Below, in pieces: positions 1 to 64,000 of a DNA stretch of 64,000 nucleotides. The notes under the pieces were generated by a model. That model made no database searches. It saw only the letters and a list, made by a program, of their open reading frames with translations, and was not told the DNA's origin. A program made the position numbers and the translations under genes. Origin of the DNA: Mytilinidion resinicola (taxonomy: Eukaryota > Ascomycota > Dothideomycetes > Mytilinidiales > Mytilinidiaceae); NCBI RefSeq assembly GCF_010093595.1, contig NW_022985443.1:25577-89576 (forward strand), written 5' to 3'. Each line of letters starts with the position of its first letter. Position 1 is the stretch's first letter.

Positions 1-990
1 GTCGAGGATGGGGTTGAGGATGAGGTCGCTATGGGGACGGGCGAAGTAGACGATGCCCTGGCGGTCGTACTGGATCTGGTCGGCCGGTGGGGCGACGACA
101 CGGTGGACGGAGCTCTTGAGGTAGCCGCCCGTCAGGTGGGAGATGGTGTCAGCTAGGTTGACGGTGATGGTGCCGGGCTGGGACGAGACGTAGGTCCACT
201 TGCCGTCCTCACCGAGGATCTGCAGGCCGATGACGGGCTGGCGGAAGAGCAGGGTCAGTGTGCCCAGGTCAGTGTGGCCGGGGGTCAGCTGTTGGTTGCT
301 GGCGGCGTGCTCCTCGGCGGTGCGCTTGCGGTAGAGCATGTAGCGCATGTGGTCCTCGCTGTGCTTCTCGTATGTGTGCTGCTTGGCCAGGTACTCGTCG
401 TCCGGCAGCTGCAGCACGATGGCGAACAGGCGCAGCAGTGGCAGCACCACGTTGGCGTGCAGCGCCCGGTGGAAGGCCGCGATCTCGGGCAGATGCGCCT
501 TGAGCACGTCCGGCAGGTGCTCCTCCTGGTGCTTGAAGTCGTCGGTGAACTTAGCAAAGTTGTACACCTCGATGTTGTCCGGGACCGTGCCGACCGCGTA
601 CTGCCCGGGGCGCCGGTAGCCGTTGTAGGCGCCGTTGGCGAAGTCGGCGATGTACTTTTCCTTCTCCTCGGTGGGGAGGTCGAAGGCGTTGCGCGCCAGC
701 GTGAACTGACGGTCCACCTCCTCCTGCGACAGGCCGAAGTTCTTGACGTAGAAGAAGCCGACGTGGTGCACCGCGTGCTCCAGCTGCTTGGCCAGCCGCT
801 CCTTGCCGCCCGGCTGGTTGAAGTCGGACAAGTCGAGGGTCACCAGCTCGGACCACGGCAGCTGCTCCTTGGTCTCGGCCGGGTGCACATATGGCTTGAG
901 GTTGGCATAGTCGTACGGCTGAGCATCGCTGGTGGACACAGACACCTGTTGAGGTAATGTGATCACGTTTTCAGTTACGGTGGTCGACAT
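1..990 (-). CDS. 2-oxoglutarate/Fe(II) oxygenase, isopenicillin N synthase-like (3' end outside window)
   Basis: The reverse strand from the ATG at 990 stays open for 330 codons to the window edge, so the C-terminus is missing. Established family: non-haem iron dioxygenases with an N-terminal DIOX_N part and a C-terminal 2OG-FeII_Oxy jelly roll, which hydroxylate, desaturate or ring-close small molecules. Seen here: an N-terminal block around HHVGFFYVKNFG (about residues 74-85), the iron ligands in GHTDLGTLTLLF (His239, Asp241) and a distal His at SVHRVV (about 296), then an Arg (about 310) where 2-oxoglutarate is bound; the usual RxS pattern reads RQG. No intron is needed and codons are strongly C/G-ending. 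It lies 1.3 kb from a divergent transporter gene and about 5 kb from the PKS cluster, so it could be a tailoring enzyme at its border, but nothing ties it to the cluster. The substrate is unknown. Confidence 0.88.
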   Translation of the reverse strand, partial: MSTTVTENVITLPQQVSVSTSDAQPYDYANLKPYVHPAETKEQLPWSELVTLDLSDFNQPGGKERLAKQLEHAVHHVGFFYVKNFGLSQEEVDRQFTLARNAFDLPTEEKEKYIADFANGAYNGYRRPGQYAVGTVPDNIEVYNFAKFTDDFKHQEEHLPDVLKAHLPEIAAFHRALHANVVLPLLRLFAIVLQLPDDEYLAKQHTYEKHSEDHMRYMLYRKRTAEEHAASNQQLTPGHTDLGTLTLLFRQPVIGLQILGEDGKWTYVSSQPGTITVNLADTISHLTGGYLKSSVHRVVAPPADQIQYDRQGIVYFARPHSDLILNPILD

Positions 991-2249
991 GTTTCCGTTC
1001 TGGGAGCTGTGACTGTCGGTTGCTTTTAGTCGGGCCGGGCTTGGCTGGATGGGAGAGAGATCGATTTAGCCCTCCACCACCACGGGTATGTTGGCTTCTT
1101 ATAAATCTATGCTTCCAGCGTCAATTCCGCTATTTACGCTTAGGGTCCCCATTCCTCCCGACTCTTTCAAAGGAAGTCTGTTCCATACGGTCTTATCTGG
1201 GTTTGCCGTTTATCCAGCAGCCCTACAAGCACGTCATTCACCCCAGCGACCCAATTCACGCTCTCGGTCGACTCTAATTGACATAGTTGGTACGGCTTTA
1301 TAAGCACGCTCTCCGCTATTCATCAATCGTCGAGATCCTGCTCTTTGTGGAAGAAAATGTGGTATTTCCCGCCAATGGCCGTTAACCACGCCATCCACTC
1401 ACGGCCCAAGTTGAAGACGGCAGATACGACCCGAAGTAGGATGTATGCTTTCACTAGCCCACGTTCCGCCATCTATCTCCTAATGTTGCCATCCTCAGAT
1501 ACATGTATAGCGTGTTTGCTGCCTTGCCACCTTGCCGCTTAACCAACAGCCCTGCAATAGCGCCATCCAATCCAGCGCCCAGAATCCATAAATCAACACC
1601 CAAGGGCCCCGACGAGGTCTCCAGCAGGCATTCGGCTGTCTACACCCGGGTCTCAGTGGTTTTTAGGATTCTGAGACCCCTAAGTCGCTGTTTCGTGGGG
1701 TTTCGATCTGGTCAGTTGACCAGCAGCCCGCCTATCACGCCATCTGATTTGGGGCTAAACTTCGAGATACCTCGTTCGCGAGTGGTCTCTCTGTGTTCTC
1801 TGATAAGAGTTGCAGGATCTGGACGCTATTCTCACTCTTGGCTCTGCTTTCGTTCTGCACAAAAAGGGTCCAACATGTGGTCTGGAGTGGGTATGGCTGG
1901 TTAACCCGCAGTGGTGCAATCACGCCATAAAATGTAAGGATTCGACAGTGAGTATCCCAAACCTCATTGGAGACATCTGACTCAATCAACATGCGTCCCA
2001 TACAATCGCAACGGTCGCCATTATCCCCCGCAATCCAGGAACCCGGGTGTCGTCCGGGCCGGTTTTTGCATCAGAATCTCTGTAATGGCGCCATAGATAA
2101 CGAGCTGGACGAAAGACTCGGCTAATCCAACGCTCAAGAATGATGGCGACAAAAGGGGTAATATGGCGGAATTGGTACCAGCAGAGTTACTCATAAAACG
2201 CGTACCCAGCTAAGACCATCCAGCTCTGCAGTTTAACAAGCAGCGATCC
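991..2249. other. Intergenic region with a weak degenerate repeat
   Basis: This is the divergent spacer between the oxygenase and the MFS transporter. No convincing gene is seen; the short open frames lack family features. A loosely conserved block resembling CCGxTTAxCCAGCAGCCC followed by a CGCCAT-like stretch recurs near 1209, 1536, 1711 and, more weakly, 1899. This may be a decayed repeat. Confidence 0.4.
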
Positions 2250-3917
2250 ATGGCAGCTATCACAGCACTGGGCGAGTTCGGGTTGGCCACGCCCACGGGC
2301 GACAAGGCACATCCGACGGTGGAGACGACAGCGGTTGGGAGTGGTGGAGTCCTTACCTCCAGCGAATTCGACAACGAGCCAAAGAAATTGGAAGCCTACC
2401 AGAAGCCAGGCGCATGGGGGGCCATCTGTCGCTTCGGGCGCACCGTGCAGAGATACGTGTGGGACGATCCGGACAAGTCCACGGAAGAAAAGAAGTTTCT
2501 GTTCAAGCTCGACTTCTTCACGCTCATCTACTGTTGCTTGGGATACTTCTGCAAGGGGTTGGCCCAGACCAATATCTTCAATGCCTACGTCTCGGGCATG
2601 AAGGAAAGTCTGAACATGCAGGGCAGCGAACTGACGTACATGCAAAACGTCTTCACCGCCGGCTATGTCGTGGGTCAGCTCCCCGCCGTCATGTTGGCGA
2701 CGCGAGTCCGGCCTTCCATCCTCGTGCCGACGTGCGAGGTCCTCTGGGCGGTATGCACCTTTGCCTCTGCTACAGTCACGACGGTGCCGCAGCTCTATGC
2801 CCTGCGTTTCCTCATCGGCCTCTTCGAATCCGCCTATTTCCCCTGTATCATCTACGTTATGGGGTCGTGGTATACGAAGCATGAGCGGGCGAAGCGTCTG
2901 ACCTTGTTCTATGCCTCCGGGAGCATGGCGGGCATGTTCAGCGGCTATCTTCAAGCAGGAGCCTACAAGGGCTTGAATGGCAAGCTCGGCCACGAAGGTT
3001 GGCAATGGCTGTTCATTATTTGCGGCATCATCAGCCTACCCAGCGGCCTTCTTGGTTATGTCTTCCTCGCCGACTTCCCCGAAACCACACGCGCATTCTA
3101 CATAACCAAGGCAGAAGCAGAGTGGGCGCGGGAGCGGCTGCGACGCGAGGGATACAAGCCTCTGGGCGCGTCCAAGTGGACGCGCACCAAAGTCTTCCGC
3201 ATCATGGCCCAATGGCAGTTTTGGGTGCTACCCATCGGCTACATGATCATTCAGCAGAGCGTGCCTCAGATACAACCCATCTTCTCCCTGTGGCTCAAGG
3301 CCGAAAAGTACTCGGTGTACGATATCAACGTCCTGCCCACCGCGCAGACTGCTATCGGCGTCGTCGTGCAGCTCATCGCCGGCATGGTGTCGGATTCTCC
3401 GCTCCTGAAAGGCCGACGCGCCGAAGCCATGAGCGCGATGATACTCGGCACCTTCTTCAGTGTCATCACGCTGGCTGTATGGGATGTGTCGCACGACTTG
3501 AGGTTCGCCGCCTACTACTTGGCCTACACGGGCTCCGGCCTCGCCGGCCTATACTTTTCCTGGTTCCCCGAACTCATCCCCCACGACCACGAGATGCGAG
3601 GCTTCATGATCGCCGTCTCCAACATGTTCAGCTACATCCAGAGCATTTGGATTTCCGACGTCGTCTGGAGGACCGCCGACGCACCCCGATTCCACCGCGG
3701 CTTTATCGCAGCGTCAGTCTTTTGCGCCGCGCTAGTGCTGCTGACGATTCTCCTTCGCGTCCTGGAACTCCGCGACGTTCGGAAACGGGCTCGCCTCGCC
3801 CAGGGCGACGAGGAGGGTCCTGCGGCTGCAGCGACAACGTCGGAAGCTACGGAAACTACTCACACGCTGGAGACGGGTACTAGTCGGGAGGGTACCGAGA
3901 AACAACACCTAGGCTGA
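2250..3917 (+). CDS. MFS transporter, Dal5/pantothenate (anion:cation symporter) family
   Basis: A single exon encodes 555 residues from an ATG in good context (CCATGG). The layout matches the fungal ACS/Dal5 branch of the major facilitator superfamily (allantoate, nicotinate, pantothenate and vitamin permeases), with about 12 membrane segments between residues 90 and 500 and polar termini. Visible hallmarks are the first helix with YCCLGYFCKGLAQTNIFNAY, a loop GYVVGQLPAVMLATR, the helix 4-5 stretch RFLIGLFESAYFPCIIYVMG, the WYTKHERAKR loop and a central segment ending LADFPETTRAF. The C-terminus is acidic and Ala/Thr-rich. It is transcribed divergently from the 2OG oxygenase. It could import a precursor or vitamin, or be a housekeeping permease that happens to border the cluster. 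The substrate cannot be read from sequence alone. Confidence 0.93.
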   Translation: MAAITALGEFGLATPTGDKAHPTVETTAVGSGGVLTSSEFDNEPKKLEAYQKPGAWGAICRFGRTVQRYVWDDPDKSTEEKKFLFKLDFFTLIYCCLGYFCKGLAQTNIFNAYVSGMKESLNMQGSELTYMQNVFTAGYVVGQLPAVMLATRVRPSILVPTCEVLWAVCTFASATVTTVPQLYALRFLIGLFESAYFPCIIYVMGSWYTKHERAKRLTLFYASGSMAGMFSGYLQAGAYKGLNGKLGHEGWQWLFIICGIISLPSGLLGYVFLADFPETTRAFYITKAEAEWARERLRREGYKPLGASKWTRTKVFRIMAQWQFWVLPIGYMIIQQSVPQIQPIFSLWLKAEKYSVYDINVLPTAQTAIGVVVQLIAGMVSDSPLLKGRRAEAMSAMILGTFFSVITLAVWDVSHDLRFAAYYLAYTGSGLAGLYFSWFPELIPHDHEMRGFMIAVSNMFSYIQSIWISDVVWRTADAPRFHRGFIAASVFCAALVLLTILLRVLELRDVRKRARLAQGDEEGPAAAATTSEATETTHTLETGTSREGTEKQHLG

Positions 3918-4043
3918 GATTTAAAAGTGTATACAAACCTCCAGTTCGTCAAAAAAGTCTATCCGATAGATTTTATTGACTAAAATAAGGGGGCATCTTA
4001 GACTAATTTTTATATAGAGAGTATCTCGTAGAACAAATCACAA

Positions 4044-4580
4044 GATGACATATGGGCCAGGTTGGCAACCAATCGAAGAACAAGCAATTCCACTATATTA
4101 TCAAAAGCGTTACTACCCAATTAAAATTGGCGACTTCTTCAAGAATCAACATCGAATCATCGCACAGCTTGGTTATGGAGCGTACTCCACTGCTTGACTT
4201 GCCTGGGATGAGAGGTTAACACACCAGGCATCCTATAAACCTAAACTGACGCCGATTTAGATTGAAGTAGTACATCTCACTAAAGGTCTGCGTTTAAGAT
4301 AATATAGAAACATCGGCAATTATCAATAAAGTCAAGATGCTATAGTGCTTGAGTAAGTTCGCTCAAGAAGCTAATCATCCAGGCTTGGACTTCACGCATC
4401 TTGCTAGTGTTGTCTTCGAGACTAATGGACCATCTAGCCTTATTATTGTATCGCGACGAAATCTCAAGAAAGTAGTCTATGCACATTACAAGAAACATCC
4501 ACCAATGCAATCTTGCCAAAGATTCTAGTGAAATCTCTAATACATCATGGTTTTCTATGAATTGGCTACATACTGTCACG
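4044..4580 (+). pseudogene. SRPK-type serine/threonine kinase remnant
   Basis: The frame from the ATG at 4044 reads YYPIKIGDFFKNQHRII followed by a glycine-rich loop (LGYGAYSTA). This is the N-lobe signature of fungal SR-protein kinases, whose usual form is Y-P-V-x-I-G-D-x-F, then the ATP loop and W-L-A-x-D. The Trp codon expected after STA is TGA here, and LAWDERLTHQAS follows in frame. A second patch about 250 bp on reads NHPGLDFTHLASVVFETNGP, equivalent to the kinase segment before the hinge. Between and after these patches the frame has several stops, and no catalytic loop is visible. The surrounding DNA is AT-rich. A TGG to TGA change fits RIP. It is a dead fragment and not part of the cluster. 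Confidence 0.72.
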
Positions 4581-5957
4581 GGTCTCGGTCGACAGGATAG
4601 CCTAGCTACCTGGCGGGCGTGCAGGAGGGCAAAGATGGCAATTATGGATTGTATTCGCTACGTAGACCACACGCTTTATAGGCGGACTGGCGGGGTAAGG
4701 ATGACAAGAAGTAGCTTGAAGAGCTACAAAGGTGATGGGGAGGCGCAAGGAAATCTTTCGCGATTAGCACAACCTCAGGAACAGCTTTCTAGCCAATGGG
4801 AGTTTTCGTGCCATGACGCGACAACTCCTATTGGCTACTTCTTCGCGCGCTACTACAACAGCTTGCACAAAAGCTTGCTGTAGCTTATAGCGTTTTACCG
4901 CAACTTGCGGATAGTTCCACGAACGGGTCCGCGGACGGTGGCTCCTACGGAGGCTCTGCAGGCAGCTTCACGGGTAGCTTTTTGAGAGCATTCAGGACCA
5001 TGAGGACGCAGAAAAGAGGAGCATGGTCCGGATCTGGAGGAGAACGGCTGGATCCACGCAACACGAATTTAAGACTGTGAACCCGTGGAGGAGAGGAGCT
5101 GGATCCACGTTTCATTTACGACGTGAGGCGAGACTGTCGAGAGCAAAATCTACTCACTGGGGGTGTATTGAAATGAAGGGCAGTCTCATCCCTCTTATCC
5201 CTAGGCTGCGGAACCCATGCTCCATATCATCGTCCGTGAGATAATCGAAGACAACTCCGGGGCTTCCTTGTAAATCTCGTAACACACGGTGAGTATATCC
5301 CCGTGTCGGCGCATTACGAGAGCAAGGAACATTGCAGATACTCCGGCCAGGCAAGCCACCTTATCGAGCTTGAACTGTCTGCGCGGTTTGCAAAAAGAGT
5401 GAGCGAGGCACGATGTTTTTGAAAGTTGAGAATCCGCAAGTACGGCTGCCACCATCGGAAACATGACGCTGGCCTTCTCTTACCCCGTATGGTATTCCAA
5501 AGTTGCAAGGTGGAACTATTTCGGGACACAGGCGATATGGTGGTCAAAACAACATACTGCGAGTGAAGGGCCTCCTGAGGCATGCGGAGCTTAAAAGAAC
5601 TTGGCAGCCCCAGCTCTGCATATGAGAGTGAGAGAGTCGAGGTGGTTGGGTGGAAGCATGGAAGCATGGGAGCTGCGGAAGGCCACTGCGCTCAACGCTA
5701 GATTTCCAAACCAATGGGCAAATAAGGAGCTCAGGGCAGAGAGCTCTCAAGGCAGGCATTGTCGCAATGAGGCTCTTGGTCTACACTTGCTCCTTGGTCT
5801 ACTCTTGCTTAATATCCGCCGGAGTCTATGTAGGCAACCTTCCCCATCCACCTCTTCCAAACCCGAACCGCTTAGCCTCAGTAACCAGGGCTCGCTGAAT
5901 TTATTACTAGTATATTCTAATTATACAGCGTAAAGCAAATAAGAAAAGCTGGATATC
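4581..5957. other. Intergenic, no supported gene
   Basis: Only short unrelated open frames occur. Near 5028-5115 two imperfect copies of a block with GGAGGAGA...CTGGATCCACG lie about 60 bp apart. Nothing else is recognised before the 3' end of the A-T-TE gene. Confidence 0.4.
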
Positions 5958-8945
5958 CTATAACCCCCGCACCGCCAGTGCCTTCTTTAACGTCTGCTGG
6001 AATCTAGACACATTTTCAGGCCCGATCATGGTATAGTGCTGTCCATCCACCTGCCAAAACTTCAGGTCATCACGGACGAAGTCTACCCAGTGGTTCAGGT
6101 GCTGTTTGCGGTATTCCACGCGATTGCTTGCCACATCCTTAAGCGGCTGGCAGTAGAACACGTCCATGTGCGAGACGTCCCCCGAAGGCTCGTACTCCCA
6201 CCCAATCTTCTGCAACGACCACGATACTTCCGTCCAATTGTGGATGCCGGCCTGCGTGAGCGCCAAGTCGGCACATCGCTGCTGGTCGCTTTCGGCAAGG
6301 AGGCGGGCGACCTGCTCGTCGTGCGGCAATGGGCGCAGCTCGTGCAGGAGCTCTTCAGAACGAGCCTCGGTGATGATGCTGCAGAAATGTGCGATATGCA
6401 CCATCCCCGCGGTCCAGTCGAGTCGCCGCATGCGCGTCTTGATGTGCGGCGGCAGATTGAAGGAGCCGAGGAATTGGACACGATCGCCGCCTGTCTCGAG
6501 CAGTTTGGCGATTTCAAAGGCCAGCATACTACCGTAGGAGTAGCCCGCAATGGCGTAGGGCCCTTGGGGCTGCGTAGCCTTCAGCGCGCGGTGGTACGTT
6601 GAGATGACCTCCTCTTGGCTGGTGAATGGCTGCTCGCCCTCGTTGAGGCCACGGGCGCGGAAGGCGTAGATGGGGCGGTCGGGGAAGTACTGGACCAATC
6701 CGAGGAAGACAAGCATTTCGCCGATTCCGGGATGCAGGAGGAAGAGCGGCGTCTTGTCGCCGTTCGGCTGAAGCGTTACAAGCGGATGGTAAGAAGTGTC
6801 GGTTTGTGGCCCCTGTATGCACTTTATAGCCGCTGCGAGGGTGCGAATAGTGGTGTTGGTCATGATGGTAATAATTGGAATGTCTTTGATTGCGAAAGCT
6901 TTCTCCGCCGCTCGTTTAAACCGAATGAGGTCTATCGAGGTGACGCCTATATCGAGGATGGGGGTGTCGATGTCTATTTCAAACGAAGCGACCTGGAGAT
7001 CGCGGAAGACGCACATCAACTTCTGCTCCATGGCATTGCCCGGTTCGGCCACATGATCTTCTCGATATGCTTGCAGCATTTGGGCGTCGATTTCGGCTTC
7101 ATCTTGATATTCCCCGTTTTGGAACGACGTCCGAACCTTTGCTCGAGACAGCTTTCCCAGAGTGGACCGCTCCAGACGACCAGGAGCCAGCGGCAACACC
7201 CGTGGTCGCGCGCCCGCAAAGAAGAGCACAGCGCGAACGACGGCCTGCAGCGCATCCATACGCGCTTTGCTGTCATATGCATCGTAATCGCGTTGATAAA
7301 TGATCTGGATGTGTTCCGTGCTAGCGCCCGCCGGACGGTGGGCGAAGCACACGACTCCGGAGAGAGCCACGCCCGCAATCTCGGCCTGATCGATGGCGGT
7401 CTCCAGCTCGTGGGGGAGATACTTGACGCCGTTGACGATGACAAGGTCCTTCGACCGCCCCACAAGCCGCAGAGTCTCAGACGCGTCAATCGTGGCCGTG
7501 TCGCCCGTGCGAAACCAGCCATCGTTAGTGAATGCCTCTTGGGTCGCCTCGGCGTTATTGAAATAGCGCTGGAAGACGATGGGGCCACGAACTTCAAGGC
7601 CGTCGTTCTTAACACGCATCTCGATGCCAGGCACACACGTTCCCAGAGCCGTGAACTCGGTCCCAGTTTGTACATCAACCTCAGGACACTTCCGGCTGTA
7701 TATCGCGCCGGCGCACGTTTCGGTCATGCCGAAGCCAGGCGTGAGGGTGGTCGTCGTGGGGGCACCGAGCATGCGGAGATGCGCCGAAATCTGAACGCAG
7801 ACACCGACACTGTTCGGTTCACCGCCAGAAATCAGGTAGAGCAGCTCTTGGAGGTCGATTCCGCGCAGGTCGGCTGCTGGTCCAGCATCTATCAGCTGCT
7901 GCAGCTTGGCTAACATGAAGTTGGGCGCAAATGTCCTTGCAACGCGGTGCTTCGAGAGGAGGCGTAGGAAGACGAACGGGTCGGCAATCACCTCAGTTGT
8001 GGGCACATGGACTTGATCACATCCCGCAACCATGGCAGTGAGGTGGAGCTCCGTCAGGCTGCCAACATGATCAAGTCCAATCCAGTTCAATACAACGGCG
8101 CCCTGCGGCAAGGGCATATGGAGTAGCTTTCCTTTACATGCTGTCAAGATCTGCTCATGGCTCAAGCAGACTGCTTTGGCAGCGCCTGTACTTCCGGACG
8201 TGAGCATCAACGCAGCGACATCTTCCAATGAAGTGTATTCATCCGCTCGGGATCCGCCTTCCTCGTGCGTATTCTTATCAGCTTCGTTATGCTGAACGCT
8301 GCCAGCGGAACTGGCGCTTGTTCCATAGCTAGAATCAGTGTCGTTATCGGAAGTCGGCTCGTATTGGGAGGAATTTGAACTATCGTCGCCACCGTCCGAA
8401 CTTGGGGCTGGCTTTGAAACAATCGATTTGAGGGAAGCCTCCGGAAGACTATTAACGTTGGCTTCGGGTGAGATATGAGCAGGGGCCACGGCGACTTCCT
8501 TGAACTCGAGCGCCTCGATGACTTCAGCCGACGCGCAAAGAAGGAGGGTGTTCTCCGCAAAATCGGTGCTCAATAGTTCCTGGGACGTGATAACGATTGG
8601 ATCCAGAAGCAAGCGATGTAAATGCGCCAAGTGAGATGCGCGACCTTCATGGTTGTTGACCAATGGCGTCGACATGGCTGGAACGCAGCCCGCCAGGATG
8701 CTGGCCCAAAACCAGATTATGTTCTCCCGGTGGCTGCGGAAGTGAACCAGGACAATTCGACCAGGGACCACGCCATGGTAACGTCGAAGACAGCTGGCTC
8801 TGAGTGATGCCTCATTGCGAAGTTCACGGTAACTCAGGTATTCTGGCGGGACGTTTTCCGCAGTATAGAGGATAATGCCAGCCTGTCCGCTCGCACACTT
8901 GTCCAGCAAAGCTTCAAGCCGCGGTTCAATAGCAATGACTGACAT
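5958..8945 (-). CDS. NRPS-like A-T-TE enzyme (arylpyruvate quinone/furanone synthetase family)
   Basis: One exon encodes 995 residues. Domains: adenylation (about 1-600) with TSGSTG at 249-254, GFGMTET, GWFRTGDTA and LGKLSRAK; a carrier domain (about 615-690) with the phosphopantetheine Ser in DIGVTSIDL; and a type I thioesterase (about 715-990) with GYSYGS (Ser803) and GQHYTMI (His970). Where many such thioesterases have Asp, this one reads SFNLPPH. The A-domain stretch with GLDHVGSLTEL and RTFAPNFMLAKL resembles the TdiA/MicA/AtrA-like enzymes. Those activate arylpyruvic acids, load them on the carrier and dimerise them in the TE to quinones, furanones or dioxolanones. A Ser/Asp/Glu-rich insertion of about 60 residues (about 176-236) sits just before TSGSTG. 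The gene is divergent from the rhodopsin-like gene. Aryl-acid specificity is inferred from resemblance; loading of another acid or release of the PKS chain is possible. Confidence 0.9.
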   Translation of the reverse strand: MSVIAIEPRLEALLDKCASGQAGIILYTAENVPPEYLSYRELRNEASLRASCLRRYHGVVPGRIVLVHFRSHRENIIWFWASILAGCVPAMSTPLVNNHEGRASHLAHLHRLLLDPIVITSQELLSTDFAENTLLLCASAEVIEALEFKEVAVAPAHISPEANVNSLPEASLKSIVSKPAPSSDGGDDSSNSSQYEPTSDNDTDSSYGTSASSAGSVQHNEADKNTHEEGGSRADEYTSLEDVAALMLTSGSTGAAKAVCLSHEQILTACKGKLLHMPLPQGAVVLNWIGLDHVGSLTELHLTAMVAGCDQVHVPTTEVIADPFVFLRLLSKHRVARTFAPNFMLAKLQQLIDAGPAADLRGIDLQELLYLISGGEPNSVGVCVQISAHLRMLGAPTTTTLTPGFGMTETCAGAIYSRKCPEVDVQTGTEFTALGTCVPGIEMRVKNDGLEVRGPIVFQRYFNNAEATQEAFTNDGWFRTGDTATIDASETLRLVGRSKDLVIVNGVKYLPHELETAIDQAEIAGVALSGVVCFAHRPAGASTEHIQIIYQRDYDAYDSKARMDALQAVVRAVLFFAGARPRVLPLAPGRLERSTLGKLSRAKVRTSFQNGEYQDEAEIDAQMLQAYREDHVAEPGNAMEQKLMCVFRDLQVASFEIDIDTPILDIGVTSIDLIRFKRAAEKAFAIKDIPIITIMTNTTIRTLAAAIKCIQGPQTDTSYHPLVTLQPNGDKTPLFLLHPGIGEMLVFLGLVQYFPDRPIYAFRARGLNEGEQPFTSQEEVISTYHRALKATQPQGPYAIAGYSYGSMLAFEIAKLLETGGDRVQFLGSFNLPPHIKTRMRRLDWTAGMVHIAHFCSIITEARSEELLHELRPLPHDEQVARLLAESDQQRCADLALTQAGIHNWTEVSWSLQKIGWEYEPSGDVSHMDVFYCQPLKDVASNRVEYRKQHLNHWVDFVRDDLKFWQVDGQHYTMIGPENVSRFQQTLKKALAVRGL

Positions 8946-9452
8946 GACAGGATGGGGCTACCTTACAGCTATCGACAGCTTGTTGAAGTTTTCGTTGAGA
9001 GGATTGTGCAGTAGAAGTGATATTAAGGCTTCGTTTAAATATTGCCAACGGAGCTAAGCAATGCTAATCTCTAAAACATGATTGAAAATACTTACAAACA
9101 TCCCGTCATAGACTGCCGTAGCGGGACATAATATGGGGGTGCTTAACAATTCACGGACTCCGGAGATGTCAAGGTCGAATAGGGCTTATCAAAATCGAAG
9201 TCCGGTTGCCCAACTGATGTAGCGGAGGTCCTACCAGAATCGTCATTAGCTGAGTGTGAAGGGTTTCTGCCGGGCAACTCTGAGATCCTTCCCGAATCTA
9301 CACTTCCTACTAATCCCTACGGCTTCGGAGCTCGACCTGTAGCATATATACCTATGGTGGTGGGTCACGATCCCAAAGTCGCTTTTGTTTTCGCAGCCCT
9401 TCTTCAACACTCCATACTCAATTAGCCTCCGCCTTTGAGCTCAACCGCAAAG
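8946..9452. promoter_or_regulatory. Divergent promoter of the A-T-TE and rhodopsin-like genes
   Basis: A 507-bp shared upstream region. It holds two related CGG-containing motifs, ACGGACTCCGGAG (from 9153, with CGG-ACT-CCG at 9154-9162) and ACGGCTTCGGAG (from 9319). CGG triplets in such arrangements are typical contacts of Zn2Cys6 regulators, and one such regulator is encoded at 33.4 kb. The link is inference. Confidence 0.35.
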
Positions 9453-10699
9453 ATGGATGAGTTTAAAGATCTCAATCATTTTATTGACCAAGCTATGGCG
9501 GCGTCCTGGCCGTTATTCACGATCGCGACAATTGTGTTTGGCATGCGAACGATTTCGCGTATCTTTTTCACCGAGGCCTCTATTGGCTGGGAGGACTACA
9601 TCATTTCCGTTTCATGGGTTGGTGTTCTACCTGCTTGCCAGGAGGTACGGAATGCTGATAGAACGTAGGTTTTCGACGTTGTCCGGATGGTCACTTTCCA
9701 ATTAGCACTCAGCGCAACTCGTCGAGTCGATCCGTCCAATCTGCCCCAGACTGTCCCTGACGCGACCTTCTGGGGCCTGTTCACCGACGCGTGGGCTTTT
9801 CTCAGTGTCACGCTGCCAAAAGTTGGCGTGGCATTCCTCCTCATCCGGATCTTCCGACCGAAGCCTTGGGCTCGTGCGACGATCATGTCGTTGGCTCTTG
9901 GGCTCTTTGCCGTTTGCATTGCTGGCTTCTTCATCTGCTTCGTCCAGTGCAACCCGATCGCCGGACAGTGGAACCCGTACAAGTATCCAGACACGAAATG
10001 TTGGCCGCGAAATGTGCAAATCATTTATGCCCTTGTGGGGAGCTGTAAGTACGGCTGCTCGTTTCAAAGCACCATACTAAACGGGTTGCGCAGCTTCCTC
10101 GGCAGCTCTGGATCTCGGATTTGCGATCTATCCAGGCTTCATCATCTGGAATTTGCAGCTGCCGCGGTGGAAGAAGCTCAGCACGATAGGGTTCATGGGT
10201 CTGGGCATAGCGTGAGTGGTTTCATGACACTACAAGGCGCCGACTGATGGTGTCCAGGGCTTTCGCTTTTGCAGTCGTCAAAGTCTCTTCCAATGCGACC
10301 CTCCTCGGGAAGCCGACGCTGAATGAGCTGTACACGAGAGCACTCCACATCGGCCTTTGGAATAGCATCGAGAACGAGTTTGTGCTCATTGCCGCGTGTC
10401 TACCCTCGGTCCGGCCGCTGCTGAAGGCCTGCGGAGTCTTCACGCGGGCTCGCGTAAGTCACATCGCAGCGACCAAACCCTCGGTACCCAAGTCGAGCGC
10501 GGAGTCGCAGCGATCGCTCAATGGCAGTAGCAGCCATGTAGCCCTCGACAGCGAGCATGCGCTAGAGCTAGCACGGAACAAGCAGCCTTCACGGTCGATG
10601 AGCCAATCGATCCAGGTTCAATATGACTTTTCACTGCAACGCGAGCGGACCGAGCTGGGGGGGTTGAAGCTGCCAAGCTACAACTTCGAGGTAAACTGA
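9453..10699 (+). CDS. Rhodopsin-fold integral membrane protein (SAT4/fungal rhodopsin domain family)
   Basis: Four exons (9453-9617, 9669-10044, 10094-10211, 10258-10699) give a 366-residue protein. All three introns are 46-51 bp, and the joined frame is open throughout. Exon 1 ends in EDYIISVSW, which continues as VFDVVRMVTFQLALS in exon 2, the usual loop and helix of this family. Later parts include DAWAFLSVTLPKVGVAFLLIR, then a Cys-containing loop CNPIAGQWNP and a late helix ENEFVLIAACLPSVRPL, followed by a polar Ser-rich tail. The family has seven predicted membrane helices; members are common beside fungal metabolite clusters and their function is not established. It is divergently paired with the A-T-TE gene, which suggests co-regulation. 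It contains no obvious retinal-binding lysine motif and should not be read as a light receptor. Confidence 0.88.
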
Positions 10700-10820
10700 C
10701 GGAAGGAGGGCTGGTCGCGGGGAATGATTAGCGATTTCGCATTGGGATTCAGAAGACGGGCTGCAATGTACCGAACGGGTACGAGTGTATGCATGCAATA
10801 CTAGAAGGATGCGACAGCGA

Positions 10821-10865
10821 GGTCTGCGTGTCCGAGGTCTGCGTGTCCGAGGTCTGCGTGTCCGA
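10821..10865. repeat. Perfect 3 x 15-bp tandem repeat
   Basis: The unit GGTCTGCGTGTCCGA is repeated three times without mismatch about 120 bp downstream of the rhodopsin-like gene. No open frame of interest contains it. Confidence 0.9.
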
Positions 10866-10931
10866 TGCCTGCGGCTGACGGCGCTTCTGCGCCCACGGAC
10901 TTTGACGTGCAGCATCAGTCAGAGTCCGTAG

Positions 10932-11228
10932 CTAGCGAAATCCGACAACGGCGGGCTTTCCTCGCCCCATGTAAAGAGTGCCCTCGACCTCTATAGTGCT
11001 GAGTCCACTGCCCGTGCCACGACCGGTCTTCCGTAACCGCTGGAAGATGCTTGCTGTTGGGTCGCTGATGTCCGGCGTCGCACGAGACCCGGCGGGCGGC
11101 ATCGACATTGGCGATCTGGTTGGGCCGAGGAGCACAGTGATCGTCTCTGTGACGAGTCGCGTCGTGTAGAGGGCCATGAGGGCATGGCGTTGGATATCGC
11201 AGAGCAAGAAGAGATGGAGAGGCTCCAT
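10932..11228 (-). CDS. Possible small or C-terminal hypothetical protein
   Basis: The reverse strand from the ATG at 11228 is open for 98 codons with codons strongly ending in C or G, as in the confirmed genes here. It ends in a polar tail with STIEVEGTLYMGRGK. Two other long frames overlap it, and an upstream exon in another frame is conceivable. I do not recognise the product. It may be the last exon of a gene whose beginning is lost, or chance. Confidence 0.22.
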   Translation of the reverse strand: MEPLHLFLLCDIQRHALMALYTTRLVTETITVLLGPTRSPMSMPPAGSRATPDISDPTASIFQRLRKTGRGTGSGLSTIEVEGTLYMGRGKPAVVGFR

Positions 11229-11718
11229 GTGCTGACGTGCAAAGAAGCCCTGTGGCCCAAGCCAGCCAGGGTGGCACGATTGGGTCGTGCGTGCGGCGAG
11301 ATCCGCCTGAATGGCACGGTGGCACGCTTTGCCGCAGCATACAGGAAGACTCCGCAAGTGTCATCGAGGAACAGAGAAAGGGATGGCCCAGCCGCCTGTT
11401 TCAGTCGTTGCAATTGCGAAGCCAGCATTCACCCGTCCATCCACGGACATCAGACTCTCGTCAGCACTGGTGCGGCTGCTCCTAACCCATCCATCAACAG
11501 CGTCAAAAGACTGTCATTCCCCGCATTTTCGCAGGCCTCACTAATCTAACTTCTCCTAGAGTTTGGCCACACAGATATATCACTGCTCCGGCTCCATTCT
11601 TCCTTGCTCAACGCCACTGTAAGAAGTACCCCACCTAGCAGGCACTAGTTTCAAAAGGTGGACGAGTTATCACTGCGTTGGACTTTTAAAAGCCCATCAG
11701 CCCACAAGTATAGCCACC

Positions 11719-13626
11719 ATGAACTATCAAGACGAGGGCGTTCCCACAGTGGCTGCGCTGCAGATCGAGAAGCGCTATGGTGAAGAGCGCGCGAAGCGAC
11801 TCCGCGACGACGGCGACAGCCAGTTCGTCGACATCTCCCTCTCCGACAAATTCCATTCCTTCCTCGATGATCCATGGGTCGACGCGGCGCCCGTCAAGAA
11901 CGCAAGCTCCATGTTTCCCAACAATCGCTGCCAGGTGCTCATCCTCGGCGCCGGCTGGGGAGGGTTGCTGTATGCAATTCGCATGATCGAGACCGGAGTG
12001 CGCCCCGAAGACATTCGAATCGTGGATCGCGCGGGCGGCTTCGGCGGGACCTGGTACTGGAATCGCTACCCGGGACTCAGCTGCGACATCGAGAGCTACT
12101 GCTACCTGCCACTGCTAGAAGAGACCGGCTACGTCCCACGCCACCGCTATTCCTCTGGAGAAGAGATTCGCCAATATGCCGACCTCGTCGCTCAGAAATG
12201 GGGAGTGGCCGACAGCGCTGTCTTCCAGACCAAAGCTGAGACGCTAGAGTGGGATGAAGAGTCGAAAGAGTGGCAGGTGGAGCTTGTCCAGCAGCGCCAC
12301 GGAGAGCAACCCCAGACGCTGCACATCCGCGCGCCGTTTGTGGCGACGGTGAACGGCGTACTCAGCTGGCCGAAGCTGCCTGGAGTCCCAGGATTGCTGG
12401 ACTACCAGGGCCATGTCTTCCACTCGTCGCGCTGGAACTACGCCCTCACTGGTGGATCGCCGGAGGACCCGTCCCTCACGAAGCTGCGAGGGAAGCGAGT
12501 GGCCATTGTAGGCACGGGGGCAACAGCTGTCCAAATCGTACCTCACCTTGCGCGCTGGGCAGAGCATTTGTACGTCGTTCAGCGCACTCCAGCGGCCGTC
12601 GATCACCGTGATCAGCGGGAGACGGATCCGGAGTGGTTTCGCAACGAAGTGGCTACAGCAGCGGCATGGCAGCGCGAGCGCTTGAGGAACTTCCACCAGC
12701 ATTTCACCATTGAGAAACAGCCTTCAATCAACCTGGTAGACGACTGGTGGACCGGTGCTGTTGGGATGGTGGCCATTGCAGGTAACGCCGCGGGACCCAA
12801 GGCTATGGATGAGCTACCAGCATACATGCAGAAGCTCCATGCCATGGACCTTCCTCGCCAGCAGCGTATTCGTAAACGTGTGGAAGAGGTGGTCAAAGAC
12901 CCAGTTGTCGCGAAGAAGCTGCAGGCGTGGTACCCTACGTGGTGCAAGCGTCCTACCTTCCATGACGAATATCTCTCGACTTTCAATCGCGAAAATGTCA
13001 CTCTCGTCGACACGGACGGCAAGGGCCTCGACCACCTTACCAATGACTCCATTGTCGCAGGCGACGAGTCGTACCCCGTGGACGTCATCATCTATGCCAC
13101 CGGATTCCGCTCACCATTCACTGGGTCCCCAGCGCAAAAAGCCAACATGACCATCATCGGCCGCAATGACGTCTCGATGAGCGAAGAGTGGGCGCGCAGC
13201 GGGCCATCGACGCAGCATGGTGTTCTCGATCACAACTTCCCCAATCTCTTCCTTTCCGGGCCATGGCAGGCCTCCAACAGCCCCAACTACCTGTTCAACG
13301 TGGACGCTCTCGCGAAGCATTCGGCATATATCCTGGCAGAAGCGAAGCGTAAAGCTGGCGGGTACCCCTTCGCTGTGACAGCCACCGCTGCCGCAGCGCA
13401 GGATTGGGGCGTGCAGGTGCTGATGCGCTCGCCGCCCATGGCTGCCATAGCGGGTTGTACGCCGAGCTATTTCAATGTCGAGGGCGGTATTGACCGCGCA
13501 CCGCCCGAGATGCAAATGATCATGGCGCGATCTGGGCTTTGGGGGCATGGCATTGAGGACTTTATGAGGGTTGTCGAGGCATGGCGTGAAGAGGGCAGTA
13601 TGCAGGGCATCGAGGTGTCGACGTGA
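11719..13626 (+). CDS. FAD-dependent Baeyer-Villiger type monooxygenase
   Basis: One exon, 635 residues, with the ATG in a strong context (CCACCATGA). The FAD-binding Rossmann motif VLILGAGWGG is at about residues 74-83. The stretch YWNRYPGLSCDIESYCYLP is the classic BVMO active-site and FAD region. The BVMO fingerprint appears as YQGHVFHSSRWN, with Tyr and Asn at positions usually Phe and Pro/Asp. A second, NADPH-binding Rossmann motif VAIVGTGATAVQ follows, then VVQRTPAAVDHRD. Length and motif order fit the cyclopentadecanone/steroid monooxygenase branch rather than small FMOs. The expected reaction is oxygen insertion next to a ketone to give an ester or lactone, or a related hydroxylation. 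It is convergent with the DUF3237 gene and lies between the two megasynthases, so it is a likely tailoring enzyme. Confidence 0.92.
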   Translation: MNYQDEGVPTVAALQIEKRYGEERAKRLRDDGDSQFVDISLSDKFHSFLDDPWVDAAPVKNASSMFPNNRCQVLILGAGWGGLLYAIRMIETGVRPEDIRIVDRAGGFGGTWYWNRYPGLSCDIESYCYLPLLEETGYVPRHRYSSGEEIRQYADLVAQKWGVADSAVFQTKAETLEWDEESKEWQVELVQQRHGEQPQTLHIRAPFVATVNGVLSWPKLPGVPGLLDYQGHVFHSSRWNYALTGGSPEDPSLTKLRGKRVAIVGTGATAVQIVPHLARWAEHLYVVQRTPAAVDHRDQRETDPEWFRNEVATAAAWQRERLRNFHQHFTIEKQPSINLVDDWWTGAVGMVAIAGNAAGPKAMDELPAYMQKLHAMDLPRQQRIRKRVEEVVKDPVVAKKLQAWYPTWCKRPTFHDEYLSTFNRENVTLVDTDGKGLDHLTNDSIVAGDESYPVDVIIYATGFRSPFTGSPAQKANMTIIGRNDVSMSEEWARSGPSTQHGVLDHNFPNLFLSGPWQASNSPNYLFNVDALAKHSAYILAEAKRKAGGYPFAVTATAAAAQDWGVQVLMRSPPMAAIAGCTPSYFNVEGGIDRAPPEMQMIMARSGLWGHGIEDFMRVVEAWREEGSMQGIEVST

Positions 13627-13780
13627 GTAGATATTTGGTATTGGAGAAATTTAACACCCGCACTTACCCCTGAAGTTTGCTTGTCCATGTCGGTGAGCCT
13701 ATACGAGCTCTATATCTCTTCGCTCTAAGAAATCTAACGAACTCCCTGGATCTCCCGCCGCGTCCAACTCTAAACGCCCG

Positions 13781-14595
13781 CTAAACTGTCTCATTCACCT
13801 CCCGACTCCCCACCTGACTCATCCGAAACCCAACGACGAATGTGCCCTCTTCCCTACCCGGCCTCACCGCATTACTCCCGACAAATACCCCACTGGACAA
13901 ATTTCTATACTCACCTGTCCCCACCGCGAAACTCCGCATCATAACCGCTTGAAACTGGCCAAACTTCACTGCACCAGCCCCTGGCAGCCCGTCAATCGTC
14001 CCCAGAACCCTTTCGTTGGGAATCTCGATTCCAGTACCGGTCATCTGGAGATATGCGGCCGGCGTGTCGTTAGTTTTGACGAGCCCTTGGATGTTTAGTC
14101 GGATTACGGCGCGAGAGGGGTCAGCGAAAACGTAGTCGCCCGCGTGGAGGACGGTGCCGGTGATGGGAGTGTGGAACGGACAATGTGATGTGTTAGTAGC
14201 GAATACAAATCGTATCTGTATTATTGATGTAAGGGGGGAGCGTACGCCAGGTTCGGAGGTGAGGGTGCCGCTGATTACTTGGCCGTAGAGCATTTTTGGG
14301 TCCGTGGAGAGGTTGCCGATTGGGATCTGTGGAGGAGGGTGATGTTGTTAGTCGGCTATTGATTTGCTGGTACGAAAGGGTCTTTCCATAGGCGTTGAGG
14401 TTTGGGTTTGAGAACGGAAAGTCGATTTGGAAAATGTAATGGGAGCTAGAGGAGCTAGAGGAGCTCACGTTCTGATACACGGTCGCCTAGAGTTTGAGCC
14501 TTTAATTTCACGTGGCTCCATGGTCCAGTCAAGATCGAGTGGGTTTTGCTTACATTGAAGAGCAAGGGAGGGAATAGGTGGGGGTATGGCAACAT
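13781..14595 (-). CDS. DUF3237 domain protein
   Basis: On the reverse strand three exons are proposed (14595-14554, 14486-14469, 14326-13781), about 201 residues. The second exon is only 18 nt. The core carries the DUF3237 pattern: a start with LYGQVISGTLTSEPG, then ITGTVLHAGDYVFADPS, IRLNIQGLVKTND, YLQMTGTGI, FGQFQAVMMRSFAVGTGEY and a closing FVVGFRMSQV. About 27 residues between SEPG and ITGTV look foreign; a GTACGC follows SEPG but no good acceptor is seen, so a missed or atypical intron is possible. DUF3237 proteins are small beta-rich proteins of unknown activity. Its place between the monooxygenase and the PKS suggests a non-oxidative role such as cyclisation or isomerisation, but that is speculation. 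Confidence 0.75.
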
Positions 14596-15347
14596 AGCTG
14601 CGGTCGCCAAAGCGTTAGAGGTTTCGCTGTCGAACTAGAAAAACGTTTGTTCTGGTGAACACAAAGTACAAACCAAATAAGTCTGGATTATTTGACGACC
14701 TTTGAGCTACCACAGGTCTGAAATATGGGAATCATCGGTCCACGCCATCCTATCTGTCGGTCGAGAGTGAGACATCAATGCAGATCCCGCCGAAGGATCC
14801 GGTACCTGGGAAAGCTTGTGCTCACATGGCTCAGTGTTCCCTGTAACATTCATGAAGAGGGCACCTGCGTACAGTATGAGGGCTCACGCTAACTTTAGCT
14901 AAGATAAACTGACCGGTGACGGGATTTTAAACATGTTGAAGGGTACCCCGGCTAGGTCGGGCGTGCAAGATGAATGGTCCTTCCTCCCCATAATGCAGAG
15001 ACCAAAGCAAGCATCGATGAAAATAATGGGGTTCAAATGCTCATACTGTAATCTCATTTCTGGAGAACTCGGGTGTGTGCTAAGTCCTCATGTGGACAAA
15101 GTTGAGTCGAGAGAAAAAACCGTATGCATATCATATATGAGAACTTTACCATCATTTTCCCACATCGATTTGACATGGAACTAAGTCTAACCTACGCTGC
15201 GAAATCCATAGAGAAGAATAGTTCCACGTTACATGACAACAAAGTGAAAGAAATATGATCATTCTATGGCTTAATTCAACTCCAACCCAATCTAAATAGA
15301 AACGTATCAATCTATCTTTCGTTCACCAAAAAAGCAATCATCTAGAT
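14596..15347. other. Intergenic, no supported gene
   Basis: This spacer lies between the DUF3237 start and the PKS 3' end. An 83-codon frame at 14933-15184 shows no family feature. It probably holds the DUF3237 promoter and the PKS terminator, but no motif stands out. Confidence 0.4.
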
Positions 15348-18300
15348 TTATGCCCCACTCTCAAGCAGCCCCATCTTTCCAGCAACAAGCATCGCCAACT
15401 TCTTAATCGTCAACGTCGGGGCCAGCAAATTGTGGAACGAAATCTCCAGCACAAACTGCTTGAACAACCAGTTACGCAGCTCAGCCCCAATCATACTATC
15501 GATTCCAGCGTCCGCAATCGAAGTGGTATCGTAGTCGAAGTTCTCCGTCGGGACCATCAAGATGCTTGAGAGCTTCTTCGTGATGTACTCGCCCAGCACT
15601 TCGATAACATTGGCACCGTTGGCTTTAGCCTCCTTGACGACGCTCTTGATATCTCCACCCGAGCCGCTCGACTTCGCACCCGCACCGGCCTCGTCGATAG
15701 CGATGAGGAGGTTGGAAAAGCGGGCATCGTTGTACCAGAACGCATCCGGACTTTCTGCACTCAGATTCGCGGCAGCAGCAAGAAAACTCGGCTCTAGACC
15801 CAGAATTATCTGCGCATCGTTCACATCCTGCTTCCCAGGAACCGGTTTCGGGCGCATCATAGCCGTCTCAAAGCCCTTCAGCATCTCCTGCTCGTCGATG
15901 CCGTACATCCCCTGCCGAGATAGACTGAGCTCGATCTCTTGGTGCTGCGCGACGTAGCCGACGTCTAGGATCATGGGTAGAATTAGAGAGACGGCTGGGA
16001 GGCCTTGCTGGTTGCGATGCCAGGCGAGACCGTCGAGGAAACCGTTGCCGGCGCAGTAGTTGCTTTGGCCTGGCGTGCCTAGGGTGGCAGAAATAGAGCT
16101 AGTCATGACGAAGAAGTCGAGGGTGTGGCCTGCGAGGGCGTCGTGGAGGCACTGTGCTGCGCTGACTTTGGGGGTGATGGAGGTGAGCCATTTGTCGTAG
16201 GTCATTGTTTCCAAGATTGAGTCCTATGCAATGTTAGCATCATCTAGCCAGCACAGCTATGGCGTCGACGAGAGACATACTTGTAAAACCATAGCAGCAT
16301 GCACTACGCCTCTGACGGGATGCTCAGCTGAGATAGACGAAAGGGCTCTCGCAACACCTGCGGGACTCGAAGCATCGGCACGGAACACCTCAACATGGGC
16401 GCCTCGCTTCTCAATCGACGACACAAGTTCCGCTGCTTCCGGCTTATCTGCGCCGGAGCGAGACAAGAAGGCGAATCTCTTAGCTCCTCGCTCCAACATC
16501 CATGAGGTCAGGCTTCGTCCTAGACCACCGAGACAGCCGACCAGAAGATAAGTGGCATGAGGGTTGAATCGGAGTTCGTCAGAGGGCGGTTGAAACTGCG
16601 GAAAGGTCAGCAGGCTGGATGCTATTGTGAAGTAGTGTCCCACCTTGATAGAACTTTGCCCGTAGTTGTACTTAGCGATCACACTCTCGGAGCCCTTCGC
16701 AGACTTTACAGTCCGCAGGATCTGTTCGAATAAGCCAATGTCGATGATCTCCTTCTTCTCCGTCAATAGAGCCCCCTGTCCGTTTAGCAGGCCCAATGTG
16801 CGGCTCAGCAGACAGCCAAGACCGCGCTGGTCTCGCTTGTAAAGAGCCTCAACACCGACGGACAGGAAAGCGGCGCCTCGTGTGTATGGAAGGACATCTG
16901 GTGGTTGGTCAAGTGTGGCGTCGATGAGAACGAATCGACTCGATGGTTTTGACGACCTCCATGCTTCCTGTGTTAGAAGGGAGAAGTCGTGCGCGACCAC
17001 AACATCGGAGACAAGGTAACCGTCCGAATTGAGGTTGGTGCCTAGCTCCGAAGCGTGTGAGACGAGTATGATGTTTTCCAGGCTGAGTCCATGTCCCGAC
17101 GCATACTCATCCTTCTCCGCTTCGCTTTCGACCACCACGTTGAGTCTAAGCCCAAGGATCTTGCTGAGCTTGGCCGCCGCCTTGACAAAGTCCCGAGGAG
17201 CGGGTAGCAGAAGAACTTGCTCGCTGTGATCGACTTTCGCTGTCACAATCAATGCGTTGACGACTTTGCATAAGCTCGGAAGGGTGGCCGCAAGATCCTC
17301 ACTGTTGAAATGCTCGAAAGTATTGCAAAGATACTTTGGAACGGTTAATTTGGTCGAGAAGGCGCTGGGAGCGTAAGTAACGCATTTGCGACCGACCATT
17401 GATGAATCGAGACTAGGTGCAACGCGGAGAACTCTTCCTGTGACGACCTTCGGCGACTCAGAGCTGAATTGCTGAAGATTTTTGCTTTCGAGCTCAACTG
17501 ATTCTACTAGGATCTCTAGCTCGTCTTTGCAGAGGTCCGACTGCTTGTCTTCCGAGTGGAAGACTAGTTCTCCGTTGGTAATCTTGCCATGGAGCGCCTG
17601 ATCTCCAGCGAGAATGGTTTCCTGAACTGACTTAACGTTTGTGAATGCATTGTTCAAAGCCTCATTAGGATGAAGTCGGCAAGTCTGGATAGTACCGTCG
17701 TGCAGCCAGAACTCGGTATGTTTGCCGCTGTCTTTGGTAGCAACTCTCGCCAGCGTGACGGTCGATGCCTGAAGGACGTTCAGGTCTTCCGTAGTATCGA
17801 AATCGAGCAGCCCAATCTTGGCCATTGCCATCTCTGACCTGATAGCACGTAGAAAGCCCGCTACCATGGCACCTTGCGGGCATTTGCCCTCATTCACGCC
17901 GCTAGTGAGCCAGAGGATAGGGACATTGGCGGACAAAACTGATTTCAAGATCTGGAACGTGTCGGCAGTCAAAGAGGAAAGAAGAGAGCCGTAGATATCG
18001 CAGATGACAAGTTTCCCTTCTATTTCTTCGCCCAAAGTACTAAGATCTTTGGTGGGAAGACCACCGGTGATCTTTTCCATCTTCTCGTCTAACGTGTGAT
18101 TGTAGACCAATGTCGCATTGGCCCAAACCGCGGCGAAGTCGATTTCGGGTTGTATCTCTGGAGCAGGTTCAGGTGTCCAACTCTTGCTCATATAGGGTTG
18201 CCGCTTCTTTGGAGTTAGAGACTCTTGTGGCAGAGCCGCAGCATATTCAACGCAGCGCAGTGACTTGATATCTAGCACAGTTTTCCCAGATGGAGTCGCA

Positions 18301-21300
18301 AGCCTGGTGTGAGTATTAAAATAACGGCCATCCAGCTCGTCGGTATAGGCAAGTGCCTGGCCTATCGAGTCGGCCTCTTCCTCTGGCAGCCATAATGAGA
18401 CTTCTTCGATATTGATGGGAACGACACCCCACGGCATCGTCTTGTGCTGACCAGCTTGGATGGAAATGATGATAAGGTGAAGGCAGGCGTCGATTGTTGA
18501 AGGGTGCAGGATGTACCTGGACTCTCCCTTCATCAATCCGCTCTGCTTCTTGACCTGGACATCGGCGGCGGCTTCATGGAGGGTGCCATTCGTCTTGATA
18601 TCCTCGAGGCCCTGAAAGCTGGGCCCGTACTCGAAGCCGACGCGGTGGAAAGCCTCATACCATGTCTTGCCGGTGACTCTTTGGGTCAGAGCTGGAAGAG
18701 AAATGTCACGGAAGCTGCCGACTGGGGGCTGAGCGCGGAAGTTGGCTGCAATTCTGCCTTCGCAATGTACGTTCCAAGTGCCCTCGACGATTGATTCCAC
18801 GGTAAACGAGTACCAGGATGAGCCTTCGGACGCGTCAGATGTTGTCAATTGCTCGAGACGAAGCTGAATTTCGATCCCGTCGTCCGTGTCTGGCACAACG
18901 AGGGCGACCTTAATTGCCACGTCGCGTAAGGTGACGCTAGAGACGTCCAGACCGTTGGTCTCGCAGGTCTGCCGCAGGCCCTCGATTGCAAGAGATAGAT
19001 GTCCCGCCGCAGGGAAGAGAGTCTCTCTGCCGAGAGAATGGTCCTTCAGCCAAGGGATGTCCCGGTGTCGTAGAACATTACGCCAAACTACAGAGTGGTC
19101 GGAAAGCCCTAGGACCCGGCGGCCAAGTATATCGTGGCGATTGTACTTCATGAAGCGCTGCTCTTGACTAGCCCGGGACTCAGCGAAAAATCGTCTCTCA
19201 TAGTTCCATTGGTAGTGGGGAAGATCGACTAAAAGAGAGGGACTCTGGGATCGTTTCAAGGAACTCGTGTTGCTGAAGTCATCGATCTCGTTAACTCGCT
19301 CGAGGTCCACCGGGTAGTTGCGCAGGAAGAGTTCACCAGCGACCTTCAGAAGCTGGGAACTACTATCTTCCCCGCGAACAAAGCTGGGAATATACGAGAA
19401 ATCCTTGAAATCCCTTGCCTTACAAATCTGCTTGAATGGCCCGGCCAGTGCTGAATGAGGACCGACTTCAACGATGCATTTCACGTCCGCCAGGTCGGGC
19501 GTGCTACCCATCTCCGTTACGGCAGAGTCGAAACGAACTCGATTTCGTAGATTGTCGCTCCAGTAGTTAGCAGACAATCCTCCCTGTATTTCCTTGCCCG
19601 TGACGGAAGAAATCATCCTCGTAAGATGGCGTCGCCAGCTGAACTCGTCCGGGTCCATGGTTTGCAATGCTTTGAACAGCGAAGCGTTGTAGAAGGGCGC
19701 TACAGCCTCCATCTGCGGGGAATGATAGGCCTTTCCAGTCCGCAATTCACGCGCAAAGACGCCTTTCTCGTCAAGACGGCTTCTGATTTCCTGGATTGAC
19801 TCTGAAGTACCACTCAAAGTGACGCTGCTTGGGGAATTCTCACAGGCAATAACAGTGTCCGGTGAGCTTGAAAGATACTCCGTGGCCTCTTCCGCGCCGA
19901 GCCCGACGGCAAGCATAGTCCCAGTGGGGGCATGACGCTTGACAGTATAACCGCGGTAGAAGGCAGCGACGACTGCTTCGGGGGCTGAAATGAGACCAGC
20001 AGAGTAGGCAGCACCAATCTCGCCGCTGGAGTGTCCGAAGGAAACCACGGGCTCGATGCCCCAGCTGGCAAGGATATCAACGAGGGCAATCTGAATGGCG
20101 GTGCAAATTGGCTGGGTGATTTCGGCATCATTTATGTTGATACCGTGCATTTCTGGCGCTATCAAAGCGTCGGTGAGTGTCCAAGCCGGGGGCGATGGGA
20201 TGTTTCTCAGCACTTGATCGAGATCTTTGATGGTGCTGGCGAAAGACGGGAACGTTTGCATCGCTTCAAGACCCATCTTAGCCCACTGGGCACCTTGTCC
20301 TGTAAACATGAACCCGACTTGAGGGGGCTTGCTGGTAGCCGAGCCAAATCTGAATGATGGCACAGCGAAGTCGGTGCTGAGAGTCGCATCCTTCATGATC
20401 AAGAAAGCCCGTTGAGGAAATCGAGTCCGTCGAAGGTTGAGGGTGTATGCGAGGTCTGCTGCGTAGTAGTTGCCAGCCACCGTACCATGGGCTTCGATGT
20501 TTCGAGACAATGTAGCCTTGTCATGTGCCGACATCGTCAGTAGCAATGGGCGCGATGTAGAGTGATCGTAGGCGGCCTCGGCCATAGTCTTGCCGTGTGA
20601 GTACCACGGATAGAGGTTCTCAACGCCCTCTACGATGACATGACCATTGGTACCCCCGTAGCCGAAACTGTTCACAGAAGCACGTCTCACAGCAGAGTTG
20701 GTTGGCCATGGCTTCGTTTCGTGGTGGACCTTGATGTTCCAGCCTTTTTCATCAACTTTTGAATTGTCAGAATGAGACCTTTTCCGCAGACTGGGAGAGG
20801 AACCATACTTTCAGGGTTGAGACTCTTGAAGCCAGCAACACCTGGAATCACTCCAGCCTCAGTGACTAATGCGGCCTTCATCACGGCGAAAATACCGCTG
20901 GCAGCCTCGCTGTGGCCAATGTTTGCCTTAATCTGTCCCATATCGCAACTTTAGTTTCCGGACATGTGAGTAGAAGGAGACGACATACCGCTCCGATAGC
21001 CAATGGGGCATCTTTGCTTCGTGTGTCGTTCATAGCATTAGCAACAGCTCGGACCTCGATAGGATCACCCACTGGCGTGCCAGTGCCATGAAGTTCAAAG
21101 TAGAGAGTTTTAGCAGGATCCAATCCCGCTCTCTCGTATGCAGCTCGAATAACTCGCTCTTGGCCCTTGACGCTGGGATGCGTTATGCCCATGCTTGGGA
21201 CTTTACCATTTCTGTGAAAGGATGTCAGCAGTACATCGCAGCCCCGTATTCGGGCACCCGGGGTTGTAAACGAAGACTCACGTGTTGACCGCAGAGGAGC

Positions 21301-22249
21301 GAATTACGCCACGGACTGGATCGCCATCACGGATAGCATCAGATAGGCGTTTGAGATACAATGCTCCAGCACCTTCAGCACGGCCATAGCCATCGGCACT
21401 TGCATCGAACGTGTGGCACGTGGAGGTGGGTGAAAGAATACCAAGCTTTGCAGTGTTCATGTGCTGGTCAACTGTGATGATTAGGTTGACCCCGGCAACG
21501 ATAGCGCCGTTACAATCCCTTGTTCGCAGTGCGTGACAGGCATTGTGGGTTGCGTACACAGACGAAGAGCATGCCGTGTTGATCGTGAAGCTTATTTTTA
21601 CGAATCAGTTGGCTGCACAAAGGGACAATGAGATCAGCTTACCTAGGACCATTGAGGTTAAAGGCATTACCAACTCGGTTACTAATAATGCCTGGGTCCA
21701 CACCAGTTGCAGCATAGTTGTGCCGAAAGTCGGTGTCGCGGATCGACATTTGCTGGTAGTCGCTAGTGAAGCTACCAACGAAGACAGCTGTGTTGGTGCC
21801 TGCAACGCTATCCAGTGGAGCCCCAGCAGATTCGAAACATTCGTAAACGACCTCAAGGATCTTCCGCTGCTGAGGATCGAGCCACATAGCCTCAATAGGC
21901 GTCATATTGAAGAAAGTGGGATCGAAATTTTCCACCTCGCCGTCAAGGAAGTAGCCGCCAAGGACGTTGAAGCTACCTGGACGCTCAAGATCCTCGTGAT
22001 AGTGTGCGTCGATATTGAAGCGACTCGCCGGAACCTTTGGGGTTTGAACGGACTTCTTATTCTCTAGCACATCCCACAGGGAAGATGCTGAACGGACACC
22101 TCCAGGGAGATGGCAGGCTAGAAAAGTCAGTTTCGAAAGCTGATATACCTCGTACAGGCTGTCATCTGAAGGAACTGACCCATGCCGACAATGGCGATTG
22201 GCTCGAGGATAGAATCCTCGACGTCGAACTTGGACTCCATTCGAGGCAT
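15348..22249 (-). CDS. Highly reducing polyketide synthase, KS-AT-DH-(degenerate ER)-KR-ACP
   Basis: Seven exons on the reverse strand (22249-22180, 22117-21643, 21590-21282, 21211-20989, 20932-20809, 20755-16281, 16223-15348) join in frame to 2183 residues. KS: Cys189 in FTINTACSSS (Asn replaces the usual Asp), ELHGTGTPVGDP and IKANIGHSEA. AT: GQGAQWAKMG and GHSSGE with Ser about 643. DH: KDHSLGRETLFPAAG with His about 973. An ER-like segment follows, but where the NADPH glycine motif should be it reads VLLLPAPRDFVKAAA, so enoyl reduction is probably lost. KR: LVGCLGGLGRSL and QSNYCAGN. ACP: DAGIDSMIGAEL near the C-terminus. No methyltransferase, TE or reductase release domain is seen. Expected product: a partly unsaturated, unmethylated polyketide chain released by another protein. 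It shares its promoter region with the membrane-protein gene. An alternative start lies three codons downstream at 22240. Confidence 0.95.
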
Positions 22250-22674
22250 CTTGGCAATGATATCTATTGCAGAATAGCAATGAAGAAAGAAGACGCAAAG
22301 AGAGCCTATGTGACAAGTATCATGGGGAGAAGGAGAAAGATCTTGATGTTGAAAGTGAAGATGCAGAAATCGTTCAGCGTGGCCTTTTTTATTGCGCGGT
22401 GGAACTCTTTTATCATGTGTTATTAGCATCTCCACTAATGTGATGGCCGGCAAATGAGTTCCAGTTACGTAGTCGAGATAACGCGCCCTTCTGCTCATGC
22501 ATGATCCTTTGGAAGGCTCTCAAGGGCCCTGCAGAGCTTCCAGCCGCTTCCGAGTCCCAATCAACCAGTCGGAGCTCATAGAAGGAGCATAAGTCAAAGT
22601 GTGACTCCATTCGGCGTAATTCAGAGCTGATAGAGAGGCTAGAGTTTGTCTCGGAGTTCAGATATCCATGTCAT

Positions 22675-22692
22675 CGGTTCGGATATGAACCG
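22675..22692. promoter_or_regulatory. Inverted repeat CGGTTC-N6-GAACCG between PKS and membrane-protein genes
   Basis: A perfect 6-bp inverted repeat with a 6-bp spacer (CGGTTC GGATAT GAACCG) lies in the 733-bp divergent promoter, about 430 bp from the PKS start and 290 bp from the other gene. Inverted CGG half-sites with a fixed spacer are typical Zn2Cys6 dimer targets. CGGTTC half-sites also occur at 27740 and 27949, upstream of the ALDH gene. Confidence 0.4.
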
Positions 22693-22982
22693 TACGAGAG
22701 ATGCAGGTCGTTCGCCATCAAGATATCATTGAAGATGCATTAGCGGATTTAGGATTTTCCTATATGGGCTAGTGTCATGTTCTTGAAGGTGGTGTGGCGA
22801 CAGCTTGAGATGGATCGTCACGCAATCGTTGCGTGGGGTGAATTTCGCGTCGACCTCGAAGGGGCTCGCTTCAGGAACGCATCGAGGCTTTCAGAAGTCG
22901 ACAGAAACTGCTATCTTAGCCGGTATAATACCTCTATCTTCCAAGTTGTCGCGCTCTCAATCTTCCTGCAAATTCGTTCATC

Positions 22983-24146
22983 ATGAAATTTTTCACACAG
23001 TCTGCTTATTTCATTACACTTGGTGCGCTCGCAGTCGTCCTGCTCTGGGGCGTTAGTCTCTGGAATGGTACCGTCCTCGAATTAATTCGCGTGACATGGT
23101 ATGGGAAATTACACGATGGCACGCCGTTCAAGACGAGCTACACTGGAATCGTACTTTTCGACTTCCCATTGTCGCTTCTCGTTGCATTCTTCTTGTACGG
23201 CACAAACGGATCAGACCCTGGATACCAACTTTTTTTGATCGATGCGTATTCCACTCTGCAGTCTGCATTTGTATGGCTATATGTTGAAGCAAGTCGCGGA
23301 GGAAAAAAACCAACCGCAGTAGAGTAGTAAGTCGGAGCTAAGGACTAGTCGTTCGGACATCAATACTGACATGGAAACAGTCCAATATTCTGGGGAGCCG
23401 CCTGGCAAGCATTCGGAGCGGCAATCTCTCTCCCGTTTTACTACTTCAATCACCTAAAATGGGTGCATGCGCAACCTCGGGGACTGAGCACGGTCGATCT
23501 GCCATCCGCACGAGCAATTCCAATCAGCTTTCTACTTGGCGCTTTTCTTCCTATGGCCATCGGCATGCTGCCTACCTGGGTCGATCGCTCTCATTGTCTG
23601 CATCAGAATATCCTGGCAGCGTGGCAGCTAGATCCGGTATGGGTCTCCACAATTCAGGTTGCAGGCGTATCCCTTTTCAAAATTACAGCTGCAAGCTCTC
23701 GGAATGTCGAAGATGATACGTTGCGCCATGTCCGGATATCGTATGTGCTGGCCGGGCTGTCATCTACGGCTGGCCATCTGTACGCTATCGGGAGAATGTT
23801 CTCAGATACAAATCCCTTGCTGAGTTTCTCAAGGGTGTATGTTCCTCGGCTGTTCGCTGGTCCCGAGGGGTCCACCGAAAAGCTTATGAATGGTCCATGG
23901 CTGTTCTTGCAATACGATCTCATCATCATCGCCTTGTCGAGTTTGTCCTGGGCTTACGTCCTCATATTTAGCTTGATGGAAGAGGGCTTTGGACGCAAGG
24001 CGCTTCCATTGGTATTCTTGCTCGGCGGACTACTTTTGGGACCTGGAGGGACAGTTTCTGCGGCCCTCTTTTGGAGGGAGGGAGAGCTGCATCGAAGGAG
24101 AGCCCTGGAGAAGCCGGGCAAGATCGGCGGGCGCAAAGCTACATAG
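22983..24146 (+). CDS. Polytopic integral membrane protein of the metabolite cluster
   Basis: Two exons (22983-23326, 23381-24146; intron 54 bp) encode 369 residues with about 7-9 hydrophobic segments. These include one at the N-terminus (FITLGALAVVLLWGVSLW), FDFPLSLLVAFFLYG, a segment across the splice junction PIFWGAAWQAFGAA, ISFLLGAFLPMAIGMLP and a late pair ending in FLLGGLLLGPGGTVSAALFW. The C-terminal tail is basic. The pattern, especially a helix with P-x-W/F-G-x-x-x-Q-x-F-G, recalls uncharacterised fungal cluster membrane proteins, some of them in terpenoid pathways. I cannot assign it to a cyclase or transporter family with confidence. The divergent arrangement with the PKS, sharing an inverted-repeat site, argues for a role in the same pathway. 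Confidence 0.8.
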
Positions 24147-25177
24147 ACACGGATAGACGGCATCTTCGCCGTCCGAATATAATGAACCTGATGGAAAATG
24201 ATGGGAAAGTAGTAGGTGGATGGATGGAGATTAGATTGAGAGATGGACGTTGGAATTAGAAGCAGCTAGCCTCTGAAAAACGTTTTCCCTTTTCCGAACT
24301 CCTCCGTCGTCTCCGCGCTGTGAAGCCTCTCCGATCTCTCAACAACACCAATCTTGATCAAGTCCAAAGAGCTGTCCACGAACTTCATATCGCATTAAAA
24401 GCGAAGCTGTACTATTTCGGGGTACGTAAGCGGATTCTTTCAATTCACGTCCGTCATCTATAACAGGACGACGTATCGAAACAAAACCTCACTTCATTAG
24501 CGCTATGTCACTGATAAAGAATACGACTCCACCGATGCTACAATGGCAAACTCCACTGATCAAGCACTTATGCCCACCTTTACACGGCATGGCCATGACC
24601 TATAGAATTCGACGCCTCAATCGCCGTACCCTGGCCCTGCCGTCAGCTTAGTCTATCCACCTTTCGAGGTTCTCTGTGAGTAGGCGAGGCCGCCCATTGC
24701 CAAGTGGAATGCATGAGATTTATGGCTGGTTACACCACTTAGCCCTGCTTCTACGTATAGCCTCCCATGCTTGCGCAACATGATGCCACGCTTATCATAC
24801 CGCTACCGCGTCGTGCACTTCCGGCGCCACGGACCCTTGCAACATCGGACGAGCCGTCGTGTGCGTGGGCCACGTACGAGCTTCTCATTAATCGTAGAGC
24901 TACAAGGAGTCTATTCCACAATCTTTATCGTCGCATTGAGTAAATGAGCTAACAGATCTGCATGCAGGCTCTGCTCTCGACCGAAAGAATGGGACGAACG
25001 GACCGATACCACGACGTGTGGAGCTTGATGGAATGCGAGCGAAGGTTAACTCGGTCACAGCTGAAGATGAGGTTCCACACGCTCCCCGACTTTTCTTCGA
25101 AGGGTAGTTCTAATTTCCAACTCATATCATCGTTCTTCGCTTCTATTTTTCAAGTCAGCGGGTTCTAGAACGTCCAA
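24147..25177. other. Intergenic, no supported gene
   Basis: No coding frame with family features is seen. The region presumably contains the promoter of the FAD monooxygenase that starts at 25178; no distinct site was recognised. Confidence 0.4.
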
Positions 25178-27151
25178 ATGGAAACAAAAGATCAAGAGTA
25201 CGATGTCATCATCATTGGGGCAGGTAAGTACCACGATCATCCTGGAGGTGCTACCAAGTGCTTGACTTTGAGGACTCATTTAACATTTCGAAGGCTGGTA
25301 CGGTCTTGTGGCCGCCAGAACCTATTTACGGCTCCGGCCAGAAGCCAAAGTTCTGGTGACAGATTCCGACAATACTGTTGGGGGAGTATGGAGCAGTGAC
25401 AGGCTCTATCCAAACCTCGTAGCACAGGTGAAATTGGGTCTTTTCAACTATACTGATACGCCAATGCCAAGTCACGGGAAGACGCAAAAGAACCTGGTGA
25501 CTGGAAACATGATCCACGACTACCTGCAGAAGTATGCTGAAGACCATGATTTATTAAGGAGGGTCCGGTTCAACTCTCATGTCGAGCGAGCTGAGAGATA
25601 CAACGGCGGATGGCGTCTCCACCTCCGGAATTCAAAGGATGTCTTGGATACAAAGAAGCTGATGGTGGCAACTGGCGTAACATCGATCCCAAGTTTGCCG
25701 AGTTTTGAGGCCGAAGATATCTCCATCCCAATCCTGCACTCTCGAGACCTGGGATCCTCATCCGATAAGCTCCAAGATCCTCACGTCCAGCATGTCGTAG
25801 TCTTGGGGGCAGCAAAGTCAGCATACGACGCTGTGTACTTACTTCTCTCAATGGGCAAGAAAGTCACGTGGATAATTCGCCCCGACGGCGCCGGGCCGTT
25901 GGCCATTCTTCCCACGGAAGTCTTCGGCCTCTTCAACGTGATTGCAGTCGCATCTACCAGGCTGATGACTTTCCTCAGTCCTTCTATTTTCAACACGACT
26001 GGACCTGGGTATGGATTCTTCCAGAAGACGGTAATCGGACGGTGGTGCACGAGTAAGTTCTGGGACACTCTGACGTACCTCAGCAACCGACATGCCGGGT
26101 ATTTCAAGGGCGACCATATCTCTGCGCTTTTACCTGAAATTGAAGAAAAAAGGTATGACACTTCCTCAGTCTCCCTTCCAAGTTGTTTGTGTTGACCAAG
26201 TCCAGCATTTTTTACGCAAACTCTGGGCTCGGTGTCGTCACTCTCCCAGATTACTGGTCCACCCTCCACGCCGGTGATCTCTCCGTAGTCCGTGACCACC
26301 TCACCAAAATCAAAGGCCATGACCTGATCCTGCGCTCCGGTACATCTATCAAAGCGGACACTGCCGTCATGTGCACAGGCTGGGGTGACCACTTTGCCAT
26401 GTTCGACCCGGCCACGAAACTCGAGCTCGGTTTGCCTGCTTATAACATGGAGACCGAGGCAACTGATATATCGAAGGAGATGTTATGGAAGAAATGGGAC
26501 GCCGAAGCCATGAAGTCGGTTGACGCGAAGCTTCCGTTTTTGGCCAAGACTCCAGACCTGAAGAACCCTAAGGTCGTGTCGCATGGCGTACCGAAACGCT
26601 GGAGATTGTATCGCCGTGTCGTGCCGCTTGACTTGGCTATGAAGAGCGATCGGTCGCTTGCCATCTTGGGCCAGATCCATACGGTGCAGACCCCCTTGGT
26701 ATCGGAGATGCAGTCGTTTTGGGCCATTCTGTATCTACTAGGAGTACGTCGAGGCCTCCTGTTTTAGAACCTACTAGACTAACGCCCCACAGGAACTCGA
26801 TCTCCCGGATTACGATACCATGGCCAAAGAGGTGGCGGAGTGGAATGTTTGGACTGCGAAGCGATACCTGAGTCAGGGTCAGAAGCACCCGTATTCGCTT
26901 TACGACTTCCTTCCCGTAAGCTACTCTGTCTTCGCCACTTTCCCCATGCACATAACGCTAATTTGCCATTCCTATAGTACGTAGATACTCTATGTAAAGA
27001 CCTTGGCATAAACTCGCGACGCAAGGGGAGCTTTTATGGTGAGATCTTTTCTCCATATAAGCCGGAGGACTTCAATGGCTTCATTGATGAGTATCTAGAG
27101 AAGCAAGGCAAGGCGAAGCCGGCAGCTTTGAAGGCCAATGGGCTCCATTAA
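25178..27151 (+). CDS. Flavin-containing (dimethylaniline-type) monooxygenase
   Basis: Five exons (25178-25223, 25294-26152, 26206-26743, 26793-26915, 26978-27151) join in frame to 579 residues. The first intron splits the FAD motif, which after splicing reads VIIIGAGWYGLVAAR. A second dinucleotide-binding segment reads VVVLGAAKSAYDAVYLL, where the usual third glycine is replaced (GAAKSA). Other FMO features are GGVWSS after the first sheet, GNMIHDYLQKYA, VATGVTSIP and CTGWGDHF. It is probably a substrate hydroxylase or N/S-oxidase of the FMO class and lacks the BVMO fingerprint. It follows the membrane protein on the same strand and precedes the aldehyde dehydrogenase, so oxidation at a terminal carbon in steps is plausible. 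Confidence 0.88.
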
Positions 27152-27429
27152 ATGGATCGTTGATGTTGGATGACTGAAGTTCGAGACGCGTGTGGAGATG
27201 CATACTGGCTTGCATTTCTTAGTAGATTTCTTTTTGACTTGCTCGAATCATAGTAGATGGAATTTATAAGAGTCTTGCTTTCATGAATCGATTGCTGTTT
27301 GGCCTGCCCAGCCGGAGTCGTGCTCCTTGAATCCTCGTCTACGATACAAAAATGGCGGAACCTCTCCGGGGCTCATCCTTCCACCCCAATCCAGTCCCAG
27401 CGTGTGCGATCGGATTCAATTATATTTTC

Positions 27430-27494
27430 TGGTCGAGTACGGTGACATAGAAAACATTTTTCTCGTCGAATACGGTGGCATAGAAAACATTCTT
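27430..27494. repeat. Two-copy 32-bp tandem repeat
   Basis: A unit close to TCGAGTACGGTGACATAGAA plus AACATT is followed directly by a second copy with a few substitutions. No function is suggested. Confidence 0.75.
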
Positions 27495-28381
27495 ACTACG
27501 GTCTTACTCAGTATCAATACCGCCCCAAACGAATTGGCCACCTCCCCAGTATCATTCATCATTCTCTGCCGCTTTCACATCCAAGGCAGTCACTCGCAAA
27601 CGCACCACCGTTTCACCCCTGCCGAAGGACTGTGACGATTGACCCTTCATGCATGAAGAGCTCGTCGGCGCAGGTCTGCGCAATCGGATCGTGGGATGTG
27701 AGACTTGCCCAGCCCCTCTGCAATGGACGCCTTACTGAGCGGTTCCTAGTTCGGGGAGGTCGAGGTGGTGATGATGCTGCGGCTTACGCGCTGCGAAGGG
27801 CCCAAGGTTGAGTAGATAAGGCTCTTCCTGGCCCTGCTGGCGACACAAGCCTTGGGCGCTCACGGCGGCCGGCACGAACACGAACCCGACTCGCACGAGA
27901 CGCTGACGGGCCCGCTTTCGTCAGGCGGGTGGCGGCTCGGAGGCGGGACGGTTCCTCCCTCTCGGAAGCCTTAGCGGGCGTGATAAGGCGCTGGGGACGA
28001 CCCGGGCTGTCGGGTCTGCCGATCTCGTCGGCTCGCTGCACGTGACGTCATGGAGTTGGAGCCCCACGTTTCGTCCCGCGAGTAGATCCCACCTTCACTA
28101 GGCCAACGCCGCCGCCATGATGAGCGTGGGAGTCACCGCTGACGGTTGCGCCGTGTTGACTCCGAGAAACAGCGTGGTGCCGACGACGCTGAGCATTGCC
28201 CATTCGCCCTGCGTGAGGCTATGCGGGAGACGGGATTGCGTGAGTGTCTCCGATGGACCCTGGTTGTAGGATCTGGTTGTAGGATTCGAACGGCTCGGTG
28301 GCCGACGAAGACTGCATTCTGGGGGCTGTTTCTTTTCGATCCCGCTGTTGTTGGGTGGCAGCTGATTGCGACCATGATCCA

Positions 28382-28407
28382 GGGGGGGCGGGGGCGGGGG
28401 CGGGGGG
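28382..28407 (+). other. G-quadruplex-type G-tract cluster upstream of ALDH
   Basis: Four runs of five to seven G separated by single C residues occupy 26 bp, about 170 bp before the ALDH start. This meets the usual consensus for an intramolecular G-quadruplex. Any effect on transcription is untested. Confidence 0.7.
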
Positions 28408-28573
28408 TGAATTCGGCTTGGTCTTTCCATTGCACGGAAGACGACGGAGGGATACTTTCCATATCCTTCATCAGTCACCAGAAGAAGGGGTGTCCGCGTG
28501 GAGACACTCCCTCAGTCTTCTTCGATAAAGGCCGTAAAAGCGTGGTCCTATCTGCTAGCACAGTGCAGCAAAC

Positions 28574-30544
28574 ATGGCTTCTTTGAGTGATATCGAAACG
28601 AGACTTTTCTTGAACAATGAGGTATGTAGACTCCATCGCTTCTCTAGTATACTTTCGGCCACATCTTCTTCCGTCTTCATGCTTTATTCGACCAGCTCTT
28701 CCGAGGCCGCTTTTGGCGTTCTCTTATTGTGAAGTCGAAGTTGTCTTTTCGATCCAGAAGCGAAGCTGTTTGGCCAGTTACTGACTTCGCACGCTTCCAC
28801 GTAGTTCGTCCAAGGCAGTTCCGGCAGGACATTTACCTTGACCAATCCCGCCACTGAAAAACCATCTGTCAGCGTCCACGAAGCAGACGCAGCAGATATC
28901 GAGGTCGCCGTCAAAGCAGCAGGTGCAGCGTGGAAACCCTGGGTGGACCTGGACGGTGAGAAATTCCTAACTCATTCCTGGGCGCTCGCATTGGACATCT
29001 GGCTGATCCTACCTGCGACCCTCAGCCTGGAAGCGTGCGGAGGCCGTCTCAACCCTCGCCAACCTCATCGTCCAGAATGCCTCCAAGTTCGCCGAGCTAG
29101 ACGCCCTGTGCATGGGTACACCTGTTGCGATTTATGGATTTCAGGCCATGGCTGCCGCGGGAGTGTTGAAATGTCAGTCCTCACTATCACGGCCGAACCC
29201 CATCGAGCATGAACGAGAGCTTACGTTGGCCAAGATTACGCTGGAATTGGGGCAGACGCATCCGGCAAAACGAGTCTGAACACCGCAAATCATCTCAACT
29301 TGACGCTGAAGCAGCCGTACGGCGTCACGGCTGCTATCATCCCGTGGAATACACCGATGCTGATCGCATGTGCGGCGATTGGACCAGCTGTTATGGCCGG
29401 AAATGCTATCATCGTATGACATTCGCTCTTGCGTTAGAATCTGAACGTGGATACTAGCATCTTCCAGATCAAGTCCAGCGAAAAGGCTCCTCTATCGATG
29501 CTCTTGCTCGCAAAGCTAGTCAAAGAAAGTTCTCTATTCCCACCTGGCGTAATTCAATTCGTTTCTGGTTTCGGTGCCTCTACTGGCGCGCTCTTGTCCT
29601 CACACCCCGCGATCCGCAAGCTGGCCTTTACGGGCAGCGTGAATACTGGACGGATCATCAAGAAGCTTGCGGCGGACAGCAACATGAAGAGTGTCAGCCT
29701 GGAACTCGGCGGAAAGAGTCCACTGATCGTGTTCTCGGATGCGAACATTGAGAAGGCTGCAGCGGATGCGGCGCTCTCGATTGCCCTGCTATCGGGGCAG
29801 ACTTGTATCGCATCATCTAGGTGCGTGGACAGTAGTCGTCAGGATAGACGAAAAGGGTAGCTGACCGAAGCCTTTTTTTAGGGTCTACATCCACCAGGAT
29901 GCCATGGAGGCATTCAAGACGCAATTCATACCGACATTCCAGGCTATTCTGGGCAAGGCTGGTGATCCGCAGGACCCCAGCACCACTCACGGACCGCAAG
30001 CCGACAGCAACCAGTTTGGCTCTGTGATGGGATTCATTGAAGCGGCGAAGAGAGATGGCCTTGTTCCTGTCGCTGGCGGCGAAGCAGTACCTCAAGAGGG
30101 CTATTTTCTGCAGCCCACTGTCTTCATCGACCCACCCTCTGACGCAGACATCCTTCGCAAGGAGATTTTTGGACCCGTTGTCTCTCTCTCTACCTTTCTT
30201 GATGAAGAGGAAGTGCTCGCTCGCGCCAATGATACAGAGTATGGTCTATACGCCTCCGTGTATACGAAGGATATTCAGCGGGCGATTCGATTGGCTAAGC
30301 AATTGGAAAGCGGGACTGTTGCTATCAACTGCACCAGCCCTTTGATGGCGTTTGACATTGCCTTTGGCGGATATAAGTCTTCAGGTGATGGAAGGCAGTT
30401 TGGACAGGAAGGTTTGGAAGCTTGGCTTGAAGTAAGTTGGCCTCATCTCACAGCTTCGAGCGTATCTAAGGAGGTTGCTCGACGTCCTGGGGATATGTCG
30501 CTAACATCGATCAGACCAAGGGTGTTTTGATAAACCTAGTGTAG
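28574..30544 (+). CDS. NAD(P)-dependent aldehyde dehydrogenase
   Basis: Seven exons (28574-28621, 28805-28955, 29026-29172, 29235-29413, 29468-29820, 29882-30431, 30515-30544) join in frame to 485 residues, the usual ALDH length. The first exon reads IETRLFLNNE and continues after a 183-bp intron as FVQGSSGRTF. Catalytic features are the Asn in IIPWNTPM, the Glu in SLELGGKSP and the nucleophile Cys in SGQTCIASSR; the closing FGPV, GYKSSGDGR and KGVLINL blocks are also present. It oxidises an aldehyde to an acid in the cytosol. It follows the FAD monooxygenase on the same strand and may oxidise a side chain that enzyme prepares. Exon borders all obey GT/AG, but the small first and last exons are inferred from resemblance. 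Confidence 0.92.
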
Positions 30545-31287
30545 GAGTCATAATGTGGGAGGAGTCGTTTGAAGATGAGTTCGCACGGCAACGAGCATTC
30601 GCTATCGCGCTTGAGCTCTGTTGGGCCTAAGGTTAGCTATTGTCGTAACGTAATCGGCATTAAATAAAATTATACATTCGTTGAAACTTTTAACTTTTGA
30701 AAACTGGGAGTAGAGCTGAAGTTGTTGATAAAGTGATTGAACGTTTTTGAAATCTCTGCGTCCACCACGGAGCTGACCTATGCTTTAAAATGACTCCTCA
30801 GTCATCTAGAAGTACTAGTCTGTTTTCTGTATTAGATATACTCTCTGCCGGTGAGATCTGCTTTTTAGATGTTCTGGTCGTAAATGTCACGTCTTCCTTA
30901 AGCAATTTGACCTAGAAATCGTATTGGGAGAAACCTTAAGCAACTTCGAAAGCGGAAAATTACAAGTACAATTACATGCTCGGGGTTATGAGATCTACTA
31001 ATTCTATTGAAAAAGCCGCCCACGATGAAGGAAAGTATGAGCTGTCATTGCTTCTCTAGTATGTACGCGGAATTTAACCTTGAGTGAAGCAGCGGTGAAC
31101 GAAGGTCTCTAGTACCTAGCGATTGGCGGAAGCGACTATGCTCTAAACGGGTACAGAATGATCAGAGGCTATGCCGAAGGCCTCAAGAGAGTCGTTTTGG
31201 TTCTGTATGATCTCGCACCAAGCGCCTTGCTTTCACTTATGCGATGAAGATGGCTCCTTTGATGCAATGATCGAATTAAAGAGGGCT
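30545..31287. other. Convergent intergenic spacer
   Basis: AT-rich spacer between the 3' ends of the ALDH and MFS genes. No gene is seen. It presumably carries both terminators. Confidence 0.45.
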
Positions 31288-33057
31288 TTAAGTTTTGATC
31301 CTGAGCACTGGTCCGCTTCGAGAGAGCCGTGCACAGCCGATCAAAACTGCACCAGCTAACATTGAAATGCCCGAAAATATGCAGACATCTCGGAAGCCGC
31401 CGTGGTCATGGACGATCAGTTGACCTTGAATAGGCAATCCTGTAAGGCAACTGATCATCTATTAGCGATTTGTTTGAGCTTGAGGAATGAGAAAGACTTG
31501 CGCAATGGCAATGAACGCTTCATAAGTTCCAAATCTCACTCCCAGTGTAGTCACCGATCCCAATTCGGCTACACAGGGCAGTAGCATGCTGATATAGGCT
31601 CCGCTCCAGAAGCCGTAGGTAGCCGCGAACGCAAAGATTTGGGTATGTGTAGAAGAAATGAGTTCGAGAGGCAGCCAGAATGCTAAGATAGATATGGCGG
31701 AAAGGAAGGAGATTACGGTCATAACGTTGAAGCGTCCAACCTTATCCGCTAGATGTGCTGGGAATATGCGACCAGGGACAGAGCCTGCACTACCACGACG
31801 CGATCGAAGGTTAGGAATTCCAATAAAGTTTCAAGAGGGCATCTAAACTTACTTCATGACCACAATAGTGTAAATCGACAGGTACTCAGAGAAGCCATGT
31901 CGCAGCGCCATGCCTGGAAGGTAATTGAATGGAGCAAAGAGACCCCACCTGCTCAGGTCAGCCCTGTCCGGAATAGGAGCTACTTGTCTTCAATCTCGCT
32001 ACGACTCGAGGGACTTACAAGACGAAAAAGCTACCCAAAGAGTAGAAAAAGAAGCCCTTCTGCAGGAACAAGGAGAAATTGATGAACGTCATGTCGTTTG
32101 AATCCCACTTTTTGGGCGGCAATCTGGCACGCACGAATACACATACCGGGATCAAACAGAGCCCCAGAAACAGTGCAGTGTATCGCAATGCTCCCGGAAA
32201 GCCTTTGTTCTCGGTCATATGGCTGACGTAAATGGGATGGATCACCCCGCCTAAAGTAATCGGTCAGGCTCAGGAACAGAGGAGCAGAATGATGAGATTC
32301 TCACCCAAACTACTGCCAGCTGCGGCGATTCCAAGAGCGAGGGCTCGCCGATGATGAAACCATTGTCCTGCGCATACAAAGGCGGGGGTAAAAATGCCTG
32401 CTGCTCCAATACCGAATCCCAGTCCCTGCGCGAGAAATACTTGGTAATATTTGGTGCAGAGACTCGTAAGCGCTATGCTGAGTACGGACAGAATGGCTGA
32501 TGGAATCATGATCCCAGTTGGGCCGTAATGATCAATAATCCGCCCGTACAGTCCGCCGAGAAAGAACCTACAGGAATCAGTCTGCTGCGTCGAAGTTGGA
32601 TGAAGTTGGAGAGGTCACACATAAGAAACAGCTGAACCGTGAATATCCAAGATATTATGGATGGGCTATAGTCGTTCAAGATATGTTTCTCGTAGTAGGC
32701 CTGGAAAAGACCTATTCTATGCATGGTCAGCGGAGGCGTATTGTCCGGAACGAGAGAGGAATACGCATTCAGGAATCCAAAAGAGCAGAACATAGCCATG
32801 AAAGAACCAAATATACATAGCCAACCCTGGAGGCCGCCATCGTGGTGTTCAATGTGATCATGGTGCTGGGTCGGCGGCTCGATATCAGCGCCTTGAAGTT
32901 CAAGCGAGGCTGTCCGAGAGGCAGCTTCGACGTCTTGCTGCTCCTCGTTGCCAAGTGGAAGATCGTTCTGAGAGCGTTCGTTCTTCTGCTTTTCAGAGCT
33001 GCCATCGTTGTAAGGATGGTCGCCAGAGGGCAGCGAGTAGCCACTCCCGCGATCCAT
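31288..33057 (-). CDS. MFS transporter, monocarboxylate (MCT/SLC16-like) family
   Basis: Seven exons on the reverse strand (33057-32765, 32716-32621, 32567-32305, 32250-32019, 31948-31853, 31789-31498, 31458-31288) join to 480 residues. Seen features: a polar N-terminus of about 75 residues with several His, the first helix GGLQGWLCIFGSFMAMFCSFG continuing over the splice as FLNAIGLFQAYYE, then FFLGGLYGRIIDHYGP, QGLGFGIGAAGIFTPA, AGSVPGRIFPAHLADKVGRF and CLTGLPIQGQL. Twelve helices of the fungal monocarboxylate-transporter type are expected. The intron at 31459-31497 is only 39 bp with a weak donor, so that junction is the least certain. It is divergent from the Zn2Cys6 regulator over a 332-bp promoter and is the best candidate for exporter of the cluster product or importer of an acid precursor. 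Confidence 0.88.
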
Positions 33058-33201
33058 GGTGTCGTGCTAGAGCTGTCGCCAGAGGGCGGTAGAAGGATGT
33101 AGTGACAGGGGCAGAAGCAGCACGAGTGGGATGCAGACATGGCGGGCGATGTGAAGCTGCAGAGCAAACGGGTATATGGCAGATGGCAAAGGGGACTGTT
33201 T

Positions 33202-33298
33202 TCTCGCGCGAGAGATTCGGGGAGGCGTTCTGTGTCTCGGCAGTTGGAGGGATGATTAAATATGGCACAAAGTAACGAGGACTGCGTCTCTCGCGCGA
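33202..33298. promoter_or_regulatory. Paired TCTCGCGCGA motifs in the MFS/regulator divergent promoter
   Basis: The perfect palindrome TCTCGCGCGAGA occurs at 33202-33213, and the same TCTCGCGCGA core recurs at 33289-33298, 87 bp away. Both lie in the short promoter shared by the transporter and the transcription factor, and could be sites for the factor itself or another regulator. Confidence 0.4.
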
Positions 33299-33389
33299 TA
33301 CGGTCATCGTGCCCCTCATTCCAGCCGAACACGCGGGAAACACGTCCCCAAGCGCTGCGCCGTCCTCGACAGCCGCGCTGTTCTCCACC

Positions 33390-35959
33390 ATGCTACCGTC
33401 CGCGCAGTCTCTCCACCACCAGGTCGCACCAGATGCCGCACAACCCGTCGAGGGCCACGATGGGGACCGCATCACTCGCCGCCGTCCAACCTATACCTGT
33501 ATTCGCTGTCGTGCTCGCCGCGTCAAGTGCAACCGGGCGCAGCCAGCGTGCTCGAATTGTGTAAAGGCAAATGTGCAATGTATTCCTCCGAATCAACCGA
33601 CCAGCATGCTACGGCCCTCGTGTTTCCCACAGCAGGCGCGGCGCACACGGCGGCAAGAAGATAGTCGAGCCCGTTTGCAGCGACTAGAGGAGATGGTGGA
33701 ACGCTTGTCGGCAGAAGTCGAACGTCACTCTTCAGGCACTCAGGGTGATGCTGGGGAAGATGATAGGGGCCAGGATCAAGTTCTAGCTTCGCCGATAGCA
33801 GGTGAACTGAGAGGGATGGTTGTGCCTGGTCCGCGGTCGAGATATTTCAGTCCATTTTCATGGGTGTCGGTATCGGAAGAAGTCCGTCGCACGCTTTCCT
33901 CCATTCCATTCTCGCGACTTATGACTCTACACTTCTCCATGAGTAGGTACTAATTGAAACCAGATTGAAGATATCCGACATCTGTTGGAACATCAGCATA
34001 TCGATGCTCAAGACTCTCTCCCGATGCACCCAGGCAATACCATTCCTTCCGCGTTCCCGGCCTTAACGCCTTCAGACATATCGAGCATGCCTGCACCTAG
34101 TGAACCACTTTCTACTACCCTGGTTCAACTATATCTGACTCACGTTGACCCTCTCATCCGCATCATCCACGTCCCTTCATTTCTGGACCAACTCCACCAG
34201 CATCGACAGGCGCACCACTATCATTTCACACGCCATGTCTCAACCATGTCTCCGACCGTTTCAATGGGCGTCTCACCATTCTCCTCCAATGGACTTCAAT
34301 TTTCGACAGGCACCTCGAGTCCCACAACGACCGACTCCGACCAGGATCATCGACGCACTCGAGCATTTGACGCGCTTCTCTTCGCAGCCTACTATGCGGC
34401 AGCTTCATCCACTGTCAACGATGGTGCAGCTCTGGCTTCTCTCATTGAGGCCGGATTGGATGTGAACGATCTGGCGACGAGATTCAAACGCTGTGCTGAG
34501 ATCGCTTTGGACGATGCCGACTTTGTTCAGAATGAGACACTGGAATCGCTACAAGCCGTCGTACTTCTACTAGTAAGTCAGAATCCACGTTGATCACATA
34601 TCACCCGGTAACACCATCTAGTCGGTAACTGCTCGTGGGTCAGACCCAAGGACACCCTGGATTCAGCTTGGCCTTGCGATTCGGATCGCCCAGGCAATGG
34701 GTATTCATAGGGATGGCTCGCACTACGGTCTGAAGCCTGTCGAGACCGAAGTCCGGCGAAGACTGTGGGCCCAGATATGTCTCCTTGATTTGAGAACTGC
34801 GGAAGAGCTAGGCTGCGAGCCCACCATTTTGGAAGGCACTTATGATACACGTCTACCTACTAGCATCTCGGATTACGAGCTGAGTCAACTTGAACTTGAA
34901 GGCTCGATCGCGAGACACCCAAATCAAGATATGCCACAGCAGCTCCCAGCTGACTCGATGCAAGGTTACACGACTACAGGCTCCTATCTAAACTCGCTTC
35001 AGTGGGGCGAGGCAAGTACTATTCCCGCGGCTACTAGGGGACGACGAGTCTCTAACACCGTCAATTCATCTCCTTCTACATTCTCAGATATGACATTTTC
35101 ATTAATTCGATACGAGGCCGCCAGGCTATTCGGAAAACTCCTCTCTCCAAAATACCAATTGGACGACTCGACCTTCGACAGCGCATCAAACAGCGCTCGG
35201 ATAAATGGCAACGGAGCCAGTCAAGATAAGAACGTATGGGTGAACCAGCTGGAAAGAAAATTCACGCAAGTGTACAACGTGCAGATGTTGGACGATTCCG
35301 ATCCAATGCAACGCATGACGGCCGAGCTTTCCAAGCTGCTCATAAGCAAGGCAAGGCTTCTCGTAAGTCTTCAAGAATGGAAAGATTCATGTCGTGAAAT
35401 GCCGAGATCAGATCGCGAAGGGAAGCGAGATAGGTATTGAGGTCCTCCAACTCAACAATCACCCAAACTGAATGATGACAGACTATTCAACGACGCAACC
35501 GCGATCATAGACCAGACTATCACCCTTGCGGAGGAGTCCACACATTCGAACTGGCTGTGGTACGTGAACACTTTTACCGAAGTGTATGCTTCAACCTTTG
35601 TTGTCTTCAACCTTGCCCAGGGAGGAGTGTCGCCCGAGTGTGCCGACAGAGCCTGGCGGGCAATTGACCGCCTCTTCCCGACCACCGAGATGCAAATGGA
35701 TGGTGGCCAGTTGTCGCCTTTCCAGAGGCTCCTTGCGCTAGCGAGAGCGAGACACCGCGATCGGACTCTCTCAAGAGTCAATAACGTAGGTGCAGCAAAC
35801 GAAGGCCTAGCGGAGGGGTTTGTGGGAGATCCCGTCGAGGGGCAGCCACTGTGGACGTCTGATCTCCTTAGAGAGCTGGATTTAACGCTCGCGGATCCAT
35901 TTTGGCTCAATCCATACGCGGGCGAGACGATACCAAATAATGCGTTCTTCTATAGCTAG
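33390..35959 (+). CDS. Zn2Cys6 transcription factor with Fungal_trans domain, likely cluster regulator
   Basis: Four exons (33390-33881, 33964-34572, 34622-35433, 35482-35959) join in frame to 796 residues. The binuclear zinc cluster reads CIRCRARRVKC, then NRAQPACSNCVKANVQC, giving C-x2-C-x6-C-x6-C-x2-C-x6-C at about residues 40-70, followed by a short coiled coil (RLQRLEEMVERLSAEVE). The middle region has the fungal_trans pattern, with LVQLYLTHVDPLIRIIHVP and later GIHRDGSHYGLKPVETEVRRRLWAQI. The earlier in-frame GTG at 33309 is not a good start, so the ATG at 33390 was chosen. It acts in the nucleus as a DNA-binding activator or repressor. Lying at the edge of the cluster and sharing a promoter with a transporter is typical of pathway-specific regulators. 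The last splice (35434-35481) was chosen because it alone keeps the frame. Confidence 0.92.
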
Positions 35960-37445
35960 ATATACTAAGTCTTCTATTATTTCAAGGTTAGCTATATCAT
36001 ATGATGCCACTACTTAGACATAACGGATTCTAGTATAACTATCGATAAACCGAAGACCCAGCCCCTGTTCCCTTCCCTGTCGAAATAGCAGAACAATCCA
36101 TCTAAGCCGGGCTAGACATCCTATATCCACACATATACTCGTCCAGACAAAACGCCCCTGGACCTGTAATCGCCGTGGCTAGCTGAACTATCATACCACC
36201 AAACGATTACGCCGGAAGATTCAGGCCCCTTAAAAACTCCTCCATCTCCCGCTGTCACGCCTGCGTTGAAGTTGGCGGTATCCCATTCGCCAGTCCCTCG
36301 GTTACTCCGGGAGCGTCGTGCAGATATCTAAGAAATGTAGATGACGAAGAGGCATTGCTAGAGTTGCTGGATGGAGTTAAAACTCTGTCGATTTAGGAAG
36401 TGGAGAGAAGGGCTTACCTTGAGCTGTTTTGGGTTTCTGGGCCGTTTGATTGGGCTTGGGCGTCTGGGGCCGGCATGGCTAGGCTTGGGGTCCTGGCGTT
36501 GCTGAAGGCCGGATTTCTTTGGGTCAGGGAATCGAGCTCGATCCACTAGAGCTACCGGAAGGGTTTGCGTTTTGGGAATGGCAATGTACAATACCAGAGT
36601 TTCAGGTCGGACTGGATGTTAGTTCGATCCCAAACGGGATTCATGGCCCTTATGTGGATGGTTTCCATCATTTCGCAATTCGCGAGCTCGTTCGTCTTGA
36701 GACCACGCACACCCAAGCTTTCAGCTCGATATACTCGAGACTTAATATTGCACGCACGCGCAGCGCGTTCGCGATGACTTGGTGCGCAGCTGCGAGTTTG
36801 TGGCCGATTGGTTAAGGAAGCGACCGAACAGGGCGTGAGGCTCTGTTAACGCGCATGTGCGCGCGAGCAACTTTCGCGCAGATGCGAACTGGATGCCTTC
36901 TTGGCGCCAGGTAGAACACTCACTCCCATAGGTCTCTTTCCGTTGTCATTTCCCATTTTCCTGTTCCTCAGATCACGCATGATCAACTCCACCTCTGCTT
37001 TAAGTCTGTCTACTTGTGCTCTACGATAAGCCTACTCTTCTGTTCCAAGGCTGAGTAGTGGCAAGGCTGAGGCCTCAGTGAGAAACCCACAAGAGTAACA
37101 TTGACTCAAACCTTTGAAACCGGACCCAGAAGGTGGTACTACTCCCAGTATTGTTTCGGTCTTCACCAAACGACATCGTGGAAATGGATTCGCCCACAAG
37201 CATGGACGTGTATACTCGGGTTGTAACAGCTACAACCTAGGATCAACAACTCATACGGTTCACGGTCACCTACGTACAGGCACTCCCCCCTTTCTCTCTC
37301 CTTAATTCTCGTTCTTCTTCATTGATTGGTTGCTACTAACGCGCACTCAGCGTGGCGAGGTCCTCTGTTCAGCTACAACAGGTTTCTCTCAGCTAGGTTC
37401 GTTCCTTTCAGCTGGCCTCTATTCAGCTGAGCTGATAAGACCTAG
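35960..37445. other. Intergenic, no supported gene
   Basis: This marks the probable right border of the cluster. Short frames here show no family resemblance. A possible upstream exon of the following C2H2 relic could lie near 37180, but I cannot join it. Confidence 0.4.
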
Positions 37446-39777
37446 GGCGTGGGCCATTTCCTATTAGTATATATTCGGCCCGTACGGCCACTACAATACA
37501 AGCAGAGTTCACATCAATTTCAACCTGAGTTGTGTTCTCTGCCCTCGGCAGCCCATGCTCCGGACAACGAACAACTAGTCTCTGCTCTACTAGATGAATG
37601 CGACTCGAGAAAACCCTTGGACGGTAACAGCAACTTGAACCCTCCGAGCAGGAAAAACAAAAACCGATTCAGTACGCCTCGGCGGTTCGCATGCCCGTAT
37701 TACAAGAGAAATCCAAATCGGCACTCAACCAGGCGGTCTTGTAAATTGGTGGGTTTTACCAGCATGTTAGACGTCAAGTTAGTCGCTGCTAGTACCCTTT
37801 TAGCCCATAGTGTGTATTGACGAACCAGAGAACATACATATCGTTATCACGCCTTGCCAATATCATGCCCACGGTGCTGCAGGATCTTCAACGGTGACAA
37901 CGATCTATTGGATCACTTGCAAACTCCCGAAGTCTGTCGACGTTATGACAATCCTCAGTTGGAGGGCTTCACTCGAGAACAAGAGGCGATGTTGAAGAGC
38001 AAGAAAAAATCATCTGCAGAAACGGAAGAACAGAAATGGAAAGCCGGTTACAAGATTCTTTTCCCACAAGACCAAGACGATGACATTCCAAGCCCGTGTA
38101 AGTGATATGTACCCATACGCAACCCTGTCACCTTGCCAGCATTGACGCGTTGGTAGACTATGATTACAATTCTCCCACAGAGAGGTTGCCAGACGAAGCA
38201 AATTTTGCAAAGTACCAAGAGTACTTGAACAGAGAGCTTCCTAGCTATGTACGAAAGCGACTGCATGATACCCTCGACCAGGATCTCGGTCCCATGGAAG
38301 AAATCCTCAAACTTCAACTTGTCGACATTGTTCGCTCATGCCAAAAAGAGCTCTTCTCATCGTATCAGCAATCCTGTCAGGATGACCCTGTCGTAAACTC
38401 TACTAGAAGAAGTATAGTAAAGCTGACGAAGACAACCGACGAGAAAGAAGCAGAATCAAAAGACGGGCCAGAAATTTGGCCAAGCCAGCAGGCCAATGCT
38501 GACGACCTGGTCGCAACCTCTACTAGCGTTCACTCGTTACAATCAAGGATGAAGAATGACTAGAAAGAACCTGGATCAAAAGCTGGGGTAGAAGTTTGGG
38601 TTGATCAACACTTGCCTCAGATCCTGTCCGAGTCTTCAGCATCAGCGAACTTGGTAGAATCAAGGATAAGAATTGACGAGATGGACCAAAAGCCTGGGTA
38701 GAGAGTTGGGTTGAGCAACTCTTGCCTCAGGTCCTGTCCGAATCGTCGTTATCGAACGAGTTGCGGCCCTTGTTCGATCAGCAGCACATCTCCTCGGAAA
38801 GTGCCAAGCCCATCGGCTCGACAACAGCAGCTCCAACTATTGCCTATTCCGATTCAGCATACGGCTCACTGCTACTAAAAGGCTCTAGCAGTGTTTATGA
38901 AGGACTGCAAGTTGCCATGAAAGAACGTGCACCCTTAAAGGGCTACTTCGAGCTTCGAAGTGAAAAGAAAGGCAAATATGTTGGCTGGCAGACGGAGAAC
39001 GCTGATTCGCCGCCGGCTTGGTCTGCGTGCAGCCCGAGTTGGGACATCAGCGGGGACACATTTACGACGGAACCATGTCAGAGTACTAACAGGCCTTTGA
39101 ATAGCGTGGAAACAGATATGAACCTACGATTTCTTAATGACTTTCCAGATCCGCAGCCTGAGTTCCGCGATGGCACCGGCGAGTACCTCGACATTCGTTT
39201 CCAATTCAATCGCCGTCTCGATGAGAGTGACATTATGAAGAGCACCGAGCGTTTGAGGAAGCTGATCGTCGATCCTGACTTGCCAGTTAGACACATCTCC
39301 TTGAAAAAAAAGTCTTCCTTGGTAGGAGACGTCGTGTTGCACTGGCGGAAGCCGGTCGCGAATAGGAGAGCATTGAGTGGTCAGAAAATGCGACATACGT
39401 CGGTATCATCACCTGTCGCCGAAATGGAAAATGAGGCAACACCAAAATCACGCCTGTATCATTCTTCGACAATTCGTTCCTCCAATTTGGTGAGCGAATC
39501 CGATCATGTAGGCTTGCTACCGGTGTCTGGAGCTCGGCCTTGCAGCGTACGAAAAGAGATTCCGGATGAGAGCGATGACAAAATGTTCGAAGAAGATAGA
39601 ACTATCAGCCAGGAGTCGATCCTCAAACTCCTTCAAGTGATCAAACACACGGAGGGCCCTTATCTCCAACCAGATCTCGCAGTGAACGGGGTGACAGCTC
39701 GGACGAGAGCGCAGACGACAGCTCGGATGACGACACTACTAGAAACTCTTCAAGTGAGCTCTCGTCATTGCCGATGA
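37446..39777 (+). pseudogene. C2H2-type fungal protein, first copy, degenerate
   Basis: A spliced frame with introns 37778-37828 and 38098-38156 gives the zinc-finger region of a common Pezizomycotina family: RFACPYYKRNPNR, then VKEHTYRYHALPISCPRCCR, LEGFTREQEAML, WKAGYKILFP and IPSPYYDYNSP. A helical part RKRLHDTLDQDLGPMEEIL follows. No ATG starts this frame before 37762; the frame opens at 37446. A TAG stops it at 38561, just before a three-copy internal repeat, after which the reading continues in a shifted frame (38686-39777) with a Ser-rich C-terminal region. Either extra introns or, more likely, mutation breaks the gene. Family members resemble regulators and signalling proteins; the function is unknown. 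A second related copy follows at once. Confidence 0.65.
38456..38747. repeat. Internal tandem repeat of about 110-120 bp in the C2H2 relic
   Basis: Copies start at 38456, 38576 and 38686. The last two share a closely matching 60-bp core encoding W-V-D/E-Q-H/L-L-P-Q-I/V-L-S-E-S-S; the first is more diverged. The frame shifts between copies two and three. Confidence 0.7.
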
Positions 39778-41636
39778 AGTCACGAACTCTCCTTCCTGGG
39801 AGAGTTATGACAGAGTTCTTTGTAATCTTTGGGGCGATGCAGGGCCGGCGAACGCATGCCAATAACAAGACACCGACAAATCGACAAGCAGGAAACACTA
39901 CTTCAGAATCTCCAACGTCCCAGAAGGCTAGCAATTCCAAGAAACGTACGCACAGTGACCGAGAATCAGAACATCCAAATGACAACGACGATGATGAGAG
40001 TCCTAGAAAGCGCCCAAAATTTGGCTCAGAAGTCCCCGATCGCTCATCTACCTTAGCATCAGGTTTGCTTGTCCTTACTACAAACGGAATCCCAGTCGTT
40101 TCCTGGGAAATATTGCCTGCAATGTCGCTTGCGTGTTTCCAGGGCGAGGCGCAGGATTCGAGAATGTGTCACGCGTGAAGTAAGAGCCCTCAGTAAGCTG
40201 GGCTTGAGCCACTCTACTAATTAGTAAACCTTTATGGAACATATATATCGCTCTCACAAACCACCCAAGTCATGTGCTCGGTGTTGCGAGGTATTTTCGA
40301 GCAAAGATAGGTTACAGGCGCACTCAAGACAGGATCCCGCCTGTGAGGTTCGAGAATTACACGTAACCCAAGTGGAAGGTTTCACCAAAAAGCAAGAGAA
40401 GGAACTCGAGAAAAAGACGTGTCTCTCAGGACCTGCGGCGGAGCTAGACAAGTGGATAGTGGTGTATAGGATACTATTCCCTGATGTTCCAAGGGAAGAT
40501 ATTCCAAACCCTCGTAAGTCTTACCCTCTCCTACGTTTCACCACCATCAACAAGAGCGTCAGTATACTTGCAGCGCCGTCAGACCACGGCGGTGCCTACA
40601 GTAGGATCCGTTACCTTGAAATCACCAAGCTCACACACTACCAGATTATGACCTATCAGCTGTGTAACGATATGATCAGTAGTCTCTCCCCAGCGTCCGA
40701 TAAGTTCGAAAAATTTGAGGAGTTCTCAGAAAGAGAGTTTTCACGGCTCTTTCGAGCGCAGCTTGAAGCGACTGTTCACCCAGAGATTCAAGACCTTAGG
40801 GAGTCTGTTGTCCACAAGATGATTGATATTGCCTGAAGAGCTATGGGTCAACTTTTCACCGCGTATCAACGATTGCCACCTACCACCTCCGCATCCACGG
40901 AACGAACCATTACAAACACTCGGGGCCAACGGACTCAGCCGCGCGAGTCGCCCGTTGATTCGATAAACGATAGCTCGTCCCGGCGCTTCATGCCTCCACC
41001 ACCAGCAAGCCGATATCTTCCCGAGTCAACTTTGCCATGCCCCTTTCAAGCCAACACCACTCGGAATACCCCAACGTCAGGCACTGCCTCTACCGAGGCT
41101 TCTACTCCTGGATACAATTATGTAGCACCCAACTCGTCGATCATCCAAGCATCCCCACGGGCGAATGCCACTAATGAAGAAGCATCCATTCATACCGAGA
41201 ATACTGTCACGCTGGAGAACGCTTCCAAGAATTGCGGAGATCGTGAACCAGACCCCAATCAAAGTCAATTGGACCCAAGGGATCCCATCCATACTTCAAT
41301 TTACAACGATCAGATAAATGGACAACGACTATCTCCCAGTGATATGTCGCCACTTCCGAGCTCATTTGATCTGGCTAATACCTTCAAAGAGGCGCAAGTC
41401 GGCACAGAGCCAAGTCAGAACTCGAACGACGCTCACAGTCTAGATCAACAGCTGTTCCACCTAGAGCCTTTTAACGATACGACACCCTTCGCAGACCTCC
41501 TAAGCGGTCCATCTTTGGACTGGGAATCTTTCCTACGCAATGAACATGGCACTCTGGTATCACCTCCGCCAGTGGATCTGTATGGATTAGAGGGCTCCGA
41601 TAACCGTAATGGCCAGTCGGGTAGTCATCCCAGATA
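39657..41636 (+). pseudogene. C2H2-type fungal protein, second tandem copy, degenerate
   Basis: This copy parallels the first: an acidic Ser-rich start, then RFACPYYKRNPSRF (in a frame shifted from the preceding text), and after a damaged intron MEHIYRSHKPPKSCARCCE, VEGFTKKQEKEL, WIVVYRILFPDVPREDIPNP. The frame then runs through EEFSEREFSRLFRAQLE to a TGA at 40834. Reading continues in the same frame beyond it with GQLFTAYQRLPP, which aligns with KELFSSYQQS of copy one, where the stop position is an Arg codon. A CGA to TGA change is the simplest reading. The last 264 codons are low-complexity and Pro/Ser/Asn-rich, ending at 41636. The expected AG acceptor before EHIYRSH is also missing. Confidence 0.62.
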
Positions 41637-41719
41637 GTATAGCATGCTCCAAGCGCCCTCAAGGAAACCTTCGTAGTTGCGATATCCAATGAAATGATTC
41701 ACGGGAACTGCCTTCTTAG

Positions 41720-42300
41720 GTTTCACGCCTGTTCTCGAAGGCAAGAGGAGTTGATGTCCTGGCAACTCACAATGCGATTCACGTTTTGACTTTGCTTGTA
41801 CTGGCCATCTGCTATCTACGTGATATTCTTTCGATCTGGATATTTGTTGTATGGACCAATGGTTTTACGGGGAATGTCACGCAAGACCTGACGGACGTTG
41901 CATTGCAGTGTCTCCTTGCATTAGAGGTTAGTATTCTCCCATTACCTCTTTATACGTACTGACTCGTTATCAAGCTTATGTTTCTCTGTCAAGTCTTTAA
42001 TCAGCTTTACCCTGTCAATAGAGTCGTTGGACCACTACTCTTCGCAACGACGGTAGTTGTTGGAGGTTTCCGCATCTGGGTCTGCGGTCCGGCTTACATA
42101 AGAAAGAATTGGCGTAGTTATGACTTGGTGAGCGTCTTGGAGAGCTATCTCAACTGACAGCGTCGGATTCGTCTCCTAAGATTGACCGCAATTTCAACTT
42201 TCGGTTGAGGGCTTTATTGACGCAGGCTGCTGACGGAAAGCCTCATCATATCTGCGAATTCTTTGCAAGCACAACAAACGTAACTAATGGACATTCCTAA
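41720..42300 (+). CDS. Partial multi-exon membrane protein of unknown family
   Basis: Three exons (41720-41926, 41975-42127, 42181-42300) separated by introns of 48 and 53 bp with good GT/AG borders form one open frame of about 159 residues. It contains hydrophobic segments, among them VLTLLVLAICYL, ILSIWIFVVWTNGF and LLFATTVVVGGFRIWV, and ends in a polar tail. No start codon is found; the first exon begins after an acceptor-like TTCTTAG, so the 5' part is missing or unrecognised. A 27-bp piece encoding WIFVVWTNG recurs near 46559. I do not recognise the family. It may be a relic of a gene duplicated in this region. Confidence 0.4.
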
Positions 42301-42684
42301 AGAGAATAGAGAGAATGCGCAACAAACTAGGAAGGCTATATATACGGCTACATAAACGGAAGCAATAAACCTAGAAATATAAGCGGAAGTTTTAGAGTAT
42401 TAGACCTTAATAAATTCCCAGGCAAGCCCACCATCGCCGCCATCGCCAATCTTCGCCAGCTTCTCCACCCCATGCTCCCTCTTAATCCCCACGTGTCAAA
42501 GCCTCTCCCAATGCGTCATCAGGATAACGTAAGCTCTCTCGGGGTTCGATTTAACGTATAAGTTTTTCCACACAAGTTGCCGCTGAGCCTCGCAACGCAA
42601 ATTCCCTGCGAAATCGTGTCTAAGGCAGCAACCTAAGACGGTACTCGGGAAACCGAGCCAGCCCTTGGTTTCCACCCATACCCA

Positions 42685-42895
42685 GTGCAGCATCTTCCTT
42701 CGTCCGGTGACCTAGCGTGGAAACTGAGTCGACCCCTGTAAACCTCCTTTTCCGGGCTAATAAAGAGCGGACGTGAAGATTCATTGGCTAGGGAGCTGTT
42801 ATTCCCCGCTAAAGGCGTCCAGAATCGCTACCTCATACGGTAATTATTTGGCTTGATTTCCGCGCTAGGTCACCGGACGCAGAGAGATGCTGTAC
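42685..42895. mobile_element. MITE-like element with about 39-bp terminal inverted repeats
   Basis: The ends 42685-42723 and 42857-42895 are inverted copies, beginning GTGCAGCATC and (reverse strand) GTACAGCATC and sharing an uninterrupted GTCCGGTGACCTAGCG core. The 211-bp element has no coding capacity. No clear target-site duplication is seen, so the exact ends may be off by a few bases. Confidence 0.7.
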
Positions 42896-43209
42896 AACCG
42901 GCGTGGAGCTTTTCATGACGCCAGCAAGCCTAGAACAGCTATTCTACGGCGTTGACCCCCCTGTCGCAAGTTTGGATTGAGAAACAGGGAGGTGGATTCG
43001 TGAAAAAGCGATAAAGTGGGTTTGAATTTGGCAGTTACTCCTCCAATTTACAACATCTAGTCGAGTACATAGCTTAATACACTTGATATCAGACTATCGT
43101 CACGAAGACCCTCAAAGCTCGGCTGGTCCTTCAAGCCGCTCCAGACAGCGCCATCCAACGTCTCAAACTCTCACAAGTGGAATCCGATCCGCGCCCCTTA
43201 CTAAGGTGC

Positions 43210-45427
43210 TCATAGAATCTCCACAGCATCGTGAAACACACCCTTTTCCTCTTCATCATCTGCGTCGTCCCCAAGGTCGTCCAACGTTGTCGCAAAAGGT
43301 CTTTCTAGCTTCTTCAATATCCCGGGCAACTCGTTGACATCTTTCCGAAGCCGCAAGTAATCCATCGGCGAGAAACCATCATTATCCACCGCATGGACTT
43401 GTGAACTGTCAACTCTATGATTAATCAAGAGCTCCCAAATTCTTGAATTGGTAACCTTTGCCGCAAGATGCAGTATGTTGATCCCGCTATCATGGTCGAC
43501 GTTCACCTTAGCTCCTTTCTCGAGAAGAACATGAAGTGTTTCGTACGCATTCACCTTGACGGCCTTTTCAACTGCGGTCCTTCCCCAATGCAAACACTTC
43601 TCTTCAATATTCATACCCAGATCACAAAGAACCGCTGCAGGGGGCATTGCCTAAGCTTGCAGAAACCAAGGCGGTCTCGCCAACTCCATTCCGGACGTCG
43701 AGCTCAGCGCCTGCCTTAAATAGAAGCAACATGATCTCAGGATGGTCTCGCATAGCTGCGTTGTGCAAAGGCGTACTACCCCAGATATCGCCCCGCCGAA
43801 TGTCCGCTCCGGCTGATATGAGGGTTGTCGCGACATCTAAGAAACCGAGCCCTGCCGCTAGACTCAGCGGTGTTTTGCCGTTTCGGTCTTGAATCTCCGG
43901 ATTTGCGCCACAGCGAAGCAGATGATAAGCAACCTCGGCCTTCCCTTGACCAACTGCCCAGTGCAGGGCCGTACGACCGCGAGAATCAATTTCGTTAATA
44001 CAATCTCGTGATTGGCAAATTACACGGTCGAGGTCTACTATCGTCAAGCCCAGGACGGCTTTGTGGAGCTGAGAAGAGGAGTCGAAGTCTTCCGGAGAGA
44101 AGTTCAGGGCGGCCGAGTGCCAGAAGTCTTCCGCGAACCCTAGAAGATCTCTGATCAACTCCGATGTCGAGATTGACGATAGATATTGGTAGTAGCGGTT
44201 CTAAAAGAGCTTAATGTCGCTAACACGGCCGTGGATAATAGACATGTCACGAGTTCCTCCCATCAGTCTGAGGAAGTCGCTTACTTCCTGCCGCCCAAAA
44301 CTCTGGGCGAGGGCGAACACAGACATACCATACGGCCCTACAATGTCCATCGAAGACGCCGCACCGATACTAATGAGCTCTTTGACTCGAGTGCAATCTC
44401 CTTGCCGTACACTTATAGCGATCTCGGAGTCTGGAGGCACTATTCTGGGAAAAGACAAGGTTATCCGTGGCGAAGGCCCGCTCAACAAAACCAGTCCGAC
44501 AGCCCGTGCAAGAAGCCATCGAGGGAAGTAATACACAATCGATAGTACAGATTCTGACTTCCATCGACATTGAAACCTATCGCAGGTGGAAGCTGAAGGG
44601 TTTAGAGGATTTCCGATGACGTTGACGTAGAGCGACCCGAAGGAGCCGTGCCATTGACTGACTTCGAGCCGTGTTCGACGATGACAGCGGCATTCGCAGA
44701 ACCTGGGACAAGAAAGGTGACGCTCTGAAGAAATTTGGCTTCCGACGATGCTCGAGGATACGCTTTCACCTAAGCGCAGTTGACTGCTTGCCAGTAATAG
44801 CTTCTGCGACTGACTGACGGCGTGATACAACTTGGGTTTCTCTAGACGGACATCAATCTTCGACACCATCTCGGATATAGCACCTTATACCTCTACCACA
44901 ATCCTGTGCAGCGCACTCTGAATTCCCGCCCGATCAGACTCGAAAATTTTAGCGCATTCTCCAATCTGCGGCACCGTAACAGCAATTTGCCTCTGCAACG
45001 ACAAGCTGGACGCAACTAACTGCAACGACAACAGCGCCTTCGCATCCCTCAGCTTCTGCAGCAGCCGCACAACCTCGGCCTTCTTCCTCACCCAGCTTGC
45101 CCTCCTAACCTTCATCTCGCCCACACCACCCACCCCTCCCACTACCGGCTTAAGGCACTTGGTCTGAATTAACTCCTTAATCTGCCCTAAGAGACGATTA
45201 CAGGACCCTAAGAGCTGCAACAAGATGGGCAGTTCTGTCGCCGGGAAGATGGCTGTGCTCGACTCCAGCCTCGCCAGGACCTGCCGCAGATCTAGCACTT
45301 CGTCAACAAGGTCCCGGACCTCTTCTGGCGCGACGAGATAGGGCTTTATGGTTGACGACAGAATAACGATGCGGTCGACGGCTTGGCCGAGAGAGATAAC
45401 GCTTGCGATGATGGTTAGAGGGTCCAT
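43210..45427 (-). pseudogene. Ankyrin-repeat protein with Fungal_N-like N-terminus, broken
   Basis: Read on the reverse strand from the ATG at 45427, one frame runs with two stops (TAA after IVVEV near 44885, TAG after SDIKLF near 44201) and then needs one frameshift in the C-run near 43640. Parts: an N-terminal helical block MDPLTIIASVISLGQAVDR as in fungal STAND/NACHT N-terminal domains; a Cys-rich patch CPRFCECRCHRRTR; a hydrophobic segment YYFPRWLLARAVGLVL; then ankyrin repeats (GRTALHWAVGQGKAEVAYHL, GKTPLSLAAGLGFLDVATTL, GSTPLHNAAMRDHPEIMLLL and more); and an acidic tail. The sequence on both sides of each stop stays in frame and family-like, so single CAA to TAA and CAG to TAG changes could explain both. 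Such proteins are thought to act in fungal innate or allorecognition signalling. Confidence 0.7.
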
Positions 45428-46828
45428 GTCTCATCACAAGTCACGCAACACTGGCTGGCGAGCTTCGATGAGCCTCTAAGGGTGTCAGAGTATTCCGTTA
45501 GAGGGTCAGCTTCGCGTCCTCTACATAGACATTTCTTTAATAAAAAAGAAATCAGAGCTGATTCGATAGGGTCTTGGCAGGGTTAGAAACTCGTTAAAAC
45601 TCACCAGGTATTATTGACAGATCTCTGATCTAGTGTTGTAAACCTTCAGATTTGCATGCCCCTACACAAGGATTGGGCTTTGGCCGACTTTTCTATTCTA
45701 CCATTGCGCGGGGAGGGCACTCAGCTGAAGCGAAGTGTTGATTTTGGGCACCAAGAGGGGTTCGAGGTCGGTTGCATGGTGTTTGCCTTTTGGCCGCCTC
45801 ATTCTGAGGCAGTTCCCCATCATTTGGGCATAGGGCCGCGTTGAATGGACCCGACAAAGCGTCTCCAATGGTCGTCGTAATCCAGAAACTTCGTTCTTAT
45901 TAGTAGAACAGCTGCATGGTACCGATGGGGATCCCGTATGGGCCGGAAATAGTCACCGGTAGCGATTGCAGACGTACGGGATGAGGAGATGGAGAACGCC
46001 GTCGGCCATCTAAATGCAGCTCGTGGTCTGGAAGCTGAGCTCGAGAAGGCTGAAGCATGCATGCTGTGCAAATATGTGGGATGCGGCGAAAAGACCCCAG
46101 ATTTACAAGGAGTCGCATCGTATGCCGATCCATGTATTCGAGCCCAAGTTCCCAAGTATTCTCGAAGTTTTCTTATCGTCATATTCAGTTCCTCGTTAAA
46201 CTTATAGCCCAGTCATCTCCAAATCAGGCCATAGCCACGAACACTCTAACAACCACCATAATCCTTCAAGCCTCTCCAGCAGCCTCACCGAACGCCGCAA
46301 GCTCTTAGGCCAGCTTCCTGACTTCCACCCTCTGTTCAAGCTTTTGTACGCGTCCGATCTTTAATCTATATTCCATTAAGCTCCCTCGCGCTTATCTTCT
46401 CTCTCAACGTCCAACCCAGTCTTCTCAGCCTTGCATATTTGCATCAGTAGCTAGCAATCTTCGATGCATTTTCATTGAGATTAGAACCGCTGAAACATCA
46501 CCTCGATTTGCAGCCTCCGGCATAACGCATGTGGAAAACACGCTGGACTTTAGGCCACCTGGATATTTGCTGTATGGGCCAATGGTAAAAGTGAACGTCA
46601 TTGTTGAGCACGCAGTATTTGCTACAGTTTGGCCAAGGGCTGACGTTGAGGTCGTTGATAGCTCCTCTCGCTAGCGCTAGCAGGCGGGAGATGCGGTGGG
46701 GATGCGGCGATGCGGAGAGCGTGGCGCCAGGCTCCTATTTCGTCTCGAGCCTCTCTTCTGTCCACTCCCACTTCATCTCAGTGTCGAAATTCAACGGCCC
46801 GTCCACTGCTTAAACACTGAGGCGAAGA

Positions 46829-47393
46829 ATGAGACCTCCGAGCGCCTGCCCTGTAAGCATTATCAGTTCAGAAGCCGAGCCTGCTGGAGGATCTCCGGCC
46901 TCAACGATGGCATCTTCCAAGCTGTATGAAACATGGCCCATCCATCCCGGAAGAATGGAAATCGGATTACTCGAGTTTCGACCGCCTTTCTCCGATGCTC
47001 TGAATTGCGCGCTCTCTGTCGTGACCCTCAAAAACGGGCCTCCGCCGTTCATTGCACTCTCATACGAATGGGGCACCGACGACTCCAACCATGTCATGTC
47101 TGTCGACGGCCACGACATCAGCATACGACACAACTTGTGGCTGGCATTAGAAACTATCATGAAGCATCATCCAAGGCTTGTGGAGGATTGTCGAAATCAT
47201 CACCAGCGACTCCGTCAAGAGTTGCAAAATGTAGGCATTGCATCCAGCACCTGCCTTTCTTCCTGCTATTTAATTCATCCATCTGGCTTCACAGATCCAC
47301 TGCGAGTGGGGTGTTCCAGACGTAGCCCACCCCACAGACTCCCTATTCATATGGGCCGACGCCCGTCTGCATATATTCCTATAGAACCGCAAT
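46829..47393 (+). pseudogene. HET-domain gene fragment
   Basis: The frame from the ATG at 46829 carries the beginning of a HET domain: IGLLEFRPPFSDALNC, then PPPFIALSYEWGTDDSNHV and a helix with HNLWLALETIM. After about 130 codons the domain loses family resemblance, and a piece with LFIWADA, the second HET motif, appears in another frame. It is followed by the direct repeat at 47366. HET proteins trigger cell death in heterokaryon incompatibility. This copy cannot make a full domain. Confidence 0.6.
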
Positions 47394-47498
47394 GAACCAC
47401 CTCGGAACCTTAGGGTTTGCACCTCAGATATTTGAGGGGTTTCATTTTACGTATTTGGCTAGTCAGACTAGGCAATACATTCTTCTGTGCTCTCAAAT
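47366..47498. repeat. Direct repeat, copy 1 (shared with 53482-53623)
   Basis: About 133 bp matches 53482-53623 closely. Shared blocks include GGCTAGTCAGA and GGCAATACATTCTTC. Many differences are transitions, among them TATAGAACC here against TATGGGACC in the other copy. Both copies directly follow a truncated HET start. Confidence 0.75.
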
Positions 47499-47741
47499 TA
47501 GCTCGGAGTGCACGATTTCATGAGATTATGTTTGTTTCTCGTGCCCTACATATGCAACAAACAGGAAGCTCGCAGCACCACTTAGGATCATCCATCAAAA
47601 CCCATCAGCCCCATACTTGACTACTATCATCAATCCCTTCAAACACGGCTTCCCCGCCTTACTTTGCACTTCCAATTTAAGCACCTTCTCCTCATCCAAC
47701 TCATCAGCTTTCTCCATCCCAAATGTCTGCCACCTGCCAGT

Positions 47742-48530
47742 CTACCCTAGCAACTCCATAACAGTCAGCGCTTTCTTATTCCCATTGTCATCCTTGGTCC
47801 CATTCCACACAAACTCGGGCGGATCGCCGTGCTCGTTCGTGCCCCCCTCAGCAGCAGAGGCGGGTTTCGCGATCTCGGTAGCGACAAGAACAGTGTGACT
47901 CGTTATCTTCCTGCCGCGGGCCAGAAGGGTACGCGCGAGCCGAAGTCCTTCAGCTTCAGTGTATATGGCTGCGAGGGCGAGGCTTTGAGCGCGCGATTCA
48001 TCTCGCGGAAGTCGTAGGGGTATTCAAATTTCACGTCAATCAAGGCTTGCATATTTCCCTTGTTCTGCGCAGAAACGTAGTCGCGGACGGATTTCGTCGC
48101 GTTGTCGCGCGTCTGAAATTTCTTTTGGCTCGCAGGACGTGTATCGCACATGCATGATGACATCGCTGATGGTGGAGTAGTCGAGCTGCGGCATTGGGGA
48201 GGGGATTGCGCCGGCGCCTTCAAATGGAGCGTACGTGTCGCCGCTGTAGCTGAGTTCGAAGGTTTCTGTGTCGGCTTGTCCGTGGGATGTGGCGATGCCT
48301 TTGATTGGGATGTTGTCAAACGGTAGTGCGTCGATCTGTGCGGAGCCACCGGATGGCATCTCCTTCGTACGAATGGAGTGCTTGTCGAGATCGAGCGTGC
48401 AATTGATCCCCGTATACGGACCCGTAATGCACGGAATAGACAACGCGACGGACTTCATGCGGCACATGTCCTGGCCTGGAAAATCCGCGTCAAAAACAAC
48501 CTCTGGAAGGTGGAGTTTGGCTTTGCCCAA
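47742..48530 (-). pseudogene. Remnant related to the C-terminal (TcB-binding) region of Tc-toxin A subunits
   Basis: On the reverse strand the frame below 48530 resembles the C-terminal part of TcA/TcdA-like insecticidal toxin-complex proteins, homologues of which are known in some fungal genomes. Seen: a segment with DADFPGQDMCR, a stretch around SIPCITGPYTG and a later YAPFEGAGAI, the usual order for that region. The reading changes frame near 48110 and again near 47900, and nothing upstream of 48530 resembles the large pore or linker parts of a TcA protein. It is a short, frame-broken relic with no capacity to encode a working toxin subunit. Its origin is presumably an old horizontal acquisition or a fungal family member that decayed. 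Confidence 0.6.
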
Positions 48531-50159
48531 TGATCTGAATTCCAGCAGGCATTTGGAACCTGTCTAGCCCGATTACCCAGGCGTCGGTCCATTTTAGATC
48601 ATTCTCGCCCACGCCGTATTGACTAGGTTCCGCATCGAGTGGACGCCATTGATACCATGTCCTACCTCCATCGCGTTAGCTTTGAGCCACAATGTGAGCC
48701 ACAATGGCACTAGCCTGCAGGCGATGATATTGGACGGAGCAAAGACGTCGCGATACTTCGTAGGGGGTCCCGACTCATGGGGGCGCCGCGCAATGCGGGC
48801 TCCTAATAGTCTAACTTGATCGGATTGAGTATGCAGTTAGGTGTTTTCAGCACTAAGAAGGCGCTGGAATTCGGGTACTGTCTCTGCAACTATCATAGCG
48901 GTGGGCATGTGATTCGTTCTAGGTTGTTCTGGGCAATGGTTGGATCAATTTGGATATACTGTATCTTTACTACGTTCCCCTCTCCCACAGGAAAGCCGTA
49001 AACCTAGCTCACCAGTGTGTCGTGACTGCTTCGTGGCTCATAGGCTATGGAGACATCTAGTCCTCGGGAAGCGGTCTATTGGTTTACTTGATAGAACAAG
49101 AGCTGAAACAGAGGTGTTGAAGTATTCATGTACTCTTTTCGCTATCTATTCGAAGAATGCCCAACGTGGCCGAAAGAAAAGACCAGCTTCAGAGCTTCCG
49201 GCGAGGGCGGTGGGCGCTTCGGGCGGCCCGGAAGCGGCCCTCCCGCTCCCGTCCCCGTCTCAGGTCAGCTACGCCACAGGATGCGCCCTAGGGGAAGAAC
49301 GCCAGCCTCGCCCAAGCCGCATGCAAGACCGTAGCTGACATAGCCTTAGACGCGGAGCGTTGCTGCTGAAAACCCCATTCGGACGGGTCTTTCTCTTCGC
49401 AACCGCCAATCAGACAGCCGTGATCCTCTCGCTTTGAGAGAAGTGGTGCGCAGTATCTCCGCCTGTTCGCATCAGACTTTCGCCATGAGCCACTACAGCA
49501 GAACCCGCTTATTACCGCGAAATCCGCTTATTGCAGTAAGCCTGTTTAGCAGAGCGGAACTGCAGTTCAGACCGAAGCGAGGTGGGCGATATCGTTCCTA
49601 CACGCCCATTGCTAGCTTGGGTAAGTCTAGGTACACACTTATCATCCACTCAGCCACCATCACTGCGCCATTTACGGTCTGGAAGACAATTCCATGCCAG
49701 CCAAAGCCATCGGCTATGCACATTGAAAGCAGAAGTCCGAAGTGGAAGATGAGAAGGGACCATAGCCCGCAATGATTGGTCTGTAACCCAGGTCCTGTCA
49801 TATCAACATCTTTTCCTTAAGAAACACTACGCGTCATGAGGCAGCGTCTGGAACGGGCCCAGGTGTCCGAAAACAGGCTTTGCAAGAGGTCTGTACGAAA
49901 ACAGGCGCTGTTCATCTAAGGATGGTCATCGGTGGCTGGATCGAAGCCAGCTGAGTTGACGAAGACGGATTGTTGAAGAATATCATTGAGTGAAAATCAA
50001 AGAGGTTGGTGACTACGAACGAGAGATAAATATCGATAAAATCCTTCCCCGAATTGTTTCAATCATTTGCCAGAAGGGTCTCCTGCAGCCTCAATCTAAC
50101 ACTTGATCAGCTTTTTACCCTTTCGCAAGAATTTTATCTTTACTATTCACGCTCGTACC
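48531..50159. other. Intergenic, no supported gene
   Basis: No frame with family features is seen. A reverse frame at 49598-49801 is hydrophobic (67 codons) but isolated. A GC-rich stretch with hairpin potential lies near 49200-49260. Confidence 0.35.
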
Positions 50160-52714
50160 ATGTCTGCCGCTGCCACTTCTGGTGCTGAGAGTGTGGGTCT
50201 CGTGGGTCTCAGGAACACGGCTACGAAGAACAAGCTCAGTGACACCGTGGTCCCTCTCTGGGACCTTGAGTCCACAGACAACAGTATCCCTACTGCAGAG
50301 GCCTTCAATCATGTGAACCCTGGAGTCGAGTCTGTTATTGGCGGCGACGAGGTATTTTCAAAACCCCCAGATGGTTCGCGTCTTGACGCTAATTCTACCC
50401 GAGCGTGTGCGTGTTTCCAAAGAGCACTTCGCCGCTGGAGGCAAATATCGCTGTGAGTAGACTCTGAACTGAATGAAGAGAGAAGAAGCTGATCGGACTA
50501 GCCATTGTAAAAATCTTCTTGCGCTATGAAAACCAGAAGCCCGGTGCTCGATGGCCCATTGCTACAGGATGGCTCATTCGTCCTGATCTTCTAGTGACCG
50601 CTGGGTAAGCTTCACATCCCGTCTAACTAATGTTACCCTCGCTGACTTTTGAAGCCATTGCGCTTTCGATTGGGCTCACAACATGGGTCGCCTTGTCCAA
50701 GTCAAATGTTACATCGGATATAACGGCAACAATTCCATCAAGGACTACTCAGCCAACGTCCAGTGCCGCCAGGGCAAGCGCGTTGCCACGACCCTTGACT
50801 GGCTCACAGCTAAAGGAAATCGCGCTTTCGATGCTTCTTTCATCCTTCTTGACTCCCCTTTTGAGGGTATCACGCCGTTCAAATTTGCAGATACACCCCT
50901 TTCGGGTTCCATGTCTCTTGGCGTTGTGGGTTATCCTGGTGACTTGAAGGATCCTGCTACAAACGAACCCGGTGCCCATATGTACGAAATGTTTTTACCA
51001 ACCAAATTTAATTTGGTCGACTCCCAATGGCGTATGTTGGAGTACGAGATAGACACCTTTGGAGGTAAGTTACGGCGAATCAAGCCCGAAGGAAATCTAA
51101 TAACACGTCCTAGGCAATTCCGGATCTCCTGTCCTCCGCGAAAGCGATCACGTTGCTGTAGGCGTCCACGTCTACGGAGGTTCTCCCAATTCTGCCTCGG
51201 TCATTGGTCTTTACGGAAACCCCTTCCTTGACTATGTTGCTGCTTTCGATTTGCATGCGCAAAAAGTCAAGCTTCCTGGACATTCTTCCACTCCGGGCGT
51301 GCAATACATCACGGTCCCAACCTCAAAGACTCCAGACGTCGTGCAAGGCAATGTTGATCTCAACAGTGGAAAATTCGGCACTTTCACCTCTGAGCGCGGC
51401 TTCTCGCATGGCATCCACCAGACCGCCTCAAATGGAAACGGAACTAGTCATCATCGCAATGAATACCACGACAAGCATCAGAATGGTCATGCAGCTCACG
51501 AGAGCAGCTGGATTGCCAGAACGTCACCACCTCAAATCACATACACACGCACTGCAGCCATGGAAAACCCGAGAGGAGGTCGCGGATCGCTCCCACCAAT
51601 CCAATACCACACCATGGATGAAGAAGGCTTCTTTACTATTCTCAAAGAGAGCATTAGGATCAGCGGCCCGATTTTGAAAGGTGTCGTGGGTGTTGTGGGC
51701 CCCATGGCTCTCGGACCCCTCGGTGGACCCGTATCCGCTCTAGCAGGTCTTGCTATCAGCGCCGCTGGTAAGCTTGCTGAGACAAGCACCGGCGCTGAAA
51801 GCGCTATGGATGCCGCAGAGCCTCCACCGGGTCTTGCAGAGCGTGCCATCCTTGCAGAAGCTGCGTTTGTGGCCATGACCAAGATGAACAATCAGACACT
51901 CGCGGAGGAGGGTTTCTTCGACGATATGTGGCAGGTTGCGCGCAAAGTCATTCCTGTTGTGGCTCAAGTTGCGCCCAAGATTATGGACGTGGTAGCACAG
52001 CCAGCGCTCGCCATCGCTGTTGATGCTCTTGGGAACCGCAATGAGACTGAGGGTTTCTTTGAGAATTCTGCCAACGGAGCCCGCGCTTCTCAGCATGGAC
52101 GTGCACGCCACCATCCAGCTTCTCATATCCATGCGACGACAGGTGCTGAAGCTTTCATGGCACGCCTCGAGCATGCGAGCCAACAAGAAGAGGGCTTTTT
52201 CGGCAGCCTCGGCCAGATCATCTCCACAGGCATCAAAGTCGCTGGGCCGGTACTTTCAACAGTAGCCAAACATGGGCTCCCCATTCTGCAGGGTATGTTT
52301 GCTGAAGCCGATTTCGACGAGACTAGTGCCCCACCAGTTCTGGCTGGCATGGACGGCCTTCACCAGCGAGCAATTCTCGCCGAGGCTGCCCTTCAAGCTG
52401 CTATGAAGGCACCTCAACATGTTCTTGAGGAAGAGGGCTTCTTCGACTTTATGGCTGCGGCTGTGGCCAAGATTGCCCCTGTAGTTATGAAGGCAGCTCC
52501 AACAGTCCTTAGGGCTGTTGCTCCTGTTGTCTCGGGAATGCTGAGGGGAAACGCGGAGAGTGGAATGCTGTCCGCGGGTGGACGTGGGGGGCATGGCCTC
52601 CGCAAGATGGCTTCAAGCAACTCGATCCGCGGAGAGCCCCGCACCGGGTTTGGGGCTAATCCTGCTCTGTGGAAGAGCATGCAGTCTCTGCAAGTCCAAG
52701 GAGAGTCTTTCTAA
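50160..52714 (+). CDS. V8-like glutamyl endopeptidase fused to five E-GFF hydrophobic segments
   Basis: Five exons (50160-50351, 50404-50452, 50502-50604, 50655-51064, 51114-52714; introns 49-52 bp) join to 784 residues. Residues about 65-290 form a chymotrypsin-fold protease: His116 in VTAGHCAF, an Asp in AFDASFILL and Ser254 in GGNSGSPV. A Thr five residues before the Ser (DTFGGNS) and a His about 16 after it (GVHVYGG) match the S1 residues that give staphylococcal V8 protease its Glu specificity (Thr164 and His184 there). The second half holds five motifs E-G-F-F, with Gly at 423, 518, 565, 612 and 693. Four lead into long Ala/Val/Ile/Pro-rich amphipathic stretches, and most follow an acidic linker such as LAEE or LEEE. 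There is no signal peptide. Self-cleavage after Glu would free peptides starting GFF. The domain assignment is firm; the processing model is inference. Confidence 0.9.
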
Positions 52715-53137
52715 CTGGGCTTTGATTGCAGAATGTTGCTGATTAAGTTGTGCTCTTCTTCCGAGATTAGCTCTCTATCACTCTTACGCTCGTTTAAAGA
52801 GTGCACCGATAGTCCGGGAAAGGCATAGCTAGAACTAGTTTCAGTAATACAAAAGCTTGACTTTCGATGTTTGCACACCGAGTCCGACGTGAGTGAAAAG
52901 GCAAGCAAGACCATCTAACCACTGCACCTCATGGTTCTAAACCTCAGGCGCTGCGTGACTAGCGGTCACGACATAAACCTCCTTGCCACCCCCTCTCACA
53001 AGGTCGCAGCATGCTCAATGACCACGCTACGATCCAATACTATTGTAGGGCGAGTGGAGAAGTCATGCCTTATACGTACCAATCCGTTCTCAGATTTCTG
53101 ATCTTCTACGCTCTGCTCTCAGAAGAGCAGCGGAGGC

Positions 53138-53551
53138 ATGGACGCGTTCCAGCCTTCTGGCCTGCCGCCTGATTCGACTGCGAGGTCATCTCGAAAGAGA
53201 TTCGCCCATGCTCCGCTCGACACGTCTAAACAACAACTACGACTCTTGAGACCCTTACCAGACCTCGACCCAAACGGTTATATTTGCTGCGAAATTGTCC
53301 TCGTCGATTTGGAAGAGGCATCTGACTACCGAGCCATCTCCTACGCTTGGGGACCACCGGATCCTTGTCGCGAAGTCCTAAGTCAATGGAGATGTTATAA
53401 TAATACGAGAAAATCTATACCAATTCCTGCATATGTTCCAAACACAGTCGAAAAAAGACATCGCGATCTGGATAGACTAGATCTACATATGTTCCTATGG
53501 GACCGCAATCAACCATCTCGGAACCTTGAGGTTTACACCTCAGTTTTTTGA
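53138..53551 (+). pseudogene. HET-domain gene fragment
   Basis: From the ATG at 53138 the frame reads a HET start: QQLRLLRPLPDLDPNGY, then CCEIVLVDLEEASDYRAISY and AWGPP. After about 90 codons the resemblance ends, and the frame enters the direct repeat shared with 47366-47498, stopping at 53551. The DNA-binding-free, cell-death type HET domain is not complete. The same truncation plus repeat arrangement is found at 46.8-47.5 kb. Confidence 0.6.
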
Positions 53552-53623
53552 GGGATTTCATACTCACCCTTGTACGTATTTGGCTAGTCAGATCAGGCAA
53601 TACATTCTTCCATGTTTTCAAAT
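53482..53623. repeat. Direct repeat, copy 2 (shared with 47366-47498)
   Basis: This is the less altered copy: it keeps TGG where copy 1 has TAG. An 8-9 bp insertion (ACTCACCC region) distinguishes it. Both strands have short open frames, so the coding status is unclear. Confidence 0.75.
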
Positions 53624-54668
53624 CTGAAATCTATCATCACGCTTTCTGTTTTCGCGTCGCCTTTCCTTTTCTTCATCTTGAAATGACCGCGTATCCTTGC
53701 GCTTCCCCCAACAAAGGGCCGGCGTAGTCCAACGAGGGCCTTAGTGTCCACGACGGTGTCCCTAAATTATATCGCGCAGTTCCGCTGCTCAACGCAGATA
53801 ATGGACCTCAACTCCTTTTTTATCCGATTTCGGAACACATCCACTCTATACATATACCTAAGTTAGAGGGCGCGTCTGAGCAGACTTCAAGAGGCTATAT
53901 GTTGTTGATTCCGACAGCCACGAGCTTACAGCCCTCCACCCATTAACTGGTCGGGACCCAGTTCCGGGCCCAAGGCGCCAGGTTAGCTGAGATGCAACCA
54001 CTATCTTAAAACTCCGCCTTACCTAGGGCTTAATCCTCTAAGGGTAAGCAAGTTTACAATTGTATGGCCAGCAACAACTCCTCGGCGCAAGCCGGTCTCT
54101 AATTGTTATGGGCCGAATGAGCTTAGAGTCCTAAAATTAGTAGAATTGCTTAATTTGGTTTCCTGAGTCTTTTCGGTCTCCTAAGGTCTCAGGTTGTGAA
54201 GAAGCAGTTCTGTATTGATTTGAAGAGGCACAAAGCCCGTATATATAGCCCCTGAAAGGGGGGGGGGAGGGAGGTACTCCCCTGTTCCCCCCTTGTTACG
54301 GATATGGAAGGATGTAACGCCACTGACACGCTAGTAGTGGCAACCTGAGTTAAGGCACATAAGGTATGGCACATGCTAATGTATTTTTACAAGCTTTAAC
54401 ATATAGATAATAAAATGATTGAAAGCTAACTTTCACATTTCTTTCGCTATTCTTCACGTAACGTTCGAAAGTGGCTTAGCGCGCTCCTCTTCCCCACTGC
54501 CTCAGCCTTGGCTGCTTCAACCGATCCTCGCTGAGAACCACCGCATCGTACGCTTCATCATCTTGAGCTCGGCAACTCATCATTATCACTTCTCATCTGC
54601 TACCACGGTTGTCGCAACTCCATTGTGAGCACATCTCTAGCCGGGCTCATGATCTCTGCCCGCTCGCC
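53624..54668. other. Intergenic, possible old retroelement terminal sequence
   Basis: No gene is seen. A stretch from about 54105 (TGTTATGGGCC) to about 54403 has a TATATATAG box and G/C homopolymers and faintly resembles a solo LTR, but no target-site duplication or second copy was found. Confidence 0.25.
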
Positions 54669-56255
54669 ATGAGACTGATCCACGCTCGAAGCATTCAACT
54701 TGTGGATGTCATCGAAGAAAGCAGGCCGCTCTATACCATTCTATCACATACTGGGGAAGAAAATGAGGTTTCATTTGAAGACATGCAAGGCCCTCATGCG
54801 ACCAGTAAATCGGGATATGGCAAGATCAAGTATGCTTGCCAGCAAGCGCTTGAAGATGGATTAGAGTATGTGTGGGCCGATACTTGCTGTATCAATAAAA
54901 GTAGCAGCACCGAGCTATCCGAGGCCATAAACTCGATGTTTCGTTGGTATAAGAACGCGTGGGATTGCTACGCCTACCTCGCGGATGTACATGTACATGG
55001 CTCCGACGTCCTCTCTCAAGACGCCATCGACGCAGCATTCGCGCAAAGTAGGTGGTTTATAAGAGGGTGGACACTGCAAGAACTACTGGCACCTTCAGAA
55101 GTGCACTTCTATTCTAGTGACTGGGGCAAGCTGGGCACCAGGTACACTCTTGCCGACTCTATTTCAGCAGTTACCAAGATTGATCGCGCCTTTCTGCTAG
55201 ACCGCGAGACCATTGGACAAGCAAGTATCGTAAAAAGAATGTCTTGGGCATCAGGGCGAGTGACCACTCGGCTAGAAGATACTGCATACTGTCTCCTCGG
55301 TATCTTCGACGTCAATATGCCGTTACTCTACGGCGAGGGCGAGAAGGCTTTCATCCGATTGCAGGAAGAGATCATGAGACATTCAGATGATCAATCGCTC
55401 TTCGCATGGGGTCAAGAGGATGAACCGCATTGGATGAAAGCGAATCCGACTAAATATGTACGTGGATTGTTGGCAAGCTCTCCAGCCGAATTTTCGACTT
55501 GCGGGAACGTTATTCCCGACGAGTTTGCGGAATTGGAGGAGCCGCACGCTCTCACGAATAAGGGCGTGCGACTTGCACTTCCTGTGTATAAGAACCATAC
55601 TCCTCCGCGCCAAAATATGGCGCTTTTAGCCTGTCGCTCTGAAGATGACCTACTGCAAGTCTTCACCATGCCTCTCAAGTTCATCGGACGAGATCAAGTG
55701 GCTAGAACCTGCATTAAGCCTCGTCTTGTGCCGCGAGATCATGTGGTGGACGTGGAAAAAAGAGTTCTTTACATGAGGCAATCGTTGCAAACATATGGAT
55801 CCTCTGGTATCGCAAACATCTCTCCTATATCGTTCTTCATACGAACTTTCCCTACGGATTTCTCTATCAGAAGCGTACAGCCCGCTAGCTGTTGGGACGC
55901 ACGAAATCGAGTAATTCGCCCGCCACGTTCTGTCACTCATTGCGAAGAAAATTGGGAAGCAAAGATCCTGATAGCCGTTGATCACGAAGACGTTACAGAC
56001 TGGGTGATATTAGTCGGTTCCTCCAACGGACGTCCTTATTCTTGCTTCATCACCGAATCGGATTACCATATGAGAAACGGGTTCGGACGCCCCACTCGTT
56101 TGAAAAGCAACATCAGCGATTTGTCTCACAACGTCGAAGTTGTCATTACCCATGGAAGACCCGTCGAATCAATGGGTAGTTACATGAGCTTTATAGATGT
56201 TACCTGTCTAGGTTATGTCCGAGCAGTGGTACCAGCTCAAGTGGAACTGAGATAG
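54669..56255 (+). CDS. HET-domain protein (HET-E/DUF8212-like)
   Basis: One exon, 528 residues, from an ATG giving the classic start MRLIHARSIQLVDV. HET domain: block 1 ILSHTGEENEVSFEDM, where the normally conserved Trp of SHTW is Gly; block 2 YVWADTCCINKSSSTELSEAINSM; block 3 SRWFIRGWTLQELLAP. The stretch RLEDTAYCLLGIFDVNMPLLYGEG is the usual link to the C-terminal region, which has no NACHT or WD repeats. Proteins of this kind work in vegetative incompatibility, where the HET domain promotes cell death after non-self contact. It is the only intact HET gene among three broken relatives here. Loss of the SHTW Trp may weaken function. Confidence 0.9.
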   Translation: MRLIHARSIQLVDVIEESRPLYTILSHTGEENEVSFEDMQGPHATSKSGYGKIKYACQQALEDGLEYVWADTCCINKSSSTELSEAINSMFRWYKNAWDCYAYLADVHVHGSDVLSQDAIDAAFAQSRWFIRGWTLQELLAPSEVHFYSSDWGKLGTRYTLADSISAVTKIDRAFLLDRETIGQASIVKRMSWASGRVTTRLEDTAYCLLGIFDVNMPLLYGEGEKAFIRLQEEIMRHSDDQSLFAWGQEDEPHWMKANPTKYVRGLLASSPAEFSTCGNVIPDEFAELEEPHALTNKGVRLALPVYKNHTPPRQNMALLACRSEDDLLQVFTMPLKFIGRDQVARTCIKPRLVPRDHVVDVEKRVLYMRQSLQTYGSSGIANISPISFFIRTFPTDFSIRSVQPASCWDARNRVIRPPRSVTHCEENWEAKILIAVDHEDVTDWVILVGSSNGRPYSCFITESDYHMRNGFGRPTRLKSNISDLSHNVEVVITHGRPVESMGSYMSFIDVTCLGYVRAVVPAQVELR

Positions 56256-57290
56256 CGCGCAACATCTTTCGTAAGAAAACTTCTTAGCGAATCGGGTAAA
56301 ACTCATGGCGTTTCACTGTGATCACTATTGCGAAGGTTGCACTTTTGCCTGAGCCCTTGGCTGAAAGAAACTCATTATGTAGAGCACTATACAAGTACAA
56401 ACTCCGTTAGGGCAAAGGCCTTATTTCATCCTTGGTCAAGTGTCATCCCACTCCACACCCAAGTCTACGAAAAATGAGATTGAAAAGAGAAGGATCGAAA
56501 CTGCTCTAGTAATCTTTGGAAAGTATTGTTGGCTTAGACTAAGCTCCTAGAAGCTACGAAGCTAGGCATCTCTTTTGAGTGAACGGTCGCAGTATTATGC
56601 TATCAAAGATAAGATCTCTCTACAAATGTAGTACTTTAAATCACTTGTCCATCGCTTTTTAAGGTGATTTCTTGCGCACGGTAATAATATAGTACCACCC
56701 CATTTTGTGTATGAGAGTAAGTCAGGTCCTCTTGCTGCTTCGCACTCCCTGAGGCTGCGACCGGTCCAGCTGTCGACATCTCAGACGAGACGCTTTATTC
56801 TTTCCTTCTGAAGCACGCTCAAGGGTCAACGCGATGATGGGTGATCTAGGACGACACTTGAGCGGAGACTATCTCTTCTAATGAACATTATTGAGTTAGG
56901 AGGAGGTCTTTCGTCATGAAGACGGTGCGTAGCGAGACCCGTGATATGGGTGGAACTAGATTTTGTTGATTTTATTGTCTTGAACGCCCGACTTTGGTGA
57001 ATGCACACACATTTGCCTTGTTTCGTTCAACTTCGCCGCTCTTGTCCCTTTTTTTCATGCTTCTGCGTCCCTATACCGCGTTTCTACCCGGCATTCTTCT
57101 TGCAGCTGATGGCTGAATTACTTGCTCAGAGGATCGCAGGATGCCTCTCTTTCGGTCTCCAGGCTCTTCCTTCCGGTTTCCAGACCCTTGTTCTTGAGGA
57201 CTGTTGGCGGTTCTCGTCCAACGATGTTGCGAGTTTATTAGTACTGGATCAACGGGGCAGCATCAGGCGCCCCTTGACGCGGATTAGCGC
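56256..57290. other. Intergenic, no supported gene
   Basis: AT-rich near 56.5-56.7 kb. The short frames have no family resemblance. Confidence 0.4.
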
Positions 57291-57409
57291 AAGCTAGACG
57301 AGGCAGAGGAGATGTACCAAGGGGCACTGGAAGGATATGAGAAGGCATCCGGGCCCGACCACACGTCGACGCTTCAAACGGTTAACAGACTGGGGCAACC
57401 TCTAGAATA
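57291..57409 (+). pseudogene. TPR repeat fragment (kinesin-light-chain-like)
   Basis: A 39-codon piece reads LDEAEEMYQGALEGYEKA then GPDHTSTLQTVNRLG, one unit of the TPR type found at the C-terminus of fungal NB-ARC/TPR proteins. It stops at 57409 and has no start. It is an isolated relic beside the HET relic. Confidence 0.7.
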
Positions 57410-57529
57410 GCGTCACGTGAGCCCGCCGAAAATAGACCTCTGCCATCATGTTTCTCTACGGCTGAAAGGGGACTGACTAGCGGTGATGCCAAATTAGGAT
57501 CCCCGGGGGCCTGCCATTACCTCGACTTA

Positions 57530-58305
57530 ATGGCACTATTTTCTGGACCGGTGCAGTTCGCATCGACCAAAACAACATCCCAGAACGCAACCACCAAGTC
57601 CGGCGCCGCGCTTGTCATGGTCTGGCTAGGCCTCGCCGCCGACGACAGCGAATTCGCCATCCGGACCTTTGTAACATCCATTATGAGAAACCCTGTACTG
57701 GGCTCGTATGCAAGGAGGTTCCACGCCGTGCACCGCTTGTTATCCGGCACGTACTAGGAGCGAATGTGGATCGTTCAAAAGTTCATCCTTGGCCGCAACG
57801 TGCTCGTGTATTGCGGCGACGACTCCTTCTACTGGGAGGCTCTCTGGAAGTTCCTCCAAGCTTATGAAGCTCTTGCAGAACAACTCGGGGAGACAATCGG
57901 AATCTATACGCGGGGCTTGAGAGCTCGCTCGGCGCGAAGGTCGTACGCGCGAAGCAGCCTTCATCGAATCCTACCTGGGCCCCAGATCTCCCGCAATTGA
58001 TTCTGCAGTCGTCGGCTCAGAAGTGCAAGGATCCTCGCGACGTCTTTGCGCTGTTGGGAATACCCCTCAGCGTTGCTGTTTGGAGAGAGCAAAAAGCAGA
58101 GGGATTCCGAGTTGATTACTCTGGGAGTGCGGAGCAGGTGTACTCTGACGTGTTCCGCTACTTTGGCTCTACTTTAGAGCCTGCTGCAATGGAAGAGTTT
58201 TCCACGAAGTTAGTGGTGATCCTGGGGGTACAGTCATCTCACGAGGTCGTCAACGGTGCATATTTGTGGACCAAGGGTTTCGCCGCGAACGCCGAGCTGC
58301 TCTAA
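57530..58305 (+). pseudogene. HET-domain gene, broken
   Basis: Pieces of one HET protein appear in order across frames: VRIDQNNIPERNHQVRR (the IDAICINQ block), then after a shift VMVWLGLAADDSEFAIRT, YARRFHAVHRLLSGTY, a TAG, and ERMWIVQKFILGRNVLVYCG. The normal text at the stop is P-Y-W-x-R-x-W-I-V-Q-E, so the Trp codon TGG has become TAG. A final frame (57997-58305) reads CKDPRDVFALLGI and a DYS-x-S-x-x-x-V-Y segment, also HET-like. There are at least two frame breaks and one nonsense change. Confidence 0.75.
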
Positions 58306-58440
58306 ACCATGCTGGTATATTGTTTTTGAACACGCGGTACAGTCAATAGAACATTTCCTCCAGAACACCAAAAACGCCCGCTCCAGCCATACATTACACA
58401 TTTCTCACAGAACCACCATCCAGCCATCAGTCAAGTCCTT

Positions 58441-59893
58441 CTAAACCATATCCCTCGGAGCCTGCGCAGGCCGGCTGGGCGACGGGTCTCTCGACAAACG
58501 CCCCTCCGCTCCACCAGTCCTGTAATCATCATACCCCAGCAACTGCTGCTCCGCAACATCGCCATAGGCATGCGTCACGCCGTACTGCTGCGTTCCCGGC
58601 GCGGTTGGCACGTATGCGCCCGGGATGGGCGAAGTGCTGCGATACTGTTCCGTCTTCAACGGCTCCCGCGCCATGTCGTCCAACTCGCTGGTCCGCTGGC
58701 GCTTAGGACCTTGGCCGAAGCCGTGGCCTGTGGGCGAGCGCTTCTGGATCAAGAGAGTGATGGCATACATGGAGCCGCGGATGATGTCCGAGAGATTCAT
58801 CGCATCCAAGATGGCGCGCCACGTCGGCATGCGATAGGCGTCTGGGCGCATGTCGGAGTGGTAGACGCGTGAGCGGTAGGCGAAGTGGAAGGTGAAGGAA
58901 AAGGCCGTGGCCTCGAGACAGGTGAGGGTGGACGGGATGCCGTAGTAGATGTCGTCGTAGGTGAGCGTCTTGGAGGGCCTGAAGGTCTTGCCGGCCAGGA
59001 AGCCGAAGATGATCATCTGGAAGAACTGGAAGAAGACGACGCCTTTGAAGCAGACGAGCTTGGCGAGAGCGTGGTGCTTTGGGTCAAACTCTTTCTTAAA
59101 GCGGCCGTAGAAGCGGAAGACGGCGCTGATGGCGCCGCCGATGAGGAATGTGTCGGCGAGGAGGAGCTGGGTTTGTTAGATGGCTGTGGAATAGACTTGG
59201 GGGTGGATGGGGCGTACCCAGATGTGAGCGTACTTGGGACTCAATGAGTTCATGCAGTACTTGTTCGCGGCTTGAGTGGCGATCTCGATGATGCAGGATA
59301 TCGTCTTGGTGAAGGGGTATTGGAAGACGACAATCCAGGTGCGCTAAGTGCCGTATTAGTCGGTATTGCGTTGATGGCGGTTGGAGCTTTCTTACATTGA
59401 ACCACAAAAGACTGCCTCCTGGGATGACATTCCCTTTCCTGTCCTTGTTCTCTACGCCATTGAAGTAGGCATCCCGCATCTGCTCATCCGGACACACAAA
59501 CTCGACGTAGAGGAGGAAAAGCGCGGCAATGCAGAAGGCTTGGTAGGTTTCCTTGAGGGGTGATAGATATATGGAGTCGCTGTAGAAAATGATGGACAGC
59601 AATTCGAGGGCGCAGAATATGACTGGCATAAAAATGATGCGGACGTTCTGGCGTTGCTCCTTGGGGCAGGTGTATCGGTGGAGATGCTTCCAGATGAGAA
59701 ATAAGGCGCTCGCTGTGGTCAGGCCCAGACAGGCGTAGGCCATGTATTCCATCAAGCTTTTGGCCGTGATGCCGATGGATAGCTTGGCGCCATGTTCGTT
59801 GGGCTTCGGGCGCGCGCAGGTGAAGTTGCTGCTTTTGTCGCTTCCGAAGAGACTTCGAGTCAGAAGCTCGGGAAGGTCGGGGTGTTGGAGCAT
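58441..59893 (-). CDS. OST-alpha/TMEM184 (DUF300) family membrane protein
   Basis: Three exons on the reverse strand (59893-59396, 59343-59218, 59166-58441; introns 51-52 bp) join to 449 residues. The ATG at 59893 is used because the frame upstream has only a TTG. The protein has about seven membrane helices, with family patterns MEYMAYACLGLTTASALFLIW, RIIFMPVIFCALELLSIIFY, AFCIAALFLLYVEFV, the splice-spanning LLWFNRTWIVVFQYPFTKT and a C-terminal LVCFKGVVFFQFFQMIIFGF then the YYGIPSTLTCLEATAFSF helix. The tail of about 120 residues is polar and Pro/Gln-rich. Relatives are organic solute transporter alpha and vacuolar or plasma-membrane TMEM184 proteins of unclear role in fungi. It looks like an ordinary conserved gene and marks the end of the decayed region. 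Confidence 0.9.
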
Positions 59894-61465
59894 GTTGGCG
59901 AGGAAAACGGGTATTGAACGCAAAGTGCGTGCTAGGAAACGGCGTTGGCGGGGAGGGATAGGCAGGGGAGGAAAACGGAATAGTGCTGTTGCAAGATGTG
60001 GACTTTGATGATGAGAAGAGTGGCTCGAAAGGCTCCACGGATGCTTTATACACTAGCTGCAGCTATTCTTGCCAGCTGGAGGCCGGTTGAGGGCCGATTG
60101 CGCGCGGTGTTATAGCAGCACGGCCTCATTGCACACAGCATAGCCAGGAGATGTACGCTGCAGGGCTGCGAGCGCCGGGACCAACGACGTAGGTGGGTGG
60201 GTGCGGGGCAGCGTGAGAGGCCAATGGGCGGCATTGTCTCCGGCCATCTCTACCGCTGGCGTCGGCGGTGCAGAATCAAGCTTCAGCCCTGGCACCTGGC
60301 GCGACACGCTGCGTCGGGGTGTCGGCGCATACATTCAAGCTCACCAAGCATCGCCATCGTCGGCGCAGCTCCCGACGATCTCGGCCGTGTCGGCCAATCA
60401 GTGGCGTCGTCACTGCTTCGCGACTGTAACCGTGTTGGTGATGTCGCGCGCTGAAGGCTTGTCCAGGGCAACTTGCATCCCCAGGGTTCGAAGCGTCGCT
60501 GTGCTCCTCGCCTTGACCAGGCGTAAGACGGCGGAGCTATACACCGTTGAGCATTGCGGAATGGCCGTGTCAACGCCTGATGAGACAGCTCTACGGAATA
60601 GCGTGAAGCTGTCCATGGCCTAGACATTGCTCTCGAGGCCTCTCCACGGCCCCTCACGGCCCCTCCACGGCCCCTCCACGGCCCCATCCTGTGGCGCCCC
60701 AGCGGTGACTGGTGCCGTGGAGAGCATGTGGAGATGCCCAGGGGAGATAGGGAGACGCAGCCACGAGAGAGTCAGAGGCGAACAGGTCGCCCTGCCCAGC
60801 GCGCGCATTGGCTGCGAAAACGGCCTTCTCCATGCTGGCACACTGGAACTGCAATAAAAATAGGCAGTACAAGAGCCCGTCGTGCAGCAGATGCCTTCCA
60901 CCCCCAGACCCCTGGCCAGCACCAACAAACACCCCAGAAGGCTGAAGGAGCACCAATCACACCCCGGCCTGGCAGACGATAATGTTCGCGGAGGAGCCAA
61001 TCGCGCAATGAAGACGTTTGCGGAATAGGCTGCGACAGGGCACCAGGGCCTTTCCGAAGTTGATGCCCATCCTCGACATCATCCATGCGTACACCCACTT
61101 CAGCCACCAACACCACAACACTATAGCGACCATGCACAATGCAGTCATGATCCCGCCCTGTGGTACTGTGGTAGAGCAGGTGGTAGAGCAGGAGGCAGAG
61201 ACCGCAAGGCTGTGCTCCCACGCACTTTCCAAGCGTCCCTGCAGGCAAATATTCCGTCTTCCCGCGTCGAGCACGCCCCATCCGCGCCATCTCACAGGGG
61301 TCCCGAGATGTCCACTAGCACCGCTTATCCTCGCGCTCCCCGCTTCTTATCCTCCGACTTCTCTTCAGCGGCTCCTTTGACATCATGCCTACCAAGCTTT
61401 GAGTCTCACAATTCCACTCTATATTCTCTCACATCTACCAGTCTACATCTCATCACACCTTTAAA
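59894..61465. other. Intergenic, GC-rich, with a CCCCTCCACGG tandem repeat
   Basis: Promoter side of the DUF300 gene and of the proline-rich gene. At 60638-60684 four imperfect copies of an 11-bp unit (CCCTCCACGGC) are lined up. Long overlapping frames on both strands are products of the GC-rich composition; none shows a family feature. Confidence 0.45.
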
Positions 61466-62167
61466 ATGATCGTCACCGGCAAATACGTCTACAAGAAGTA
61501 CAAGAAGAGGAAGCAAGCAAAGGAAGACTCCCTAGCCGCCGACTCTGCCCATCACGACGAACTGGTCAACAGCGTCCAAAACCCCAGCCCATCAATACTC
61601 ATAACCGGCGATGCTGCAAACCCAAATCCAGCACTCTACCATGCACATCCACCACCTTACGCAGATGTCGAGCAGGCCATGCTTGCGCAAACTCAGCCCC
61701 CGTATTCGCCGTACAGTCCTCCGCACCAGCCACCGTCTCCATCTACCTTATCGCCGTCAGCAGCTTCGCCCTACCTGCAACACCAGCAGAATCTTTCGCC
61801 GACAGAGATCGCGGTTAGGGGGAGGTGGGTGTGGCAGCCGGACACGCCCGATATACCCACGCCGACAGCCACGGATTCTTCGTACACGGTCTCGCTACCT
61901 GCGCAATCTACGAAACCTCGGGTCGCCGAGCTAGAACCTGAAAGAGCGCCCGCCGAGCTCGCGGTTGGCAAGACGTTTGCATTCGAAAAGGATGTCGAGA
62001 ATGGCCCCGTCGAGCTACCAGCCGACCTACCATCGGCAGACGACAGCAGCGGCAGCGAAGACAATATGGTACCGAAGAAGCTAGGCCTCGAGAAGCATGC
62101 GCAGCGGGATCTGCCAGATCCTACGTCTTCGAAATTAGATCAGTACGGTTCCTCGCGTGAGTGCTGA
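61466..62167 (+). CDS. Hypothetical proline-rich protein
   Basis: One exon, 233 residues, from an ATG after a pyrimidine-rich leader. The N-terminus is basic (YVYKKYKKRKQAKED), followed by a Pro/Ser/Tyr-rich disordered region (SPYSPPHQPPSPST) and an acidic second half. Fungal orthologue-like proteins of this shape exist without known function. No membrane segment or domain is visible. Codon use is like the confirmed genes, which supports it being real. Confidence 0.65.
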   Translation: MIVTGKYVYKKYKKRKQAKEDSLAADSAHHDELVNSVQNPSPSILITGDAANPNPALYHAHPPPYADVEQAMLAQTQPPYSPYSPPHQPPSPSTLSPSAASPYLQHQQNLSPTEIAVRGRWVWQPDTPDIPTPTATDSSYTVSLPAQSTKPRVAELEPERAPAELAVGKTFAFEKDVENGPVELPADLPSADDSSGSEDNMVPKKLGLEKHAQRDLPDPTSSKLDQYGSSREC

Positions 62168-63312
62168 TTGGGAATATATTGACAAAATACAGGGCGACAA
62201 ACTTGGTCAGGTAGATGAGCAACTTCCGGGGCGTTTCAAGGAATACCAATACCAATGCTTTGAGTTTCTCAATATCACGATTACATTCCTACAACTTCTC
62301 ATATAGAATATTTTGCTCAATCACGTGACCTATTATCACCTTTATTTTCTAGCTTACGTCTCTTTTTCTCGCACATTCCCATCTCCACGGCAGTCCGCCC
62401 TACGAATGTGAAATCTCGATGTGTCAGTCTTCGATTTCATAACTCCTTATGCGATTGGGTACGTGATGCGGACCTCCTCGAAAGAACGCGAAACGAAGAT
62501 GCCACAGCCGTACCCTACCTCCTCGCTCTACGTTGCTTGCCACCTGTCTTCCATTGTCCTTGCGCTCTACGTTGCATGCTTGGTGGCCGAAACGATGGCC
62601 GAAGATATCAACGGCGGTGGTGAGCATGTGAGAAGCGAGGAGCGAACGACCTGAACTGCAGAGTAGAACCGAGCCTGATAGGGAAAGAAAGAGCAAAGAA
62701 TAAGCTGAATCCATACAGAAGGGCTCAAAGAGGAGCGCCCTGCGAAGAATCAAGGACGAAGAACGAGCACAAGAAGCCTAGGAGTACGTGTACTTGCTCT
62801 TGACAACGTACCTGGCAACCTGCTAGGCTGTTCATCTGCGCTGTAGTTACTGGATACAGCCACCAATGGGCCGTAGGAAAGCCCGCCACCACATCTGAAT
62901 TGCAGCTCAGAGTACGCCTCACGCCCTGAACGAGATGTTGAATCAAAACACAGCCCTTTTCTTGCTTGGTAGTATACGCGTTCCTCTGCGCGATGGAACT
63001 AATGCTTCTATTTTCATCCTTTTCTGGCCCGAGACTTTGATACCTCAGGTTGAAGTGCTACACCTCATCTGGGAGATGATTAGCTCCATACTTTATAGAA
63101 GCAGGCTTCGATACCACCTCATTGCAACATATTCGTCACTCACAGTCCGCAGCGCCCAACAGCCTTCCCACAACTCTTCAAAACTTCATTCTCTCTTACA
63201 CGTTAGCATCATTCCCGCCGCACAGTTTGCATACTTCCTATTGGATCTCTAGGAAGGTACAACGCTACCTCCAAACCGCATTATCGCACCCTCGAACATC
63301 CTCCTGCCCCGA
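62168..63312. other. Intergenic, no supported gene
   Basis: Short frames on both strands occur near 62.4-62.75 kb. None has family features. Confidence 0.35.
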
Positions 63313-64000
63313 GCGAAAGACTTCGCCTACTACCACTACAACCCTTCCAAAGCCGCCGCCATCATAATCCTTGTCCTCTTCACCACTTCTACCAGACGTT
63401 GCGAACAAGCGCATAGCATCCAAACTAAAACGGTGATACCTAGGCGGAGCTATGAACGCCTCGGGCTCCAACGCCTCAAAAGGCCGAACAGTCCTGGTCA
63501 CTGGCCTCTTCATCTAAATCATCTTCTTCAGTCTCTTCGCCATCAATAGCTTGGTCCTCATGGTGCGGCTCCGGAAGTCGCCCACCACAAAGTCGAAGCG
63601 CGTGCCCTGGATGAAGTTCCAAGGTTCTTTGCAGCCCTTTGTGTCCTTTTGGCGCTGGACCCTCGTCCGTTCGGTGTACCGTGTTGTCGAGTACATCCAA
63701 GGCCAAGATGGGATCATTATGGGCTATGAGGTGTAAATCTATGGATTTGATGCGACGCTGATGTTTATTGTTATACTGGCGTTCAGTGTGTGGCATCCGA
63801 GCGAAATCACGGCGTTGTTCTATGGTCGGAGGGTCGCGCGGCTTTTCTCCACATATCGAATTCTAGAGGAGGGTTTGGAGAGCACTCTTGAGCTTGGGAT
63901 GCAGACGTCTCATCGTCGTTCCAACCGTGGCATGCCGCCCCGTATTGCTACTGTACGGCAGATGGCCAGCATTCTAGCTAGCCAACGCGTTGTACAGAAT
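63313..64000 (+). pseudogene. RTA1-like membrane protein, broken, running off the window
   Basis: The relic opens with AYYHYNPSKAAAIIILVLF, the first helix of RTA1/lipid-translocating exporter proteins. It then jumps, with most of the middle helices missing, to GRTVLVTGLFI-stop-IIFFSLFAINSL, LRKSPTTKSKRVPW, TLVRSVYRVVEY and, after another stop, IYGFDATLMFIVIL and HPSEI. The first stop is TAA where relatives have Gln (CAA). The helix between VPW and LVRS is read in two frames. The frame then continues to the window edge. The family acts in sterol or drug-stress membrane transport; this copy is dead. Confidence 0.75.

Follow-up and report, generated by a model that had tools for sequence, protein, structure and literature searches.

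In Mytilinidion resinicola, a V8-like protease is joined in a single chain to a long tail carrying five EGFF sites, in a 784-residue protein whose gene lies on the plus strand at positions 50160-52714 of the window (the whole stretch of DNA that was analyzed, 64,000 nucleotides). This observation is confirmed and, as far as the searches reach, the fusion is a real and widespread protein design that is undescribed within the open-licence literature searched. Comparison with related sequences suggests that the tail is better read as an array of four amphipathic segments, each with a conserved Glu at both ends, than as an array of five. The likeliest explanation, at about even odds, is that the protein is an intracellular, self-processing, Glu-specific zymogen that would free amphipathic helices to damage the membranes of the cell producing it. 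The evidence counted for the zymogen reading comprises the catalytic triad and specificity pocket of the protease, a conserved Glu at residue 57, the Glu residues at the segment boundaries, the hydrophobic moments of the segments, and the presence of a split version in the same genome. Counted against it are the predicted fold of the uncut tail, columns away from the boundaries that are about as Glu-only, an inner Glu in segment B, the small share of rows with all eight boundary Glu, relatives in which the sites and the catalytic residues are not lost together, and the ordinary Glu-free runs of the tail.

Gene Structure and the Protease Domain

The gene is composed of five exons (50160-50351, 50404-50452, 50502-50604, 50655-51064, and 51114-52714), separated by four GT-AG introns of 49-52 bp at 50352-50403, 50453-50501, 50605-50654, and 51065-51113. 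The splice sites were inferred from the GT-AG signals and from agreement with relatives, and the same approach reproduced letter for letter two annotated proteins encoded on contig C17, the 1132-residue paralogue P0138 and the protein P0209. No annotated record of the 784-residue protein itself is present among the fetched matches, and the gene model is that of this analysis.

The N-terminal pro-region, recognized from alignment and hydropathy, spans residues 1-57 (50160-50330, plus strand) and ends in Glu57. It is followed on the same strand by a V8-like protease domain of the S1B type (approximately residues 58-300; 50331-51259, with introns in the span), for which Pfam, structural relatives, and alignment all provide evidence. 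The Pfam matches are to Trypsin_2 (8.3e-8) and Trypsin (5.5e-6), and the best relatives of solved structure are the glutamyl endopeptidase 1p3c (2e-7) and, lower, the V8 protease 1qy6 (3.2e-5). The triad expected of S1B enzymes is found within this trypsin-like domain, with its codons at 50656 (His116), 50830 (Asp174), and 51119 (Ser254). These residues are kept in 114 (5 gapped), 117 (2 gapped), and 117 (2 gapped) rows, respectively, of a main alignment of 121 full-length rows, made up of the 784-residue protein and the 120 of 208 fetched proteins that are longer than 600 residues. The Thr at -5 and the His at +15/16 that mark the Glu pocket of this family are represented by Thr249 (codon at 51055), exactly five residues before Ser254, and His270 (51167), exactly 16 after it. 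The spacing is read from the sequence and the alignment, and we take the roles of the two residues to be those of their counterparts in V8 protease. His270 is invariant (121/121) and position 249 is Thr or Ser in 117/121 rows. The protease class, the triad, and both pocket residues claimed in the sequence-only reading are thus borne out, and the enzyme should cut after Glu.

At the presumed activation junction, E57|S58, 17 of the 121 rows have a gap, and Glu stands at position 57 in 102 of the other 104. The putative mature start is of the S-V-I-G type, as in Bacillus glutamyl endopeptidases. As had been noted from the letters alone, no hydrophobic N-terminal signal is seen, the highest Kyte-Doolittle value for any 19-residue stretch starting before residue 40 being 0.49. 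Weak PADLOC matches of the protease domains of the relative P0002 (residues 97-277) and of P0138 (residues 100-268), to RT-Protease_XI (1.5e-6) and LmuA (0.0014), probably reflect only the shared trypsin-like fold.

Organization of the Tail

The EGFF sites begin at E422, E517, E564, E611, and E692, and every GFF (5/5) in the last 384 residues is preceded by Glu; in 20,000 shuffles of this stretch, EGFF occurred on average 0.006 times and at most once. The original count of five sites stands, but the array is now read as four segments bounded by Glu on both sides rather than five. In the 121-row alignment, the residue after column 564 is Ser in 73 rows, Ala in 21, and Gly in only 12, so that the EGFF at 564 is read as the C-terminal end of a segment rather than the start of one. 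Nor is the Gly an essential part of the junction, as had been supposed: after the Glu at 422, 517, and 692, Ser is the commonest residue besides Gly.

Along the plus strand, segment A (residues 423-474, between Glu422 and Glu474; 51626-51781) is followed by an acidic linker 1 with a conserved ERAILAEAA helix (51782-51910), segment B (residues 518-564, between Glu517 and Glu564; 51911-52051), a linker 2 that is His-rich in M. resinicola (52052-52192), segment C (residues 612-649, between Glu611 and Glu649; 52193-52306), an acidic linker 3 with a conserved QRAILAEAA helix (52307-52435), and segment D (residues 693-733, between Glu692 and Glu733; 52436-52558). Column ranking, segment statistics, hydrophobic moments, and AlphaFold provide the evidence for segments A, C, and D and both acidic linkers; that for segment B comes from alignment, column ranking, segment statistics, and AlphaFold, and that for linker 2 from segment statistics and hydrophobic moments. 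The tail contains an internal duplication (51602-52564, plus strand) whose halves, A-linker-B at 51602-52057 and C-linker-D at 52127-52564, are 32% identical (single-pair E 4e-17). The segments are 38-52 residues long, with net charges of +2, -2, +1, and +2 for A-D. Linkers 1 and 3 are clearly acidic, as proposed (-5 and -6, respectively), but linker 2 carries only -1. In the 784-residue protein itself, the four longest stretches of the tail without Glu add up to an ordinary total length, which 914 of 5000 shuffles reach.

The amphipathic character suggested for the segments is upheld by their best 18-residue hydrophobic moments, which for A-D are 0.52, 0.59, 0.48, and 0.56, values reached by only 7, 23, 4, and 10 of 1000 shuffles; those of linkers 1-3 are 0.41, 0.28, and 0.42, reached by 72, 816, and 97 of 1000. 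As hydropathy in the protein peaks at 1.47, and the usual cut-off for transmembrane spans is near 1.6, the segments seem to be amphipathic helices and not typical membrane-spanning ones.

AlphaFold predicts the 384-residue tail to consist of helices only, with no strands (pLDDT 74, pTM 0.76). In the numbering of the model (model residue + 400 = protein residue), helices are placed in the first half at 21-34, 39-42, and 52-77 (A), 92-107 and 111-116 (linker), 119-162 (B), and 196-207 (linker 2), and in the second half at 214-226 and 231-249 (C), 259-283 and 286-291 (linker), 294-334 (D), and 368-383. The boundary Glu residues, at 22, 74, 117, 164, 211, 249, 292, and 333 of the model, are all at or no more than three residues from helix ends. 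Segments B and D and their linker helices are mostly predicted with pLDDT 80-95, and A and C with lower values, about 43-91 by block. The full-length relative P0002 is likewise predicted as a confident protease with a helical tail (pLDDT 77, pTM 0.59), and fold searches returned no significant match of any kind. From these models, the uncut tail is probably a folded, all-helical, duplicated domain with its junctions at helix ends, in which the conserved linker helices (R-A-x-L-x-E-A-A) could pack the segments. A stable globular fold had been named as a result that would speak against freed peptides; the models point to such a fold for the uncut precursor, with which release after cutting is still compatible.

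Family Distribution and Conservation of the Boundary Glutamates

With the tail as query, 163 proteins matched at E <= 1e-3, and with the protease domain 266 protein clusters matched; 120 of each are listed. The listed members come from ascomycetes that include Trichoglossum, Apiospora, lichens, Hypoxylon, Aspergillus, Penicillium, Fusarium, Verticillium, Geopyxis, Ascobolus, and Dactylella, all of the Pezizomycotina. The same fusion is widespread among these listed proteins. Among the 120 listed tail matches, the catalytic Ser motif is present in 57 and either that motif or the following GxHxYG motif in 87; the remaining 33 include 25 that, by motif check, start with the last part of the protease domain, 7 that start beyond it, and P0004, which is full length with broken motifs of a kind that intron-ignoring gene callers could produce. 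On these counts the tail nearly always goes with a protease, the exceptions being the free-standing array P0209 and its relative P0210. In a Pfam scan of 21 diverse members, Trypsin_2 was found in all 21 and no family covered the tails at E <= 0.01. Three of the relatives, P0008, P0019, and P0121, carry the name "ATP synthase F1" in their public entries, apparently through misannotation.

In the 120 listed tail matches, 221 of the 225 GFF sites have Glu directly before them, as do 60 of the 70 in 88 further listed protease matches; with related forms (GFL, GFM, GLF, GIF, etc.) included, the counts are 346/370 and 141/169. Relatives among the listed tail matches have thus kept the Glu before GFF, as the sequence-only reading anticipated, and have not lost the Glu-Gly junctions. 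By column, Glu is found at 422, 517, 564, 611, and 692 in 85, 75, 118, 110, and 109 of 121 rows, and column ranking shows Glu to be conserved at three further positions, 474, 649, and 733. All eight are present in 26 of 118 rows and seven or eight in 69 of 118, in segment statistics from which P0138, P0183, and P0004, left out for differing C-termini or a doubtful-looking gene model, and odd-length rows for each segment were dropped.

The boundaries are also biased toward Glu over Asp. The eight segment-end columns contain 766 Glu and 20 Asp (119 rows, P0138 and P0183 dropped), as compared with 736 Glu and 939 Asp in the other acidic tail columns more than two residues from the boundaries (1082 and 1000 with the nearer columns included) and 36% Glu in 31 acidic columns of the protease domain, a column being counted only if it has 30 or more acidic residues. 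A need for charge alone would allow Asp, whereas a Glu-specific protease would not. This bias is not unique to the junctions, however, as columns 421, 480, 494, 500, 516, and 610 are about as Glu-only, and 577 and 596 nearly so. Across the family, Glu makes up 9.4% of the linkers and 2.2% of the segment cores, and Asp 6.1% and 3.3%, respectively, so that Glu drops more than Asp. After their sixth residue, segments A, C, and D are free of Glu in 74/118, 72/117, and 82/117 rows; segment B is so in only 17/118, most rows having an inner Glu there.

In a rival explanation, which we consider possible but less likely, the tail is never cut and forms a stable helical domain, serving as an inhibitor, an adapter, or an anchor in the membrane; the protease cuts other proteins, and the Glu at helix ends serve charge or packing. 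An all-helical duplicated fold is predicted with fair confidence, and the similarly Glu-only columns away from the boundaries point the same way. The two top-ranked conserved columns are Arg residues of the linker helices rather than Glu, and several hydrophobic positions are also conserved at least as well as Glu; because the linker Arg outrank Glu and the uncut tail is predicted to fold, part of the conservation of the tail is structural. Nor do the boundary sites simply track activity. Where a catalytic residue is changed, 3 to 7 of the eight boundary Glu are still present (P0169, Ser for His, 7/8; P0173, Ala for Ser, 6/8; P0135, Asn for Asp, 4/8; P0208, Ala for Ser, 3/8), and a Fusarium group (P0181, P0187, P0188, P0200, and P0208) is without Glu at the N-side junctions of B, C, and D, leaving one of four N-side Glu, even in P0181, which has Ile at 517, Lys at 611, and Ala at 692 but retains the catalytic Ser. 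What weighs against an intact tail is that Glu at helix C-ends, in such excess over Asp, is unlike the capping preference of helices, whose caps favor Asp, Ser, Thr, and Asn; that Glu is avoided inside segments A, C, and D; and that the protease, itself of the Glu type, also has a conserved Glu at its putative activation site.

A Separate Protease and Array in the Genome

When the genome was searched in six frames (E <= 0.001), a single further array and a single further protease came to light besides the 784-residue gene, and both lie on contig C17. The second V8-like protease, P0138 (minus strand, start at 587,067; L010:751-4568), has retained both Glu-pocket residues, Thr and His, as well as the Glu ahead of the mature start, but its tail differs from that of the 784-residue protein. 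This tail is composed of a Ser/Gln/Asn-rich stretch and then a region of roughly 300 residues without a significant Pfam match. The free-standing array gene P0209 (BDZ99DRAFT_539257; 591,588-593,234; L004:4089-5735) encodes 548 residues and no protease; it shares the linker motifs and Glu-bounded segments and includes three near-identical EELFG...GES units. The two genes are divergent and about 4.5 kb apart. The location of this array beside the only other protease, in one genome and with other genes possibly intervening, suggests that the two may work together. Downstream of the array (L004:6900-8736) are more uncharacterized frames, one with a hydrophobic stretch, and two scanned pieces of this region gave no significant Pfam match.

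Between P0209 and an 81% relative in Lophium mytilinum, the core of one unit is largely different while the Glu frames are the same, a comparison of two sequences only. Such divergence within a kept frame, together with the amphipathic character and net charges of the segments, would suit an outward role, in which self-processing takes place but the helices are antimicrobial, antagonistic, or communication signals that leave the cell by lysis or unconventional secretion rather than agents of suicide. With no signal peptide or export route seen, and with segment B acidic and C nearly neutral, we regard this as improbable.

Genomic Neighborhood

The surroundings of the gene had been described as allorecognition-like. 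A HET-domain gene (Pfam HET 3.5e-10) is found at 54669-56255 of the window and a sub-threshold HET match near 46814-47250; however, HET neighbors are weak evidence in a genome with at least 151 HET matches, and the listed NACHT matches include none on C17 and none closer than about 137 kb to the 784-residue gene. A PigL_N match is located at 44885-45430, with ankyrin-like repeats, judged by eye, alongside it. Farther off, a large minus-strand frame at 16257-20585 resembles a polyketide synthase by eye, and frames at 5958-8945 and 11719-13626 appear biosynthesis-like on the same basis.

It is very improbable that the tail is a decoy or sensor for foreign proteases of the Glu type, for instance viral or bacterial ones, to whose cut the protein's own protease domain would respond. 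Such a role would draw on the presence of V8-like proteases in bacteria and, according to PMC12779748, in an oomycete virus and its relatives, and on the protease sensors of fungal death pathways (PMC12881547). Against it, a protease of the right specificity in the same chain makes a foreign one unnecessary, and no NACHT receptor gene is listed near the 784-residue gene or the C17 locus.

Comparison with Known Systems

The protein resembles the bacterial V8-type glutamyl endopeptidases (S1B) in its triad, its Thr/His Glu pocket, and its detectable similarity to 1p3c and 1qy6. The bacterial enzymes known to us are secreted; the fungal protein, in contrast, has no visible signal peptide and carries a long helical tail. 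At prokaryotic V8-like loci, no Glu-bounded array was seen by eye in the 10 of 14 loci with a readable frame. A protease and a membrane-active part in one chain, should the tail prove to be such a part, is a design known to us from viral polyproteins and, as separate genes, from gasdermin pairs.

In viral polyproteins, a built-in protease cuts its own chain (PMC13067793). Those chains yield virion or replication products, whereas the present one is encoded by a cellular, intron-bearing gene of many ascomycetes and its predicted products are helices. Kex2-processed repeat proteins (KEPs) offer a second parallel, as precursors in which protease sites set off a number of peptides (PMC7329392, PMC9769878, and PMC6339444). 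KEP peptides are cut by Kex2 and released outside the cell, unlike those envisaged here, for which a Glu-type protease is provided in the same chain; in the 784-residue protein there is no secretory signal by hydropathy, and the segments are flanked by Glu junctions rather than by dibasic Kex2 sites.

In the fungal gasdermin-protease pairs (HET-Q1/HET-Q2), proteolysis activates a membrane-damaging protein, the genes are linked, and the protease is of the CHAT or S8 type (PMC12881547). These pairs use a subtilisin-like or CHAT protease and a separate gasdermin, as opposed to a V8-like protease and helical segments in one chain. The tail is predicted to contain helices only, the gasdermin pore-forming domain being beta-rich, and no Pfam gasdermin match is found at E <= 1. 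The resemblance to release of gasdermin from its inhibitory part by proteolysis would be one of working alike only. HeLo and HELL are intracellular helical membrane-targeting domains, for which the 784-residue protein has no Pfam match at E <= 1. Death effectors with these domains are activated by amyloid templating (PMC7885112), whereas here a protease is fused in the protein itself.

No description of a fungal Glu-type protease with such a tail was found among the top-listed titles and abstract openings of the open-licence literature, and within that scope the earlier statement that no fungal system of this design is described still holds. The words "trypsin," "glutamyl," and "polyprotein" are absent from the main text of a review of fungal death pathways (PMC12881547), as are "trypsin" and "glutamyl" from a survey of fungal NLR effector domains (PMC9815663).

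A Proposed Course of Self-processing

In the self-processing reading, the protein would be held in the cell as a latent zymogen until some trigger releases the activity of the enzyme, which would then cut after Glu57 and so activate itself at E57|S58. Further cuts, predicted from the conservation of Glu, would follow the Glu at the helix ends of the tail, in cis or in trans, and part the four segments from the RAILAEAA linker helices that would pack them in the uncut protein. The freed helices, in a step predicted from the amphipathicity of the segments, would insert in a membrane and damage the fungal cell that made them, regulated death being the likeliest outcome because no signal peptide is seen. 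In its fullest form, as a one-chain fungal suicide or defense device with self-activation at E57|S58, a tail cut into membrane-breaking helices, and split versions that act in trans, the proposal can be advanced only tentatively.

Implications

The self-processing reading predicts exact cuts, after the eight named Glu and after Glu57, and the Fusarium group without N-side Glu offers natural material with which to ask if self-processing has been lost. If the reading is true, it would explain a large set of genes that, among the listed matches, are mostly labeled "serine protease" or "hypothetical protein," and many ascomycetes, to judge from the 266 clusters of the protease search, would carry a one-chain effector of death or defense.
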